Source of the DNA: Anaerolineales bacterium | Lineage (GTDB): Bacteria > Chloroflexota > Anaerolineae > Anaerolineales > UBA11579 | Length of the DNA stretch: 64,000 nucleotides | Direction of reading: 5' to 3' | NCBI GenBank assembly: GCA_021463845.1 | Contig: JAJTXV010000004.1 | Span: 124,001-188,000, forward strand | Shown here: piece after piece, positions 1-64,000 of the stretch | How positions within the stretch are numbered: position 1 is the first letter of the stretch | Layout: every line of letters starts with the position of its first letter | Notes under the pieces: model-generated | What the model was told of the DNA's origin: nothing | Databases searched by the model: none | The model's input: only the letters and a program-made list of their open reading frames with translations | Translations under genes and position numbers: made by a program

Positions 1-2
1 TG

Positions 3-32
3 ACAGCCTTGGGTCTGAGCCTGACGCCCTAG
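3..32 (+). CDS. Possible 3' end of a gene entering from the left edge
   Basis: One plus-strand frame is open from the window edge and ends in TAG at 30-32, giving the tail TALGLSLTP. A strong bidirectional terminator follows 20 nt later, as expected at the end of a transcription unit. Only nine codons are visible, so neither function nor coding status can be judged; the terminator may serve only the minus-strand gene on its right. Confidence 0.25.
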   Translation, partial: TALGLSLTP

Positions 33-51
33 CTATTTGCAACGAAACAAA

Positions 52-81
52 AAAAGAGCGCCCGTTTTCGGGCGCTCTTTT
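52..81. terminator. Bidirectional intrinsic terminator
   Basis: Perfect 13-bp inverted repeat: arm 52-64 (AAAAGAGCGCCCG), loop TTTT, arm 69-81. The arms begin and end in A or T runs, so the hairpin has a U tract in either direction. It lies 21 nt beyond the stop of the minus-strand DsbA-like gene and about 20 nt after the possible gene end on the plus strand. Confidence 0.85.
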
Positions 82-101
82 ATTTGCAGAAAGGCGCAGC
101 C

Positions 102-794
102 TTAGTTGCCGGAGGCAGCCAGGGCGGCGTCGATCACTTCAGCCAGCTGCTCAAAGGTGCGCGAGCCGCCCAGCAAAGTGCCATTGATGATGAAGGCCGG
201 CGTGCCGTTCACACCGTTGGCGCGGGCTTCGTCCACCGCGGCCTGCATGCCAGCCAGGCCGGTGCCATCCGCCATGCACTGCTCGAACGCAGGCACGTCC
301 AGACCCACCGAGTCGGCCATGGAGACCAGGCGGCTTTCAGAGTACCCGCCGGCATTGCTGTGCGAGAAGTTGGCGAACAGGGTGTCGTGATACGGCCAGA
401 ACAGGTTCTGCTCCCCGGCGCAGAACGCGGCCGCGGCCGAGCTGTCCGACTCAGGGCCAAGGAAGCCTACCGGGCGGTAGGTGAAGTGCACCAGGCCGGT
501 GTCAATGTAGGTTTCGATCAGTTCATCTTCAGCGCCGAGGTACACGTTGTAGCAGTGCGGGCACTGGAAGTCTGCATACTCAACCATCTGCACGGGGGCA
601 TTCGGGTCACCCAGGCTGAGGCCATTCGGCTGCAGGTAGGTGCGCTCGGGCGCGCTGCGTACACGGCTGGCGTAGATCAGCATGCCGGCGATGACGACGG
701 CCACAATACCGATGTAAAAGACCCACTTCATCTGGCCGCGGCGTTCGGCGCCACGGCGGCGGTCCAAGCGGGCTTGGCGGGCACTTCTGTCCAT
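102..794 (-). CDS. Membrane-anchored DsbA-family thiol:disulfide oxidoreductase
   Basis: Predicted extracytoplasmic thioredoxin-fold protein of 230 residues that forms or shuffles disulfides in exported proteins. A basic N-terminus (residues 1-23) is followed by one membrane segment (about 24-42). The active site CPHC is at 78-81, and the cis-proline loop appears as GVNGTPAFIING near residue 200. Two further cysteines (FCAGEQ and FEQCM) resemble those of BdbD/DsbA-like proteins. The ATG at 794 was chosen because TTGGAGGAAC lies just upstream at good spacing; the 23 codons before it are unlikely to be translated. No DsbB or VKOR partner is in the window. The fold is clear; the substrate is unknown. 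Confidence 0.85.
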   Translation of the reverse strand: MDRSARQARLDRRRGAERRGQMKWVFYIGIVAVVIAGMLIYASRVRSAPERTYLQPNGLSLGDPNAPVQMVEYADFQCPHCYNVYLGAEDELIETYIDTGLVHFTYRPVGFLGPESDSSAAAAFCAGEQNLFWPYHDTLFANFSHSNAGGYSESRLVSMADSVGLDVPAFEQCMADGTGLAGMQAAVDEARANGVNGTPAFIINGTLLGGSRTFEQLAEVIDAALAASGN

Positions 795-887
795 CTCTTC
801 GTTCCTCCAAAAGAACAGGGTAAGGGTGAAATCAGTGTAGCAGAGATTCGCAGCACCCTTCACAGACGGTTGCGCTTTTACTTTGAA

Positions 888-1748
888 TTAATCTGATGGG
901 CCAAACATGAACTGGTACACCGGAAAGCGCTCTGAAGTCAGCACGAAGCCGAGTTTCTTGTACAACGCCAGCGAAGGTGTGTTGTTGTCCTGCGTGTTGA
1001 CGCTCAAGCGCAATCCTTTGCGCGTCTGCGCATGGCGCTGCAGATCCGTGGTCAGCGCCACTGCCAGGCCGCGGCCCTGCATGCTGGGATGCGTGGCCAG
1101 CCGCGCCAGGTGCAACCCCTGAGCGTTCTGGGTACTGATCTGGTAAGCCACAATATTGCCTTGCTCTTCCACCACGGTGGCAAAACCGGCCTGCTCATAG
1201 GCGAACTCCAGAGCGGCCAGCGGGTTCTGCCACAAGGGGGCGAAGGCGGCCTTATCCACCTGGTAGACCGCCGGCAGATCCTCCACTTGCATGGGGCGGA
1301 TGCGCAGTTGGTGGTCGGAGGGCAAGATCGTCTGGCTGGCCGCCCAATCCAGCACCACCACGTTCTGGGTGTGCTCAAAACCAGCGCCTTGCAATAGGGT
1401 CACAAACCAGTCATTGAGCGGGATGGCGGCGGCCTGCTGGGCGCCGCCCTGTTGCAGCTCCTCGCGGGCGGCGGCCCACAGCAGGTTCCAGGCCGCGGCC
1501 ATGTCCACGCGGGTCATGGCGGCAAACAGGCGGATCCAGGCCAGCCCGGGCGGGTCTTGCGGGCAGGCCAGGGCTGCCGCCAGGCGGCCGCCGTTCTCGG
1601 CGATCAGGAACGGCGAATGCCCAAGCCAATCCAGCGGGCGCCGCCAATCCAAATGGCGGTGCACATGTGTCTCAAAATGCAGCAGGTTGGCTAACCGGCT
1701 GCGATCTTCTTCAGTTGCAGAACGCAAGGAAAAGACGGCGGGAGCCAT
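888..1748 (-). CDS. GNAT-family N-acetyltransferase
   Basis: Protein of 286 residues with an acetyl-CoA-dependent GNAT fold. The C-terminal half (from LRIRPMQVEDLPAVY) is the recognisable domain: motif A reads LARLATHPSMQGRGLAVALT with the acetyl-CoA loop, followed by SVNTQDNNTPSLALYKKLGF, the usual B motif. The N-terminal half also begins like a GNAT domain (LRSATEEDRSRLANLL), so this may be a degenerate tandem. The ATG at 1748 was chosen because a TATAAT box sits 7 nt upstream, so translation cannot begin earlier if that promoter is used. Substrate unknown. Confidence 0.8.
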   Translation of the reverse strand: MAPAVFSLRSATEEDRSRLANLLHFETHVHRHLDWRRPLDWLGHSPFLIAENGGRLAAALACPQDPPGLAWIRLFAAMTRVDMAAAWNLLWAAAREELQQGGAQQAAAIPLNDWFVTLLQGAGFEHTQNVVVLDWAASQTILPSDHQLRIRPMQVEDLPAVYQVDKAAFAPLWQNPLAALEFAYEQAGFATVVEEQGNIVAYQISTQNAQGLHLARLATHPSMQGRGLAVALTTDLQRHAQTRKGLRLSVNTQDNNTPSLALYKKLGFVLTSERFPVYQFMFGPSD

Positions 1749-1755
1749 CAACCCC

Positions 1756-1761
1756 ATTATA
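1756..1761 (-). promoter_or_regulatory. TATAAT -10 box giving a near-leaderless GNAT mRNA
   Basis: A perfect TATAAT on the minus strand ends 7 nt before the ATG of the acetyltransferase, so transcription should start at or within a few nt of the start codon. No clear -35 is seen. Confidence 0.5.
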
Positions 1762-1790
1762 CATAGACGGGCAGCAATGCCCGGCAACCT

Positions 1791-4181
1791 TTAGGAACGC
1801 TTAAGGATGTGGGTGAAAAAGGCATCCACGATGGCCGGGTCAAAGTGCTTGCCGGCCTGCTCGCGCAGATGCTCGGCCACCTTGTCCTCCGGCCACGCAT
1901 CGCGGTACGGCCGTTTGGAGGTCAGCGCATCCCACACGTCAATGATGGCGAAGATGCGCGCCTCCAGCGGAATGTGACGCCCCTCCAGGCCCTCCGGGTA
2001 GCCGCTGCCGTCCCACTTCTCATGGTGATAGAGCGGGATCGGGATGGCCGGGTACAGAAAATCGATGGCGGTGAGCATGTCGCGGGCATAGGCCGGGTGG
2101 CGGCGCATGATCTCCCACTCCTCATCGTCTAGCGGGCCAGCTTTGCCCAGAATGTGGTCGGGCACGCCCATCTTGCCGATGTCGTGCAGCAGCGCGCCGC
2201 GGCGCACATGCTCCAGCTGCTCATCCGCCACGCCCAGCGCTTGGGCCAGCCGCACCGTCATTTCCGTGACGCGGCGGCTGTGCTCGATCGTCTCTATATC
2301 GCGCAGCGCCAGGGCATGCGCCCAGCCCTCGATGGTGCGCTCGTAGGCTTCGCGCAGGCTCTCGTTCGAGGTTTGCAGGTCCTTGAACAGGGCGGCATTG
2401 TCGATGGCGATCGCCGCCTGGCCAGCCAGGGTCAGCAAAAATTCTTTCCACTCCGCATCGCGCGGCTCCACTGAGCGGTGGAAGGTTTCCAGCACGCCGA
2501 TCACGCGGCCCTTGGCGATCAGCGGCGCGGCGTAATAACCCACAAAGCCCTCGGCCTGCGCCAACGCAGAGCCGTTGCGCTGCAGGCCTGTGCTCAGATC
2601 GGCCGCCTCCACGATGGTGCGCTGCTTGGCGGCCTGCCCGGCCAGCCCATCACCAAACTTGATACGGGCCTGCTCGATATGCTTGGTCTTGAAACCCAGC
2701 CCGGCGGCAAAGTTCAGCATCTGCTCTTCATCCAGAAGCAGGATCGCCGCCGCGTCCACGCGCAGTTCGGCGATCCCCTGACTCAGGATCACATCCAGCG
2801 TGAATTTGAGGTCCAGGCTGGTGGCAATGGTATTGTCGATCTCGTGCAGGCTGCGCAAGTGCTGCAGGCGGCGCTCGGTCTGCTCGTACAGGCTGGCGCG
2901 GTGCACGGCCGCACCGCCAATATCGCAGATCGCGCTCAGCACGCGCACGTCGCTCTGCTCGATCGGCTCTTCCCGGCCCAACCCGAGAGTGCCGATCACA
3001 TGATTTTCAGCGGTGATCGGCACGATCACCACTGCATTAGTGGCGGGGATGTCGTTGAACCTCACCATGTCAGGGTCTGGGTTGGTGCGCACCTGATTGT
3101 TCAAATATGGGGTGGAGGTGCTGACCACGCGGCTGGTAAGGCCCGTGCCGGCCGGAATGATCTGCCCGATAGGCAGGTCACGATCCGCCGAGCGACCCAT
3201 GGCGATCAGATGGTCGCCAGTTTCAGGCTGCACCAGTGTCAAAGTCGCCGCCTTGGCGTTGATGGATACCAGGGCCTGATGCAGGATCACCGGCAAAATA
3301 TCATCAACGCTGCGCGCCATGCGCAGGCTGCTGCTCACCGCGGCCACCGCCTCGATCTCACGCTCGCGCTGCTTGCGCTCGGTAATATCACGGAAGATGA
3401 TCTGGGTGGCGGGCTCGTCCTCGAACGTAAACGGGCTGCCGGTCACCTCTACATCGATGACGCTGCCATCGCTGCGCACAAACTTCTGCTCCAGCACCGT
3501 CTGGCTTTGCCCCGCCTCCGCCGAGCGGATGCGCTCGGCGACGATCTCCCTGTATTCGGGGTGCACCACGTCGATCATGGGTGTGCCGATCAGGGTCTCG
3601 AGGTCGCTGACCCCCAGCAGCTTGACCGCGGCCGGGTTGGCGAAGGCCACCAGCCCGTTCTGGTGCACCATGATGGCGTCAGGCATCATGTCCACCAGGC
3701 TCTGATACCGCTCCCGGCTTTCGCGCAATAAACGGTCAGCCTCGTCACGCTCGATCGCATGGCGGATGGAACGCAGCAGCAACTCGCCGCTGATCTGTCC
3801 CTTGACCAGATAGTCCTGAGCGCCGTTGCGCACAGCGTGCAGGGCCATATCCACATCGTTGAGGCCGCTGAGAATGATGACGGTGAAGGCCTCGGCCTTC
3901 TCCTGCACGCGGGTGAAGGTGTCGAAACCCTGGCTGTCCGGCAGGCCCAGGTCCAGCAGCACCGCGTCCAGCGGTTTCTCCGGGTCACCCAGGTATTGCA
4001 GCCCATCCTTGAGGGTAGCCGCATGCTGAATACGCAGCTCCATGTTGGCCACGTCTTTCAGCATTTCCTGGATCAAGCGGGCATCGCCCGGGTTGTCCTC
4101 CACGAGCAGCAAGCGAATCGACTGGCGCTCTGCTCCTTTGGCTGGCGGTAATGAGCCGGTTGGAGTCTTATCCACGTTCAT
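1791..4181 (-). CDS. REC-PAS-GAF-GAF-HD-GYP signalling protein (probable c-di-GMP phosphodiesterase)
   Basis: Multidomain cytoplasmic protein of 796 residues. In order: a CheY-like receiver (about 22-140; LLLVEDNPGD, phosphoacceptor in AVLLDLGLPD), a PAS domain (about 155-275), two GAF domains (about 280-430 and 445-600), and an HD-GYP domain (about 620-790) with LLHDIGK and HHEKWDGSGYPEGL. HD-GYP enzymes hydrolyse cyclic di-GMP, and the key HD and GYP residues are intact, so activity is expected. The receiver implies control by a histidine kinase; the kinases at 6-8.4 kb are candidates but are in another transcription unit. The start is supported by a GGGGG tract immediately before ATG. Confidence 0.9.
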   Translation of the reverse strand: MNVDKTPTGSLPPAKGAERQSIRLLLVEDNPGDARLIQEMLKDVANMELRIQHAATLKDGLQYLGDPEKPLDAVLLDLGLPDSQGFDTFTRVQEKAEAFTVIILSGLNDVDMALHAVRNGAQDYLVKGQISGELLLRSIRHAIERDEADRLLRESRERYQSLVDMMPDAIMVHQNGLVAFANPAAVKLLGVSDLETLIGTPMIDVVHPEYREIVAERIRSAEAGQSQTVLEQKFVRSDGSVIDVEVTGSPFTFEDEPATQIIFRDITERKQREREIEAVAAVSSSLRMARSVDDILPVILHQALVSINAKAATLTLVQPETGDHLIAMGRSADRDLPIGQIIPAGTGLTSRVVSTSTPYLNNQVRTNPDPDMVRFNDIPATNAVVIVPITAENHVIGTLGLGREEPIEQSDVRVLSAICDIGGAAVHRASLYEQTERRLQHLRSLHEIDNTIATSLDLKFTLDVILSQGIAELRVDAAAILLLDEEQMLNFAAGLGFKTKHIEQARIKFGDGLAGQAAKQRTIVEAADLSTGLQRNGSALAQAEGFVGYYAAPLIAKGRVIGVLETFHRSVEPRDAEWKEFLLTLAGQAAIAIDNAALFKDLQTSNESLREAYERTIEGWAHALALRDIETIEHSRRVTEMTVRLAQALGVADEQLEHVRRGALLHDIGKMGVPDHILGKAGPLDDEEWEIMRRHPAYARDMLTAIDFLYPAIPIPLYHHEKWDGSGYPEGLEGRHIPLEARIFAIIDVWDALTSKRPYRDAWPEDKVAEHLREQAGKHFDPAIVDAFFTHILKRS

Positions 4182-4308
4182 CCCCCGTGACGCTGCGCCT
4201 GCGCGTGAACAGGTTTATCGTTCGCGCTCAAGCTTAACCAAACTTCAGTTTTCATACAACACATCTTATATTTTGACTTGTAGAACTGAGGTGTCGTACA
4301 TAGCCTCA

Positions 4309-4326
4309 TGCACTAACAAGAGTGCA
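4309..4326. promoter_or_regulatory. Short inverted repeat upstream of the HD-GYP gene
   Basis: TGCACT and AGTGCA arms separated by AACAAG lie in the 200-nt AT-rich gap before the HD-GYP gene. A minus-strand TATACT at 4332-4337 is adjacent, so the repeat would fall at the 5' end of that transcript. It could be an operator, an RNA hairpin or chance. Nothing else stands out in 4182-4381. Confidence 0.3.
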
Positions 4327-4381
4327 AGGTCAGTATAGGTTGAGAACTAAGGTTTGAAACTTACAGAATTGTAAGAACGAT

Positions 4382-5059
4382 TTAATTAATAATGTTGTTG
4401 AGCGTATCCACCAAGCCGCGCAGACGCTCCACCGGAATGTCGCTAAGACGCTGGGCCAGCTCTACATAGTAGCGGTTGTCAGGGTTCGAGAGGAACTCCT
4501 GCAGATCGCGCGGCAGCTCATCGAACTGGGCCGACGCCTTGGTCTGCGTGATCCACTGGCCCACCGGGCCGCTGCTGTCTGCGAAGTCGTCGAGGGCGTA
4601 GCCCAGCGTGCTGGCCAGCACCTCAAGCTCGGGCAGCGGCACTGGCGTTTCGCCGCTCTCGTAGCGGCGAATACGGCTAGGCGAAATGTTGGTGCGGTCT
4701 GAGAGTTCTTTCTGGCTCAGGTTCTTCTGGTTGCGTCCTTGGCGCAGCAGCGCCGCCACCGTGCGGTGGCGCAACGCCAGCAAGCTCTCCGCCTGCATGG
4801 TGTCGGCCGGCGAGACATCCTGCGAGACGATGTCTTCGCTCCAAAAGTGGTCGATGGGGATGCGCAGGTAGAAGGCCAGCAGCTCCAGCTCAGGCAGTGA
4901 CAGCGAGTTGGCGCCGCGCTCGACCGCGCTCAGCGTGCCGCTCGACAAACCGATGACATCCGCCACCTGCTTGAGCGACTTGCCGGCCGCCAGCCGGGCA
5001 TCCCGCAACAGCACTCCAATGATCTTGGAGCGCAGCTGAATGGCCTGATCCTGACTCAT
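4382..5059 (-). CDS. XRE-family regulator with two helix-turn-helix domains
   Basis: Protein of 225 residues with two Cro/C1-type HTH units, at about 10-75 (SLKQVADVIGLSSGTLSAVE) and 95-160 (SQKELSDRTNISPSRIRRYE). Each is followed by the usual PLPELEVLA helix, so the gene looks like an internal duplication. The last 60 residues (PRDLQEFLSNPDNRYYVELA) resemble the tail of regulators that act with sporulation- or developmental-type genes, but I cannot name a regulon. A TATAAT box 6 nt before the ATG suggests a leaderless mRNA separate from the upstream signalling operon. Confidence 0.85.
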   Translation of the reverse strand: MSQDQAIQLRSKIIGVLLRDARLAAGKSLKQVADVIGLSSGTLSAVERGANSLSLPELELLAFYLRIPIDHFWSEDIVSQDVSPADTMQAESLLALRHRTVAALLRQGRNQKNLSQKELSDRTNISPSRIRRYESGETPVPLPELEVLASTLGYALDDFADSSGPVGQWITQTKASAQFDELPRDLQEFLSNPDNRYYVELAQRLSDIPVERLRGLVDTLNNIIN

Positions 5060-5065
5060 AAGGGC

Positions 5066-5071
5066 ATTATA
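5066..5071 (-). promoter_or_regulatory. TATAAT -10 box for a leaderless regulator mRNA
   Basis: A perfect minus-strand TATAAT lies 6 nt from the ATG at 5059 in the 36-nt gap after the 89-residue gene. It separates the HTH gene from the two-component operon and leaves no room for a ribosome-binding site. Confidence 0.5.
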
Positions 5072-5095
5072 GCCAAAAGCCCGCCGGCGGGCTGG

Positions 5096-5365
5096 TTACC
5101 CGCGGTCTTCGATGACCCAGATAATGCTGGCGCGGTTGAGCGCCATAAAGTCACTGGCGCTCAGTTCGCGCTCGCCATTGATGTCATAGATGCGCACATG
5201 CGTCAGCGCAATGAACGGCTCGGTGGAATTGAGCGCATCTTTGATGCGCTCATTCTCACGCGCGTGCAGGTGGCCGCGGATGCGGTTGTGCTGCGTCTGG
5301 ATGATGACGGGGAACTGCAACGTGCTGATGTGTGGCCTGAAGCCCCGCTCACTGGATGGCAACAT
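5096..5365 (-). CDS. Uncharacterised 89-residue protein downstream of a response regulator
   Basis: Small soluble protein with no signal peptide or membrane segment. Its core (FPVIIQTQHNRIRGHLHAR, then LNSTEPFIALTHVRIYD, then DFMALNRASIIWVIE) looks like a compact beta-barrel type domain. I recall similar short proteins in Chloroflexota and Deinococcus (DUF6812-like), but this is from memory and untested. GAGGAGG lies 11 nt before the ATG, a slightly long spacing. It follows the response regulator by 35 nt on the same strand, so it is probably the last gene of the two-kinase operon. Function unknown. Confidence 0.6.
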   Translation of the reverse strand: MLPSSERGFRPHISTLQFPVIIQTQHNRIRGHLHARENERIKDALNSTEPFIALTHVRIYDINGERELSASDFMALNRASIIWVIEDRG

Positions 5366-5400
5366 AGGTCAGCGATCCTCCTCTGGTAGTAACGAAGCCC

Positions 5401-6084
5401 CTAGGGCATTGAATACCCTTCACCAGAGTGCGTCACGATCATTTCAGGCTGTTTGGGATCCTTTTCCAGCTTCTGGCGCAAGCGCGAGATGCTGACCCAC
5501 AGGATCTCCTTCTCCTCACTGTACTCCTCGCCCCACACATTGCGCAGCAGCTCCTCAGCCGTCAAAATGCGCCCGGCCGCATGGGCAAACTGCAGCAGCA
5601 GGCGGTACTCGGTGGCCGAGAGCGAGACCAGCTCGCCGTCCAGGCGCACTTCAGCCCGCGCAAAGTCAATTTGCAGGTCGCCGCGCGTGAACACGGTTTC
5701 ACCCGCCTCCAGCGAGGCGGTCTTGGCCCGCCGCAGCACCGAGCGCACCCGTGCCAGCATTTCGCCGGCCGAGAACGGCTTGACGATGTAGTCGTCCGCC
5801 CCCAGGTTCAAACCCTTGATGCGCTGGTCCTCTTCACCCCTGGCGGTCAGCATGATGATGGGCACATTCGAAAATTCACGGATGCGCGCACAGGCCTGGA
5901 AGCCATCCATCTCCGGCATCATCACGTCCAACAGCACCAGGTCAGGTTTGTTCGCCACGGTTGCTTCCACCGCTTCCTTGCCGGTGGAGGCTTTGAGCAC
6001 CTGATAGCCCTCCGTCTCCAGGTTGGCTTCGATCAGGCGAACAAAGCGTGGCTCGTCGTCAACGATCAGTATCTGTTCCTTCAT
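5401..6084 (-). CDS. OmpR/PhoB-family response regulator
   Basis: DNA-binding response regulator of 227 residues. The receiver domain (1-120) begins QILIVDDEPRFVRL, has the phosphoacceptor in LVLLDVMMPEMDG, and ends with the conserved lysine in DDYIVKPFSAGEML. The C-terminal winged helix (about 130-225) contains LSATEYRLLLQFA and ILWVSISRLRQKLE, with the usual ending THSGEGYSM. It starts 4 nt after the kinase stop, with GAGGG upstream, so kinase and regulator are translated together. It should be the output of the two kinases just upstream; its targets are unknown. Confidence 0.93.
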   Translation of the reverse strand: MKEQILIVDDEPRFVRLIEANLETEGYQVLKASTGKEAVEATVANKPDLVLLDVMMPEMDGFQACARIREFSNVPIIMLTARGEEDQRIKGLNLGADDYIVKPFSAGEMLARVRSVLRRAKTASLEAGETVFTRGDLQIDFARAEVRLDGELVSLSATEYRLLLQFAHAAGRILTAEELLRNVWGEEYSEEKEILWVSISRLRQKLEKDPKQPEMIVTHSGEGYSMP

Positions 6085-6087
6085 TTT

Positions 6088-7323
6088 TCAGCCCTCATTG
6101 TTCACTGCCAGCGGTACACGCGCACGCCGCGGCAAACGGATGATGAATTCTGCGCCTTTCCCTTTGGTCTTTGCCAGACCAATCTCGCCCCCGTGCGCAA
6201 GAACGATTTGCTTACATATATATAACCCTAAACCGCTGCCGCGCGCCAGCTCTTTGCTGGCAGGCAAACGATAAAACCGCTCGAACACCTGCTCGCGGTG
6301 TTGCGCCGGGATGCCGGGCCCGCCATCTTTGAATGTCAGCCTGGCCTCGTCTTCGCTCATGTCCAGATCGATGGCCAGCGGGCCGCCGGGCGCGTACTTG
6401 GCTACGTTGCTGGCCAAATTCTCCAGCACCTGGCCCAGGCGCCGCGCATCCGCTTCCACCATGCTGTCTTCGCTGGGCGCCGCCCAGCGAATGTCCAGCA
6501 TGGGGAAGCGCACGCGTAGACGTTCGACGTTTTCGCCAATGACAGCCGCTAGATCCACTGGGCGAATGTCTATATCCAGGCTGCCATTCTGCAAACGCGA
6601 GGAGTCGAGCAGGTTATCCACCAGCTCCACCAGGCGGTCGGCTTCCTCATCAATGATGGTGAGGAACTCTTTCTGGTCATCCAGCTTCCAGCTGGCGTCC
6701 GGCCGCAGCAGGGTGGTCGAGTAGCCCTTGATGAAGCCCAGCGGAGTCTTGAGCTCGTGCGAGACGGTGGCGATGAAGTCTGACTGCAGCTGGCTCAGAC
6801 GTCGCTCGGCCTCAAGGCTGCCGATGCGCTCCACCAGGCGGCGGTGCTCCAGCACCTGGGTCACATGGGCGGCAATGTATTGTGCCAGGTTGATCTGCGC
6901 TTTGGTGAAGGTTGGCCCGCCAAAGCGCACGAACACCAGCGCGCCGATGGCGCTGCCGCCGGCCAGCAGCGGCAGGCCGAGGAAGAAGCGCTGCTCCAGC
7001 CGATCGGCGCCGGGGTCCGGCTCCGGCTGGGTGACGATGGTCTGCACCTGGCGGAAGGCCGCCAGCCCGGCCGCCTCGCCCCAGGCCGAGTCCGCCTCCG
7101 AGGAGCGCCCGCGGCCAATGGCGCGCGCGAAGGCGGGCTCCAGGCTGCCGCTCTCGTTGGCCAGGTACAGCACGGCGTTATCGAATATGAAGACCGGGCG
7201 CGACAGGCGCACGATCTCAGACAGCGCTTCATCCACATCCAGCGTTTCACTCACCACGCGGCTGATGGCGTACACGGCTTGCAGCTCATTCAGAGGCAGC
7301 ATGGTGCGCGTCTGCTCGCTCAT
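6088..7323 (-). CDS. GAF-domain sensor histidine kinase
   Basis: Cytoplasmic kinase of 411 residues without membrane segments. An N-terminal GAF domain (about 15-160) is followed by a short coiled linker, the HisKA dimerisation helix with phosphoacceptor histidine in FIATVSHELKTPLG, and a HATPase domain with N box VLENLASNVAKYAP, G1 box FKDGGPGIP and G2 box GSGLGLYICKQIV. Its ATG overlaps the stop of the upstream kinase by ATGA, and the response regulator follows 4 nt later, so the three genes form one operon. The GAF domain suggests an intracellular small-molecule or redox signal; the ligand cannot be read from sequence. Confidence 0.92.
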   Translation of the reverse strand: MSEQTRTMLPLNELQAVYAISRVVSETLDVDEALSEIVRLSRPVFIFDNAVLYLANESGSLEPAFARAIGRGRSSEADSAWGEAAGLAAFRQVQTIVTQPEPDPGADRLEQRFFLGLPLLAGGSAIGALVFVRFGGPTFTKAQINLAQYIAAHVTQVLEHRRLVERIGSLEAERRLSQLQSDFIATVSHELKTPLGFIKGYSTTLLRPDASWKLDDQKEFLTIIDEEADRLVELVDNLLDSSRLQNGSLDIDIRPVDLAAVIGENVERLRVRFPMLDIRWAAPSEDSMVEADARRLGQVLENLASNVAKYAPGGPLAIDLDMSEDEARLTFKDGGPGIPAQHREQVFERFYRLPASKELARGSGLGLYICKQIVLAHGGEIGLAKTKGKGAEFIIRLPRRARVPLAVNNEG

Positions 7324-8351
7324 ACTGTGCCAGCCACCGCCAGGGTAAATGAAAAGCGTGAGCCCTTGCCCGGCAGCGACTCCACCAGCAGTTTGGCGCC
7401 GTGCCCTTCAATGATGCGCCGCGCCAGCGTCAGGCCAATGCCGGTGCCGGCATGCCGCCGGGTGGACGAGCTGTCGAGCTGGTGGAACGGCTCAAAGATC
7501 TCCTGCAGCTTGTCGGCCGGGATGCCGATGCCGGTGTCCGCCACCGCCACCTCGATGCGCCCCCCATCCTGGCGGGCGTTCAGGTGCACGCGGCCTTCCG
7601 GGCCATTGAACTTGAGGGCGTTGTCTACCAGTTGGCCCAGCGCCCATTCCAGCCGGTTCAGGTCAGCATGCGCCTGGGGCAAACCCTGGGGCACATCCTG
7701 CGTCAGGCTGATGCTCTCATTGCTGGCGCGGGCCTGGTACTGGTCTATCACCTGCCCAAACAGGGCTTGCAAATTCACCGGCTCAGGTTCCAGGTGCAGG
7801 GTCTCGGCCGTATCAAATGAAAGGAACAGCAAGTTGTCGATCAGGCTGGCCAGCCGCTTGTACGATTTCTCCAGCACGCCCAGCGCCGAACGCTGGTCAT
7901 CCGTCACCGGGCCAAGCGCCTCGGCCGAGAGCAAGTCGATATAGCCAACCATGTGCGCCAGCGGGGTGCGCAGCTCGTGCGATACGTTCGAGATGAAGTC
8001 GTTCTTCATGCGGTTGAGCTCGGTCAGTTTGTTGAGCGCGTCCTGCAGTTCAGCCGTGCGTTCCTGCACGCGCTGCTCCAGCAGCAGATTGCTCTGGTGC
8101 AGCGCTTCCTGCAGCTGGGCGATCTGCTCGGTGACGGCCGCGTCCAGCTTCTGGCGGTCGATCAACCCCAGGTCCACCAGGGCCTGGCCCAGCAGCACGC
8201 GCTCGCCCTCCCCACGGCGCTCTTTCTGGTAGGCCAACGCCTGCTGCAACTGGGCCTGGGTCAGCAGACCCTTTTCGACCAGGCTGTCGCCCAGGCGCGG
8301 CACCAGCACCTCAGGTGAGAGCGGTCCCGTGCGGGAGATGGAAGGAATCAC
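7320..8351 (-). CDS. Sensor histidine kinase with an N-terminal MshEN/GspE-N-like domain
   Basis: Soluble kinase of about 343 residues. The N-terminal 70 residues (RLGDSLVEKGLLTQAQLQQA and the repeat-like LLGQALVDLGLIDRQKLDAA) match the paired helical repeat of GspE-N/MshEN domains, which bind c-di-GMP in some ATPases. A coiled coil, HisKA (FISNVSHELRTPLA) and HATPase (GQLVDNALKFN; VADTGIGIP; GTGIGLTLARRI) follow. The frame extends upstream to an ATG at 8453 with GAGG nearby, but TTGTGT-18-TATACT overlaps that start and the extension looks non-coding, so I prefer a GTG at 8351; a TTG at 8360 is also possible. No good ribosome-binding site settles it. Confidence 0.85.
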   Translation of the reverse strand: MIPSISRTGPLSPEVLVPRLGDSLVEKGLLTQAQLQQALAYQKERRGEGERVLLGQALVDLGLIDRQKLDAAVTEQIAQLQEALHQSNLLLEQRVQERTAELQDALNKLTELNRMKNDFISNVSHELRTPLAHMVGYIDLLSAEALGPVTDDQRSALGVLEKSYKRLASLIDNLLFLSFDTAETLHLEPEPVNLQALFGQVIDQYQARASNESISLTQDVPQGLPQAHADLNRLEWALGQLVDNALKFNGPEGRVHLNARQDGGRIEVAVADTGIGIPADKLQEIFEPFHQLDSSSTRRHAGTGIGLTLARRIIEGHGAKLLVESLPGKGSRFSFTLAVAGTV

Positions 8352-8434
8352 TCGATTCAAGATAAGCCTGCTATTCGCAACACATTGCCAAAATGAAAGG
8401 ACCTGGTCAAAATCCCCAGTGCCCCTTGCAAAAA

Positions 8435-8464
8435 AGTATACATAAGACCTCACTGCCTACACAA
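8435..8464 (-). promoter_or_regulatory. Candidate promoter of the two-kinase/regulator operon
   Basis: On the minus strand TTGTGT (8459-8464), an 18-nt spacer and TATACT (8435-8440) lie upstream of the first kinase. Transcription would start near 8428, inside the longest reading frame, which favours a downstream start codon for the kinase. Confidence 0.45.
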
Positions 8465-8534
8465 GCAGTACATCCCTCCCAGCGCTTTACAAAATTGCTA
8501 AGCCTGTAGGGAAGAGCGGCGCAAGGCCTAACGG

Positions 8535-8540
8535 TATAAT
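8535..8540 (+). promoter_or_regulatory. TATAAT -10 box of gyrA
   Basis: A perfect plus-strand TATAAT lies 59 nt before the gyrA ATG in the 145-nt gap shared with the divergent kinase operon. No convincing -35 is seen at 16-18 nt. Confidence 0.5.
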
Positions 8541-8599
8541 TAAGTCTCTGACCAGATTCTGAACACAAGTTCCCGCGACATACGAGATTGAAAGGTTTT

Positions 8600-11242
8600 A
8601 TGGCGAAAAGCTCCGTCCAGCCTGTAGATATTGGTGCGCAAATGCGCTCGGCCTACCTCGATTACGCCATGAGCGTGATCGTTTCGCGTGCCCTGCCCGA
8701 CGCGCGTGACGGCCTGAAGCCGGTGCACCGCCGCATCCTGTACGCCATGCTGGATATGGGCATTCGCGCCACCGGCTCGTTCAAGAAATCCGCCCGTATC
8801 GTGGGCGAGGTGCTGGGCAAGTACCACCCCCACAGTGATGACGCCGTCTATGACGCCATGGCCCGCATGGCCCAGGACTTCTCCCTGCGCTATATGCTCA
8901 TCGCCGGCCAAGGCAACTTCGGCTCCATCGGCGGCGATCCGCCGGCCGCCATGCGCTACACCGAGGCGCGCCTGCACCCCATGGCTGAAGAGCTGCTGGC
9001 CGATATTGACAAGGACACGGTGGATTTCACCGATAACTTCGACAGCTCGCTCAAAGAGCCGGTCGTGCTGCCCAGCCGCCTGCCCAACCTGCTGCTCAAC
9101 GGCTCCTCGGGTATCGCCGTGGGTATGGCCACCAACATCCCGCCCCACAACCTAGGCGAGCTGGTGGGCGCCCTGCAGTACATGATCGACCGTTACGACA
9201 ACGTTGACGACATCACCACCGAGGACCTGCGCAAGTTCGTCAAAGGGCCTGATTTCCCCACCGGCGCCATCATCGTGGGCGAAGAGGGCATCCGTGACCT
9301 GTACAGCAAGGGCAAGGGCCAGCTGATCGTGCGCGCCAAGGCCCGTATAGAAGAAGGCCGCCGCGGCCGCATGCGCATCGTGGTCAGCGCCATCCCCTAC
9401 CAGGTCAATATGACCAACCTGATCGAGCGCATCGCTGAGCTGGTGCGCGAAGGCCGCCTGGAAGGCATCGCCGACATGCGCGATGAGTCGGACCGCGAGG
9501 GCCTCAGCATCGTGCTGGAGCTCAAAGCCGGCGCGCAGCCCAAGATGGTGCTCAACCGCCTCTACAAATACACCCCGCTGCAATCCAGCTTTGCCGCCCA
9601 GATCCTGGCCCTGGTGGATGGCGAGCCGCGCCTGCTTTCCCTCAAGCGCGCTCTGCAGATCTTCCTCGACCACCGTCAGGAGGTCATCACCCGCCGCAGC
9701 AAGTACGAGCTGGAAAAGGCCCAGGCGCGCGCCCACATTCTGGAAGGTTTGCTGACCGCCCTCGCCAACCTGGACGACATCATCAACACCATCCGCAAGT
9801 CCAAAGATGCTGATGTCGCCAAAGAGAAATTGATGGAGCGCTTCAAGCTCTCCGACAAGCAGGCCCAGGCCATTTTGGATATGCAGCTGCGCCGCCTGGC
9901 CGCCCTTGAGCGCCAGAAGATCGAAGACGAATACAAGCAGATCAAAGATCGCATCGCCTACCTCAAGGACCTGCTCAAATCTCCCAAGAAGATCCTCGGC
10001 CTGATCAAGGATGATCTGGGCGAGCTGGCCACTGCCTATGGCGACGAGCGCCGCACCTCCGTGGACGGTGAGGGCAAGGGTGATGTAAGTGAAGAGAGCC
10101 TGGTGGCCGACGAGGCCACCCTGGTGAGCATCACCAGCCAGGGCTACGTCAAGCGCGTCGCCGCCAAAGCCTTCCGCGCCCAGGGGCGCGGCGGCTCCGG
10201 CGTCAAGGGCCACGCCACCAAGAACGAAGACGAAGTCGTGCTGCTGGTGCCAGCCCGCACGCTGGACACCATCTTGTTCTTTTCCAACCGCGGCAAGGTC
10301 TATTCGGAGAAGGCGTATCGCATTCCCGAAGCTGACCGCACCGCCCGCGGCACGCCCATCGTCAACATCCTCAACGTCAGCCAGACCGAAACTATCACCG
10401 CCGCGGTGGCCGTGCCCAACTTCCAAACCGCCGAGTTCTGCATCATGGCCACCCGTGACGGCAAGATCAAGCGCATGGCCCTCAACGAATTCGAAGCCGT
10501 GCGCCCCTCCGGCCTGATCTGCATCAACCTGGAGAAGGATGACCAGCTGGGCTGGGCGGGCCTGGTAGGCGCCAAGGACCACATCATTCTGGTCTCGCGC
10601 AACGGCCAGGCCTTGCGCTTCTCGGTGGACAAGGTGCGCCCCATGGGCCGTCAGGCCGGCGGCCTGCGCGCCATCAAGATGAAGGCCGATGACCAGCTGG
10701 CCAGCATGGAAGTGGTGGAGCCCAACGGCCATCTGCTGGTCATCAGCACCAACGGCTACGGCAAGCGCACGCCGCTCACCCAGTACCCGGCCAAAGGCCG
10801 CGGCGGTAGCGGCGTGCTGACCACCGACATTAAGGCCTTCAAGGACATCGGCACCATCGCCGCGGCCCGCGTGGTGCAGAAGGAAGATGAGGTCACCATT
10901 ATCTCCTCCGCCGGCGTCGTGTTGCGTACGGCGGTCAACGCCATCCGCGAGGCCAGCCGCGCCACCCGCGGCGTGCGCATCATGCAGGTGGCCGAAGAAG
11001 ATGCCATCGCCACCCTGGCGCGCATCCCGGTCACCAACATCGCCGCGGTAGCCACTGAGGCGGCCGAGGCTGCCGCCGCAGCTACTGCACCCGCCGCCAA
11101 GCCTGAGCCCGAAGATCGCCCGGCCAAGCAGGCCAAAGCCAAGGCGCCTGCCAAAGCCGCGGCCAAGGCGAAAGCCAAGACCAAGCCCGCCAAAAAAGCT
11201 GCGTCCAAGACCGCCGCCAAAAAGAAGACAAAGAAGAAATAG
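8600..11242 (+). CDS. gyrA: DNA gyrase subunit A
   Basis: Breakage-reunion subunit of a type IIA topoisomerase, 880 residues. The winged-helix region holds the catalytic Tyr120 in [10 protein letters not shown], and the C-terminal beta-pinwheel carries GyrA-box-like repeats ([22 protein letters not shown]). The quinolone pocket reads [10 protein letters not shown]: Ser79 and Asp81 stand where E. coli has Gly81 and Ser83. GSIGGD also differs from the usual GSIDGD or GSVDGD. The last 60 residues are an Ala/Lys/Pro-rich basic tail like histone H1. ATG at 8600 was chosen, with GAAAGG just upstream. gyrB is not in the window. The degenerate GyrA boxes leave a small chance of a topoisomerase IV role. 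Confidence 0.93.
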
Positions 11243-11293
11243 CAGCGTAGCTGTTCTTCAGGCCGCTGAAGTTCCAACAAGACTTCGACTGTC

Positions 11294-11386
11294 CTAAAGG
11301 ATCCCTCCTCGCCGCTACGCGGCTCGTTCGGGATGACAATTCACGACGTCATTCCGACCGAACGAAGTGAGGGAGGAATCCTTTAG
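11294..11386. repeat. Palindromic intergenic repeat between gyrA and the lipoprotein cluster
   Basis: The 299-nt gap 11243-11541 holds an imperfect inverted repeat. CTAAAGGATCCCTCCTC begins at 11294 and its near complement ends with CTTTAG at 11386; between the arms are CGCCGCTACGCGGC and the words GGGATGACA and GTCATTCC. Similar words recur at 16.2-16.5 kb, so this looks like a dispersed GTCATTCC...GGATCC family element. In RNA it would fold into a long hairpin and may end gyrA transcription. No gene is visible in the gap. Confidence 0.6.
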
Positions 11387-11541
11387 GGCAAAAGAAGACT
11401 CCCGTGCTATGACAAGCCAGTTTTCTAGATAAGAATTTGCTTTTGCGGACGCCTTTTGCTGCGTTTGCGCAGTAAAACAGGTGGCCTGTTTTTTGCAACC
11501 TCTGTATAACCCAGGTGTACCAAAGCGCTTGCTTTCTTCCC

Positions 11542-13083
11542 ATGCGAAACATTGCCCCATTTCTCCTTCTGCTGCTGGCGTCGTTGGCGTGCAACTTCCC
11601 CACCACCACGCTGGGGCCTGCTCAGGGCGTCAGTGTGCACGGCGCCGTGCCCACCGCCGCCCTGGCCCAGGCCACGCCGCTGGGCGCGGCGGTGCCCGCG
11701 CCTACGCTGCCGCCCACGCGTGACCCCAACACGCCCATCCTGACGCCCACACCAGACCAGCCGCATCCGCAGCTGGCCCTGCGCACCGACAGCAGTAGCT
11801 ACACCGTCCAGCCCGGCGATTCGCTCAACGCCATCGCCGAGCGCCTCGGCGTTACGCTGCAGCAGCTGCTGGCCGCCAACAACATCCCCAACCCCAACGC
11901 GCTAAACGTCGGGCAGGTCATCAACGTGCCGCCCCAGCAGCTCACCAGCATGGGGCCGGACTTCAAGATCATCCCGGATTCAGAACTGGTCAACGGGCCG
12001 TATGCGATCGCCTTCAATGTGCGTGACTTCGTCAATACCCAGCCCGGCTACCTCAAGCAGCACCAGGAGCAGGTGGACCAGCAGTTCCTCAGCGGTGCGG
12101 CCATCGTGCAGCGTGTGGCCACCGAATATTCCGTCAATCCAAAATTGCTGCTGGCCCTGCTGGAGTACTACAGCGGCTGGCTGAGCAACCCCAGCCCCGC
12201 CAGCAGCACCCTGACCTATCCGATGGGCAAGCAGGACAGCTGGCGCAGCGGCCTGTACAGCCAGCTTTCGTGGGCCGCCGATAATCTCAACAAGGGCTTC
12301 TACGACTGGCGCGCCGGCCAGGCTGCCGCCTGGAGCACCACGGATGGCATTGCCATCCCGCCCAACCCCACCATCAACGCCGGCACCGCCGGCGTGCAGC
12401 GCCTGCTCGGCCTCATGCTCAGCGAGAGCCAATGGCGCAGCGCGGTCAGCGAGCAAGGCTTCTTCCAAACCTACACGCGCCTCTTCGGCTACCCGTTCGA
12501 CTACGCCATTGAGCCGCTGGCGCCCGCCGCCCTCAGCCAGCCCGCGCTGCAACTGCCCTTTGAGCCCAACGTGCCGTGGGTCTTCTCCGGCGGCCCGCAC
12601 GGCGGCTGGGGCAACGGCTCGGCCTGGGCCTCACTCGATTTTGCCCCCGGCGCCGAGCTGTACGGCTGCAACCCCAGCCCGGAATGGGTGGTGGCCGCCG
12701 CCGATGGCCTGATCGTGCGCGCCGACAACGGCGCAGTCGTGCAGGACCTCGATGGCGACGGCTACGAGCAGACCGGCTGGACCGTGCTGTACATGCACGT
12801 CGCCGCCAGCCAGCGCGTCCAGGTCGGCGCCTACCTGCGCGCTGGCGAGCGCATCGGCCACGCCTCCTGCGAGGGCGGCGTGGCCACCGCTACACACTTG
12901 CACATTGCCCGTCGCTATAATGGCGTGTGGATCCCTGCTGCTGGCGACCTGCCCTTCGTGATGGATGGCTGGGTCTCCACCAGCAACGGCCTTCTGTATG
13001 ACGGCAGCCTGGTGCGCGATGGCGTACGCGTGGATGCCTGCGAATGCCGCTTCCCCGCCAATATGGTGCAGCGCCAGCCATGA
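11542..13083 (+). CDS. LysM-M23 lipoprotein, copy 1
   Basis: Secreted, lipid-anchored cell-wall protein of 513 residues. The signal peptide ends in the lipobox LASLAC, and a Pro/Thr-rich linker follows. A LysM domain (SYTVQPGDSLNAIAERLGV to GQVINVP) should bind peptidoglycan. A helical middle region (QRVATEYSVNPKLLLALLEY) precedes a C-terminal M23/LytM-like domain with likely metal ligands in GGPHGGWG, SLDFAPG, LYMHVA and THLHIAR. A short insertion lies between the first His and the Asp. The start at 11542 gives a clean signal peptide; 9 codons upstream are less likely. It is the first of three paralogues in one operon. Peptidase activity is probable but untested. Confidence 0.85.
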   Translation: MRNIAPFLLLLLASLACNFPTTTLGPAQGVSVHGAVPTAALAQATPLGAAVPAPTLPPTRDPNTPILTPTPDQPHPQLALRTDSSSYTVQPGDSLNAIAERLGVTLQQLLAANNIPNPNALNVGQVINVPPQQLTSMGPDFKIIPDSELVNGPYAIAFNVRDFVNTQPGYLKQHQEQVDQQFLSGAAIVQRVATEYSVNPKLLLALLEYYSGWLSNPSPASSTLTYPMGKQDSWRSGLYSQLSWAADNLNKGFYDWRAGQAAAWSTTDGIAIPPNPTINAGTAGVQRLLGLMLSESQWRSAVSEQGFFQTYTRLFGYPFDYAIEPLAPAALSQPALQLPFEPNVPWVFSGGPHGGWGNGSAWASLDFAPGAELYGCNPSPEWVVAAADGLIVRADNGAVVQDLDGDGYEQTGWTVLYMHVAASQRVQVGAYLRAGERIGHASCEGGVATATHLHIARRYNGVWIPAAGDLPFVMDGWVSTSNGLLYDGSLVRDGVRVDACECRFPANMVQRQP

Positions 13084-14630
13084 ACTCCCGAGCCTACCGA
13101 CTCATCGCTTGCAGCCTCGTGATCGCCCTTGTGACCACGGTGTGCAGCAGCAGCTACATCACGCCGCAAAGCCTGCAGGCGACCCAGGGCGCCGTCAACC
13201 AGCAGACCGCTACGGCCAGCGCCTTCGTGCCTTCCGCCACTCCCACCGAGCTGCCCACCGCCTCCCCCACGCCGCTGGTCATGCCCAGCGCCACCCCGCA
13301 CGAGACAGCCACCCCCGCGCCGCCATTCATCTACACCGCCCAATCCGGCGACACGCTGGATGTGCTGGCAGTGCGCTTTGGCGTCGAGATCAGCGATATC
13401 GCCTCTCCACAAGACATCCCGCCCGGCCTCATCACCCCCGGCCAGATCTTTACCATACCCAACATTGTGGGCCTCACCACGCCCAGCGAGAAACTGGTGC
13501 CGGACAGCGAGGTGATCTACTCGCCCTCCGCCATCGGCTTCGATCCTGACGGCTATGCCAACCCCTTCGCCGGCTACATCGCCACCTATCGCGAGTACCT
13601 GCCCTCCTCCTGGTACAGCGGGGCCGGCGTGGTGCAGCGCGTAGCAGTGGAGAATTCGCTCAACCCGCGCCTGCTGCTCTCGATCCTCCAATTCCAGAGC
13701 AACTGGGTGCTCGGCGAGCCCACCACTACCAGCGCCATCGAATACCCCATCGGCTACCGGCTACCGCAGGCCCATGGCCTGTACCAACAGCTCACCTGGG
13801 CCGCCAAGCAGCTCTCCACTGGTTATTACGGCTGGCGCGAGGGCCGCCTGACCGAGCTCACTTTCCGTGACGGCATCCGCATGCGTATCGCCCCTGAACT
13901 CAATGCCGGCACCGTCGCCATCCAATATTTCTTCGCCCAGCTCTACACATATGAAGACTGGGCCGAGATCATGCACCGCACCACTGGCTTTGCCTTCACG
14001 CACGCCTCCATGTTCCCTGACCCGTGGGTGCGGGCGGCCCAGACCGAGCCGCTCTTCCCGCCTGCCCTGGCCCAGCCAGCCCTCAGCCTGCCTTTCTTTG
14101 ACCGCCAGGTCTGGTACTTTACCGCCGGCCCGCACGGCGCCTGGGCGCGCGAAGGCTCGTGGGCCGCGCTCGACTTCGCCCCCAGCAGCAGTCTGCCCGG
14201 TTGTGTTCCCTCCACCCTCTGGGTCACCGCCGCCGCCCCCGGCCTGGTGGTGCGTACCAGCCCAGGTGTGATCGTGGTGGACATGGATGGCGACGGCAAC
14301 GAGCAAACCGGCTGGGTGGTGCTGTACCTGCATGTCATCGGAGATAATACGCCCGCGGTCGGCACCTGGCTGGACCGCGGCGACCGCCTCGGCCACCCCT
14401 CATGCGAGGGCGGCGTGGCCACCGCCACCCACCTGCACCTGGCGCGCAAATACAACGGCGAATGGATCGGCGGCGGCGGTGCGCTGCCCTTCGTGCTTAG
14501 CGGTTGGACCGTGCAATACGGCGCGGATGCTTATCTGGGGAGCCTGGTACGCGGTGAGCGCACCGTGGTGGCCTGCACCTGCAGCGGCCGCGACAGTCTG
14601 ATCACTATCAGCAACGATGATCCCTACTAG
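13080..14630 (+). CDS. LysM-M23 lipoprotein, copy 2
   Basis: Paralogue of the preceding gene, 516 residues, starting in an ATGA overlap with its stop, so the two are translationally coupled. It has a signal peptide with lipobox VTTVC, a Thr/Pro linker, a LysM domain (FIYTAQSGDTLDVLAVRFGV), the middle helical region (LLLSILQFQSNW, where copies 1 and 3 have LLEY), and the M23-like domain (GGPHGAWA, ALDFAPS, LYLHVIG, THLHLAR). Ligand positions are conserved, so it is not a decayed copy. The middle region recalls lysozyme-like helices, but no ESG catalytic motif is present, so I do not claim glycosidase activity. Confidence 0.85.
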   Translation: MNSRAYRLIACSLVIALVTTVCSSSYITPQSLQATQGAVNQQTATASAFVPSATPTELPTASPTPLVMPSATPHETATPAPPFIYTAQSGDTLDVLAVRFGVEISDIASPQDIPPGLITPGQIFTIPNIVGLTTPSEKLVPDSEVIYSPSAIGFDPDGYANPFAGYIATYREYLPSSWYSGAGVVQRVAVENSLNPRLLLSILQFQSNWVLGEPTTTSAIEYPIGYRLPQAHGLYQQLTWAAKQLSTGYYGWREGRLTELTFRDGIRMRIAPELNAGTVAIQYFFAQLYTYEDWAEIMHRTTGFAFTHASMFPDPWVRAAQTEPLFPPALAQPALSLPFFDRQVWYFTAGPHGAWAREGSWAALDFAPSSSLPGCVPSTLWVTAAAPGLVVRTSPGVIVVDMDGDGNEQTGWVVLYLHVIGDNTPAVGTWLDRGDRLGHPSCEGGVATATHLHLARKYNGEWIGGGGALPFVLSGWTVQYGADAYLGSLVRGERTVVACTCSGRDSLITISNDDPY

Positions 14631-16164
14631 CCGTCTTTCCCTCAAGTTCCGTGTGTCGCTGCTGGCCGGCTTACTGCTGGCCGGCTGCGTCAGCGCGCCG
14701 GCATCAACACCCGCGGCAAGTGCGCAGGTCACTGCAGCATCCACCGAAACCACGCCCGAGCCCCAGGTCACCTCCACGCCGCAGCCCACCCGCCCGCTGT
14801 ACGATGCCGGCACACTGGTGGACTACACCGCCCAGAACGGCGACAACCTGATCGCCCTGGCGGCCCGCTTCAACACCACCATCCGCGAGATCCGGGCCGC
14901 CAACCCCATCATTCCGGATAGCGCCACCACGCTGCCGGCTGGCTTCCCGATGAAGATTCCCATCTACTACCGCGCCTACTGGGGCTCGCAATACCTCATC
15001 CTGCCGGACAGCTTGTTCATCAACGGCCCAGCCCAGATCGACTTTGATACTCAGGCCTTCGTCGACTCGCAGCCTGGCTGGCTAAAGAATTACCGTGAAT
15101 ACGCGGCCGGCCAGCGCCGCACTGGCGCCGGCCTGGTGGACCTCGTCGCCCAGAATTTCAGCGTCAGCCCGCGCCTGCTGTTGGCACTGCTGGAATACCA
15201 GTCCGGCGCGCTGAGCCAACCGATCATCGACGACGCGATCGGCTCCTACATGATGGGCTACGAGCACCAGTTCCACCGCGGCGTATATCTGCAGCTGGTC
15301 TGGGCGGCCAACACGCTCAACAATGGCTATTACCTGTGGCGCAATGGCAACTTGATCGAGTTTGACCTGCCGGACGGCACCATCTACCGGCCTGACCCCT
15401 GGCAGAACGCCGCCAGTGTCAGCCTGCAAATGTTCTTTAATATCACTGAGCCGATGGCCAATTTCGCCCAGGCCATCGGTCCCGAAGGCCTTGCCCGCAC
15501 CTATGCGGAGCTCTTCGGCGACCCCTGGCAGAACGATGTGGCCCACATCCCCGGCAGCCTGCTGCAGCCGGAGCTGCGCCTGCCCATGACGCCCGGCGAA
15601 CTTTGGTCGCACACCGGCGGCCCGCACACCGGCTGGGGCACCGGCCGCCCGTGGGCTGCCCTGGACTTTGCCCCGGGCAGCGACACCCAGGGCTGCTTCA
15701 ATAGCAGCTCCTGGGCCACCGCCATGGCCGATGGGCTGGTCGTGCGTACAGATGTGGGAACGGTGGTGTTGGACCTGGACCAGGACGGTGACGAACGCAC
15801 CGGTTGGGTACTCTTCTATTTACATCTGGCCGAGGCTGGCCGCGTGCAAACCGGGCAGCGCGTCCTGGCCGGCTGGCCGCTCGGCCATCCCTCCTGCGAG
15901 GGTGGCTCCTCCACTGGCACTCACATTCACATCGCCCGCAAGTACAATGGCGAGTGGATCGAGGCGGGCGGAACCTTGCCTTTTACCATGGAGGGTTGGG
16001 CGTCTGTTGAAGGCAGCTTCGCCTACATCGGCACGCTGGAGCGTCTCGGCCACACCATCCGCGCCTGCACTTGTTCGGACGCGGCCAGTAGCATCATCTC
16101 ACGCGCCCCGGTCGTCTCTTTCCCCACGCCTGAGATCATCCCGACTGAAGAATCACAAGACTGA
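14617..16164 (+). CDS. LysM-M23 lipoprotein, copy 3
   Basis: Third paralogue, 515 residues, overlapping the end of copy 2 by 14 nt in another frame. Signal peptide with lipobox LLAGC, a Thr/Pro linker, a LysM domain (DYTAQNGDNLIALAARFNT), the middle region (SPRLLLALLEYQSGALS) and the M23-like domain (GGPHTGWG, ALDFAPG, FYLHLAE, THIHIARK). Near-identical lengths and domain order across the three copies point to tandem duplication followed by divergence. No transposase or direct repeat marks the event; palindromic repeats lie on both sides of the cluster. Confidence 0.85.
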   Translation: MIPTSRLSLKFRVSLLAGLLLAGCVSAPASTPAASAQVTAASTETTPEPQVTSTPQPTRPLYDAGTLVDYTAQNGDNLIALAARFNTTIREIRAANPIIPDSATTLPAGFPMKIPIYYRAYWGSQYLILPDSLFINGPAQIDFDTQAFVDSQPGWLKNYREYAAGQRRTGAGLVDLVAQNFSVSPRLLLALLEYQSGALSQPIIDDAIGSYMMGYEHQFHRGVYLQLVWAANTLNNGYYLWRNGNLIEFDLPDGTIYRPDPWQNAASVSLQMFFNITEPMANFAQAIGPEGLARTYAELFGDPWQNDVAHIPGSLLQPELRLPMTPGELWSHTGGPHTGWGTGRPWAALDFAPGSDTQGCFNSSSWATAMADGLVVRTDVGTVVLDLDQDGDERTGWVLFYLHLAEAGRVQTGQRVLAGWPLGHPSCEGGSSTGTHIHIARKYNGEWIEAGGTLPFTMEGWASVEGSFAYIGTLERLGHTIRACTCSDAASSIISRAPVVSFPTPEIIPTEESQD

Positions 16165-16551
16165 CCGTGCATCCCGAGCGCAGCGAGGGATCCTCACGGC
16201 TTCTGTATAAAACTCTGGCACTACTTTGAAGACATGCCCGCAAGGATTCCTCCCTGATGCGGGTTCGGCGGTCTGGTGCGGACTTCAATACCCGCTCGGA
16301 ATGACACTAGGCTTCTTGTAGGGGCGTACGCTGCTTCGCAGCGTTACGATGCTTCGCCCCTCCGCATCCGTCATTGCGAGGAGGCAAGGCGAGCGTAGCG
16401 AGCCATCTGCCGACGAAGCAATCTAGTTTGTCATTCCGAACCAGCGGCAAAGCCGCGAGGAGCCGCAGCGTACTCCTGCGGAAAGAATCCGCTCAGAGCA
16501 AATTACTAGCTACACACATCTGCAAGCGTGTGGTCTGCCCAGCGAATATCC
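16165..16551. repeat. 387-nt intergenic block of GTCATTCC/GTCATTGCGAG-type repeats
   Basis: No gene is visible. The block holds several short palindromic words: CCCGAGCGCAGCGAGGGATCC near 16173, GGATTCCTCCCTGATGCG near 16241, GTCATTGCGAGGAGGCAAGG from 16372 with GACGAAGCAATC at about 16411, and TTTGTCATTCCGAACC with GCGGAAAGAATCCG near 16428-16492. Such GTCATTGCGAG...GAAGCAATC units are common dispersed intergenic repeats in several phyla. The block separates the plus-strand lipoprotein operon from the convergent OsmC gene and may act as a two-way transcription end. Confidence 0.55.
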
Positions 16552-16971
16552 TCACGCCGGAATGATCTCGTAATCCGTATCGATCTGCACCGCCAGCTTG
16601 ATCATATTCTGTGCCGGGCAATACTTCTCTGAAGACAACTGGATCGCCCGCTCCACCGCCGCATCTTCAATATCATTCCCCGTGATCAAGAACTCGATCA
16701 GCACATGCGTCCACACCTTGGGATGCTCCTTGGCCGCCTGCGTCGTCACCTTCACCTGCAGCGCCTTCACATCCTGGCGCTTCTTCTGCAGGATCGAGAT
16801 CACATCCATGCCCGTACATGCCCCCAGGCCCAGCGCCACCAGCTCCATCGGGCGCAGGCCCTCTTCGGTGCCGCCTACATTGGAGTCAGCATCCACATCC
16901 ACTGAGAATCCGCTGCTCAACCCCTTGCCGCGGAAATTCAAGCCTTTCTTCCAATCCAATGCCACTTGCAT
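16552..16971 (-). CDS. OsmC/Ohr-family thiol peroxidase
   Basis: Protein of 139 residues that should reduce organic hydroperoxides. The two family cysteines are present: one in LGLGACTGMDVISILQ on the central helix and one in EKYCPAQNMIK. The glutamate-containing GGTEEGLRPMELVALG segment also fits. GGAGGAAGC lies directly before the ATG. It is monocistronic and faces the lipoprotein cluster across the repeat block, and it is divergent from sbcC. Whether it is OsmC, Ohr or YhfA-like cannot be settled by eye; YhfA-like is plausible from its length. Confidence 0.88.
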   Translation of the reverse strand: MQVALDWKKGLNFRGKGLSSGFSVDVDADSNVGGTEEGLRPMELVALGLGACTGMDVISILQKKRQDVKALQVKVTTQAAKEHPKVWTHVLIEFLITGNDIEDAAVERAIQLSSEKYCPAQNMIKLAVQIDTDYEIIPA

Positions 16972-17038
16972 GCTTCCTCCAAATTGTTGAGTTTGCCTGA
17001 AACAACAGCAAGATGATTATAGTTGAGCCGATACAAGT

Positions 17039-17044
17039 TAGAAT
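17039..17044 (+). promoter_or_regulatory. TAGAAT -10 box of sbcC
   Basis: TAGAAT lies 11 nt before the chosen ATG at 17056, with a weak TTATAG 16 nt upstream. This leaves at most a few nt of 5' leader and argues against the longer frame that begins at 17023. Confidence 0.4.
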
Positions 17045-17055
17045 CGCCTGCGCCA

Positions 17056-19617
17056 ATGATCCCGATCAAGCTTGTGCTCTCTGGCTTTCTTTCGTACCGA
17101 GACCCGGTCGAGATCGATTTCACGCGCTTCAACGTCGCCGCCATCTCCGGCGCCAACGGCGCCGGCAAGTCCAGCCTGCTGGATGGCCTGACCTATGCCC
17201 TGTTCGGCGAGGCCCGCAACCGCGGCGAAGCCCTCATCAACCTGCACCCGGAGGTGCAGGCCGCCGAGGTCGCCCTCACGTTCGAGTATGAGGGCAACGT
17301 CTACCGCGTCCAGCGCCTGCTGCCGCGCGACAAGACCACCCAGCTTGAATTCCAGATCCGCAACAGCGACGGCCAGTGGAAGCCGCTCACCGAGCGCAGT
17401 GTGCGCGAGACCGATAAGCGCATCCGCGAAACCCTGCGCCTCGATTACGAAACCTTCGTCAACGCCTCGTTCTTCCTACAAGACAAGGCCGACCAATTCA
17501 CCCAGCAGCGCCCCACTGAGCGCAAGAAGATCCTCGGCAATATTCTAGGACTAGAAGTCTGGGAGGACTACCGCCTCGGCGCCGCCGAGCGCCGCAAACG
17601 CGTCGATTCCCAGATCACCGAGCTGCAGGGCCGCCTGCAGGAGGTGGCCAACGAGCTTGGCGAAGAGCAGCAGCGCAAAGCTCGCCTACAGGAGCTCGAG
17701 CAGGGGCTGGCCAGCATGGCTGGCAAGCGCAGCGCCCAGGAAGCGACTGTGCAGCAAATGCGCATTCTGGCCGCCAATGTAGACACGCTGGCCAAAGCTG
17801 CCGCCAGCCAGCAGGCCAGCCTGCAGCGCGCCGTCACCCAGCTCAGCACCCTGCAGCAGCGCCTTGAGCAGCGTCAGGCCGAGCACGCCCAGAATCAGGC
17901 TCTGCTGGCCCGCGCCAAGGAGATCGAGAAAGCCTTCGCCAAGCTGGAGAAACTGCGCACCGAGCTGCGCAAGTGGGATGAGATCGCCATCCGCTTCAAC
18001 GCGCAGGAGAAAAAGCGCGCCGCCCCGCTCACCAAGATCGAGGCCGAGCGCGCCCGCCTGCAAACCGAGCTCAGCGCTCTGCAGGCCGAGCAAGCCCGCG
18101 TTCAGGCCGCTGCTACCCAGCGCGCCGAGTACGAGAAGCAGCTCAGCACGCTGACCGCGCAAATCAAGACGCTGGAAGTCAAAACTAAGAAGCTGCCTGA
18201 CTTGGAAGAGAAACTGAAACTGGAGCAGGCCGCTCAAACAAAGGCTGTCTCAGAGAATAAGCTGCTCTATACACAAATGATGGAGCTGGACGAGCGCCGC
18301 AAGCTCATCCAATCCGCTACCGGCGCCTTCTGCCCCACCTGTGGACAGGAGCTTACCGAGGAACATCGCGAAAAAGCGTTTGCCGAGCTCACCACTCAAG
18401 GCACCCAGATGGGCGATAGGTATCGCGAGAACCGCAAGCTGCTAGATAAGCAAGAAAAGAGCATTGCCAAGCAGCAGGCCGACCTGGAAGCCGCCCGCGC
18501 CGCAGACAAAGACGTGCGCGAAAAGACCCGCCTGGAGGACCAGGCCCGCCTGACCCTGGCCGACCTGATGAAGCTCGAGGCCGAGTGGCAGTCCAAGGCC
18601 GCCCGCCTGGCCGAGCTGGAGCGCACCCTTGGCGAGGACACCTTCGCCGCCGATGCGCGCGCCGAGCTGGCCGCGCTGGACGCTGAACTCAAGGCCACCG
18701 GCTACGACGCGGCTGAGCACGACCGCGTCCGCAAGGAAGAACTGGAAGCCAGCCTGGCCGAGACCGAGCTGCGCACGCTGGAGGCCGCCCGCGGCGCCTC
18801 CAAACCAGTCGAGCGTGAGATCGGTGAGCTGCAGACCCAGATCACCGAACAACAGCAGGAAGTGGCCAAGCAGCAAGAGCTGGCCGATACCTCGCAGGCC
18901 GCGGTGGACGCCGCCCGCCAGGGCCTGCCGGACCTGCAGGCCGCCGAGCGCGAGATGCTGAATCTACAAGAGCAGGAGAACGGCATGCGCATGGAGCTGG
19001 GCCAGGCCCAGCAGCGCGTGGCCGTGCTCGATACCCTGCGCCAGCGCCAGCAGGAGCTGGAAGCCAGCCGCGAGACCCTGGCCGCCCAGGCCAGCCAGTT
19101 CGAGGCGCTAGAGCGTGCCTTCGGCAAGGACGGCGTGCCCGCCATGCTCATCGAGCAGGCCCTGCCGCAGATCCAGGCCAAGGCCAATGAGGTGCTCGAG
19201 CGCCTCAGCAATGGCGAGATGAGCATCAGCTTCGTCACCCAGCAGGAGTACAAAGACCGCCGCCGCGAAGACAAGCGCGAGACCCTGGAGATCCAGATCC
19301 GTGACAGCGCCGGCCTGCGTGAATACGAAATGTTCTCCGGCGGCGAGGCCTTCCGCATCAACTTCGCCATCCGCCTGGCCCTCTCCGAAGTGCTGGCCCA
19401 GCGCGCCGGCGCCCGCCTGCAGACCCTCGTCATCGACGAAGGCTTTGCCAGCCAGGACGAGATGGGCCGCCAGCGCCTGGTCGAGGTCATCAACCTTGTC
19501 AAGGAAGATTTCGCCAAGATCCTCGTCATCACCCATGTCGAGTCGCTCAAAGACGCCTTCCCCTCGCGCATCGAGGTGGAAAAAGGCCCGCGCGGCTCGC
19601 AGGTGCGCATCATCTAG
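17056..19617 (+). CDS. sbcC: SbcC/Rad50-type nuclease ATPase subunit
   Basis: SMC-like ATPase of 853 residues that with SbcD (Mre11) opens and trims DNA ends and hairpins. Walker A SGANGAGKSS is at 31-40. Two long coiled coils flank a zinc hook with C426 and C429 in CPTCGQEL. The C-terminal signature FSGGEAFRINFAIRLA and Walker B TLVIDEGF with D-loop are intact. The ATG at 17056 matches the usual MIPIKLVLSGF start of the family and follows a -10 box. No sbcD lies beside it; the phosphoesterase at 37.8 kb is of a different, short type. The next gene, prfA, has its own promoter. Confidence 0.92.
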   Translation: MIPIKLVLSGFLSYRDPVEIDFTRFNVAAISGANGAGKSSLLDGLTYALFGEARNRGEALINLHPEVQAAEVALTFEYEGNVYRVQRLLPRDKTTQLEFQIRNSDGQWKPLTERSVRETDKRIRETLRLDYETFVNASFFLQDKADQFTQQRPTERKKILGNILGLEVWEDYRLGAAERRKRVDSQITELQGRLQEVANELGEEQQRKARLQELEQGLASMAGKRSAQEATVQQMRILAANVDTLAKAAASQQASLQRAVTQLSTLQQRLEQRQAEHAQNQALLARAKEIEKAFAKLEKLRTELRKWDEIAIRFNAQEKKRAAPLTKIEAERARLQTELSALQAEQARVQAAATQRAEYEKQLSTLTAQIKTLEVKTKKLPDLEEKLKLEQAAQTKAVSENKLLYTQMMELDERRKLIQSATGAFCPTCGQELTEEHREKAFAELTTQGTQMGDRYRENRKLLDKQEKSIAKQQADLEAARAADKDVREKTRLEDQARLTLADLMKLEAEWQSKAARLAELERTLGEDTFAADARAELAALDAELKATGYDAAEHDRVRKEELEASLAETELRTLEAARGASKPVEREIGELQTQITEQQQEVAKQQELADTSQAAVDAARQGLPDLQAAEREMLNLQEQENGMRMELGQAQQRVAVLDTLRQRQQELEASRETLAAQASQFEALERAFGKDGVPAMLIEQALPQIQAKANEVLERLSNGEMSISFVTQQEYKDRRREDKRETLEIQIRDSAGLREYEMFSGGEAFRINFAIRLALSEVLAQRAGARLQTLVIDEGFASQDEMGRQRLVEVINLVKEDFAKILVITHVESLKDAFPSRIEVEKGPRGSQVRII

Positions 19618-19678
19618 GGCTTGTCCATGCGCTTGACATACTGCCCCGGCCGCTTGTAGCTTCGCCCAAAGCGTGTAT

Positions 19679-19698
19679 CCTGTGCCCTGACGCACAGG
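19679..19698. other. Hairpin in the sbcC-prfA gap
   Basis: CCTGTGC and GCACAGG form a perfect 7-bp stem with a 6-nt loop, 61 nt after the sbcC stop. No U tract follows directly, so it is at most a weak terminator. The rest of 19618-19835 shows only the prfA -10 region. Confidence 0.35.
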
Positions 19699-19791
19699 GG
19701 CGATCTATCAAATGTTTTAACGAATGTATTAACGACCCGCCCCCCACCGCCAGCGCCATGATGATGATTAAAGCTTTTGGCGCAGATGGCG

Positions 19792-19797
19792 TATACT
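19792..19797 (+). promoter_or_regulatory. TATACT -10 box of prfA
   Basis: TATACT lies 38 nt before the prfA ATG, with a weak TTAAAG 18 nt upstream. GAAAGGGAAC supplies a ribosome-binding site in the resulting short leader. Confidence 0.45.
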
Positions 19798-19835
19798 CAT
19801 GCGGCTGATTTGACCGAAAGGGAACAAGAAACACC

Positions 19836-20897
19836 ATGTTGGACAAAATTGCGGGCATCGAAGCCCGCTACGACGAGATAGAGAAAGAGCTCGCCCAGGA
19901 CGCCGGCAATTACCAGCGCGTCGCCGAGCTCTCCAAAGAGCGCTCTGACCTGCAGGAGATCGTGGAGAAGGCCCGCGCCTACCGCGACGCCCTCAAGCGC
20001 CAGGCCGATGCCAAAGAACTGGCCTACGGCAAAGACGCCGAGCTGGCCGAATTGGCCGAGATGGAACTGGCCGAGCTGGACGAGCAGGTGCCCCGCCTTG
20101 AGAATGAGCTCAAGAGCCTGCTGCTGCCCATTGACCCGCGTGACAAGCGCAACGTCATCGTAGAGATCCGCGCCGGCGCCGGCGGCGATGAGGCCGGCAT
20201 CTTTGCCGCCGACCTGTACCGCATGTACACCCGCTTCGCCGAGCGCCAGGGCTGGAAGCAGGAGCTGCTCAGCACCAGCGCCACTGGGGTGGGCGGCTAT
20301 AAGGAAGTTACCTTCATGCTCAAGGCCAAGGGCGCCTTCTCGCGCCTCAAACATGAATCCGGCGTGCACCGCGTCCAGCGCGTGCCCGCCACCGAGGCTC
20401 AGGGTCGCATCCACACCAGCACCGCCACCGTGGCCGTGCTGGCCGAAGTGGACGAGGTCGAGATCAAGATCCCCGACACCGACATCAAGATGGATGTGTA
20501 CCGCTCAGCCGGCGCCGGCGGCCAGAACGTGCAGAAGAACTCCACCGCCGTGCGCCTCACCCACTTGCCCACCGGCATCGTCGTGCAATGCCAGGACGAG
20601 CGCTCGCAGCTGCAGAACCGTCTGCGGGCCATGGCCATCTTACGCGCCCGCCTCTACGAAATGGAAGAGGAGAAGCGCCGCTCCGAGCAGGAAGCCGCCC
20701 GCCGTTCGCAGGTTGGCACCGGCGAACGCTCGGAGAAGATCCGCACCTACAACTATCCGCAATCCCGCGTCAGCGACCACCGCATCGGCTTCACCTCGCA
20801 CAACCTGCCCGCCCTGATGGATGGCGACCTCGACGAGCTCTTCGATGAACTCGCCACCCAGGACGAGGCCGACCGCCTGGCCGCCGCCGGCATGTAA
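19836..20897 (+). CDS. prfA: Peptide chain release factor 1
   Basis: Class I release factor of 353 residues that ends translation at UAA and UAG. The catalytic GGQ is at 228-230 in [14 protein letters not shown], and the stop-codon-reading tripeptide is PAT in [17 protein letters not shown], which marks RF1 rather than RF2. Length and the N-terminal coiled domain are normal. prmC, which methylates the glutamine of GGQ, follows after a 110-nt gap, and tsaC then overlaps prmC, an order seen in many bacteria. Confidence 0.97.
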
Positions 20898-20905
20898 TGG
20901 TTCAG

Positions 20906-20979
20906 CCGCAGATAAACGCAGATGAACACAGATAAAACCCACATCTGCGTTTATCTGCGGCGTGAGGCTTTGCCTCACG
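20906..20979. repeat. CGCAGAT-type inverted repeat plus a second hairpin between prfA and prmC
   Basis: Arms 20906-20924 (CCGCAGATAAACGCAGATG) and 20942-20960 are perfect 19-bp complements with a 17-nt loop. A second perfect hairpin, CGTGAGGC-TTT-GCCTCACG, follows at 20961-20979. The arm contains two copies of CGCAGAT, a word known from dispersed intergenic repeats in several phyla. No U tract follows, so it may stabilise or process the prfA mRNA rather than terminate it. Confidence 0.7.
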
Positions 20980-21007
20980 CACATCTGCGGCATTCTTTTT
21001 GGTCCTT

Positions 21008-21868
21008 ATGCTGACCATATCTCAAACCCTGCAAGAATCTGTCAGCATCCTGGCGCCGGTCAGCGAGACGGCCCGTCTGGATTCCGAGGTGTGGCTGGCC
21101 CGCGTCCTCGGCGTGCCGCGCAGCTGGCTGCTGGCCCACGCCGAGCACGAGCTCAGCGAAACGCAGACCGCTGATTGGCAGGCAGGCCTGCAGCGCTTGG
21201 CGGGCGGCGAGCCGCTGCCCTACCTGCTTGGCGAGTGGGAATTCTATGGGCTGACCTTTCAGGTCAGCCCTTCCGTCTTGATCCCCCGCCCCGAAACCGA
21301 GCTGCTGGTCGAAGAAGCCATTGCTTGGCTGCGCACGCACACGCACCGCGCCCAGCCAGCTCTCGCCGCTGCCGATGTTGGCACCGGTTCCGCCATCATC
21401 CCGGTTGCCATCGCCGCCAATGTGGCCGCAGTGCACTTCCACGCCGTAGACATCTCGCCGGATGCGTTGGCTGTAGCCCAGGCCAATGTACGCCAGCACG
21501 CCCTCACCGAGCGCATCCAGCTCAGCCACGGCGATCTGCTGGCTGACATCACCACCCCGCTGGATCTCATCACGGCCAACCTGCCCTACATTCCCAGCGG
21601 GCGCGTGCCGGCTTTGCCCGTCGCCAAGTGGGAGCCGCTCATCGCGCTCGATGGCGGCGATGATGGTTTGGAACTCATCCGCGTAATGATCGCTCAGGCG
21701 GGCCAGCTGCTCAAGCCCGGCGGCCTCTTCCTGGAAGAGATCGATCCTGAACTGGAGGAACCGGTGCAGGCCTTGGCGCTGGCCCAATGGCCCAACGCCA
21801 AGGTTGCCGTTCTTCCAGACCTGACCGGCCGCCCGCGCCTGTTGCGCGTGGAGCTGGAGCCCGCATGA
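21008..21868 (+). CDS. prmC: Peptide chain release factor N5-glutamine methyltransferase
   Basis: SAM-dependent methyltransferase of 286 residues that methylates the GGQ glutamine of release factors. An N-terminal helical domain precedes the class I fold with FQVSPSVLIPRPETELLVEE, SAM loop AAADVGTGSAI, and the catalytic loop ITANLPYIPSG. The usual NPPY is NLPY here, a variant that retains the essential Asn, Pro and Tyr. The ATG at 21008 was preferred to a TTG three codons upstream. The stop overlaps the start of tsaC by ATGA. Confidence 0.93.
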   Translation: MLTISQTLQESVSILAPVSETARLDSEVWLARVLGVPRSWLLAHAEHELSETQTADWQAGLQRLAGGEPLPYLLGEWEFYGLTFQVSPSVLIPRPETELLVEEAIAWLRTHTHRAQPALAAADVGTGSAIIPVAIAANVAAVHFHAVDISPDALAVAQANVRQHALTERIQLSHGDLLADITTPLDLITANLPYIPSGRVPALPVAKWEPLIALDGGDDGLELIRVMIAQAGQLLKPGGLFLEEIDPELEEPVQALALAQWPNAKVAVLPDLTGRPRLLRVELEPA

Positions 21869-22488
21869 GCACCCAAGTCTTATCAGCCAGCGCGCCGAAT
21901 GCGATCGCCACTGCAGTAGACCTGCTGCAGCGCGGTGGCATCGTGGCCATGCCCACCGATACCGTCTATGGCATCGGTGCCCTGCTGACCGACGCGGCGG
22001 CCATCGAACGCCTCTACGCCGTCAAAGGCCGCGAGCACACCAAGTCCATCGCCGTACTGTTGGCTGGCGCCGAGCAGCTGCCGCAGGTAGCGCAAGGCGC
22101 CAGCCCGGCCGCCTTGCGGCTGGCGGCGCGCTTCTGGCCCGGCGCGCTGACCCTGGTGGTGCCGCGCCTGCCCAGCCTGCCCAGCGCCCTCTCGCAGACC
22201 GATACCGTGGGTGTGCGCGTGCCCAACCACCCCATCGTATTGCAGCTGCTGACCGCCAGCGGGCCGCTGGCGGTCACCTCGGCCAACCTCTCCGGCCAGC
22301 CGGATGCGCTGACCGCCCAGGCTGTCCTGGCCCAGCTTGAGGGCCGCATTGACCTGGTGCTGGATGGCGGCGCAACGCCCGGCGCAGTGCCCTCCACCGT
22401 GGTGGACACCATCGCCAGCCCGCCGCGCATCCTGCGCGCCGGCCCCATCAGCGAAAGTGAGATCCTGGCTGCCAGTCAAGCTGGTTGA
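21865..22488 (+). CDS. tsaC: L-threonylcarbamoyladenylate synthase (Sua5/YrdC/TsaC family)
   Basis: Protein of 207 residues that makes threonylcarbamoyl-AMP from threonine, bicarbonate and ATP, the first step of t6A37 modification of ANN-decoding tRNAs. Family motifs: GGIVAMPTDTVYGIGAL, the KxR-type VKGREHTKSIAVLL, and SANLSGQPDA. It is a short YrdC-domain form without the Sua5 C-terminal domain. The start at 21865 overlaps the prmC stop. tsaD, which completes the reaction, lies 6.4 kb downstream; tsaB and tsaE are not in the window. Confidence 0.93.
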   Translation: MSTQVLSASAPNAIATAVDLLQRGGIVAMPTDTVYGIGALLTDAAAIERLYAVKGREHTKSIAVLLAGAEQLPQVAQGASPAALRLAARFWPGALTLVVPRLPSLPSALSQTDTVGVRVPNHPIVLQLLTASGPLAVTSANLSGQPDALTAQAVLAQLEGRIDLVLDGGATPGAVPSTVVDTIASPPRILRAGPISESEILAASQAG

Positions 22489-22834
22489 TTTTTGGCCCGG
22501 CTGCTTGCAGCCAGACAGATTTTGGCTATATTGCATCTCAAGGGGGCAAAATGCGAAAACAGCGTACATCGGGGGCCGCAGCAGATATCTTTTTAGTTGC
22601 ACACCCCACCCCCACCGCCAAAACGAACAACATCTTTTGCTGCATTGCCCGGCATTTTGCAGCTTCCACTGGCGCAATGCATCTCCGTGCCCCACGCTTC
22701 CGCATAGAGTTGCGCCTACGGCGCAACTCTCGCGCTGCGCAGCAGCGCACTTATCCATACCTAATGATTGTTTCATTTTGCACTTATGCGTTCAAGGCAC
22801 ACTATGCTCATAGCGAGATCTCCTCTCCTCTCTT

Positions 22835-22881
22835 TTCCAGGCCGCACCCGCATGGGTGCGGTTTGGGTTTAAGCCCTGGAA
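22835..22881 (+). terminator. Compound hairpin, probable end of the prfA-prmC-tsaC transcript
   Basis: The outer stem TTCCAGG (22835-22841) pairs with CCTGGAA (22875-22881), and the inner stem CCGCACCC (22842-22849) pairs with GGGTGCGG (22854-22861), followed by TTTGGGTTT. The loop and U-rich stretch suit an intrinsic terminator. It lies 21 nt before the uvrA -10 box. Confidence 0.5.
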
Positions 22882-22901
22882 GCGAACTAAAACATCTGTG
22901 C

Positions 22902-22907
22902 TACAAT
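22902..22907 (+). promoter_or_regulatory. TACAAT -10 box of uvrA
   Basis: TACAAT lies 39 nt before the uvrA ATG, and AAGGA supplies a ribosome site 7 nt before the start. No LexA-type operator is obvious. Confidence 0.4.
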
Positions 22908-22946
22908 GCGTGCTTGCAATTTCCAGCACGCTACTAAGGAACCGCA

Positions 22947-25835
22947 ATGCCAGAAAACGTCATCCGCGTGGTGGGGGCCAAGGAACACAATCTCAAGAAC
23001 GTCACCGTAGAAATTCCTCGTGACAAGTTTGTGGTGATCACCGGGCTATCCGGCTCGGGCAAGTCATCCTTGGCCTTTGACACCATCTTTGCCGAGGGAC
23101 AGCGCCGCTACGTCGAGTCGCTGTCGGCCTATGCGCGCCAATTCCTGGGCCAGATGGACAAGCCGGACGTCGAATACATCGAAGGGCTCTCGCCTGCGGT
23201 CTCGATCGACCAGAAAGGCAGCTCCCACAACCCGCGCTCCACGGTCGGCACCGTCACCGAGATCTACGACTATTTGCGTCTGCTGTATGCGCGCATCGGC
23301 ATCCCGCATTGCCCCATCTGCGGCCGCGAGGTGGTGCGCCAATCTGCGCAGGAGATCGTCGAAGCCATTGAAAAGCTGCCAGAAGGCAGCCGCCTGCTGG
23401 TGTTGGCGCCGGTCATCCGCGGGCGCAAGGGCACCCACGAATCCGTGCTGGAAGAGATCGCCAAAGCCGGCTTCGTGCGCGCCCGCATCAACGGCGAGGT
23501 CTACCAACTGGACACCGACAAGGTCAAGCTGGACCGCTACAAGATGCACAACATCGAAGCCGTGGTGGACCGCCTTGTCATCCGCAAGGAAGAGGACGCC
23601 GAAGCTGCCAAAGCAGCCCGCACACGCATGACCGATTCGGTCGAGACCGCCCTGCGCTTCGGCCAGGGCACCATCATCGTGCAGAACCTGGCCGAGGACG
23701 CTGGTGAAGACCTGATGTTCTCCGAGAGCCTGTCGTGCCCGGAGCACGGCAGCGTGCTGCCCGAGATCGAGCCGCGCACCTTCTCCTTCAATACGCCGCA
23801 CGGCGCCTGCCCGGAGTGCCAGGGTCTGGGTACGAAGCTGGAGATCGACCCGGCCCTGCTGATCCCCGACAAGAAGGTTTCGTTCAACGATGGCGCCATC
23901 ACCGCCCTGGAATGGGGCGGCCCGCGTGATGAGGGCGGGTATTACTGGTCGACTTTGGAAGGCGCGGCGCGCGCCTTCAAGATCAATCTCAACGCCCCGG
24001 TCGAGAAGCTCACCCAGAAAGACATTGACCTGATCCTCTATGGCAGCAAAGGCCGCGAGGTCAAGGTGAAGTACAAACAGCGCGGCAGCGGGCGCGATTA
24101 CAACTTCAGCACCAAGTTCGAAGGAGTGATCCCCAACCTGGAGCGCCGCTTCCGCGAGACCAATTCAGAATACTCGCGGGCGCGCATCATGGAGTTCATG
24201 AGTGACCGGCCCTGCCCGGCCTGCAACGGGGCGCGCCTGCGCCCCGAGGCGCTGGGCGTGACCGTGCTGGGCGACAACATTCTGCAAGTCACCCAGCGCC
24301 CCGTGCTGGAGACGCTGCAGTGGGCGCAAACGCTGACCAATGCCACCAAGCTGAACCAGCGCCAGACCATGATCGCCAAACCGATCATCAAGGAGATCAA
24401 CGAGCGTTTGGGCTTCATGGTGGATGTGGGGCTCGACTATCTCACCCTGGATCGCTCAGCCGGCACGCTCTCGGGCGGCGAGGCGCAGCGCATCCGCTTG
24501 GCGACCCAGATCGGCTCGCGCCTGATGGGTGTGCTCTATGTGCTGGACGAGCCATCCATCGGCCTGCATGCTCGCGACAACGAGCGCCTGCTGCACACCC
24601 TGACCAACATGCGCGACATTGGCAACACCGTGCTGGTGGTGGAGCACGACGAAGAGACTATTCGCCGCGCCGATTGGGTGATCGACATGGGCCCGGGCGC
24701 GGGCGAGAACGGCGGCCAGGTGGTGGCGGACGGTTCAGTGGCTGATATTCTGGCCAGCAAGAAGTCGCTGACCGGCGCCTACCTCTCTGGCCGCAAGGCG
24801 ATCGAGGTACCCAAGCAGCGCCGGGCCGGCAACGGCAAGTCGCTGATCGTGCGCGGCGCCAGCGAGAACAATCTCAAGGATCTCGATATCGAGTTCCCGC
24901 TCGGCAAGCTGATCTGCATTACCGGCGTCTCAGGCTCCGGCAAGAGCAGCCTGATGAACGAGATCGTCTACAAGGCCCTGGCGCGTGAGCTGAACGGCGC
25001 TCATCTGATCCCCGGCGCACACAAGGCGATCGAAGGCATGGAGCACCTGGACAAGATCATCAACATTGACCAGTCGCCGATTGGGCGTACGCCGCGCTCC
25101 AACCCCGGCACGTATACAGGCTTGTTCAATCTCATCCGTGACCTGTTCGCTGAGTTGCCCGAGAGCAAGGCGCGCGGCTACAAGCCCGGCCGTTTCTCGT
25201 TCAATGTGCGCGGCGGCCGCTGCGAGGCCTGCGAGGGCCAAGGCGAAGTACGCATCGAGATGCAATTCCTGCCGGATATTTACGTACCGTGCGAGATCTG
25301 CCACGGAGCGCGCTTCAACTCTGAGACGCTGCAGGTCAAGTTCAAGGACATGAGCATCGCCGATGTGCTGGCGCTCTCGATCGATCGTGCGCTGGAGCAG
25401 TTCTCCGCATTCCCGGCCATGGCCAGCAAGCTGGAAACCCTGCGGGATGTGGGCTTGGGCTATATCCGCGTGGGCCAGTCCGCCCCCACACTTTCGGGCG
25501 GCGAGGCGCAGCGGGTCAAGCTGGCCAAGGAGCTCTCCAAGCGCTCCACCGGGCAGACCATCTACGTGCTCGATGAGCCTTCAGTGGGCCTGCACACCGC
25601 CGATGTGCACAAGCTGATCGAAGTGCTGCAGCGCCTGGTGGACAGCGGCAACACGGTGCTGATCATCGAGCACAATATGGACATCATCAAGGTGGCCGAC
25701 CACATCATTGACCTGGGGCCGGAGGGCGGCCTGCGCGGCGGCGAACTGCTGGCCGAGGGCACGCCGGAGCAGGTCGTCAAGGTGAAAGCCAGCTACACCG
25801 GCAAGTTCTTGAAGCCGTATTTGAAAGCTAAGTAG
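22947..25835 (+). CDS. uvrA: Excinuclease ABC subunit A
   Basis: Damage-sensing ATPase of nucleotide excision repair, 962 residues, the usual length. Two ABC modules are complete: Walker A sequences [14 protein letters not shown] and [14 protein letters not shown], signatures [17 protein letters not shown] and [17 protein letters not shown], and two Walker [21 protein letters not shown]. Zinc-finger cysteines occur in [17 protein letters not shown] and CEACEGQG...CEICHGARF. It is a single-gene unit and converges on the membrane-protein gene to its right. uvrB and uvrC are not in the window. Confidence 0.98.
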
Positions 25836-25856
25836 ACAAAGAGGGCAAATCTGCTT

Positions 25857-28049
25857 CTAGTCGAAGGCCACTTCAACGCCGAATAGCTGGTCTAAGCAGG
25901 CATTCACAAAGTTTCGCTGGTTTGCGCCGGGGCTGACGACATCAGAAAGGTTGTCCGGTAATTGAGATATGACGACATGGCCGGCGCCTGCCTTCCGCGC
26001 CTCGTCAATGCTACTGACCATAACATTGACCGCCCGCTGGTAATGTTCAAAGGATTCTTGCCGGCTGATCATTACATATCCATGGAACACAAAGGCGACG
26101 CCGAAAATAAACAGCGCCATCACTTGGACAACTTGCAGCGTTCGTTTGCTAACCTTTGGGCCCCAGCGGAGGAACTCAACACCGCTGAGCATGCCCCAGA
26201 TCAGGGCACCGAGGATCGCAAGGAAGGTTGGGATAATCTGCGTACGCTCGGGCATGGTTTGGCTTATGCCGTAGTGCCCCACCGCAAACGCAGCGAGCAC
26301 CGCCACATACATCACCAGGGGGAAGCCAAGCCAAATGAGGAGACCTTGCTTTTTTCCAAAACGACTGAGTCGAGAGGAGCGGATGACCAGAATTGCGCCA
26401 AGAAGAAACAAACCAATCGTAAGTATGTTCAGATTGCCTGCAAACAAGAATAGATTGCTGTCATACAGGGTGCCGTACAGGATCCTTGGCAGATCAAAGT
26501 TTGAACCCAAAACCGAGCTGCGTTCGGCTGTGCCGGGAGACAGTATGTGTATCAACAAACCGGCCACCGCGCCCGCAATCGCAGTTAGCAGGCCCTGCAT
26601 CAACAAGGGAACTGTTCGTTTAGCTTGACGGCCGTATAGCAGCAAGACAACCAGACTGCTTGCGAGGAATGCTACTTGTGCAGCCGCAAATACTTCGTGG
26701 AAAGCTGCGGCACAAAGGGTCAAGAAGAATACTAGAAACAATCGCCCCCATGCCGAACCTTTGCGCTTCAAGCCGGCAAGATCGGACAACAGGGCCAAGA
26801 TCGCCGGCAAAAGCATAAGTGGATATAGCAATGGCTGGCGACCTGAACGCCAGAACAGAGATTGGTATATATCCGGGGTATTGATGAGTGTGACCAGCAC
26901 AATCACGGCACTCAGCACCCAGGCTGTAGAGGTCAGCGGCTTGCCGGTTAGCCATGCCAGCAAACGAGTTAGCAAGGGCACTAGGCTGACCACGAATAAA
27001 GCCAGGATGATCACGATGATGTAAGGAGGCTGGACGAGAGGGAACATGCGGCCACTCAAAACGCCTACAAAATTCCCGAGCAATCTGCCATTGATGTTGG
27101 CGTAAAAGTTCCGAGTGCCATCCAGAACCCCAGACTGGGCTGCAACGGCTGAGTAGCAAAAGTCATCCCCCATCAAAGCCGTGCTGCGACCCAGATCGGC
27201 GGTTGCCAGGAGACCAACCAGCGCCAAGAGGCCAAGTGCCAGCCAGACATTGTCGCCAAGCAGAGCGCCTACGCCCCACCTGCCTGCCCGGAAAGCCAGG
27301 GCTAAGCCTAGTGCAGCTCCCAGAAGCGTGACTGCCAAGGTCAAGCGAAAGACAGTCGCTAAAGTTGAGCGCAACGGGGTAGTTGATGCAGGATGATCAC
27401 CAGACAACTCGGTGCGCCGGATGCCTTCATTGCTGGCTTCCAAACTCACTGACTGGCTTCGGCCATCCCACTCGATCATCGCGCTGCCTGCGCCGGGTCC
27501 TTCGCGCAGGAGTAGCACCAAACCGCCTTCAAAGAACCCTCCATAATGCGCACAAGCTCCGCCAGTCAAAGCAACGAGGCCCTCACTTAGGAGATTCCAA
27601 GGCTCATTTCCCTTGAGATCCAAAAGAGGGAATGGCGGCCCGTCTTGATATTCAATTGCATGAATGACAAATGGGTTGTTAGCTCGGTCATAGGTTTCGG
27701 GCGCACAAACAGTAAGTGAGTGGTTTGCAGGATAGGTCAGTGGGGGAAGAAAGGAGGCGAGACCAATTAATGCTAAAAGAAAAAAGGACGCTAAAAGAAT
27801 GGTTGGGGCAACGGAAGACGCTAGTGGGCGAATGAACTCGGACAAGTTGAGCTGTGCCAACCAACGGACACTAAGCGCACCCGCCAACAAGCTACCAGCC
27901 GCCAAGACAGCGAGCAGTAAGGGTGCGGGCCAACTGAGACCACCGAGCACATAGCCAACAAAACACCACCAAAGCAAAATTCCAGGCAATGCTGCCAGCA
28001 GTGCACGAAAAAATGGGTTGGCACTTCTAAACCAGGGTGTTACTTTCAT
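25857..28049 (-). CDS. Large polytopic membrane protein, possibly a GT-C-type glycosyltransferase
   Basis: Protein of about 730 residues with roughly 14 hydrophobic segments and one extracytoplasmic stretch (about 130-240) after the fourth segment. The loop MGDDFCYSAVAAQSG resembles the acidic first loop of polyprenyl-phosphate-sugar-using GT-C enzymes and of DUF6056-like proteins; that match is a reading, not a search result. It is divergent from a family 2 glycosyltransferase 66 nt away, which supports a role in glycan assembly. Base composition is visibly less GC-rich than uvrA. The ATG at 28049 was chosen; the longer frame to 28106 runs into the promoter region of the neighbour. Confidence 0.7.
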   Translation of the reverse strand: MKVTPWFRSANPFFRALLAALPGILLWWCFVGYVLGGLSWPAPLLLAVLAAGSLLAGALSVRWLAQLNLSEFIRPLASSVAPTILLASFFLLALIGLASFLPPLTYPANHSLTVCAPETYDRANNPFVIHAIEYQDGPPFPLLDLKGNEPWNLLSEGLVALTGGACAHYGGFFEGGLVLLLREGPGAGSAMIEWDGRSQSVSLEASNEGIRRTELSGDHPASTTPLRSTLATVFRLTLAVTLLGAALGLALAFRAGRWGVGALLGDNVWLALGLLALVGLLATADLGRSTALMGDDFCYSAVAAQSGVLDGTRNFYANINGRLLGNFVGVLSGRMFPLVQPPYIIVIILALFVVSLVPLLTRLLAWLTGKPLTSTAWVLSAVIVLVTLINTPDIYQSLFWRSGRQPLLYPLMLLPAILALLSDLAGLKRKGSAWGRLFLVFFLTLCAAAFHEVFAAAQVAFLASSLVVLLLYGRQAKRTVPLLMQGLLTAIAGAVAGLLIHILSPGTAERSSVLGSNFDLPRILYGTLYDSNLFLFAGNLNILTIGLFLLGAILVIRSSRLSRFGKKQGLLIWLGFPLVMYVAVLAAFAVGHYGISQTMPERTQIIPTFLAILGALIWGMLSGVEFLRWGPKVSKRTLQVVQVMALFIFGVAFVFHGYVMISRQESFEHYQRAVNVMVSSIDEARKAGAGHVVISQLPDNLSDVVSPGANQRNFVNACLDQLFGVEVAFD

Positions 28050-28087
28050 TGTCTGGGCTCCAGCTACAGTGCTTGGGGTCAGGCCAG

Positions 28088-28093
28088 TATAAT
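28088..28093 (+). promoter_or_regulatory. TATAAT -10 box of the family 2 glycosyltransferase
   Basis: A perfect TATAAT lies 22 nt before the ATG at 28116 in the short divergent gap. No clear -35 or Shine-Dalgarno sequence is seen. Confidence 0.45.
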
Positions 28094-28115
28094 GCCTGGG
28101 TAACAATCGACAAGA

Positions 28116-28838
28116 ATGTTGGAACTGAGTCTGATCCTACCCGCCTACAATGCGGCCGCGTTGCTGGAAAAGCACCTGTCGGCGGTCCTAGTCCATCTTG
28201 CCAGCTTGCCCCTAACATCAGAAGTGCTAATAGTTGATGATGGCAGCCAGGACATGGGGGCAACCAAGCTGATCGCTGAAAAATTGAACGTGAGATACAT
28301 CGCTCTACCAAAGAACATTGGCAAGGGAGCTGCAGTGCGGGCCGGCATGCTGGCAGCCAAAGGGGAAGTGCGTTTGTTTACGGACGCGGATATTCCCTAC
28401 GAGCTGAGCAGTCTGACTCAATTCTACGAGCAGATCGCCCACAAGGGTTTTCACCTCGCTATTGGGGACCGCACTCTGCCGGAATCAGACTATTTCCAGA
28501 ACATTCCTTTTCTCCGCCGGCTAAGCAGCCGGGCTTTCTCTCTTATTGTGGGTTGGATATTGCTCGGCAGCAGTTTCGACACACAATGTGGAATCAAAGC
28601 TTTTCGAGCGGATGTTGCAGAGGATCTCTTTAAAGTCAGCCGGATCGATCACTTTGCGCTTGATGTGGAATTGCTGTACATTGCCCGGCTTCGGAACTAT
28701 CGCATCAAAAAGATGCCTGTACAACTGCGAATTTGGGAAGAAACTGGCCTGAATGTGCTTAACAACGGCCTAACGATGCTGCGAGACATAATGGCCATTC
28801 GGCAAAACAAGACCCGCGGTTATTACCAACAAAACTGA
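28116..28838 (+). CDS. Family 2 glycosyltransferase (dolichyl/undecaprenyl-phosphate sugar synthase type)
   Basis: GT-A-fold transferase of 240 residues. Nucleotide-sugar motifs are LSLILPAYNAAALLE, EVLIVDDGSQD and VRLFTDADIPYEL (DXD-type), followed by a QCGIKAFR segment typical of dolichyl-phosphate glucosyl- or mannosyltransferases. It lacks a C-terminal membrane pair, so it is probably a peripheral enzyme that loads a lipid carrier with sugar. A GT-C-like membrane protein is transcribed divergently beside it, a logical user of such a donor. Sugar and acceptor are unknown. Confidence 0.85.
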   Translation: MLELSLILPAYNAAALLEKHLSAVLVHLASLPLTSEVLIVDDGSQDMGATKLIAEKLNVRYIALPKNIGKGAAVRAGMLAAKGEVRLFTDADIPYELSSLTQFYEQIAHKGFHLAIGDRTLPESDYFQNIPFLRRLSSRAFSLIVGWILLGSSFDTQCGIKAFRADVAEDLFKVSRIDHFALDVELLYIARLRNYRIKKMPVQLRIWEETGLNVLNNGLTMLRDIMAIRQNKTRGYYQQN

Positions 28839-28876
28839 CATAACTAGAAGTTAGCATTGCCACACAGCGGGGCCTA

Positions 28877-28882
28877 TATAAT
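28877..28882 (+). promoter_or_regulatory. TATAAT -10 box for a leaderless tsaD mRNA
   Basis: A perfect TATAAT ends 5 nt before the tsaD ATG, so the transcript must start at or inside the start codon. Upstream TTGCCA is at a poor 14-nt spacing. Confidence 0.5.
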
Positions 28883-28887
28883 AGATT

Positions 28888-29928
28888 ATGGCTCGGACCC
28901 GTTTCAAACCAGCCCGCATTCTGGGTATCGAAACCTCTTGCGATGAGACAGCCGCCGCGGTTGTAGAAGATGGCCGGCTGGCACTCTCCAATGTGGTCGC
29001 CTCGCAGGCCGAGATGCACGCCAAGTACGGCGGCGTTTTCCCTGAAATTGCCTCCCGCCAGCACATCAAAGTCATCGACAGCGTCGTAAAGGAAGCTCTG
29101 GCCCAAGCGCATCTGGAACTGGCGGATATCGACGCCATCGCCGTGACGCGTGGGCCGGGCCTGCCGGGCTCGCTGGTGGTGGGGCTCAACATGGCCAAGG
29201 GGTTGGCGCTGGGCAGCAGGAAGCCGCTGTATGGGATCAACCATCTGGAAGGGCACATGTACTCGGCGTGGGTGGGCTTGGGCACGGTGAGTGGTGATGC
29301 GCCACAGTTCCCGCTGCTGGCGCTGATCGTCTCGGGCGGGCACACGGAACTGGTGATGATGAAAGATCACCTGAGCTACCAACGGCTGGGCGGCACGCTG
29401 GATGATGCTGCCGGCGAAGCGTTTGACAAAGTGGCGCGCCTGCTCGGCCTGGCCTACCCCGGCGGGCCGAGCATTCAAAAAGCCGCCGAGAGCGGCAATC
29501 CGGCAGCCTTTACGCTGCCGCGTGCCTGGCTGCCCGGCACCTGGGATTTCTCGTTCAGCGGGTTGAAGACGGCGGTGCTGCACCAGATCCGCGCGATCGC
29601 GCCCGATGAGGATCCAGCCAAGCTGCCGACGGCAGACCTGGCCGCCAGCTTTCAGGAATCGGTCGTGGATGTGCTGGTGGGCAAAACCCGCAAAGCGTTG
29701 GAAGAATTTGGCGCAAAGGAAGTGCTGGTGGCAGGCGGCGTATCCGCCAACAAAGCGCTGCGCGCCCGACTGCAAGCTGACCTGGAAGTGCCCGTGCATC
29801 TGCCGCCGCTGGCGCTGTGCACAGACAATGCCGCCATGATCGCGGCGGCGGGGTACTACCGCCATTCGCTCAAGCGTGCGCCGTTCAGTGGACTGGAAAT
29901 GGATATTGAGCCGGGGTGGGCTCTATAA
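28888..29928 (+). CDS. tsaD: tRNA N6-adenosine threonylcarbamoyltransferase
   Basis: Protein of 346 residues that transfers the threonylcarbamoyl group to A37 of tRNA. The ASKHA fold is clear: GIETSCDETAAAVV, the metal-binding histidines in GINHLEGHMYSAW, SGGHTELV, TLDDAAGEAFDKVARLLGL, WDFSFSGLKTAV, and VAGGVSANKALR. Length is typical. The otsA start lies 1 nt after the stop, so the two are cotranscribed although functionally unrelated. Its partner TsaC is at 21.9 kb. Confidence 0.97.
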   Translation: MARTRFKPARILGIETSCDETAAAVVEDGRLALSNVVASQAEMHAKYGGVFPEIASRQHIKVIDSVVKEALAQAHLELADIDAIAVTRGPGLPGSLVVGLNMAKGLALGSRKPLYGINHLEGHMYSAWVGLGTVSGDAPQFPLLALIVSGGHTELVMMKDHLSYQRLGGTLDDAAGEAFDKVARLLGLAYPGGPSIQKAAESGNPAAFTLPRAWLPGTWDFSFSGLKTAVLHQIRAIAPDEDPAKLPTADLAASFQESVVDVLVGKTRKALEEFGAKEVLVAGGVSANKALRARLQADLEVPVHLPPLALCTDNAAMIAAAGYYRHSLKRAPFSGLEMDIEPGWAL

Positions 29929-29929
29929 C

Positions 29930-31408
29930 ATGGACGCTGGCGCCGACAAGAAAGCCCTCATCATCATTGCGTCAAACCGCGGGCCGTTCTCTTTCCACAA
30001 GCAGGGCAACCGCTTCTCGGTGGAACGCGGCGCGGGCGGCCTGGTGACCGCGCTCGGGGCGCTGGCCGAGCGGCACGAAGTGCTGTGGGTAGCATCGGCG
30101 ATGAGCGAAGACGACCGCTTGTGGTCGCAAAGTCACAACGGCAAAGTGCAGACCGTGGAAGGGATCCACCTCAAACTGGTGGAGCCGCGGCTGGAAGATT
30201 ACGAAGGTTATTACAACGAAATTGCCAACCCGCTGCTGTGGTTCATCCAACACCAACTGTGGGACATCCCGCGCGCACCAAGCATCACAGAGGAAACCTG
30301 GAACGCATGGGAACAAGGTTACGAACCCGTAAACAAGCTCTTTGCCGAGGCGATCGCCGAAGCGATCGGCGAAACCGACCGGCCCGTGATCGTGCTGCCG
30401 CAGGACTATCACCTGTACATGACGCCGCATTACTTGCGCGAGCTGGTGGGCGAGCGCGTGCAGATCCAGCCATTTGTGCATATCCCCTGGCCCGGGCCGG
30501 ATGCGTGGCGCATTCTGCCGCAACCGATGCGTGATGCGTTGCTGACCAGCCTGCTGAAATCAGACCGGGTCGGCTTTCAGACTGAGAAAGACGCCTTCAA
30601 CTTTGTGCAGTGCTGCCGTTTTTATCTGGGCGCACACGCGCATGGCCGCCGCGATGCTGTGGAATACGACGGGCGTGATGTGCGGGCTGTGTCGTATCCC
30701 ATCTCCATCGATGTGGAGAAGCTGCGCCAGCTGGCGTATGAGCAGGTGACGCGATTGGAACGCTCGCAACTGCTCAACACGGTTGGCGACCGCGCCGTGA
30801 TCCTACGCGTGGACCGGATCGAGCCGAGCAAGAACAACTTGCGCGGCTTGCAGGCCTATCGCACACTGCTGCGCAAGTATCCTCAGCACCGCGGCAAGGT
30901 GCAGTTGCTGGCGTTGCTGGTGCCATCCCGCATGGAAGTGGACCAGTACCAGAACTATCTGAGCGAGATCATGGCCGAGGCCGGGCTTATCAACGCACAC
31001 TACAGCGATTCGATCTGGGAGCCGGTGCGTATTGTTGTGGGTGATAACTATCACCGTGCCATTGCGGCGATGCAGCTATACGATGTGCTGCTGGTCAACC
31101 CGATCGCAGATGGCATGAACCTGGTGGCTAAAGAGGGCGTGTTGGTAAACCGCAAGAATGGCGTGCTGCTGCTGTCTGAATTTGCCGGCGCTTTCTATGA
31201 GCTTGGTCAGGACGCGCTGACAGTATCGCCCTTCGACGTCTACGGCACAGCCGAGGCCATGCACCAGGCGCTGACCATGCCGCTGGAAGAGCGTAGCCGC
31301 CGGGCTGCTGCATTGCGCGACATTGTGGTCAAGAACGATGTGCGTGAATGGTTCGCAGCCCAGGTGGAGGATGCTCTGAGCGCCATGGAAGGCGCCCCCA
31401 ACCCCTAG
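29930..31408 (+). CDS. otsA: Trehalose-6-phosphate synthase (GT20)
   Basis: Retaining glycosyltransferase of 492 residues that joins UDP-glucose (or another NDP-glucose) to glucose 6-phosphate. GT20 landmarks are ASNRGPFSF with GAGGLVTALG at the N-terminus, VLPQDYHLYMTPHYLRE, HIPWPGPDAWRILP, RVDRIEPSKNNLRGL, and DGMNLVAKEGVL with SEFAGA. QDYHL stands where many enzymes have HDYHL. The start at 29930 directly follows tsaD. The phosphatase gene is at 33.8-34.6 kb on the opposite strand, separated by an ABC exporter operon. Confidence 0.9.
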   Translation: MDAGADKKALIIIASNRGPFSFHKQGNRFSVERGAGGLVTALGALAERHEVLWVASAMSEDDRLWSQSHNGKVQTVEGIHLKLVEPRLEDYEGYYNEIANPLLWFIQHQLWDIPRAPSITEETWNAWEQGYEPVNKLFAEAIAEAIGETDRPVIVLPQDYHLYMTPHYLRELVGERVQIQPFVHIPWPGPDAWRILPQPMRDALLTSLLKSDRVGFQTEKDAFNFVQCCRFYLGAHAHGRRDAVEYDGRDVRAVSYPISIDVEKLRQLAYEQVTRLERSQLLNTVGDRAVILRVDRIEPSKNNLRGLQAYRTLLRKYPQHRGKVQLLALLVPSRMEVDQYQNYLSEIMAEAGLINAHYSDSIWEPVRIVVGDNYHRAIAAMQLYDVLLVNPIADGMNLVAKEGVLVNRKNGVLLLSEFAGAFYELGQDALTVSPFDVYGTAEAMHQALTMPLEERSRRAAALRDIVVKNDVREWFAAQVEDALSAMEGAPNP

Positions 31409-31429
31409 CCTTCCCAGGGAAACAATGAT

Positions 31430-31435
31430 ACAATC
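31430..31435 (+). promoter_or_regulatory. TACAAT -10 box of the ABC exporter operon
   Basis: TACAAT lies 35 nt before the ABC ATPase ATG, with a weak TAGCCT 17 nt upstream; CAGGGAGA is a good ribosome-binding site for the first gene. Confidence 0.35.
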
Positions 31436-31470
31436 TTGGCTTCCTATCCAACCCCCTTCAGGGAGACAAG

Positions 31471-32325
31471 ATGATCACCGTAAACAGCCTCACTTATGCC
31501 TATAAGGCCGCCAGCGACCCAGCCGTCAAAAGCCTGAGTTTCGAGATAAAACCTGGTGAGATTTTTGGATTCTTAGGCCCAAGTGGCGCAGGAAAATCTA
31601 CGACCCAAAAAATACTGACCGGTTTGCTGCGCGACTTTAACGGTGGTGTTTCGGTTTTTGGCCGCGACATCACTACTTGGGGCTCTGAACTCTACGAGCG
31701 TATTGGCGTGGCTTTTGAAGTGCCTAACTTGTATCTGAAGCTAAGCGGCCTCGAAAACCTGCGCTATTTTGGCGCTCTGTACGAGGGCGCTAAGCGCGAT
31801 CCGCAGGAGCTACTGAACCTGGTGAACCTGGGTGACGATGGTCAAATGCTGGCATCGCAGTACTCGAAGGGCATGCGCCACCGCCTAAACATCGCCCGTT
31901 CACTGCTCCACAACCCAGAGCTACTCTTCATGGACGAGCCCACTGCTGGGCTGGACCCAGTTAATGCGCGCCGGGTGAAGGATCTGATCCTGGCCCAGCG
32001 TCAAGCAGGCAAAACTGTGTTTCTTACTACACATGACATGACGATCGCGGATGAGCTATGTGACCGAGTAGCTTTCATTGTGGACGGGCAGATTGCACTG
32101 ATCGATTCCCCACGGGCGTTGAAATTGAAGTACGGCACACCCAATGTACGGGTCGAGCACGGCAGCAGCGGCGAAACAACCACCAAAGAGTTCAAGATGG
32201 ACGGACTAGGCGATGACGCCGAGTTCCTGAGCTTGTTGCGCAGCGGCACCGTGCAAACCATGCACACGACCGAGGCAACACTGGAGGGCATCTTTATCGA
32301 AGTGACCGGACGAGGTCTGTCATGA
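31471..32325 (+). CDS. ABC exporter ATP-binding protein
   Basis: ATPase of 284 residues. Walker A is GPSGAGKSTTQK, the signature is YSKGMRHRLNIAR (SKGM in place of SGGQ, common in DrrA-like exporters), Walker B is LLFMDEPTAGLDP, and the switch histidine is in TTHDM. The C-terminal 80 residues form the extra domain of drug-, lantibiotic- and polysaccharide-type exporters. Two permease genes overlap in series, giving an ATPase plus two-permease exporter. The three-gene size pattern recalls the Rv2688c-Rv2686c fluoroquinolone exporter, but the substrate cannot be inferred. Confidence 0.9.
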   Translation: MITVNSLTYAYKAASDPAVKSLSFEIKPGEIFGFLGPSGAGKSTTQKILTGLLRDFNGGVSVFGRDITTWGSELYERIGVAFEVPNLYLKLSGLENLRYFGALYEGAKRDPQELLNLVNLGDDGQMLASQYSKGMRHRLNIARSLLHNPELLFMDEPTAGLDPVNARRVKDLILAQRQAGKTVFLTTHDMTIADELCDRVAFIVDGQIALIDSPRALKLKYGTPNVRVEHGSSGETTTKEFKMDGLGDDAEFLSLLRSGTVQTMHTTEATLEGIFIEVTGRGLS

Positions 32326-33026
32326 AGCGCATCTTGCCAACCATTCAAACGGATGTGCGCCTGCAAATGCGCAACGGGTTCTACTATGCAGTAGTGTTCG
32401 TGGCGGTTGTATTGGTACTTGCGCTTACGCGCTTGAATGTGCCTAATTACCGCTACCTGTGGCCCACCCTGACCCTGGGCAATCTACTGATCACTACTTT
32501 TTACTTCATGGCAGGCTTGGTTCTGCTTGAGAAGAGCGAAGGCACGATGGAGGCCCAGATCATCACACCTCTGCGACCAGCAGAGTATTTGGCTTCAAAA
32601 GTAACGACACTAGGCCTGCTCTCGCTGTTGGAAAGCAGTCTGATCGTAATCCTGCTGTCCGGGTTCGATTTCAACTGGCCGCTATTTGCCTTGGGGGTTT
32701 TGCTTACAGCCGCGATCTACAGCTTGTTCGGCTTCATTGCCGTAGCCGGCTACGACTCGATCAATGAGTTCCTATTCCCATCAGTTTTGTGGGTACTGGC
32801 CTCGCTGCCACCGTTGCTTTACGCTGCAGGGGTCTCAGAACATTGGCTGTTCTGGCTGCATCCTCTGCAGGCACCGCTGATACTTATACGCGCCGCGTTC
32901 AATGAAGTTCCCAATTGGCATGTCGCGTATGGACTGGTCTATGGGTTGGTGTCCGTGGGAGTAGTGTTTTATCTTTCACTGCGCGTTTTCAGACGTTTCG
33001 TAATTCGACGGGAAGGAACACGATAA
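32322..33026 (+). CDS. ABC-2-type exporter permease 1
   Basis: Membrane protein of 234 residues with six predicted segments and the short cytoplasmic N-terminus typical of ABC-2 permeases. EKSEGTMEAQIITPLRPAEY after the second segment is the characteristic coupling region. It starts in an ATGA overlap with the ATPase stop, and its own stop overlaps the next start (TAATG), so the three genes are translationally linked. Together with the following permease it should form a heterodimeric channel. Confidence 0.85.
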   Translation: MKRILPTIQTDVRLQMRNGFYYAVVFVAVVLVLALTRLNVPNYRYLWPTLTLGNLLITTFYFMAGLVLLEKSEGTMEAQIITPLRPAEYLASKVTTLGLLSLLESSLIVILLSGFDFNWPLFALGVLLTAAIYSLFGFIAVAGYDSINEFLFPSVLWVLASLPPLLYAAGVSEHWLFWLHPLQAPLILIRAAFNEVPNWHVAYGLVYGLVSVGVVFYLSLRVFRRFVIRREGTR

Positions 33027-33775
33027 TGAATGCTATCAAAGCGCTTCGTGCGCTAGGACCGGTTGACGTGCGCGGTATCCGCCGCGACAAAATGCTTGCT
33101 TACATAGCACTTATGCCATTTGCGCTGGCTGTGCTTGTTCGCTTTGCCGTGCCGTGGATCCGCGACCAGTTTCTCGCCAGAATAGGCTTTGACATCGAGC
33201 CCTTCTTTTTCCTGGTGATGAGCTACTTTTTCGTGATGTTGTCCAGCGCGTTGGTGGGCATGGCAATTGGCTTTCTTGTGTTGGATGAGCGCGACAATCA
33301 AACTCTGCAAGCGCTACAGGTTTCGCCCTTGCCCATGCGCGACTATGTGATCTACCGCGTTAGCGTGCCGCTGGTCATCTCAGTTTTGATGACCATGGCC
33401 GCCTATCCGCTAGCGGGGCTGGGAAATCTGAGCGTGGCTGAACAGCTGATCGTGGCTCTATCAGCGGCACTACTTGCTCCACTTTGGATGCTGTTCCTGG
33501 GCAGTTTTGCCACCAACAAAGTGCAGGGTTTTGCTCTGCTCAAGGCCGCTGGCTTCATTATGCTGATGCTGCCTATGTTCTCGTACTTTGTTACTTCGGG
33601 ATGGCACTGGGCGTTTGGGTTGTTGCCGTCTTTCTGGCCGGTAAAGATCTACTGGCTGCTTGAAGCCGGCGAGACAGCCGTATGGCCCTACTTCCTGGTG
33701 GCTGTTGCATACCAGGGAGCGCTATTGTTGTTGCTGCTGCAACGGTTCCTGCGAACGATCTACCAACAGCAGTAG
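33026..33775 (+). CDS. ABC-2-type exporter permease 2
   Basis: Membrane protein of 249 residues, six predicted segments, with DERDNQTLQALQVSPLPMRDY as the coupling motif matching that of permease 1. The start at 33026 overlaps the previous stop; the longer frame upstream is an out-of-frame extension through permease 1. The gene converges on otsB, with only 3 nt between the stops and no visible terminator. Confidence 0.85.
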   Translation: MNAIKALRALGPVDVRGIRRDKMLAYIALMPFALAVLVRFAVPWIRDQFLARIGFDIEPFFFLVMSYFFVMLSSALVGMAIGFLVLDERDNQTLQALQVSPLPMRDYVIYRVSVPLVISVLMTMAAYPLAGLGNLSVAEQLIVALSAALLAPLWMLFLGSFATNKVQGFALLKAAGFIMLMLPMFSYFVTSGWHWAFGLLPSFWPVKIYWLLEAGETAVWPYFLVAVAYQGALLLLLLQRFLRTIYQQQ

Positions 33776-33778
33776 AAA

Positions 33779-34588
33779 TCAAACACTAGCCTGGCGTGCA
33801 GCCAGAAGGAATGCCAGCAGTTGCTCCACATCAGCAACGCCGTCAGCCTGGTAGTCCGCGTGAGCGGCTACCTCTGGCGGCGCATCCTCTGACTGCACGC
33901 CTACGCCATAGGCCGCTATGCCGCCGGAGCGTAAGGCGGCGGCGGCTTGCAACGCAGCCAGATCACTAATGTCGTCCCCCAGGAACAAGGCGGAGCTCAA
34001 CTTGTGCTCCAGCACAAGGTCACGGAATGCTGTGCCCTTGTCAACCTCTACCGGAGGGCGAACTTCCAACACCATCTTGCCGGTGAATAACACCAGCCCG
34101 TGTTGCTGAGCGATGTCATGGATCTGCACACCGCGGGTGAGGACAAATTGACGCGGGTCAGGTGTCTGACGGTAGTGGATGCTGAGGGTCAGCCCTTTGT
34201 CTTCGGCGACCGCGCCCGGGGGCAGCACGGCTTGAATTTCGGCATGGGCCTGCTCAAGTGCGGCGCGAAAAGCAGCCGCCTGCGGCAGGCCAACCACCTT
34301 GCCATCCAGCCATTGCTCAAGACCATGATTGCCAATATAGACCAGGCCCTCCAGGCCCACCTTGGCTTGCAAACTGCCCGCCCGCCGGCCAGAGATCAGG
34401 GCGACCAGCGGCAGCTCCGCCGCCAGGTCGCTTAAATGTTGGCGGGCGGCGGGCGCAATCAGCACGGCTTCGGGCGTGGGGGCAATGGGTGCAAGGGTGC
34501 CATCAAAATCACTAAACAGGCCAAAGCGCGGCTGCTGTATGAGTTCTTGAATTTGCTGTCTGGCTTTGGTCCAGTGGATCGCGGTCAT
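33779..34588 (-). CDS. otsB: Trehalose-6-phosphate phosphatase
   Basis: HAD-superfamily phosphatase of 269 residues that releases trehalose from trehalose 6-phosphate. Motif I is FSDFDGTLAPI (nucleophile Asp27), motif II LISGRR, and motif IV LFLGDDISDLAAL; GNHGLEQWLDG and ALSIHYR-like LTLSIHYRQ are typical of OtsB. The ATG at 34588 overlaps the stop of the preceding gene by 4 nt; the longer open frame to 34963 is a shadow of that gene. It is unlinked in transcription from otsA. Confidence 0.92.
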   Translation of the reverse strand: MTAIHWTKARQQIQELIQQPRFGLFSDFDGTLAPIAPTPEAVLIAPAARQHLSDLAAELPLVALISGRRAGSLQAKVGLEGLVYIGNHGLEQWLDGKVVGLPQAAAFRAALEQAHAEIQAVLPPGAVAEDKGLTLSIHYRQTPDPRQFVLTRGVQIHDIAQQHGLVLFTGKMVLEVRPPVEVDKGTAFRDLVLEHKLSSALFLGDDISDLAALQAAAALRSGGIAAYGVGVQSEDAPPEVAAHADYQADGVADVEQLLAFLLAARQASV

Positions 34589-36207
34589 TCGGCTTCCTCG
34601 AGTTCTCCCAGATAGCCTTGCTCCAGCAGGGCCTGCAGCACCTGCTGGCCGGCACCAGGCTTGACGGTGATGGCCAATGGGCCCAGCAACTCGCCAAGCC
34701 AGCGGCTGGCGCGCGAGGCGCGCAGCGCCTTGAGCGCCGCAGCCGACTGCACACGCAGAACCAGGCGCGGCGCAAGCTGCGCCTGGGCGCCGTGCTGCTG
34801 CCAGCGGCGCAGGGCCTGCGGCAGGTTGGGCGGCAAGGCCGCGCCGACCTGGGCCTGCAGCAGCGCCAGCAGCTGGCTGGCCTGCAGCCCCTGCTGGCGG
34901 GCCGCGCTCAAGCCAGCGGCCGAGATCTGGTACTGGTAATTGCCCTTGCGGGGCGGCAACCATGTGCTAAAACGGGCCGCCTGGTAGCGCACGGCACGCG
35001 GGGTCAGGCGGCCAGCCGTGATCTGACCCAACGAATCTACTTTGAGTTTCGTGTTTTCTTGGGCAAGATTGGGACTGCGCTGATTGAGCAGATCCTCAGC
35101 CCAGGCGCTGTAGCGAAAAGCGAGCGGCTGCTCGCCAGCGGCCGCGCTGGCAAGGTCCAGGATGCCAAGCCAGTGCAGCGGCCCGGTAAGGTAGTAGCGG
35201 AGCAGTGCGCCGTCCACAGCATCCCAATGGGCAAAACCGCGCAGGAAATTACCCTGCTCGTCGCGCAGATACCAGGCATCGTAATCGCCGCCAGAACGCT
35301 GAAAGTCAGGCTGGTGCTGCTTTACATCAGCAACAAAAGAGTCCAAGCTCCACCACTGCCCAGTTGGCAATTCTCGCAACATGGCTAAGACTTTGCTGCG
35401 GGTTGCTTGGGGCTCATTTTGCCAGCCGCCTTCGGCGGTGAGGTTAGGAAGCAGACGCAGTTCGTTGAGCTCCTCGCTGGCAAGCCAAGCGGCGACCAGC
35501 GCCAGCAAGGCGTCACCGCGGGTCATCTCAAGCCAGAGGCGGGCCGCGTTGGCGCTGACCTTGCCAGCCGCATCGATCAAGCCTGCGGCGCGCAGCAAGG
35601 CCTGCAAAAAGGCTGGCTGGGTTTGCCAATGCTCAAGTTGGGCTGCATCATCCGGCGCCATGCCGGTGCGCAAGGCGGCCAGCAGGCTAGTGGCTTCATC
35701 CAGCAGCGCGTCGCTGGCCGTATGCACAACAGCACGCTCATCCGGCCGGGCCGGACGGCCAAGGAGGGAATAATTTGTAAGAGGCGCGCTCGGCAACGAC
35801 GCCTGCACTTCATCCGGAAGATAAGCAAATTCTGCCGGGCCGCTGGGCGTTTCAAGGAAGGCGCGCCCGAGCAGGCCGCGGTACCAGAGCTGCTCGGTGA
35901 CCGAAACCGGGCTGCGCTGCGGGCGCTCTTTCTCCATACGGGCCGGCCCCATTTCGCGCAACTCACCGTAGGTGCGCACGAACTGCAGCCAAGGCAGGCG
36001 GCCGCCTGCGGCGGCCAGCGCACGCAGGGCGGGCTGGCAGGGAGCCGGGATCAAGTCAGGTTCAGCAATAAGACAGGCAATTTGGGAAGCCAGCTGCTCG
36101 GCGGCGCGGCGGGCATCCGGCGCGTCAAGCTCCAGGCGCCAGATGTCAGCAATGCTACGCAGGTAAGCTAAGTCATGGCCTTCAAGGCTGTGCTCAAGGC
36201 CGGGCAT
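34585..36207 (-). CDS. Protein with an XPB/Ssl2-type helicase-associated domain, no helicase motor
   Basis: Cytoplasmic protein of 540 residues. The C-terminal 90 residues (LAPRLVLRVQSAAALKALRA, then WLGELLGPLAITVKPGAGQQ) match the helicase-associated domain found N-terminal in XPB-like helicases and in some regulators. The middle contains winged-helix-like stretches (GQWWSLDSFVADVKQHQPDF). No Walker A, DEAD or helicase motif VI is present. The gene overlaps otsB by 4 nt and follows the lipid kinase gene by 11 nt, forming a minus-strand set. Role unknown; DNA-binding is a reasonable guess. Confidence 0.65.
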   Translation of the reverse strand: MPGLEHSLEGHDLAYLRSIADIWRLELDAPDARRAAEQLASQIACLIAEPDLIPAPCQPALRALAAAGGRLPWLQFVRTYGELREMGPARMEKERPQRSPVSVTEQLWYRGLLGRAFLETPSGPAEFAYLPDEVQASLPSAPLTNYSLLGRPARPDERAVVHTASDALLDEATSLLAALRTGMAPDDAAQLEHWQTQPAFLQALLRAAGLIDAAGKVSANAARLWLEMTRGDALLALVAAWLASEELNELRLLPNLTAEGGWQNEPQATRSKVLAMLRELPTGQWWSLDSFVADVKQHQPDFQRSGGDYDAWYLRDEQGNFLRGFAHWDAVDGALLRYYLTGPLHWLGILDLASAAAGEQPLAFRYSAWAEDLLNQRSPNLAQENTKLKVDSLGQITAGRLTPRAVRYQAARFSTWLPPRKGNYQYQISAAGLSAARQQGLQASQLLALLQAQVGAALPPNLPQALRRWQQHGAQAQLAPRLVLRVQSAAALKALRASRASRWLGELLGPLAITVKPGAGQQVLQALLEQGYLGELEEAE

Positions 36208-36218
36208 GGGTGGCAGCC

Positions 36219-37151
36219 CTAGCTGGCGGGAGGCGCCAAAACCTCAAGCGCCTGCGGCAAAACAGTGATCTTGAGATTGTGCACATTGCTATTGAAGCCC
36301 GAGAAGGTCTCGCCATCAATGTGAATGGTAAGTGACTGCTTGGACTGGATCTCGATCGTCTTGGCCGTACCCATTTTGACTTGTTTCTCAAAACGGCCCT
36401 GAGTGCCCTTGAGGAACTCAGGGATCAGGCGGAACATGCCCAAACGAGAGATCTTGTTGACCTGGGTGTAATTAAGCAGGCCGTCATCGAACTCGGCATC
36501 CGGTGCAGTGATAAAACCGCCGCCCTCACGCTTGCCATTGCAGACGCCCAGCATGAGCACATCTGCATCCCAGCTTTCCTGGTCAGTTGTGATCTTCATG
36601 TTCATCACGTCGTAGCGGCGGATGATGGTGAGCAACGTGGCAGCGAAGTACATCAGAAAGCCGCGCACCAGCGGCAAATTATGTGAATAGATATTGACTG
36701 AGCCACCAAAACCGATGTTCATGGTGTTGTCCCAGTATTCCTTGCGGCCGTTCTCATCTTCGATCATGGCCAGGTCGATCTTGCGGGTGTTTCCCTGCAG
36801 GGCAGCCTGGAGCGCATCACGCGGGCCAATCGGCAAACCCAGGTTGTGGGCGAAATCATTACCGGAACCTAACGGCACAATGCCAAATTTAGGGCGCTTG
36901 TTGGCCGGCACGCCCATCAGGCCATTGATGACCTCGTGAGCCGTGCCGTCACCGCCCACGGCGATAACCATCTCATATCCTTCTTCGGCGGCCTGGCGGG
37001 CCAGCTCAGTGGCGTGGGTGGGATACACAGTGCCAGCCCAATCTGCGCCACCATGCTGTTCTGCGATGGCGCGCAGGTCAGTAGCCTGCCGCCAGGCATT
37101 GCCCAGGTCAGCATTGGGGTTGATGATGAGCTTGATGCGTTTGCCAGCCAT
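36219..37151 (-). CDS. Diacylglycerol kinase-family lipid kinase
   Basis: Protein of 310 residues of the DgkB/YegS/BmrU fold. KLIINPNADLG at the N-terminus, the nucleotide loop IAVGGDGTAHEVINGLMG, and LGIVPLGSGNDFA-like FGIVPLGSGNDFAHNLGLP are hallmarks, and IHIDGETF-like TIHIDGETFSG marks the C-terminal beta domain. It should phosphorylate a lipid such as diacylglycerol or undecaprenol. A ribosome site TGGAG precedes the ATG, and a TATAAT box lies 27 nt upstream. It leads the transcript that continues into the helicase-associated gene and otsB. Confidence 0.9.
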   Translation of the reverse strand: MAGKRIKLIINPNADLGNAWRQATDLRAIAEQHGGADWAGTVYPTHATELARQAAEEGYEMVIAVGGDGTAHEVINGLMGVPANKRPKFGIVPLGSGNDFAHNLGLPIGPRDALQAALQGNTRKIDLAMIEDENGRKEYWDNTMNIGFGGSVNIYSHNLPLVRGFLMYFAATLLTIIRRYDVMNMKITTDQESWDADVLMLGVCNGKREGGGFITAPDAEFDDGLLNYTQVNKISRLGMFRLIPEFLKGTQGRFEKQVKMGTAKTIEIQSKQSLTIHIDGETFSGFNSNVHNLKITVLPQALEVLAPPAS

Positions 37152-37178
37152 TGTGTCTCCAGAAGGGGGAATGGCGGA

Positions 37179-37184
37179 ATTATA
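37179..37184 (-). promoter_or_regulatory. TATAAT -10 box of the lipid kinase operon
   Basis: A perfect minus-strand TATAAT lies 27 nt before the kinase ATG, leaving a short normal leader that contains TGGAG. Confidence 0.5.
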
Positions 37185-37192
37185 GTCCGAAA

Positions 37193-37223
37193 CTAAAAAG
37201 CCGCTTTTTTAGCGGCTTTTTAG
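37193..37223 (-). terminator. Intrinsic terminator after the ferritin-like gene
   Basis: Arms 37193-37205 (CTAAAAAGCCGCT) and 37211-37223 are perfect 13-bp complements around a TTTTT loop, with A or T runs inside the arms. It sits 26 nt after the ferritin-like stop and just before the lipid kinase promoter, so it separates the two minus-strand units. Confidence 0.8.
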
Positions 37224-37248
37224 TGATTTGTGCTGCAGATCGCGCCGT

Positions 37249-37710
37249 TTAGAACGGCCAATCACGCAAAATGCGCTCGGTTTCCTCGGCGTGGCGGGTT
37301 TCATCGCTGACGATGTTCTCAAGCTCCACCGCCAGGCCCTTGTCGCCATACTCTTCAGCCTGCTCGGCGCGCTGGGTGTAGTCACGCACGGCGCGCTGCT
37401 CGGCCTCCAGCACGGCTACCAGCATCTCTCGGTTGCTCTCTGCCACGGCTACCGGGCGGGCCTGCATGGTGGGCTCGCCGCCCAGAGCCACGATCTTGTT
37501 GGCGAGGAACTGGGCATGGCGTTGCTCATCCGGCACTTCGGCCAGGAAGAATTCCACCAATTGCGGGCGATAAGGGCCAGTCACTTTGGCGGCATAGACG
37601 ATGTACTGGATGATAGCGCCCAGCTCACCCGCTAGATCTTCGTTCAGGCTTTCAATCAGATCGGCCTTGGCTTGCACTACCGGCGCGGAACGCTTGCTTT
37701 TGGTTGCCAT
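37249..37710 (-). CDS. Ferritin-like four-helix protein (bacterioferritin/DUF2202-like)
   Basis: Protein of 153 residues, all helical. Two half-sites carry metal ligands: LNEDLAGELGAIIQYI with EVPDEQRHAQFLA in the first pair, and EAEQRAVRDYTQRA with ENIVSDETRHAEETERIL in the second; the paired E and ExxH motifs suggest a di-iron centre. The ATG at 37710 was chosen because AGGAGG is 5 nt upstream. It may store iron or act as an oxygen- or peroxide-scavenging protein. No haem-binding Met is evident, so I do not call it bacterioferritin proper. Confidence 0.82.
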   Translation of the reverse strand: MATKSKRSAPVVQAKADLIESLNEDLAGELGAIIQYIVYAAKVTGPYRPQLVEFFLAEVPDEQRHAQFLANKIVALGGEPTMQARPVAVAESNREMLVAVLEAEQRAVRDYTQRAEQAEEYGDKGLAVELENIVSDETRHAEETERILRDWPF

Positions 37711-37811
37711 TGCATACCTCCTGATAGACACAATTGTTTCTTAGAATAGTGTCTCACCTGGGACAACGAAGAGGCAGGGTCATCTATCACAGGTAGGCTG
37801 CCGAAAAGGCC

Positions 37812-38390
37812 TTAGCCGCTTAATTTGGCCTCATCTTGGGGAAGATAGCAAATTTCGGCATCCACTCCGCTGGAGGTAATGTGCAAGAGGCCGTAGGAAG
37901 GGTCTTTACCCGGTAAGACCTGGCAGCAGGCCGAGCCCGGGTTGACCACCAGGGTCTTGCCAAAGCGGCGCACGAATGGCTCATGGGTGTGACCGAAAAC
38001 GATGACATCCGCGTCGGGGAAGAAAACGAGGATACGCTGGGTGAAGTAGTCAAAGGAGCGCGGGCCGTAAAGGAGGTAGGCCAGCTTGTCGCGCAGATAG
38101 TTGGGCCAGTTGATGTGCCCGTGGGCCAGGCCAATGCGCATGCCAGCATATTCAAGGGTGCGATGGGTGGGCAGGTCACGGAAGCCGAACCAGTCCGTGT
38201 TGCCGCGCACCGCGTGCACCGGAGCCACCTGGCCCAGCTGGGCAAGCAGGCTGGGCGTTGAAATATCGCCAGCGTGCAGGATGGCGGTGACGCCAGCCTG
38301 CTGGAAGGCAGGCAGAATGCGCGGGTCCAGACCGCGTTTGCGGTCTGGTACGTGCGTATCAGCGATCAATCCGAGGGTGATCTTGGACAA
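37812..38390 (-). CDS. YfcE/MJ0936-type metallophosphoesterase
   Basis: Phosphodiesterase of 192 residues. Calcineurin-like motifs: IADTHVPD, LHAGDI, RGNTDW, LAHGH, and VFGHTHEP with NPGSA. These bind two metal ions. The short length and absence of a cap domain fit the MJ0936/YfcE group and not SbcD, which is about 400 residues. It begins 12 nt after the M24 peptidase stop and shares its strand. Substrate unknown; family members hydrolyse phosphodiesters such as model nucleotides. Confidence 0.88.
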   Translation of the reverse strand: MSKITLGLIADTHVPDRKRGLDPRILPAFQQAGVTAILHAGDISTPSLLAQLGQVAPVHAVRGNTDWFGFRDLPTHRTLEYAGMRIGLAHGHINWPNYLRDKLAYLLYGPRSFDYFTQRILVFFPDADVIVFGHTHEPFVRRFGKTLVVNPGSACCQVLPGKDPSYGLLHITSSGVDAEICYLPQDEAKLSG

Positions 38391-38402
38391 GCTGGGCTCC
38401 CG

Positions 38403-39638
38403 CTACGATTTTAGCGGGATGACCAGGTCATATGGGTACGGCGCGAGGATCTCGATACTGCCATCCGGGTGCATGTAAACCGCATCCTCAATGCGCACAC
38501 CCAGGCCGCGCTCTGGGTAGTACAGACCCGGCTCCACGGTGATGACCATGCCGGGCTTGAGCACATCTTCGGCGGTGGTATCGCGGCCGGTGGATGGGCG
38601 CTCGTGGATATCGAGGCCGAGACCGTGAGCGAAGGAGTGTACGTATCCATTGCGGGTCAGCGGGTCCTTGCGCACCGTGGGGTGGCCCTGGGCTTCGAAC
38701 AACTCGCACACGCGGTCTTGATAGACCGTGCCGTGCACGCCGGTCTTGAGCTCGCTCATCACGGTGTCGAACACCGAGCGCACATCATCGTACAGGGCCT
38801 GCGCTTCCGGGCTGGCATGACCCACGCACCAGGTGCGGGTGAAATCGGCAAAGTAGCCGCCGCCCGCCTGCACCGGGTAGATATCGAAGACGATCGGCTC
38901 GCCGATGCGCAGCGGCGCATCCGGGCTGCCCTGACTGTGCGGCACGCCGCCTTCGGCGCCGGGGGCAAAGATGGTACCGTGCGGATTGTCCATGTCGCGC
39001 TCGGCCAGCAGGCGGTTGATGAGCGCTTTGACCTTGGCCACGGTTACCGGCTGGCCGTCTTCCCCAGTGAGAATCCCACCGACATCCTTTTGGCGGCTCA
39101 GGAAATCTGCCACCAGACCGACAACTTCAACAGTCTTCTGGGCCACACTGCGCATCTGCACGATCTCTTGCGGATCTTTGGTGGCACGTGCCTGCAGCAA
39201 CACGGAATCCTTGTACTCGCCCGTGAATTCGATATTGGGCAACAGCTCCTGCAGGCCGGAAACGAGCCCAAAGGTCTCGCCAGCATCACGCTGGCCATAG
39301 ATAGCTACTTTGCCGGCGGTGAGGCCGACATCGATCAGCATGCGTTGGTACAGGCGGGCCGTAGCACGCAACGGATTCTTGCCCTCCTGCTCGTAGATAT
39401 CGCGATAGTTGTAATCCGTAATTGAGCGGGTCTGCAAGCCGGTGGCAGCGGCCTCGTCACGTTCCATGTTGTGATAGAAGAGCACCGGCTCCTCGCCGCG
39501 CTTGAGCACCAGCACGCCATCGGTCACATGCTTTACACCAGTGAAATAGGTCATGGCGGGGTTGTGCATAGCATCGCCCAGAATGATGAGGGCATCAAGG
39601 CCACGGGCTTCCATAAGCGCGGGTAGATCTGATTTCAT
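38403..39638 (-). CDS. M24-family Xaa-Pro aminopeptidase-like metallopeptidase
   Basis: Cytoplasmic peptidase of 411 residues. The N-terminal creatinase-like domain (1-160) is followed by the pita-bread fold with all five metal ligands: Asp in IVFDIYPVQ, Asp in YFADFTRTW, His in HSFAHGLGLDIHE, Glu in TVEPGLYYP and Glu in VRIEDAVYM. It should remove N-terminal residues before proline. It lies 3 nt downstream of the flavoprotein gene on the same strand, so it is cotranscribed with the isoprenoid genes, with no evident functional link. Confidence 0.92.
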   Translation of the reverse strand: MKSDLPALMEARGLDALIILGDAMHNPAMTYFTGVKHVTDGVLVLKRGEEPVLFYHNMERDEAAATGLQTRSITDYNYRDIYEQEGKNPLRATARLYQRMLIDVGLTAGKVAIYGQRDAGETFGLVSGLQELLPNIEFTGEYKDSVLLQARATKDPQEIVQMRSVAQKTVEVVGLVADFLSRQKDVGGILTGEDGQPVTVAKVKALINRLLAERDMDNPHGTIFAPGAEGGVPHSQGSPDAPLRIGEPIVFDIYPVQAGGGYFADFTRTWCVGHASPEAQALYDDVRSVFDTVMSELKTGVHGTVYQDRVCELFEAQGHPTVRKDPLTRNGYVHSFAHGLGLDIHERPSTGRDTTAEDVLKPGMVITVEPGLYYPERGLGVRIEDAVYMHPDGSIEILAPYPYDLVIPLKS

Positions 39639-39641
39639 TCT

Positions 39642-40853
39642 TTACACTCCTAACAGGACTTTGCGCAAGATACGTGGCTGCAGCAAGGCGGCTGGATGCT
39701 GCTGGCTCATGAGAATGCTAACAAACATTTGGCGCACATCTGGCGCTCGTTCGCATAACTTGATGATGCGGTCCATTAGCAGCGGATTGACATACACCTT
39801 GCGCAGATAGCCTAAGAAGCGGAACATGCTCTGGAAGTTGGCGCGCAACATGCGGTCGTAGCCCGAAAAGGCGCGTTGGCTAAAGTCATCTGCGGCAAAG
39901 CAATACTGCAAGAACTCCGCAGCAAGTTTGCCTGTCTCCAGCGCGAAGTCAATGCCTTCTCCGGTGAGCGGGCTGACCAGCCCGGCGCTTTCCCCAACCA
40001 GTAAGACACGATTGCCAAAGGTTGGAGAGGTAGTGAAATCAATACGCAAAGGATAGCTCTTGATGGCACCCACTTGAGTAGCCGCTTGCATAAGGTTGTG
40101 CAGGCGCGGGCTGGCCACAAAACGCGCCAAAGCAGCGCGTAGCGAACCCGCCGCGTTAGCCTGGTCACGCCAAAGACCAAGGCCAATATTGGCAGAGGCA
40201 GGCCCGGTGGGAAAGATCCAGCCATACCCGGGCATAGGCACTTCTTCAAAATGAGCTTGAATATGGTCGCCTAGGTCCTGTAGGCCCTCATAGTAGGCAC
40301 GCACCGCCACTATAGGGCGGGGCGCATAGTGCAGCAGGCCCATCTCACGCAGGAAGCCGATGTTGGCGCCAACCGCAGCCACCACAACTTTGGCGCGATA
40401 GGTAACAGGCTGGCCGTTGACTTCGGCGTGAATATCTACACCTATCTCGTCGGCCGTCAGGCGTGTGACCTTGGCATTGCCTTCGAACTGGGCGCCCTGC
40501 TCGATTGCCCGGCGGCGCAATATATCATCCAAGCGCAGGCGCGGCACTACCAGTAGATAGTCGTGAAACTCAGGATGGTGTGGCACACCAGCCTGCATGG
40601 TGGCTCCATGGCGGGCAAATACAGAGATGCCATTGACCCGGAAACCGGCGTCTTCGGCCTGGGCCAGAACGCCCATGTCGTCAAGAATATGCAATGCGCG
40701 CGGGGTCAGACCATCTCCGCAGGTTTTGTCACGCGGGAATGTGGCTTTATCCAGGAGCAAGACCTGTTTGCCGAGACGAGCGTTGTAATAGGCCGCGGAC
40801 GAGCCGCCTGGCCCCGCGCCAATTACAACGACATCGTAAACCGCAGGAGGCAT
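39642..40853 (-). CDS. Geranylgeranyl reductase-family FAD-dependent oxidoreductase
   Basis: Flavoprotein of 403 residues. The N-terminal Rossmann motif DVVVIGAGPGGSSAAYYNA is followed by CGDGLTPRAL and the FAD-binding segment VLLVGESAGLVSPLTGEGIDFALETG; GEGI is a group signature. Family members reduce isoprenoid double bonds in chlorophyll, menaquinone or lipid side chains. It begins 3 nt after the squalene/phytoene-synthase-like gene, so prenyl coupling and reduction may act in one pathway. The substrate cannot be named. Confidence 0.88.
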   Translation of the reverse strand: MPPAVYDVVVIGAGPGGSSAAYYNARLGKQVLLLDKATFPRDKTCGDGLTPRALHILDDMGVLAQAEDAGFRVNGISVFARHGATMQAGVPHHPEFHDYLLVVPRLRLDDILRRRAIEQGAQFEGNAKVTRLTADEIGVDIHAEVNGQPVTYRAKVVVAAVGANIGFLREMGLLHYAPRPIVAVRAYYEGLQDLGDHIQAHFEEVPMPGYGWIFPTGPASANIGLGLWRDQANAAGSLRAALARFVASPRLHNLMQAATQVGAIKSYPLRIDFTTSPTFGNRVLLVGESAGLVSPLTGEGIDFALETGKLAAEFLQYCFAADDFSQRAFSGYDRMLRANFQSMFRFLGYLRKVYVNPLLMDRIIKLCERAPDVRQMFVSILMSQQHPAALLQPRILRKVLLGV

Positions 40854-40856
40854 GAA

Positions 40857-41693
40857 CTACGCTGAGCCGGGAGTGTTTTGGGCTTCCAGCGCCTGCAAGA
40901 TCTTCATCACATCGGCGCGGGAAAGCTTCTCGCGACCCTCGGCAAGGGCTTCCAGTGTGGCATGTGCCAGGGCGCGCGGAATGTTCACAAAATCCGAGAA
41001 GGTATTGGCCGCCAGCTGTTGCATGTAGGCGTCAAACTCCGTGAGGTTGTGGCGAGCATAGCTCTGCATCTCCGCATCACCCCAATCTTGCGGATAGAAG
41101 TCAACCCCGCGCTGCAGATCTTCCTTGCGGTTGCGCAGAATGTTGACGGACTGCAAGGCGCGGCCAAACTGGATGGCCAAGCTGCGGTGGATCTGCACAT
41201 GCTCGAACCAGGCCCACAGGTCGCACAACAGGAGGCCAACCGCACCGGCTACGCTGTAGGTATAGCGGTCAAGATCGGCTTGTGAACGGACGCTGAAGCC
41301 ATTGAGCACCCAATCCCGCATGCGGCCAGCCATGGCTGACGTAGCCTCCCATACACGCGGGGCAATAAAGGCTGGCGCATAGCAGCACCACTCCGAAAGG
41401 CGCAGGGTCACCTCCGGCAGCTCGTCTTTGTACGGCGCAAAAAGCGCCTCAAAGCGGGCATGGTCAAACTTTTCCACCGAGGTCTGAGAGTCAAGGATGA
41501 GGCAGATCTGCTGCAAAAGGTGTGCTTTTTGCTCGGCGCTAAGGTGAAAGTGATCCTCAATTTCATCGATAGCACGCATGCAGAGATATCCTGCAGCCAC
41601 AGCCTCTTGCAGGCCCTGAGGTAATCTAATTATCGGAAGATAAAACGTACGGCTGGTTTGCTCGAGAACTTGCAGGGCAGTGTGCGTAGTCAT
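40857..41693 (-). CDS. Squalene/phytoene synthase-family protein
   Basis: Head-to-head prenyl synthase fold, 278 residues. TSRTFYLPIIRLPQGLQEAV and the first aspartate-rich motif RAIDEIEDH are intact. The second motif reads QSVNILRNRKEDLQRGVDFYP; most enzymes have DxxED, so the first Asp is Asn here. The wording around both motifs looks closer to squalene synthase than to phytoene synthase. With the reductase next door it may build a C30 or C40 hydrocarbon, but the Asn leaves activity open. TATAAT lies 7 nt before the ATG, and the short stretch contains GAGGA. Confidence 0.82.
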   Translation of the reverse strand: MTTHTALQVLEQTSRTFYLPIIRLPQGLQEAVAAGYLCMRAIDEIEDHFHLSAEQKAHLLQQICLILDSQTSVEKFDHARFEALFAPYKDELPEVTLRLSEWCCYAPAFIAPRVWEATSAMAGRMRDWVLNGFSVRSQADLDRYTYSVAGAVGLLLCDLWAWFEHVQIHRSLAIQFGRALQSVNILRNRKEDLQRGVDFYPQDWGDAEMQSYARHNLTEFDAYMQQLAANTFSDFVNIPRALAHATLEALAEGREKLSRADVMKILQALEAQNTPGSA

Positions 41694-41700
41694 TCCTCAG

Positions 41701-41706
41701 ATTATA
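41701..41706 (-). promoter_or_regulatory. TATAAT -10 box of the isoprenoid operon
   Basis: A perfect minus-strand TATAAT ends 7 nt before the ATG at 41693; the transcript would be leaderless or nearly so. It lies in the 15-nt gap after the small membrane protein gene. Confidence 0.5.
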
Positions 41707-41708
41707 TG

Positions 41709-42101
41709 CTATGGCGCCCACTGGCTACGTTCTCGCAACCGTAGGAACCACTCGATCGCAAAAAAGGCCAGGGCGAGAAAGATCATCAGGGCCAGGTTGA
41801 GCACACGCCCAAACTGAAGCCACGCCAGGGTAGCCGCATACACGCCCACCCATAGCCCCTGACGCACGATCACATTCACGCGCACCGGTGGGTCACTTGG
41901 GAAGCGATAATTCAAAAACGAAACAACTGGCAGGCCCAGGCCGGTAAATGCCAGCATGATTAGAAAGAAAAACAGCCAACGCGGCACCAGGTTGGGCTGC
42001 GTGCTGGTAACCAGCAGGCCCAGCCCTCCCCAGCCAAAAAGGAGCAGCAGGACAGTGGTGGGCAGGAAGGCAAAGGGGGATGGAGTGCCTGCTTTGTTCA
42101 T
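41709..42101 (-). CDS. Small polytopic membrane protein
   Basis: Protein of 130 residues with about four hydrophobic segments (about 11-32, 42-63, 78-97 and 102-120) and a basic C-terminus. No family motif is recognised. It lies just upstream of the isoprenoid genes on the same strand but is separated from them by a promoter. A TATAAT box 8 nt before the ATG implies a leaderless transcript. Function unknown. Confidence 0.65.
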   Translation of the reverse strand: MNKAGTPSPFAFLPTTVLLLLFGWGGLGLLVTSTQPNLVPRWLFFFLIMLAFTGLGLPVVSFLNYRFPSDPPVRVNVIVRQGLWVGVYAATLAWLQFGRVLNLALMIFLALAFFAIEWFLRLRERSQWAP

Positions 42102-42109
42102 AGTGAGAA

Positions 42110-42115
42110 ATTATA
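42110..42115 (-). promoter_or_regulatory. TATAAT -10 box for the small membrane protein
   Basis: A perfect minus-strand TATAAT lies 8 nt from the ATG at 42101. It is back-to-back with the plus-strand leader promoter starting at 42128. Confidence 0.5.
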
Positions 42116-42127
42116 CGCTTTGCGCCC

Positions 42128-42157
42128 TTGACGCAGAAAGCGCTGCTGGTGTACACT
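42128..42157 (+). promoter_or_regulatory. Promoter of the leader ORF/GNAT unit
   Basis: TTGACG (42128-42133), an 18-nt spacer and TACACT (42152-42157): one of the two best -35/-10 pairs in the window. The transcript should begin near 42164, placing GGAG 15 nt before the short leader ORF start. Confidence 0.7.
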
Positions 42158-42178
42158 GCCGCAAGTTAGGAGACAGGC

Positions 42179-42277
42179 GTGAAATTCCTCTTCACTCCCA
42201 TTGACCCCAAGCAGACCTCGGCTTCCAAGGCCGGTGGTTCTTCCCTGCCTTGGCGTAGTGCGCCTGTTTCCGGCTAG
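42179..42277 (+). CDS. Short leader ORF (32 residues) ahead of a GNAT gene
   Basis: A GTG-initiated frame with TTAGGAGAC upstream encodes 32 residues, starting MKFLFTPIDPKQ and ending SSLPWRSAPVSG before TAG. It begins about 15 nt into the predicted transcript, as leader peptides do. Two intrinsic terminators follow before the GNAT gene, so it looks like the sensing element of an attenuator. It could instead be an independent micropeptide with its own terminators. One Trp and four Pro codons are present, but there is no run of a single amino-acid codon that would identify a ligand. Confidence 0.55.
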   Translation: MKFLFTPIDPKQTSASKAGGSSLPWRSAPVSG

Positions 42278-42298
42278 CAGTCTCATCTTTGATGGAAC

Positions 42299-42330
42299 GG
42301 CCGCACGGCGCACAGCCCTGCGGCCTTTTT
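42299..42330 (+). terminator. Terminator 1 of the GNAT leader
   Basis: GGCCGCA (42299-42305) pairs with TGCGGCC (42319-42325), followed by TTTTTGTTT. Its 3' arm can instead pair with the 5' arm of terminator 2: CCTGCGG at 42317-42323 with CCGCAGG at 42339-42345. Confidence 0.65.
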
Positions 42331-42334
42331 GTTT

Positions 42335-42370
42335 AAGACCGCAGGCAGTTCCCTGCGGTCTTTTTTTTTT
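42335..42370 (+). terminator. Terminator 2 of the GNAT leader
   Basis: AAGACCGCAGG (42335-42345) and its perfect complement at 42352-42362 enclose a 6-nt loop and lead into a tract of ten T. It is a textbook strong intrinsic terminator, only 24 nt before the GNAT start codon, so expression of that gene requires readthrough or antitermination. Confidence 0.85.
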
Positions 42371-42393
42371 GCAATATTTTTTAGGAGAAGAAA

Positions 42394-43410
42394 ATGGCTA
42401 CACAAGAATTTGAAGGCTATGTACTGCGGCCAGTAGTGGTTGAAGATGTGAATGCAGTGACCAGTGTGATCAACCAGTTTTCCAAGATCTTCGCCGGTTT
42501 GGAAGAAGAAGCCGCTGAAGAGGTGCTGGGTTTCTGGAAGACGCCTGGTATTGACCTGGAACAGGATATGCGCGCCATCATTTCGCCCACTGGTGAAATG
42601 GTTGGTTACGCCGAAGCCCTGGCCTGGAATGAAGTGCCGGTCAATCCGTATATCTTTCAGCGAATAGTGCCGGAATTGGTAGGCAGCCCGGCGCAAGCCA
42701 TGCTGCTGGATTGGGCGGTGGAGCGTTGCAAGGACGCGTTGGCACGCGTACCCGAAGAACTGCGCGTGGCGATCGGGCTGCATGCCATTGCCGGCATTGA
42801 AGCCCAGCATGACCTACTGATCTCGCGCGGCTTCAAAGTCACCCGCCATGTCTTCGAAATGGGCATTGACTTTGAAAGCGAACCTAACGGCGTGACCTGG
42901 CCAGAAGGCATCCTACTGCGCCCCTTTGAAGTGGAGCGCGACTTGGCTGCTGTTTACAAGGCGCATGACGAGGCTTTCTCTGACCACTTTGGCCATGTGG
43001 ACGAGGGCTTTGAGGCCGGGCTTAAGCGCTTCCGCCACCTGATGGTGGAGGACGGCTCCGAGTTTGACCCCAGCCTTTGGTTCGTCGCCATGCATGGCGA
43101 TGAAGTGGCAGGCTACCTGGTGGGCCGCAAGAAGCCGCATGGCGCGGGCCATCTGGGTTGGATCAGCATACTGGGCGTGCGCCGCCCATGGCGCAAGCAC
43201 GGCCTGGGGTTGGCCCTGCTCCAGCACGCCTTTGGCGCGTTCTACGAGCGCCGCTGGATGCGCGCCGAACTGGACGTGGATGCCGGCAGCCTTACAGGCG
43301 CCGTGCGCCTGTATGAGCGGGCCGGCATGCGCGAAGTGCGCCGCCATGACCGCTACGAAAAAGAGTTGAGACCAGGGAAGGAGTTGATGACCACCGACAT
43401 AAGCAACTAG
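42394..43410 (+). CDS. Two-domain GNAT acetyltransferase behind an attenuator-like leader
   Basis: Protein of 338 residues with tandem GNAT-like halves. The C-terminal half (from GILLRPFEVERDLAAVYKA) is complete, with GWISILGVRRPWRKHGLGLALL as the acetyl-CoA loop and NA-like GSLTGAVRLYERAGMREVRR. The N-terminal half is more degenerate. The architecture resembles mycothiol synthase-like tandem GNATs, but the acceptor is unknown. TTAGGAGAAG gives a strong ribosome site. No promoter fits between the upstream terminator and the ATG, so it should be expressed only from the leader promoter through the terminators. Confidence 0.85.
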   Translation: MATQEFEGYVLRPVVVEDVNAVTSVINQFSKIFAGLEEEAAEEVLGFWKTPGIDLEQDMRAIISPTGEMVGYAEALAWNEVPVNPYIFQRIVPELVGSPAQAMLLDWAVERCKDALARVPEELRVAIGLHAIAGIEAQHDLLISRGFKVTRHVFEMGIDFESEPNGVTWPEGILLRPFEVERDLAAVYKAHDEAFSDHFGHVDEGFEAGLKRFRHLMVEDGSEFDPSLWFVAMHGDEVAGYLVGRKKPHGAGHLGWISILGVRRPWRKHGLGLALLQHAFGAFYERRWMRAELDVDAGSLTGAVRLYERAGMREVRRHDRYEKELRPGKELMTTDISN

Positions 43411-43428
43411 ACCGCACACAAAACCAAC

Positions 43429-43462
43429 ACAACAGCGCCGGCGAATGCCGGCGCTGTTGTTT
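43429..43462 (+). terminator. Intrinsic terminator after the GNAT gene
   Basis: Perfect 14-bp arms, 43429-43442 (ACAACAGCGCCGGC) and 43447-43460, with loop GAAT, followed by TT. It ends the GNAT unit 18 nt past its stop. Confidence 0.8.
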
Positions 43463-43472
43463 AAGGGGCCGT

Positions 43473-43478
43473 TATACT
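43473..43478 (+). promoter_or_regulatory. TATACT -10 box of the aldo/keto reductase gene
   Basis: TATACT lies 23 nt before the ATG and just past the terminator; GAAGGAGA supplies a strong ribosome site. Confidence 0.45.
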
Positions 43479-43501
43479 TGCCCTGGAGAAGGAGATCCAT
43501 C

Positions 43502-44473
43502 ATGCAATACCGAAAATTCGGCAAACACAACCTGAACGTTAGCGAGATCGGTCATGGCCTATGGGGTATGGGCGGCTGGACCGACGCGGATGACAAACAA
43601 TCCATGGCAGCTCTGGAGCGCTCGCTGGAGCTGGGCTGCAACTTCTTTGATACTGCGTGGGCTTATGGCTCAGGGCATAGCGAGCGGCTGCTGGGCCAGC
43701 TGATCCGCAACCACCCGGACACTGAGATCATCGTGGCCACCAAAGTGCCGCCCAAGAACGGCAAATGGCCCGCCGACCCTGCCGACAAACTGCAGGATGC
43801 ATTCCCCGCCCAGCACATCATTGATCTCACAAAGCGCAGCATTGAGAACCTGGGCACTGATAGCGTGCACCTGCAGCAATTGCATGTGTGGGATGACGCC
43901 TGGGCGTCTGACCCGGAGTGGATCGAAGCAGCCCAGCGATTGAAAGACGAAGGACTGATCAAGTTCTTCGGCCTGAGCTTGAACCGCTGGGAGCCGTGGA
44001 ATGGCCTCAAAGCCATACGCACCGGCGCCGTAGATGCGGTGCAAGTGATCTACAACATCTTTGACCAGGCGCCCGAAGACGAGTTGTTTCCGCTGTGCGA
44101 GGAAATGGGTGTTGGAGTACTGGCACGCGTGCCGCTGGATGAAGGTGGTTTGAGCGGAAAGCTGACGCTTGACACCAAGTTCCCAGAAGATGACTGGCGC
44201 TCCGGCTACTTTGGCCCTGAGAACTTGAAACCGACTGTCGAACGGGCCGAAGCGCTCAAAGCCCTGTTGCCGGCGGACATGTCTCTGCCAGAGTTGGCGC
44301 TGCGCTTCGTTCTGGCGCACCCGGCAGTCAGCACGACCATCCCAGGGATGCGCAAGCTGGAGCATGTTGAGCAGAACATTGCGCTTAGCGACGGCCAGGC
44401 GCTGCCCGCTGAGCTGATCGAACAGCTCAGAACACACCGCTGGGACCGCAAGGTAGCGCCTTGGTCTGATTAG
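43502..44473 (+). CDS. Aldo/keto reductase
   Basis: NADPH-dependent TIM-barrel oxidoreductase of 323 residues. The catalytic tetrad is visible: Asp and Tyr in FFDTAWAYGSGHSE, Lys in VATKVPP and His in LQQLHVWDD. The cofactor-binding C-terminal part STTIPGMRKLEHVEQNI is typical. The ATG at 43502 has GGAGA upstream. Its stop overlaps the stop of the convergent DM13 gene by 4 nt. Likely substrates are small aldehydes or sugar-like carbonyls, not determinable here. Confidence 0.93.
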   Translation: MQYRKFGKHNLNVSEIGHGLWGMGGWTDADDKQSMAALERSLELGCNFFDTAWAYGSGHSERLLGQLIRNHPDTEIIVATKVPPKNGKWPADPADKLQDAFPAQHIIDLTKRSIENLGTDSVHLQQLHVWDDAWASDPEWIEAAQRLKDEGLIKFFGLSLNRWEPWNGLKAIRTGAVDAVQVIYNIFDQAPEDELFPLCEEMGVGVLARVPLDEGGLSGKLTLDTKFPEDDWRSGYFGPENLKPTVERAEALKALLPADMSLPELALRFVLAHPAVSTTIPGMRKLEHVEQNIALSDGQALPAELIEQLRTHRWDRKVAPWSD

Positions 44474-45057
44474 GGTTCGGGGGTTGGCTCTTCAGCCATA
44501 GCTTGCAGCGGGGCTGCCATGTAAGGCACTTGTTCCGGGTCGCACCAGATGACAATGGTGCGATAGTCTTCCAGTTCCAGTCCTTCGGGCAGCTCAAACT
44601 GCTGGCTTGTGTCACCCGCCAGAATGCCGAGATCAATGCTCTCCGCAACGTCGGCCGCGGTGAACTCATCGGCCGGGTCAGCGCTGGTCAGCAGCACACG
44701 TAAGTCTGATCGGTATTCCACATCCACATCAGCCAGGCTGAGGACGCGCTCACCACTTTCCAGCGCGTAGACCTCAGCGCTCCCGCTGCCGGTGTATGCA
44801 AGCGCCACAAACTGGCCCGCAGCTATCAATTCTGCATCTGCAAAGGTGGCGCTATCAGCTTCGGCAGTGATGGTTTCGGTGGGCAGCTGCGTTGCCGTAG
44901 GCGGGCGCGGCGTGAAACTCGCCATCACGCCCAGGGTTGGGAAGGTGACGTAGGCCTGGCGGCTGGTGAACAACGGCGAGATAAGGTACCAGGCAAGGGA
45001 GGAACCCAAAAGGGCCGCTCCAAGCACTGCCAGGCGCACTTCTGGTCTTTTAAGCAT
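44470..45057 (-). CDS. Membrane-anchored DM13-domain protein
   Basis: Protein of 195 residues with one N-terminal membrane segment (about 10-28), a Thr/Pro-rich linker, and a DM13 domain. The domain shows GQFVALAYTGSGSAEVYAL, SDLRVLLTSADPADE, IDLGILAG and YRTIVIWCDPEQVPYMAAPL, with the conserved Cys. DM13 domains are thought to take part in extracytoplasmic redox or electron-transfer events. The ATG at 45057 was chosen because a TATAAT box sits 9 nt upstream. It follows comEC on the same strand but has its own promoter. Confidence 0.75.
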   Translation of the reverse strand: MLKRPEVRLAVLGAALLGSSLAWYLISPLFTSRQAYVTFPTLGVMASFTPRPPTATQLPTETITAEADSATFADAELIAAGQFVALAYTGSGSAEVYALESGERVLSLADVDVEYRSDLRVLLTSADPADEFTAADVAESIDLGILAGDTSQQFELPEGLELEDYRTIVIWCDPEQVPYMAAPLQAMAEEPTPEP

Positions 45058-45066
45058 GGAGCGCGG

Positions 45067-45072
45067 ATTATA
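45067..45072 (-). promoter_or_regulatory. TATAAT -10 box of the DM13 gene
   Basis: A perfect minus-strand TATAAT lies 9 nt before the ATG at 45057 in the 48-nt gap after comEC, leaving a leader of a few nt at most. Confidence 0.5.
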
Positions 45073-45105
45073 GCTGACCCACAAGGGCGCCGGGGCGCAC
45101 AGGGT

Positions 45106-47457
45106 TTAGGGTTGTATGAGAGCAGGCGCGCGTTCTGCACTCAACCACAGCTCATTTCCATCAGTTTGCGCACGCAGCCAACCCAGCGCGGAGGCTTGCA
45201 GGAGCGTGCGATCGGCCAACGCGTTCAGTTGCTCATGCTCGATCTCGCCATCATTCGCGAGCCAGTACACACTGGCATCCAAGGCGGCCAGCCACTCCGG
45301 CGGGTTTAATGGTGGGTACCCACCATCTGCCAATAGCATCAGATCGATCCCGCCCAGAGACTGTTCTCTAAGTTGAGCAAGTTGGTCAACATCCGCGCCC
45401 AGGGGAAGCAGCGCCTGGAAGTTGTGCCAGCTTATAAGCACCGTTGCGCCGCGCGGGCCGACGCCGGCAATTTGAAGCTCAGCACCATCGCCCAAGCTGA
45501 GTATCTGGCCGGAGAGGATCTCATGAACCTCAAATCCCTCCGATCGCATGCGGGCGATCAAGTTCTCAAAGCTGGTAGGCGGCCATTGATGCGCCCAGCC
45601 CACATTGGCAATCTGCAAATTTTGCAGTCCGCTCTGCAGGCCGTCAGTTTGTTCGGGGCGCTCGCCAAGGACCAGCAGCCAATCTATCTGTCGGGCAAAG
45701 GGCGGCAGATGACGGCCAAGCTCAGCGGAAAGCTCGACTGCGTTGGCGCCGCCGTGGATGAGAAGATTGCGCCCCGTAGGCGTACGCACAAGCACGGCTT
45801 CACCCGGCACATCCAGCAGAGTGATCTCCAGCCGGCCGGTGGGCGCAGAGGAAGCCAGCCCCCAGGCGCCAAAGGCTAGAGCCGCCAGCACCGCCGCAGG
45901 CAAAGCAGGTTGCCATTGAAAGGCGCGCACTGCGCTGCGCACTGGCGGCAGGCTGACAGCCAGCAAAACGAAGTAGTAGGCCATGACCAGCGGCATACCG
46001 AAGTCACCCACATGGTAGGCCGCCCAGCTAGGCCCAGCCAACCATTCCACAATGCGGATGGTGAGCAAGGCAAGCGGCCAGGCAAACAGAGCCAACAGCT
46101 GCCCAAGCAAGGGCAGCACAAAGCCAGCGATCAAGGAAAGCCCGCCAAAGATCAGGATGGCTGGCTGCAATGGCAACACCAGGATATTGGCGGGAAGTGC
46201 CACTAGTGACAGCCGCCCGAAGTGATGCAGCAACAAAGGCAGGGTCAGTATCTGGGCTGCCAAGGTCAGCAGCACATAATCGTATAGCGGGCCTTTGAGG
46301 CGGGCCGCCCACTGCTCCGGCATACGCCGCTCCAGTTGGGCCGTCGCCCAGGCCTGGATTGGCGGGGCATAGACCAGCAAACCCAAGGTGGCCATGAATG
46401 AGAGCTGAAAGCCAACATCCCACAGAACCAAAGGATTGATCATGGCCATTAGCGCCGCAGTGAAGGCAAGCGTGTTCAGGCCGTGCTGTTCGCGGCCAGT
46501 AAGTTGTGAACCTAAGACAACGAGGCCCATGATGGCAGCCCGCACCACTGAGGCTTGTGCGCCAACCAGTAGCGTATATAGAACAATGAAACCTGCCGCC
46601 AGCCACAACCCTTTGCGCTTGCCCACCCAGCGAGTGAACAAGGTCAACGCCAGACCGGCAATGATGCTAATGTTGAAGCCCGAGATGGCTACGATGTGGC
46701 GAGTGGCCGTGTCGTTAAAGTCATCTTTTAGCGATTGTGGTATGCCGCTTTCGTCTCCCAGCAGGATGCCGGCTAGGAGCCCCGCCACCGGATCGGGATA
46801 CAGGCGGTGCAGCACCTCCACCCCGCGCCCACGCAGGGTAAGTAACTGCGCGGGCAGCCAATCGCCTCCGCTACCATCCAGACGCTCAGCGTGCGCAAAA
46901 GACATAAGACTATGCACGCCTTGGCGCGCCAAGTATTGCTGATACGAAGCTCCACTTTGATCTGGCGTGCGCAGCTGCCCTGAAAGGCGTAATCGGTCGC
47001 CATAGATCCAGACTTGGCCTAGATCGGTGCGCGCCAGCAGGTTGCCGGCAACCGGATGCTGAGTGCCATCGATCTCAATGTATTCAGCTTCAACCCATAG
47101 CTCAACATAGCCTTGGCGGTAAATAGCAGGACGAATGAGCGAGCCGTCTATGGTGACGCGCTCGCGTACCTCGTTGTAGTACAGCAAGCTGGTCTCGTCG
47201 ATCCGGGGTTGGGCGGCCTGGTAGCGCAAGGCGCCCAGGCTGAATATCACCACGGCAAAGGCTGCCAGGCGCCCCAAGCCGGGCAGCCGGCGCCAGCCAG
47301 CAGCCAGTACAAGACTGGCAAACAGCCCTAAGCCAACCCACAGGGAACCGGCAGCCAGCAACCCGGCCGCGGCCAAGACCCCCAATACAAATGCCAGACT
47401 AACCCAGAGTAAAGGAAGCTCGGTTAGGTATTTTGAGAAACTCTGCTTTGTGTCCAC
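45106..47457 (-). CDS. comEC: ComEC/Rec2 DNA-uptake channel with a degenerate nuclease-like domain
   Basis: Polytopic protein of 783 residues: N-terminal membrane segments, an OB-fold domain (about 80-180), the competence-domain channel (about 200-520; ATRHIVAISGFNISII, VVRAAIMGLVVL, DVGFQLSFMATLGLLVY) and a C-terminal metallo-beta-lactamase-like domain. That domain keeps the shape (LLDVPGEAVLVRTPTG, LLIHGG) but has lost the metal site: LIDGG is LIHGG, and the SHxDxDH motif is VLGERPEQTDGL. It probably cannot cut DNA. The GTG at 47457 follows a TATAAT box by 11 nt. No other com genes are in the window. Confidence 0.88.
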   Translation of the reverse strand: MDTKQSFSKYLTELPLLWVSLAFVLGVLAAAGLLAAGSLWVGLGLFASLVLAAGWRRLPGLGRLAAFAVVIFSLGALRYQAAQPRIDETSLLYYNEVRERVTIDGSLIRPAIYRQGYVELWVEAEYIEIDGTQHPVAGNLLARTDLGQVWIYGDRLRLSGQLRTPDQSGASYQQYLARQGVHSLMSFAHAERLDGSGGDWLPAQLLTLRGRGVEVLHRLYPDPVAGLLAGILLGDESGIPQSLKDDFNDTATRHIVAISGFNISIIAGLALTLFTRWVGKRKGLWLAAGFIVLYTLLVGAQASVVRAAIMGLVVLGSQLTGREQHGLNTLAFTAALMAMINPLVLWDVGFQLSFMATLGLLVYAPPIQAWATAQLERRMPEQWAARLKGPLYDYVLLTLAAQILTLPLLLHHFGRLSLVALPANILVLPLQPAILIFGGLSLIAGFVLPLLGQLLALFAWPLALLTIRIVEWLAGPSWAAYHVGDFGMPLVMAYYFVLLAVSLPPVRSAVRAFQWQPALPAAVLAALAFGAWGLASSAPTGRLEITLLDVPGEAVLVRTPTGRNLLIHGGANAVELSAELGRHLPPFARQIDWLLVLGERPEQTDGLQSGLQNLQIANVGWAHQWPPTSFENLIARMRSEGFEVHEILSGQILSLGDGAELQIAGVGPRGATVLISWHNFQALLPLGADVDQLAQLREQSLGGIDLMLLADGGYPPLNPPEWLAALDASVYWLANDGEIEHEQLNALADRTLLQASALGWLRAQTDGNELWLSAERAPALIQP

Positions 47458-47476
47458 CTAGGCTCGAAATTATAAT
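47448..47476 (+). promoter_or_regulatory. Candidate plus-strand promoter of a small RNA
   Basis: TTGTGT (47448-47453), a 17-nt spacer and TATAAT (47471-47476). The same AT-rich core also reads TATAAT on the minus strand (47469-47474) for comEC, so the site may serve both directions or only comEC. Confidence 0.4.
47469..47474 (-). promoter_or_regulatory. TATAAT -10 box of comEC
   Basis: A perfect minus-strand TATAAT lies 11 nt before the GTG start, so the mRNA would have a leader of a few nt. Confidence 0.45.
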
Positions 47477-47482
47477 CAGCGG

Positions 47483-47645
47483 CGGGGGCCATAAAACGGT
47501 CACACTTCGTACGGCCAATCTAGATGCTTGCCAGGGTGTTTTGGCGGCAGTGCTAGCTATGCATCACCCTGTAACGCCAAAGTCTAAGAAAGCATCGGCG
47601 ACTTAAAACAAAAACGCCTGCCGAAATCGGCAGGCGTTTTGATTT
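47483..47645 (+). ncRNA. Candidate structured small RNA between comEC and the 5S gene
   Basis: A transcript from the plus-strand promoter would run about 160 nt to the terminator at 47610-47641. It holds three perfect 7-bp pairings: A, 47523-47529 with 47590-47596; B, 47532-47538 with 47565-47571; C, 47540-47546 with 47575-47581. B and C cross, giving a pseudoknot inside stem A. No coding frame is convincing. I see no SRP, RNase P, tmRNA or typical 6S signature. The pairings are symmetric in strand, so the direction rests on the promoter and terminator. It may instead be a DNA element or chance. Confidence 0.35.
47610..47641. terminator. Terminator at the end of the rRNA operon
   Basis: Arms 47611-47624 (AAAACGCCTGCCGA) and 47627-47640 are perfect complements, extended by a C-G pair, with a 2-nt loop and A/T ends in both directions. 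On the minus strand it lies 16 nt past the 5S gene; on the plus strand it would end the candidate small RNA. Confidence 0.85.
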
Positions 47646-47656
47646 AAAAGAAAAGT

Positions 47657-47776
47657 CCCTTGGCAATGACCTACTCTCCCAGGGGGCTGCCCCCCAAGTA
47701 CCATCGGCGCTAACGAGCTTAACTACCGGGTTCGAGATGGGACCGGGTGTACCCTCGTTGCAGAGATCACCAAGAG
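47657..47776 (-). rRNA. rrf: 5S ribosomal RNA
   Basis: About 120 nt on the minus strand. The ends CTTGGTGATC and CATTGCCAAG pair, and the internal words CCCATCTCGAACCCGG and GGGAGAGTAGGTC are conserved 5S landmarks. It is the last gene of the operon. Ends are accurate to a few nt. Confidence 0.92.
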
Positions 47777-47827
47777 ACTATTTCACAAGTCTGATGACTG
47801 AATAATGACCCTATTTAGGTACTGCAC

Positions 47828-47852
47828 GGAAAATCTTCGAGTTCTCCACACT

Positions 47853-47855
<3 letters not shown>
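47828..47855 (-). other. 3' arm of the 23S rRNA processing stem
   Basis: This 28-nt stretch next to the 23S 3' end is complementary at 25 of 28 positions to 50829-50856 next to the 23S 5' end. In the precursor they form the long duplex normally cut by RNase III. A second, outer pairing is possible between CTGAATAATGA near 47797 and TCATTATTCAG near 50960. Confidence 0.75.
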
Positions 47856-50824
<2,969 letters not shown>

Positions 50825-51313
50825 ATATGGTAATGTGGAGAAATCGAAAATTTTCCGCAACAAGGGCAAATCAAACCGAAACGTTCCCGCAAGGGAGCGT
50901 TTTACGTTTGATACGACCCATGTTGTTTGATTTGTTTCATTTGATGATGCTTTAAGGATCATTATTCAGTTTGTAAAGTGCACACGAGCGTTGTTCTGCT
51001 CGCCTTAGGCTTGCCCTGCGATGCTTGATCGCAAGACGCACCCGCTGATGCCGGCGTCAATAGCCGGCCTGGATCCCCATTTAAGGGCGCCAGGCTGGCC
51101 ATTCACACACACTTTCACTTGTTAACTCGGGAACCTTAGACAGAAGGGCCCGGCGCAACGCCGGGCCCGTAAAGACTAGCCTTTTGCGTTACGACTTTTT
51201 ATTTGGATTACGAAACCACCAACTCAACTACCAGAAGTGCTCTCCGTTCTTGTTGCATCGAACTGCATTATACCTGCACCGCCTCCGATTGTGAAGGCGC
51301 CCCACCAGAAGAG
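50825..51313 (-). other. tRNA-Ala to 23S spacer (489 nt)
   Basis: Transcribed spacer with no gene. Next to 23S is the 5' arm of its processing stem (50829-50856). A hairpin ACGCTCCC/GGGAGCGT-type pair surrounds 50881-50905, and CGGCGCAACGCCGGGCC near 51151 is another GC-rich fold. AT-rich stretches alternate with short GC hairpins, as usual for rRNA spacers. Confidence 0.7.
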
Positions 51314-51386
<73 letters not shown>

Positions 51387-51405
51387 GGGCCCCTGGCCGG
51401 TAGAG

Positions 51406-51479
51406 TGGGCCTGAGAGGATTCGAACCTCTGACCTCTGCGTTATCAGCACAGCGCTCTAACCAACTGAGCTACAGGCCC
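51406..51479 (-). tRNA. tRNA-Ile (GAT)
   Basis: 74 nt on the minus strand. Acceptor GGGCCTG pairs with CAGGCCC, D arm GCTC, anticodon GAT in the loop CTGATAA, T loop GGTTCGAATCC. CCA is not encoded. It lies 19 nt before tRNA-Ala in the direction of transcription, the classic rRNA-spacer pair. Confidence 0.95.
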
Positions 51480-51763
51480 TTGCGCAACTGGCAGCAAGCT
51501 GCTTCGTTGCGCCTGGAAAAGCTGCTCAGCTGTCGCTTCGCGACGCTTTTCCGCGCTGTTTAGTATGGCCGGCACTTAACCGCTGAATAGTGATAAGAAG
51601 AATGAAGACTTGCGCTTGCCAACCCATCTGTGAGAAGTATGGGTTGGCGGTTTCGCCCCACCACCGCAGTGGGACTTGGCGTCACATAATATGTGTTCGC
51701 CTGATGTGGAGAGTGGAGAACTCCCTCTGCACCACAAGGATGCTGGAGGGGTCTCAATGCTCC
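51480..51763 (-). other. 16S to tRNA-Ile spacer with the 3' arm of the 16S processing stem
   Basis: 284 nt of transcribed spacer. CTGAATAGTGATAAGAAG at 51583-51600 is perfectly complementary to 53342-53359 in the 16S leader, giving an 18-bp precursor stem around 16S. No gene is visible. Confidence 0.75.
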
Positions 51764-53272
<1,509 letters not shown>

Positions 53273-53275
53273 AAG

Positions 53276-53307
53276 TACATCTTGCGATGTACAGAGATAC
53301 ATCTCTA
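53276..53307 (-). other. Two hairpins in the rRNA leader
   Basis: GTACATC-TTGC-GATGTAC at 53276-53293 and AGAGAT-AC-ATCTCT from 53294 to 53307 are adjacent perfect hairpins directly before the 16S 5' end. They probably guide leader folding or 5' maturation. Confidence 0.5.
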
Positions 53308-53315
53308 TGCGGTTA

Positions 53316-53327
53316 GTCAAAGAAAAC
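53316..53327 (-). promoter_or_regulatory. boxA-like antitermination site in the rRNA leader
   Basis: The minus strand reads GTTTTCTTTGAC, close to the bacterial boxA core (TGCTCTTTAACA / TGTTCTTTGAAA). It lies about 60 nt into the leader, between the processing-stem arm and 16S, the expected position for Nus-factor binding. Confidence 0.45.
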
Positions 53328-53341
53328 GCAAGCTATCTTTA

Positions 53342-53359
53342 CTTCTTATCACTATTCAG
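53342..53359 (-). other. 5' arm of the 16S rRNA processing stem
   Basis: Perfect 18-nt complement of 51583-51600 beyond the 16S 3' end; pairing closes a loop that contains the whole 16S precursor. Confidence 0.75.
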
Positions 53360-53391
53360 ATGTTAAGGTCCGGCGCATACACAGGGGCGGG

Positions 53392-53420
53392 ATTCTACCC
53401 ACACACCTCTGGCCTGTCAA
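53392..53420 (-). promoter_or_regulatory. Promoter of the rRNA operon
   Basis: On the minus strand: TTGACA (53415-53420), a 17-nt spacer and TAGAAT (53392-53397), an almost consensus sigma-70-type promoter. Transcription should begin near 53385, leaving a leader of about 113 nt. Confidence 0.85.
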
Positions 53421-53438
53421 GGCTGCAGACAAGAAAAG

Positions 53439-53464
53439 TCCCGATGCCGATAAGGCAATCGGGG
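53439..53464 (-). terminator. Probable terminator of the dnaX-ebfC-recR operon
   Basis: CCCGAT (53440-53445) pairs with ATCGGG (53458-53463), extended by GCC/GGC with one bulge; on the minus strand ACTTTTCTT follows. It lies about 130 nt past the recR stop and just upstream of the rRNA promoter. Nothing else is apparent in 53465-53590. Confidence 0.55.
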
Positions 53465-53590
53465 CCTCTGTCGCTAGACTTTTTCAGTTGTTAGGGGAAT
53501 GCTGTACTGCTACAGATATTCCGGCTGTCAAATGCTGGAACATTATATGCAGAATTTCACAAATAGCAAGCGATTCTGAAATCTTTAAGA

Positions 53591-54193
53591 TTACATGTTC
53601 TGGCGTCCGGCCAGCGCCCGCAGCAGGGTGCTCTGGTCGGCATACTCCAGGTCGCCGCCCATGGGCAGGCCGCGCGCCAGCCGGGTGACGCGCACACCCA
53701 GCGGGGCTATCTGCTGCTGCAGGTACATGGCGGTGGCATCGCCTTCCATGCTGGGGTTAGTAGCGACGATCAGCTCTTGCACCTCGCCCGTCTTTAGCCG
53801 CTGCAACAGCTCTGCGATCTTTAAGTCTTCTGGCCCCACACCTTCGATCGGGGAGAGCGCGCCGCCAAGGACATGGTAAAGGCCGCGGTAACCCTGGGTG
53901 CGCTCGATCGCCAATACATCCAGCGGCTCTTCAACCACGCACAGCAATGCCTTCTCGCGCTCTGGGTGGGCACAGATGGGGCACAGCTCCTGCCCGGCGG
54001 CAGTGATGTTGAAACACAGCCCGCAGGTGGCCGTGCCCACGCGCAGACCACCGAGCGCCTTGGATAGTTCATCGGCAAGGGCGCCGTCTCCACGCAACAG
54101 GAAGAAGGTCAAGCGCGAGGCCGTCTTTGGCCCTACACCTGGCAATCGGGCAAACGCCTCGATCACGCGCTGGATCGGCTCAGGCAGTAACAC
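53591..54193 (-). CDS. recR: Recombination protein RecR
   Basis: Recombination mediator of 200 residues that acts with RecF and RecO to load RecA on gapped DNA. It contains the helix-hairpin-helix ARLPGVGPKTASRLTFF, a four-cysteine zinc finger (CGLCFNIT with CPICAHPER), and the Toprim domain (LCVVEEPLDVLAIE, ATNPSMEGDATAMYL). It is the third gene of the classic dnaX-ebfC-recR set, 9 nt after ebfC. Confidence 0.96.
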   Translation of the reverse strand: MLLPEPIQRVIEAFARLPGVGPKTASRLTFFLLRGDGALADELSKALGGLRVGTATCGLCFNITAAGQELCPICAHPEREKALLCVVEEPLDVLAIERTQGYRGLYHVLGGALSPIEGVGPEDLKIAELLQRLKTGEVQELIVATNPSMEGDATAMYLQQQIAPLGVRVTRLARGLPMGGDLEYADQSTLLRALAGRQNM

Positions 54194-54202
54194 GCGTGCT
54201 TC

Positions 54203-54514
54203 TTAGAAATTGAGCCCTTGGGAAAGCGGGCCAAGGCGGTCTTTCGCCATCTGGCGCGAAGCTTCAAGTGCTTCGTTGACGCCTTGCATCAGCAGTTTGG
54301 CCAACTTCTGCGGGTCGCCAGCAACCTCTGGCGAGATCTCCAGGCTGGTGATGCGCTGGTCGCCCGTGATCACGATCCTGATAGCGCCATCAGCCACTTC
54401 GGCTGTGACAGTCTCTTTGGCCAACTCTTTCTGAGCTTTGACCAGATCGCCTTGCAGCTCGCGCAGCTGCTTTAGCATGCCGCCCATATCCCCTAAACCC
54501 GGTAGTTTGTCCAT
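54203..54514 (-). CDS. ebfC: YbaB/EbfC-family nucleoid-associated protein
   Basis: Dimeric DNA-binding protein of 103 residues. The GLGDMGGMLKQLRELQGDLV helix, the ETVTAEVADGAIRIVITGDQ strand region and the AKLLMQGVNEALEASRQMA helix fit the tweezer-like family. It lies between dnaX and recR, its usual place. Confidence 0.93.
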   Translation of the reverse strand: MDKLPGLGDMGGMLKQLRELQGDLVKAQKELAKETVTAEVADGAIRIVITGDQRITSLEISPEVAGDPQKLAKLLMQGVNEALEASRQMAKDRLGPLSQGLNF

Positions 54515-54549
54515 TGCTACTTATCTCCAATACCAAGAAAGTTTATGAC

Positions 54550-56109
54550 TCAATCGCTTGTGGCTTGGTCGGTCTGATCGACAATTTCGCCACCAAGGCG
54601 CATTGCCGTAGCTACCACGCCAGAACTATCCAGCCCCGCCGGCAACTCGGAAGCGCTAGCGGTGCTGAGAAAGCACTGCACATCCATTGCCCGGCCGAAG
54701 GCCTGCTGCAACACGGCGTGGAGCATATCCATATTGTCCTGCTTTTCCATCTTGTCTTTCAATACATCTGTGGCGAAGCCGAGCAGGAGTTTATCGTCAC
54801 GCAATTGGCGCGCCTTGACAGAGTTGAGCAGCGCGGCCAGGTTGGCATTTTGCTGCTTGGCTAGATCTTTGATCTTGTTCCATTGCGCCATGTCCAAGCC
54901 TTCCCCACTGGCCGCGGGGGTAGCGGCTGGCGCCTGCGATGCAGGCCGAGGAGCATCCGCTTTCCTTTGCGGTGCAGGCTGGCTTGTGCGCTCCGGCACG
55001 GCAGCCGGGGGCGTGGATACTGACGGCGCCTGCATCGCCTCAACCAGCGCCATTTCCAAAGGCAGGCCGGGCTGCCAAGCCTGGCGCACTTCGGCTGCAG
55101 CTTCATTGAACAAACGCAGCATGCGCAAAATACTGGCGGGCGTCAACGCTTCGGCCTGCGCTTTCATGCGGCGCGCCTCCTCGCCGGCAAACTCATGACC
55201 CAGCGGCGCGTTCATGCGGATCAGCAACAGGCCGCGCAAGGTGTCCACCAACTGGCGCGCCAGCTGGCGCGCATCACTGCCGGTGTCCAGCGCGGCGCGG
55301 ATCTGCTCCAGGCCGGCGGCAGCGTCATTGGCAACCAGGGCATCCAGCACGCCCAGCACGGCTTCGCTGGCCGAGGTGCCCAGTACCTGCTGCGCCCAAT
55401 CCAGGCGCAGGCGTTCGCCCGGCACCGCCAGCTGGTCAAACAACGAGATCGAATCACGCAGACTGCCGGTGCCCTGGCGAGCGATGAGCTCCAGCGCATC
55501 GCGGTCTGCTTCTACACCCTCATCTTTGGCAATTTTCTCCAGCTGGGCAACCGTCTCTTCCACTGGCAACCGGCGGAACTCGTGGCGCTGGCAGCGCGAG
55601 AGCACGGTTGCCGGGATCTTGTGCATTTCTGTGGTGGCCAGGATGAAGATGGCATGCGGCGGCGGCTCCTCCAGGGTCTTCAACAGTGCATTGAAGGCCG
55701 CCTGGGAGAGCATGTGGACTTCGTCAATGATATAGACCTTGAAGTCCCCGTGATTGGGTTTGAAATTGATCTTGTCACGCAGATCACGCACGTCTTCCAC
55801 GCTGGTATTGGATGCGGCGTCAATCTCGATCAGGTCCATAAAGCTGCCGTTTTGGATCGAAACGCAGTTCTCGCAGGTGCAATCAGGACGCTGGGTCAAA
55901 TCTTCATTGGTGCAAGTTATTGCTTTGGCCAGCAAGCGCGCGATGCTGGTTTTGCCGGTGCCGCGCGGCCCTGAGAACAAATAGGCATGGCCTACCCGGT
56001 CGGCCGCAACGGCATTGCGCAGCGTGCTGACCACATGCGCCTGGCCGACGACATCAGACCAGTTGTTTGGCCGGTATTTGCGATAAAGGGAAAGAGTGGG
56101 CGTGCTCAT
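54550..56109 (-). CDS. dnaX: DNA polymerase III subunit gamma/tau
   Basis: Clamp-loader ATPase of 519 residues. YRKYRPNNWSDVVGQ at the N-terminus, Walker A FSGPRGTGKTS (46-55), a zinc module (CTCENCVSI with an upstream Cys), Walker B VYIIDEVHMLSQAAFNALLK, and sensor 1 ILATTEMHKIPATVLSRCQ are all present. A Pro/Ala-rich linker and a C-terminal tau-like domain follow. No obvious slippery heptamer was noticed. The second ATG, at 56109, was chosen since TACACT lies 10 nt upstream of it; an ATG at 56115 is the alternative. Confidence 0.95.
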   Translation of the reverse strand: MSTPTLSLYRKYRPNNWSDVVGQAHVVSTLRNAVAADRVGHAYLFSGPRGTGKTSIARLLAKAITCTNEDLTQRPDCTCENCVSIQNGSFMDLIEIDAASNTSVEDVRDLRDKINFKPNHGDFKVYIIDEVHMLSQAAFNALLKTLEEPPPHAIFILATTEMHKIPATVLSRCQRHEFRRLPVEETVAQLEKIAKDEGVEADRDALELIARQGTGSLRDSISLFDQLAVPGERLRLDWAQQVLGTSASEAVLGVLDALVANDAAAGLEQIRAALDTGSDARQLARQLVDTLRGLLLIRMNAPLGHEFAGEEARRMKAQAEALTPASILRMLRLFNEAAAEVRQAWQPGLPLEMALVEAMQAPSVSTPPAAVPERTSQPAPQRKADAPRPASQAPAATPAASGEGLDMAQWNKIKDLAKQQNANLAALLNSVKARQLRDDKLLLGFATDVLKDKMEKQDNMDMLHAVLQQAFGRAMDVQCFLSTASASELPAGLDSSGVVATAMRLGGEIVDQTDQATSD

Positions 56110-56119
56110 GAACATATCT

Positions 56120-56125
56120 AGTGTA
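56120..56125 (-). promoter_or_regulatory. TACACT -10 box of dnaX
   Basis: TACACT lies 10 nt before the preferred dnaX ATG (4 nt before the alternative), implying a very short or absent leader. Confidence 0.4.
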
Positions 56126-56139
56126 ACAGAGGCGTATGC

Positions 56140-56571
56140 TCATGAAGATAGCCTGCCAACCTCATCTGACACACTAATCTTTTGACGATGAAATCGGTCC
56201 AATGGAATGCTGATGTTGTAATCAGAAATACGCTTGTTCAGGGCTTCTACAGTTTCTTCGAATGCGGCGAGTGCAGTTTGCCATTGGGTTTCGACCCAAC
56301 GAGCGTCATCCTGCCCAACCGCATTGGCTTGACGCCATTCCCAGGCTCGGGCAAGGCTGGCACGCGCCGCCGCCAACTCTGCATCGATTGCCTGGCGAGT
56401 TTCAATAAACGAAAGAGCGAAGCCATTTTCCTTTAGCAGATGATAGGCAAGCTGCCAGCTGGGATCTATGTACGGGTTCTCTTCCAGGTTAAGTGGCTTT
56501 CCCGCTCCTGGCAGGTTGTCAAAAGCCCCCTCCTCCATAGCTTTGCGGATGATCTCGTCAATATTGGGCAT
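56140..56571 (-). CDS. DUF1992 (DnaJ-C28-like) domain protein
   Basis: Small helical protein of 143 residues. The N-terminal signature EGAFDNLPGAGKPLNLEENP followed by MAYHLLK-like QLAYHLLKENGF is diagnostic of DUF1992, seen in bacterial YhdN/YflB-type proteins and in the vertebrate DNAJC28. Function is unknown. It starts 6 nt after the lamin-tail gene stop and has the same strand as dnaX downstream of it. Confidence 0.85.
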   Translation of the reverse strand: MPNIDEIIRKAMEEGAFDNLPGAGKPLNLEENPYIDPSWQLAYHLLKENGFALSFIETRQAIDAELAAARASLARAWEWRQANAVGQDDARWVETQWQTALAAFEETVEALNKRISDYNISIPLDRFHRQKISVSDEVGRLSS

Positions 56572-56577
56572 AACAGA

Positions 56578-57051
56578 TCAGGGGACTACAAAAGTGGCCT
56601 GCACATCTCCGTTGCTATCCAGCAGAGTCAGAGTCTCACCATTGGTCCATACCGCCACTTGGCGATCCCAATAGAGTTCAGAAACGGTGTCATCTCCTTG
56701 ACGAGTATAGACAGATACCTGCCCACCGGGATGCAATACCAGCGCAGGAAAGCGGAACTCTATGCCGCTGCCATCCCGCAGGCGCCAACCAACCAGCGAG
56801 AGCTCCTGCTGGCCGGTGTGCTCAATGGTCACGCGCTCATTCTGCAGATCGCCAGCCGCCACCACTGCGCCTACGCGCAGTTGGCTGCTGGCGATCTGCA
56901 CCGGCGCCCCGTTGGCATCCAAAACCGCCGGGCTGTCTCGAAACACAAAGAAGGTCCACACAGACATCACGATCAGTGCGGTCACAATGGAAACAGCCAC
57001 ATTGAGCAGTAAATAGCGCACAAGACGCGGGTCAGTCAGCAGATCACGCAT
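56578..57051 (-). CDS. Membrane-anchored lamin-tail-domain protein
   Basis: Protein of 157 residues with one membrane segment (about 12-37) and an extracytoplasmic immunoglobulin-like lamin-tail domain (QNERVTIEHTG, LSLVGWRLRDGSGIEF, LVLHPGGQVSVYT, VWTNGETLTLLDSNG). In bacteria these domains occur on exported adhesins, nucleases and signalling proteins. It has no catalytic domain. It is divergent from the small membrane protein gene on the plus strand. Confidence 0.7.
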   Translation of the reverse strand: MRDLLTDPRLVRYLLLNVAVSIVTALIVMSVWTFFVFRDSPAVLDANGAPVQIASSQLRVGAVVAAGDLQNERVTIEHTGQQELSLVGWRLRDGSGIEFRFPALVLHPGGQVSVYTRQGDDTVSELYWDRQVAVWTNGETLTLLDSNGDVQATFVVP

Positions 57052-57101
57052 CCATACGATGATAGCACTGACCAGCCGGCTTTGCCGTTTCCCGAGAATG
57101 G

Positions 57102-57107
57102 TAGACT
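57102..57107 (+). promoter_or_regulatory. TAGACT -10 box before the small membrane protein gene
   Basis: TAGACT ends 7 nt before the ATG at 57115, so the mRNA would be leaderless. No clear -35 is present. Confidence 0.4.
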
Positions 57108-57114
57108 GTGAAAC

Positions 57115-57540
57115 ATGCGGATTTCGGCGGAGAAAGATACCGGCCCACGCCCAGCGGCCATCACTTTCACTGGCCGCCTATTGAGCCTGCAAAGCGTAGG
57201 CCTTGTGCTCCTGGCCATTATGGCCGCGCCCGAGCCCCCGATCGCCAACCATGAATGGCGCGAGCTATGGCGCGCCGGCTTGTATATCACGCTTGGCTTT
57301 CTCAGTGCGTGGTCAGGCCTGGGTCTGCTCAAATTGCGCCCGCCCTCCTGGAACCTGGCCATGCTTGTACAAGGCACGGCTTTGCTGCACGCGCTGATTC
57401 TGTACCGCGCTGGCGAACGCCCTGTGTACATCTATCTGCAGATGTTCCTGGCCATTCTGATCGTAGTCAACCTAAATCAGTCAGCCCTACGCGCCAGCTT
57501 TCCTACTGAGCTGATCGAAACCCAAGAGGCACCGCAGTGA
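57115..57540 (+). CDS. Small membrane protein
   Basis: Protein of 141 residues with about four hydrophobic segments (about 25-40, 54-72, 80-96 and 103-121). No family recognised. It overlaps the next gene by GTGA, so it is translationally coupled to the Vps62-like protein and may be its membrane partner. Function unknown. Confidence 0.65.
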   Translation: MRISAEKDTGPRPAAITFTGRLLSLQSVGLVLLAIMAAPEPPIANHEWRELWRAGLYITLGFLSAWSGLGLLKLRPPSWNLAMLVQGTALLHALILYRAGERPVYIYLQMFLAILIVVNLNQSALRASFPTELIETQEAPQ

Positions 57541-59375
57541 CCGCGCCCAACCCGGCGGAGCAGCACGCGGTCCTGCTGCGCCGTTTTGAACCCATCCTGC
57601 GTTTCACGCATGGGGAACGCTTCTTCCCTATGGATGTGGGCCGCTATGTGGCCAACAGCAGCTTCTGGGTGCAACGGCCAAACCTGCCATCTGAACGCGT
57701 ATACGCTCAAGGTGATCTATCGCTGGAGAAGCTTTCACAAAGTCGTCGAGAGCCCTTCGCTTCAATCCAATATCTTAAGTTCATTGAGCCGCTCACGATC
57801 ACCGAGCTCGCCACCTACCAGCTGCAGCAAACGCTAACCAAAGCAGGCCGCGAGCAGGCTTTTCATGCCGGCGCAGGCCGCCTGGCGCGGGTGGGGTACG
57901 GCTCACGCCTGCTCGATGCCCTCTTTTCACTCAGCCTCTTTCTGCGCGGCCGAGTGCCGGGCGACACGGCCGCGGCTGCGGCCGTGCGCTACAAGCAGAT
58001 GCAAGAAGACAGCGAGCAGTTTCATTACTATGGCCGCGTGCTGGAGCAAGAGGGTTGGCTGGTCCTGCAATACTGGTACTTCTACGCCTTCAACAACTGG
58101 CGCTCTGGTTTCTCTGGCGTAAATGACCACGAAGCCGATTGGGAAATGGTGTGCGTGTATCTGTACAAGGATGCCGAAGGCGAATGGCAGCCGGAGTGGA
58201 CGGGCTATGCCAGCCATGATTTCCACGGCGACGATCTTCGCCGCCGCTGGGATGACCCTGAGTTGGAGAAGATCGCCCAGCATCCGGTCGTTTACGTGGG
58301 CGCAGGTTCGCATGCCAGCTACTACCAGGCGGGTGAGTACCTTACTGAACTAGAGCTGCCGTTGCTTTCCCCGCTGTCTGCATTCTGGGGGCGCGTCCGC
58401 GGCGCATGGGAGCGCATGCTGCGCACAGAAGACAGCACCCGCACTAACGAAACTTTGTTCCGCATTCCGTTTGTAGACTACGCCCGCGGCGATGGCATGA
58501 GCATCGGCCCCGGACAGCAAAAGCGCTGGGCAGACCCTGAACTTATAAACCCGGCCCCGGAGTGGGTGCGCGGCTACCGCGGCCTGTGGGGCCTGTACGC
58601 CCGCGATCCGATTGCCGGCGAAAACGCACCTGCTGGCCCCATGTATGACCGCGCCGGCAAAGTGCGCCGCGCCTGGTATGACCCGCTGGGCTGGGCCGGG
58701 TTGGACAAGCAAGTGCCGCCCAACCGCGCCCAAGACCGGGCTCGCCGCCGCCAGCATGCTATTGAGCAGCGTCAGGACGCGCTCAAGATCACCATCAGCG
58801 AAAAGACCCGCGAGCTGCGCGATCTAGGCATGGAAGCCGAAGCGATGCTGGAACAACCCCATATGAAAGAGCTCTACGAGCAACGCCGGCAGCGCATCGG
58901 CGTGCTATCGGAGGAGTTGGATACATTGCGCGCCCAACTCTCCACTGACGGTGCGCTACGCGAAGCCCTCGGCTTGCATGCTGCCCGCCTGGATGCTGGC
59001 TACAAGACCGGCCCGCGGGCACATATCCGCCGTGCCCATCACCCAGCCAGCGAGACCGGACTTCGCCTCAGCCGCATTGCCGAGATTTGGGCAGCAGCCA
59101 GCATTGGCATCGTGCTACTCGCCTTCGTCGGCATAGTGCTATTCGCCCGCCAGTACTTGCTGGTGGGCATCGTATCCATGTTGGGGATCGTGGCCGTAGT
59201 GGAAGCTGTGTTCCGCAGCCGGCTTGGCTGGCTGCTGGGCCGGCTTACCAACGCGCTGGCATTGGTGGCAACCCTAGTGCTGCTTTACGAATTCTTCTGG
59301 CCGCTGGTGATCGGTGTCATTATCCTGGCCGGCACCTACATCTTATGGGAAAACCTGCGCGAGCTGTGGGCTTAG
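57537..59375 (+). CDS. Vps62-like-domain membrane protein
   Basis: Protein of 612 residues starting at GTG. The first 400 residues contain QYWYFYAFNNWRSGFSGVND-HEADWEM, SHDFHGDD and HPVVYVGAGSHASYY. The recurring His/Asp/Trp pattern resembles Vps62 (plant DUF946) proteins, by eye only. A coiled coil (about 405-465) leads to four membrane segments at the C-terminus (about 520-605). It could be a membrane-bound hydrolase or lipid-binding protein facing the cytoplasm; no signal peptide is present. Its stop overlaps the stop of the convergent methyltransferase gene. Confidence 0.65.
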   Translation: MTAPNPAEQHAVLLRRFEPILRFTHGERFFPMDVGRYVANSSFWVQRPNLPSERVYAQGDLSLEKLSQSRREPFASIQYLKFIEPLTITELATYQLQQTLTKAGREQAFHAGAGRLARVGYGSRLLDALFSLSLFLRGRVPGDTAAAAAVRYKQMQEDSEQFHYYGRVLEQEGWLVLQYWYFYAFNNWRSGFSGVNDHEADWEMVCVYLYKDAEGEWQPEWTGYASHDFHGDDLRRRWDDPELEKIAQHPVVYVGAGSHASYYQAGEYLTELELPLLSPLSAFWGRVRGAWERMLRTEDSTRTNETLFRIPFVDYARGDGMSIGPGQQKRWADPELINPAPEWVRGYRGLWGLYARDPIAGENAPAGPMYDRAGKVRRAWYDPLGWAGLDKQVPPNRAQDRARRRQHAIEQRQDALKITISEKTRELRDLGMEAEAMLEQPHMKELYEQRRQRIGVLSEELDTLRAQLSTDGALREALGLHAARLDAGYKTGPRAHIRRAHHPASETGLRLSRIAEIWAAASIGIVLLAFVGIVLFARQYLLVGIVSMLGIVAVVEAVFRSRLGWLLGRLTNALALVATLVLLYEFFWPLVIGVIILAGTYILWENLRELWA

Positions 59376-60337
59376 CGCCGGCGCGCAAAGCACAGATCCG
59401 CACTTTCACCCGGCCGCAGCTGGCTGCCCTCCAAAATATCGAAGTTCGCACGAATGAAGTCAAGCACCTGGGAATGCTGCTCCACCGCCTGTTTCGAATC
59501 CAATCCAGTACCCTCAGTCAGCAAAAAGTCGAACACCAAGACACCTCCAGGCCGAAGTATCTGGTGAAAGTATCTGGCAATCTCCAAAGGTTTGTTCAGG
59601 TGTTCAAACACCTGGCTGCAGAGGATTAGATCCATCGGGTCGAAGAAGTCTGGCATGAACTCATTTTTGGGCAGCAGCAGATGTGGAACAATGTCGCTGC
59701 GCGAACGCAGACGCCAAACTCCGTAATGGAACGGCAACATGGCAATATCTGCCAAGTGGTAGGTGTTCCTGCTAGTACCCAGAAAACGGATCGCTCCATA
59801 TACAAAAGGTGCAGTGGAGCAACCAAACTCCAGGATACTCAACCCATGATTGCGGCCAACATGCCACATCGCTCGTTGCATGACGCGCACATCCGCAGGC
59901 AGGCTTGGTTTTGCAGCTAGATGAAGCAGAGAGTACAGCACTTCCGGGCGCTGCCAGGCGTCAAGATGGACACCCGGATCCTCGGTGTCAGGCAACATAT
60001 TCCGCTGGAATCTAATTCGGTACATGTTCTTTAGAAAATAAGCATCCTGGGGTCCCCAAAGAGGGCGTCCCTTTAAGATGTTGCCCCAATATTCGCTCAG
60101 GTCCTCAAACCAGGTCAGGTCTTGGTGCGCGTTGAATGCAGCCCGCCAGAGCTTGATGCGTAGACCCAGGGGCAACAACTGATTGGCATATAGTTTTGCA
60201 AAGAAATCTTTTGGCTCTGGCTCGAGGGAACCAGCCATCTGTCCCACAGGATATTGTTCAAATATAGCCGGGACATCTACATGAAGATTGTCGAAGCCAT
60301 TCTTCTCAGAAGTCGAGTAAAAGATCGCATCGCTCAT
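59372..60337 (-). CDS. Class I SAM-dependent methyltransferase
   Basis: Protein of 321 residues. The C-terminal two thirds hold a Rossmann methyltransferase fold: motif I ILEFGCSTAPFVYGA, a central LADIAML, motif IV-like DLILCSQVFEHLNKP, and LRPGGVLVFDFLLTEG. The N-terminal 130 residues, rich in Trp and Leu, are unassigned. Similar proteins are found in surface-glycan clusters, but no such cluster is complete here. GC content is lower than in its housekeeping neighbours. Substrate unknown. Confidence 0.8.
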   Translation of the reverse strand: MSDAIFYSTSEKNGFDNLHVDVPAIFEQYPVGQMAGSLEPEPKDFFAKLYANQLLPLGLRIKLWRAAFNAHQDLTWFEDLSEYWGNILKGRPLWGPQDAYFLKNMYRIRFQRNMLPDTEDPGVHLDAWQRPEVLYSLLHLAAKPSLPADVRVMQRAMWHVGRNHGLSILEFGCSTAPFVYGAIRFLGTSRNTYHLADIAMLPFHYGVWRLRSRSDIVPHLLLPKNEFMPDFFDPMDLILCSQVFEHLNKPLEIARYFHQILRPGGVLVFDFLLTEGTGLDSKQAVEQHSQVLDFIRANFDILEGSQLRPGESADLCFARRR

Positions 60338-60422
60338 AGGAAGAATTGTAAATTATTCACTGATGCCATCACAGCCGATAAACTGATCAAGTTTGGGGAT
60401 CGAACACAAGGGAAATACTTTG

Positions 60423-60494
60423 TGGGCCCGCCAGGACTCGAACCTGAAACCAAGCGGTTATGAGCCGCCTGCTCTGCCATTGAGCTACAGGCCC
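60423..60494 (-). tRNA. tRNA with CAT anticodon, probably tRNA-Ile2 (lysidine type)
   Basis: 72 nt on the minus strand. Acceptor GGGCCTG pairs with CGGGCCC (one U-G), the anticodon loop is CTCATAA on a GGCGG/CCGCT stem, and the T loop is GGTTCGAGTCC. The run AGCAGGCGGCTCATAACCGC, followed by TTGGT, closely parallels E. coli tRNA-Ile2 (AGCAGGCGACTCATAATCGC, TTGGT) and differs from elongator Met. Its C34 would be converted to lysidine by TilS. CCA is not encoded. Confidence 0.85.
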
Positions 60495-60523
60495 TTACTA
60501 CAACAAGTTGCTATTTTACTAGG

Positions 60524-60904
60524 CTACAGCGCCGCGTATAAATCCACGCGGTAGCCATCCGGGTCCTGCACGATTGCATAGCGCTGCCCCCACGGCGCAT
60601 CCCACGGTTCTACCGACAAGCTGTGTCCGGCCGCCTTCACCGCCGCGGCCACGCGGTCCACTTCGGCCGGGGAGCTGTATTGCACCGCGAAAGAGGAATG
60701 GTTGCCGGGATGTGGCGTCTCGCCGAGTATCTCCGCCAGCAAACCGGCTACATCGATCATCAACCGCGCCGACCCATCTGGGGTATGCGGCTCCAGGTGC
60801 TGTTCGTCTGCGCTAAACTCACCGAATTCAAAACCTAACAGCTTGTAAAAGGCCACTGTCTTTTCAAGGTTTGTTGAGCTAACACCAACAGCATCGATCT
60901 TCAT
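60524..60904 (-). CDS. VOC/glyoxalase-family protein
   Basis: Single-domain protein of 126 residues with the paired beta-alpha-beta-beta-beta units of the vicinal oxygen chelate fold: VGVSSTNLEKTVAFYKLLGF at the start and AIVQDPDGYRVDLYAAL at the end. Members bind metals, antibiotics or fragile ligands; the role here is not determinable. The ATG overlaps the stop of the rhodanese gene by ATGA. Confidence 0.85.
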   Translation of the reverse strand: MKIDAVGVSSTNLEKTVAFYKLLGFEFGEFSADEQHLEPHTPDGSARLMIDVAGLLAEILGETPHPGNHSSFAVQYSSPAEVDRVAAAVKAAGHSLSVEPWDAPWGQRYAIVQDPDGYRVDLYAAL

Positions 60905-61395
60905 ATTGATTCTCCCTTACCCGGATCAGCAAGCTCTGTCGGGTAACCCTTTTTGAACCAGCCATCCGCTCCGCCAGACAGGCTCCTTACATTTTGGAAG
61001 CCGGCTTCCGCCATGATCTCGGCTGCCACAAGTGAGAACCCGCCGCCGGGACAAATAGTAACCACCTCGCCCTGCATGTAAGGTTCAAGCTCGCCAAACC
61101 GAGCCTCTAGATCCTTGATTGCCGCTTTGAAAGCCGCTGCACTGGGGAACTTCACCACCAGTTCCATCAAGGGTATATGCACGGCCCCAGGTAAATGGCC
61201 AAAGCCAGAGCTGTATTCACTTGCATCCCTTACATCAATCAACAGCGGTGGCGTGTTTGACGCCATATGCTCCCGCAATTCCTCTGAAGAGATCTCACTC
61301 ACATTGGAAAAATGGTACTCGCCTCTAATTAGCTTACTTGTCACTACCCGCGCAATCTTGAACAGCATCCCCCTACGGTTGAGCTTGACTCTCAT
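60901..61395 (-). CDS. Rhodanese-domain protein
   Basis: Protein of 164 residues. After a basic N-terminus of about 30 residues comes one rhodanese domain: LIDVRDASEYSSGFGHLPGA, and the active-site loop ICPGGGFSLVAAEIM with the catalytic Cys. It ends with GGADGWFKKGYP, typical of single-domain sulfurtransferases. The glycine-rich CPGGGF loop differs from the common CxxGxR. GAGG precedes the ATG. It follows tRNA-Gly by 22 nt and may share its transcript. Confidence 0.85.
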   Translation of the reverse strand: MRVKLNRRGMLFKIARVVTSKLIRGEYHFSNVSEISSEELREHMASNTPPLLIDVRDASEYSSGFGHLPGAVHIPLMELVVKFPSAAAFKAAIKDLEARFGELEPYMQGEVVTICPGGGFSLVAAEIMAEAGFQNVRSLSGGADGWFKKGYPTELADPGKGESI

Positions 61396-61417
61396 TGTTG
61401 GTGCCTCGTTGTAAGAG

Positions 61418-61489
61418 AGCGGGCGGCGGGATTCGAACCCGCGAATGTCAGCTTGGAAGGCTGATGCCTTACCACTTGGCGACGCCCGC
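61418..61489 (-). tRNA. tRNA-Gly (TCC)
   Basis: 72 nt on the minus strand. Acceptor GCGGGCG pairs with CGCCCGC, the anticodon loop CTTCCAA sits on a TCAGC/GCTGA stem, and the T loop is GGTTCGAATCC; discriminator U and no encoded CCA. Confidence 0.95.
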
Positions 61490-61561
61490 TTGCAAGCATT
61501 CTACCGCATTGCGAATCGCTCTTCTCTTGCTCGTACAACAGCCAAAACAGACCGCAAACAG

Positions 61562-61567
61562 TAGAAT
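61562..61567 (+). promoter_or_regulatory. TAGAAT -10 box of the large membrane protein gene
   Basis: TAGAAT lies 8 nt before the ATG at 61576 in the 86-nt gap after tRNA-Gly; a leaderless mRNA is implied. Confidence 0.45.
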
Positions 61568-61575
61568 AGTGCGCT

Positions 61576-63540
61576 ATGCAAATCTCCAAGGACGCGCTAG
61601 AGAAATATCTGCCTTTCCCTCTCTTTCAAGCACTCATTGCAATATTGGCCTTCGGCCTGCTCATTCCGCAACTGGGATTCTATTGGGATGATTGGCCGAT
61701 GATCTTTCTGGCTGAGCAAGGATCTGCCGAGCTACTAAGGGAGTTCTACAGCTACATTCGCCCTCTATCGTTCTGGACCTATTCGGTTACTTTCCCAATC
61801 CTGGGGGTTACTCCCCTGCATTGGCATATCTTCTTGCTGGCTTTGCGCATACTCACCGCAGTGCAACTGTGGCTCACGCTGCGCCTGCTGTGGCCACGGG
61901 CGGAGCGCATCGCCGCCATGGCCAGTGCGTTGTTCCTGGTCTACCCATCCTTTAGCCAAGGCCCGATCGCTGTCGCTTACAGTCAGCACTTCATCGTCTA
62001 CAACCTGTTCCTGTTCTCGCTGTATGCCATGCTTAGATCCTTGCAAGCGCAGAAGACGCGCTGGGTCTGGCTCTCCTTGGCGCTTTTTAGCACGTTGGCT
62101 CACCTCTTCACCATGGAGTACTTTGCAGGCTTGGAGCTTGTGCGCCCCCTGATCCTATTAGCCTGGTTCCACAACAAAAAGCGTTCCTCGCTTAAAGAGG
62201 CGCTTCTCGATGCAGGTCGCGAGTGGCTGCCGTACCTCATATGTCTGGCAGTATTTTTTCTTTGGCGCATCACACTGGTAATGCCGGATGATCCCAATCG
62301 TCTGGTGTGGATCGGGTTGCCAGCGTTTCTTCAGGCTACGCTGCAGAATTTCATCACTGTAGTTTTCGACACCTGGGCAAAAGCGCTCAATGCCGGGCTC
62401 ATCGATTTTTCTGACCGAGCCGTTGTGTTTTCTTTAGTTCTGGCAGTGATAACCGCCCTGATTTGCTTTGGCTATATGCATATAACGCCCACCAAGCAAG
62501 AGGCCTCCAAAGGCTCCGCGGGCCAGGCGACGCTACTGGGCCTATCCGCGATACTGCTTAGCATGCTGCCGATCCAGCTCACCGGTCGTACCTTGCTCGG
62601 CGGGCTCTTCGTGGATCGTTTCTCACTGCCCGCGATGGTTGGCGCCGCATTGCTCTTTGCCGGTTTGCTTCACCTTCTCTTATCGAAAAGCATTCACCGC
62701 AACATACTATTTGCAGCGCTGATTGGCTTGGCTGTAGGCACGCACCTGCGTTCTGCGAATGAATACCGGTGGGACTGGGAGGAGCAGCGGCGGATGTATT
62801 GGCAGTTTCACTGGCGCGCCCCCAGTCTTGAGGCCGGCACCTCGCTCGTTGGGCCTGAAGTGATGACCGCCTACACAAGCGGTTACGCCGCCGCAGCTGC
62901 CGTCAATACGCTGTACAACGCCCCCATCTCCGAAGACGGCGAGGTTGATTATTGGGTGCTCGATTACTACGACAATCTTTTGGCTCACGAAACGGAACTG
63001 GAAGACAATCTGGATCTCAACTTCAGCATTAGCAACTTACACTTCACCGCCAACAGTGAGAAGTTGATTTTCTACGACAATACCAATGATGGCCAGTGTG
63101 TCTGGTTTCTAAACGAAGCAGATCAATACAACAGCCTGGTAGACCCAGGAACCAGGACCTTGGCCAGGTTTAGCCAGCTAAACCTGGCTTCCGAGGTTAG
63201 TGACAATGTGCCTAATCCAGCCATTTTTGGAAGGGAGCCCGCGCGAACCTGGTGCTATTACTTTCAAAAGATGGACTTGGCTCGCCAGCAAGAAGATTGG
63301 GACACAGTGCTCTCTCTTTGGGAGATAACCAAAACCCGTGGCTACACATCCAATACACAGTTTGCTATGTTTCCGATAATTGAGGCACTGCTTAGAACTG
63401 GACAAGAGTCAGAGGCTAGGACACTGACTTCGGACATATTGCTCAAGCAGCCAGCAGCGTATGAGAAGCTTTGTTATGCGTGGCAAACCTGGCTTCCAGA
63501 AGCTGCCATGCCGCAAGAGTTGGCAGACAAAGGCTGCTAG
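61576..63540 (+). CDS. Large polytopic membrane protein with a GT-C-like first loop
   Basis: Protein of 654 residues with about 11 membrane segments in its first 400 residues and an extracytoplasmic C-terminal domain of about 250 residues. The loop after the first segment, GFYWDDWPMIFL, carries paired acidic residues as in GT-C glycosyltransferases and some uncharacterised Chloroflexota proteins. The C-terminal part (YEKLCYAWQTWLPEA, EALLRTGQESEARTL) is helical and TPR-like. Composition is less GC-rich than the housekeeping genes. Function unknown; a role in surface glycan assembly is a guess. Confidence 0.7.
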   Translation: MQISKDALEKYLPFPLFQALIAILAFGLLIPQLGFYWDDWPMIFLAEQGSAELLREFYSYIRPLSFWTYSVTFPILGVTPLHWHIFLLALRILTAVQLWLTLRLLWPRAERIAAMASALFLVYPSFSQGPIAVAYSQHFIVYNLFLFSLYAMLRSLQAQKTRWVWLSLALFSTLAHLFTMEYFAGLELVRPLILLAWFHNKKRSSLKEALLDAGREWLPYLICLAVFFLWRITLVMPDDPNRLVWIGLPAFLQATLQNFITVVFDTWAKALNAGLIDFSDRAVVFSLVLAVITALICFGYMHITPTKQEASKGSAGQATLLGLSAILLSMLPIQLTGRTLLGGLFVDRFSLPAMVGAALLFAGLLHLLLSKSIHRNILFAALIGLAVGTHLRSANEYRWDWEEQRRMYWQFHWRAPSLEAGTSLVGPEVMTAYTSGYAAAAAVNTLYNAPISEDGEVDYWVLDYYDNLLAHETELEDNLDLNFSISNLHFTANSEKLIFYDNTNDGQCVWFLNEADQYNSLVDPGTRTLARFSQLNLASEVSDNVPNPAIFGREPARTWCYYFQKMDLARQQEDWDTVLSLWEITKTRGYTSNTQFAMFPIIEALLRTGQESEARTLTSDILLKQPAAYEKLCYAWQTWLPEAAMPQELADKGC

Positions 63541-63575
63541 GTTTGTTCATTCGCTTATAGTTCATAGGAAGTATC

Positions 63576-64000
63576 ATGATGAATCTGGAACTGATGAACC
63601 CCGGCCCGAATTCACCCAACGAAGTCAACGTCATCATCGAAGTGCCTACCGGTGGCGAGCCGATCAAATATGAGTTTGATGAAACCATCGGCGCCTTGGT
63701 GGTGGACCGCTTCCTTTACACGCCTATGCGCTACCCAGGCAACTATGGCTTCATTCCCAAAACCCTCTCAGGCGACGGCGACCCCTGCGATGTGCTCGTG
63801 GCCAACACACGCGCCCTGATCCCAGGCTCGCTGATCGCCGTTCGCCCGATCGGCGTGCTCATCATGCAAGACGAAGCTGGTCACGACGAGAAGATCATCG
63901 CAGTACCCTCGCCCCGCCTGACAAAGCGCTATGAAAAAGTAATGGAGACCAGCGATCTGCCCGAGATCACGCTGCAGCAGATAGAGCATTTCTTTGCCCA
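63576..64000 (+). CDS. ppa: Inorganic pyrophosphatase (family I), 3' end beyond the window
   Basis: The first 141 residues of a soluble pyrophosphatase that hydrolyses PPi to phosphate and drives biosynthetic reactions. Family I motifs: [40 protein letters not shown] with the DxDPxD metal site, and the strand [20 protein letters not shown]. Two ATGs (63576 and 63579) are possible; AGGAA lies 5 or 8 nt upstream. The stop is outside the window. Confidence 0.93.

Follow-up and report, generated by a model that had tools for sequence, protein, structure and literature searches.

A putative ribosome-sensing transcription attenuator upstream of a GNAT gene and its leader family in Anaerolineae-type Chloroflexota

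Architecture of the leader

The leader preceding a GNAT-family gene in the window (the whole 64,000-nucleotide stretch of Anaerolineales DNA analysed here, contained in a 2.3-Mb draft genome) is probably a transcription attenuator of the trp/vmlR type that responds to a ribosome detained at the start codon of a small leader ORF. Four segments would compose the switch. The ORF's own ribosome site, A, would act as segment 1 and the end of the ORF, B, as segment 2; C/c and c′, which belong to terminator 1, would serve as segments 3 and 4.

All elements of the leader lie on the plus strand. A sigma-70-type promoter (TTGACG-18-TACACT) occupies positions 42128–42157; a single site of this kind in 1.8 kb is near the chance level (0.8 expected), but it is conserved in sister species (leaders L003, L005, L006 and L007). 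The leader ORF (42179–42277) has a GTG start, 32 codons, a TAG stop at 42275–42277 and the Shine–Dalgarno (SD) sequence AGGAG. Segment A (GGAGACAGGCG, 42169–42179) runs from this SD to the start codon and finds its partner at 42261–42271, forming the anti-antiterminator, while segment B (core GTAGTGCGCCT, 42255–42265) lies at the end of the ORF and can pair with either A or C. Terminator 1 (c:c′, 42299–42325) is followed by TTTTT and encloses segment C (GGCGCAC, 42307–42313), whose partner GTGCGCC at 42258–42264 completes the antiterminator. Its 3′ arm c′ (CCTGCGG, 42317–42323) is also able to pair with d (CCGCAGG, 42339–42345), the 5′ arm of terminator 2 (d:d′, 42335–42362), from which a T tract extends to about 42370. 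The putative regulated gene (42394–43410, ATG at 42394) encodes a 338-residue GNAT-family protein and is followed about 35 nt further 3′ by an aldo/keto reductase gene (43445–44473), a possible second gene of the operon that may be co-transcribed with it. A complete rRNA operon (16S, two tRNAs, 23S, 5S) lies on the minus strand at 47658–53271, approximately 5 kb downstream of the leader.

An earlier note on this DNA had placed the promoter, the 32-codon ORF with its ribosome site, the two terminators and the GNAT ATG at these same positions. Its proposal of a trp-type attenuator is well supported by the covariation described below, but its segment scheme missed both A and C.

Occurrence and conservation of the RNA family

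The leader is not confined to the window. The earlier note would have been refuted by relatives with the GNAT gene and no leader; a covariance model built on the core and terminator 1 (R1) instead matches eight of ten sister genomes of the genus and, at E ≤ 1e-3, 276 of the 400 genomes sampled in the order, spanning 99 of 130 genera. Up to six copies per genome are present in nine genomes rescanned at higher sensitivity. In other orders of the class, approximately 105 of about 280 sampled genomes (about a third) carry the leader, and beyond the class there are only six matches, all weak; the sampled genomes are apparently mostly draft or metagenome-assembled. The 21-base core pattern of the family matched 22 contigs, nearly all titled Chloroflexi/Chloroflexota, Anaerolineae or Anaerolineales. 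L064 and L065 were rejected as chance matches to the core pattern; the leader set leaves out L109, L110 and L117 as non-members, L110 being the second R1 match in the window's own genome. Against Rfam, the leader region gave nothing at the gathering cut-off, the best sub-threshold match having an E-value of 0.02.

Within the genus, where the GNAT relatives are 45–88% identical, the order of promoter, small ORF, core CTGCCTTSGCGTAKTGCGCC, two terminators and GNAT is repeated in L003–L008 and L011, with the core altered by one or two bases in L006 and L007. The core pattern alone recovers the layout in other genera and families (L056–L061, L062 and L063). Across the 139 leaders examined, the consensus of segment A is AGGCGCAC after GAAAGG, that of segment B is GKAnTGCGCCT near the end of the ORF, and that of segment C is GGCGCACTCC, located in the upper 5′ arm and loop of terminator 1. 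Terminator 1 is present in 138 of these leaders and a further hairpin in 109; some leaders lack terminator 2. An SD-preceded ORF predicted to be translated runs through the core in 127 of the 139.

Covariation of mutually exclusive pairings

Pairing statistics were computed on 120 non-redundant leaders, all from the order, by comparing each segment's own partner with swapped partners over 2000 permutations. All three alternative pairings show strong covariation, with z = −10.0 for A:B, −12.9 for B:C and −10.1 for c′:d, and none of the 2000 permutations reached these values in any of the three cases. The signals persist when swaps stay within the same downstream-gene class (z = −8.9 for c′:d) and when each leader is compared with its five most similar leaders, and the control pairs early-ORF:B and A:C show no covariation in the same 120 leaders. 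When A and C were anchored without using their partner, two-sided compensated cells numbered 47 against 26.6 ± 4.1 for A:B and 60 against 21.6 ± 3.9 for B:C. The antiterminator B:C, which is exclusive with terminator 1, and the anti-antiterminator A:B, whose segment A lies within the footprint of an initiating ribosome, are thus both supported by covariation.

Individual leaders illustrate the compensation. Specifically, L107 carries GGCACAC in A, GTGTGCC in B and GGCACAC in C; L103 and L157 combine GGCGCG in A with CGCGCC in B; L122 combines GCGCGCC in B with GGCGCGC in C; and L056 has the core GTAGTGCGCC with the C segment GGTGCGCTAC, where other leaders have GGAGTGCGCC with GGTGCGCTCC.

Scanning 496 window pairs without bias across the 120 leaders places the terminator stems, c′:d, B:C and A:B at the top, outranked only by two numerical artefacts in windows with no possible duplex. 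The 1–2 and 3–4 stems of the earlier note correspond to terminators 1 and 2, both of them in this top group, and its 2–3 pairing is the conserved c′:d, which thereby withstands the refuting condition that the note had set. The additional pairing that it drew between AAGGCCG (42227–42233) and CGGCCTT (42321–42327) exists in the window but is not outstanding in the scan and was rejected as not conserved.

These pairings bear on the explanation that the transcript is an ordinary small RNA or leader ending in two tandem terminators, with GNAT expressed from a weak promoter of its own after terminator 2. Terminators often occur in tandem, and positions 42360–42385 are AT-rich; however, the exclusive pairings co-vary, the leader and a resistance-type gene are syntenic across families, and only about 24 nt separate the T tract of terminator 2 from the GNAT ATG, so that this explanation is highly improbable.

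Folding of the leader and proposed mechanism

At equilibrium, terminator 1 (mean −21 kcal/mol) outcompetes B:C (−16.6 kcal/mol). The equilibrium fold of the whole leader, in which terminator 1 always wins, was dropped in favour of an intermediate in which C is transcribed and c′ is not yet transcribed, a treatment that ignores ribosome sterics and kinetics. Because terminator 1 is the more stable structure, the outcome must be decided by kinetics while the RNA is being transcribed, which is also the accepted view of other attenuators. In this intermediate, B:C is predicted in 118 of 120 leaders when a ribosome sits on the start codon and in 3 of 120 when it sits at the stop. Without a ribosome, the equilibrium model is ambiguous across the family, with A:B in 43 and B:C in 81 of the 120. 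For the window leader the three states are clearly distinct: A:B (7 bp) is predicted without a ribosome, B:C (9 bp) when one occupies the start codon, and neither pairing when it has reached the stop.

The proposed order of events combines these states. Without a loaded ribosome, A would pair with B and terminator 1 would fold, keeping the gene off. A ribosome translating normally to the stop codon would mask B, and terminator 1 would again fold. A ribosome stalled at the start codon or within the first few codons would instead mask A and leave B free when C is transcribed, allowing B:C to form and disrupt terminator 1; the released c′ would then pair with d and disrupt terminator 2, turning the gene on. 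The c′:d pairing would thereby function as a relay, since occupation of C by B would free c′ to disarm the second terminator. Because the switch would read the position of the ribosome and not the peptide, it should respond to arrest shortly after initiation; candidate inducers are drugs or stresses that stop ribosomes at this stage, and readthrough would raise expression of GNAT together with the aldo/keto reductase. The earlier note had regarded it as a weak point that a ribosome on the stop codon would not cover segment 1; this difficulty is removed because a stop-codon ribosome would mask B and a start-codon ribosome would mask A.

A related explanation, in which the leader is a general sensor of slow translation like that of bmrB and responds to ribosomes slowed anywhere in the ORF, would be consistent with the family-wide folding, where B:C is still predicted in 50–75% of leaders with a ribosome at codons 5–19. 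We consider it unlikely, however, as A:B is kept by covariation and overlaps the SD, and the modelled on-state of the window leader, with strong B:C, is limited to P-site codons 0–4.

Conservation of the leader ORF at the RNA level

The ORF is retained in position and not as a peptide. Wherever an SD precedes the ORF (127 leaders), the stop codon falls 12–29 nt past the start of B, and what is kept is an ORF ending just past B. The core is crossed in frame 2 in 110 of the 139 leaders (LPxRSAPVDR, mostly LPxRxAP) and in frame 1 in 24 (ALSECAC, ALSYCACCP). Among the frame-2 leaders, GCG encodes the core Ala in 99 of 99 and CCT the last core Pro in 95 of 98, yet both codons are rare in the remainder of these ORFs, where GCG makes up 11 of 209 Ala codons and CCT 10 of 59 Pro codons. 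Outside the core, no peptide conservation is present across the family ORFs. Nor was a common run of codons for one amino acid, as expected of an amino-acid biosynthesis attenuator, seen among the 139 ORFs, and segment 1 coincides with the SD.

These observations bear directly on nascent-peptide stalling, in which a C-terminal LP(S/W/C)RSAP motif would arrest the ribosome together with a drug or metabolite, as in ErmC-leader, MsrD-leader or RAPP-like systems, and the RNA switch would follow. The predominance of LPxRxAP in frame, and its superficial likeness to RAPP/RAGP arrest motifs, would agree with such arrest. The use of two reading frames together with the fixed third bases of the Ala and Pro codons nevertheless makes a peptide stalling motif very unlikely, and LPxRxAP arrest was rejected on the reading frames; moreover, a ribosome arrested at the motif would mask B and should favour termination. 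The core is accordingly judged from its sequence to be kept as RNA. A classical drug-plus-nascent-peptide stalling leader is thus not supported, and the peptide conservation for which the earlier note proposed to look is not present in the family outside the core: the conserved part is RNA.

Strong nucleotide-level conservation of the core could alternatively reflect a metabolite riboswitch or a protein-binding leader, to whose function the ORF would be incidental. This is exceedingly improbable given an SD-preceded ORF through the core in most leaders with every stop at the spacing above, A:B and B:C pairing that accounts for much of the conserved core, and the lack of a matching Rfam family. 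A resemblance of CGTAGTGCG to an ops/RfaH-like pause element was considered by eye only; such an element was set aside as not needed, since pairing explains most of the conserved positions, although a transcriptional pause at B may occur.

Comparison with known attenuators

One comparable system is the E. coli trp attenuator, which follows a 1:2, 2:3, 3:4 logic and has its stop codon sited so that a terminating ribosome favours termination. The Chloroflexota leader shares both the pairing logic and the stop-codon placement; unlike trp, its segment 1 is the ribosome site, and it lacks regulatory codons for a sensed amino acid.

By analogy, the leader most likely works like the vmlR, bmrCD and hflXr attenuators. 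In Bacillus subtilis vmlR, lincomycin and retapamulin stall initiating ribosomes and release an ABC-F gene, induction requires the start codon and SD of the uORF, and the leader combines an anti-antiterminator, an antiterminator, an intrinsic terminator and a uORF as here (PMC9226507). The vmlR uORF has three codons within a local hairpin (PMC9226507), whereas the Chloroflexota leader ORF usually has 25–35 codons. In further contrast to vmlR, the Chloroflexota anti-antiterminator brings the SD together with the end of the ORF, c′:d links in a second terminator, and the leaders constitute one family before many gene types across the class; the comparison of the two systems is one of design. The B. 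subtilis bmrB–bmrCD leader also contains an ORF with predicted terminator, antiterminator and anti-antiterminator, and ribosome-targeting drugs induce its ABC exporter; it differs in having the terminator inside bmrB, and that study did not settle what the anti-antiterminator does (PMC4191407). Listeria rli80-hflXr shares a short uORF overlapping the anti-antiterminator and shows lincomycin-dependent readthrough with mutations tested, but its uORF encodes 14 residues with an RLR motif, and one locus in one species was studied (PMC6310831). The E. coli toiL–topAI uORF reads several classes of ribosome-directed drugs, with tetracycline stalling ribosomes at the start codon, and differs in acting on translation and Rho-dependent termination instead of an intrinsic terminator (PMC12121999). 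The pairing of segment 1 with the end of a longer ORF, frame independence, the terminator relay and the use of one family for many gene types distinguish the Chloroflexota leader from vmlR, bmrCD and hflXr.

Genes downstream of the leaders

The first long ORF behind each leader was taken as the downstream gene and assigned by BLAST to representatives. Approximately 123 genes were assigned, comprising 35 GNATs, 34 DrrA-like ABC ATPases, 25 MsbA-like or other ABC exporters, 13 members of an unnamed family, 11 ABC-F proteins, 3 RIO-type kinases and 2 RsgA-like proteins; one MFS transporter and one methyltransferase occur besides these. Two ABC-F proteins were searched, and both score above the NCBIfam cut-off for ribosomal protection-like ABC-F. 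Judged by these assignments, the set is what one would expect to find behind a sensor of ribosome-directed drugs, and the ABC-F and efflux genes behind sister leaders strengthen the reading that the window leader may sense translation stress.

It may further be, as a tentative reading, that a single general sensor of start-codon-held ribosomes, independent of the peptide, serves Anaerolineae-type Chloroflexota, present in one to six copies per genome and heading a stress and resistance regulon of ABC-F proteins, ABC and MFS exporters, GNATs, RsgA, a RIO-type kinase and the unnamed family. If so, any gene behind the leader, the window GNAT included, would be a candidate antibiotic or translation-stress factor. 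Most known ribosome-sensing attenuators come from Bacillota, mostly as single cases; the present leaders form a large family, supported by covariation, in a phylum for which the open-access literature searched describes no such family. Because segment 1 is the ribosome site of the leader itself, sensing of initiation-stalled ribosomes becomes directly testable, and the covariance model could serve as a finder of as yet unknown resistance-type genes in a mostly uncultured lineage.

Operon context varies among the leaders. An ABC exporter lies downstream of L063, and L062 precedes a gene adjoining a GNAT. In sister families (L056–L061 and L133), the leader heads an operon with a DrrA-like ABC ATPase and GNATs further down; its position directly before GNAT in the window genus suggests loss of the transporter genes. 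RsgA-like ribosome-assembly GTPases (L107, L121) and RIO-type kinases (L112, L116, L122) also stand behind this leader type, which suggests a wider translation-stress regulon.

The unnamed family, of approximately 150–200 residues (alignment A4), is found behind L123, L124, L132, L143, L147, L148, L164, L167, L168, L179, L181, L208 and L211. Its pattern YxD...RPAYxxLxxDxxxGxFxxV recalls resolvases by eye; two members searched against Pfam and NCBIfam gave no match, nor did the family profile against the PDB.

Four leaders before ABC-F genes (L100, L106, L111 and L204) are without segment A. Their leader ORF begins a few nucleotides after a TATAAT box and is thus leaderless, and they have an N-terminal motif in common, IGVRGF in three of the four. 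These may represent a different sub-type that senses differently.

The non-member L110 (1501–2334; G000:C12:331564, in the window's own genome) and L109 (G007) contain apparently leaderless, Tyr-rich mini-ORFs, MAKPVTSAYTYLYYAETTPAALPCALLED and MAKHTVSVYAYYYAETTPAALPCVLLED, respectively. The mini-ORF and a strong terminator are immediately followed by a gene for a biopterin-dependent aromatic amino acid hydroxylase (PF00351, E 7.6e-43), and the element looks like a tyrosine-codon attenuator of phenylalanine hydroxylase.
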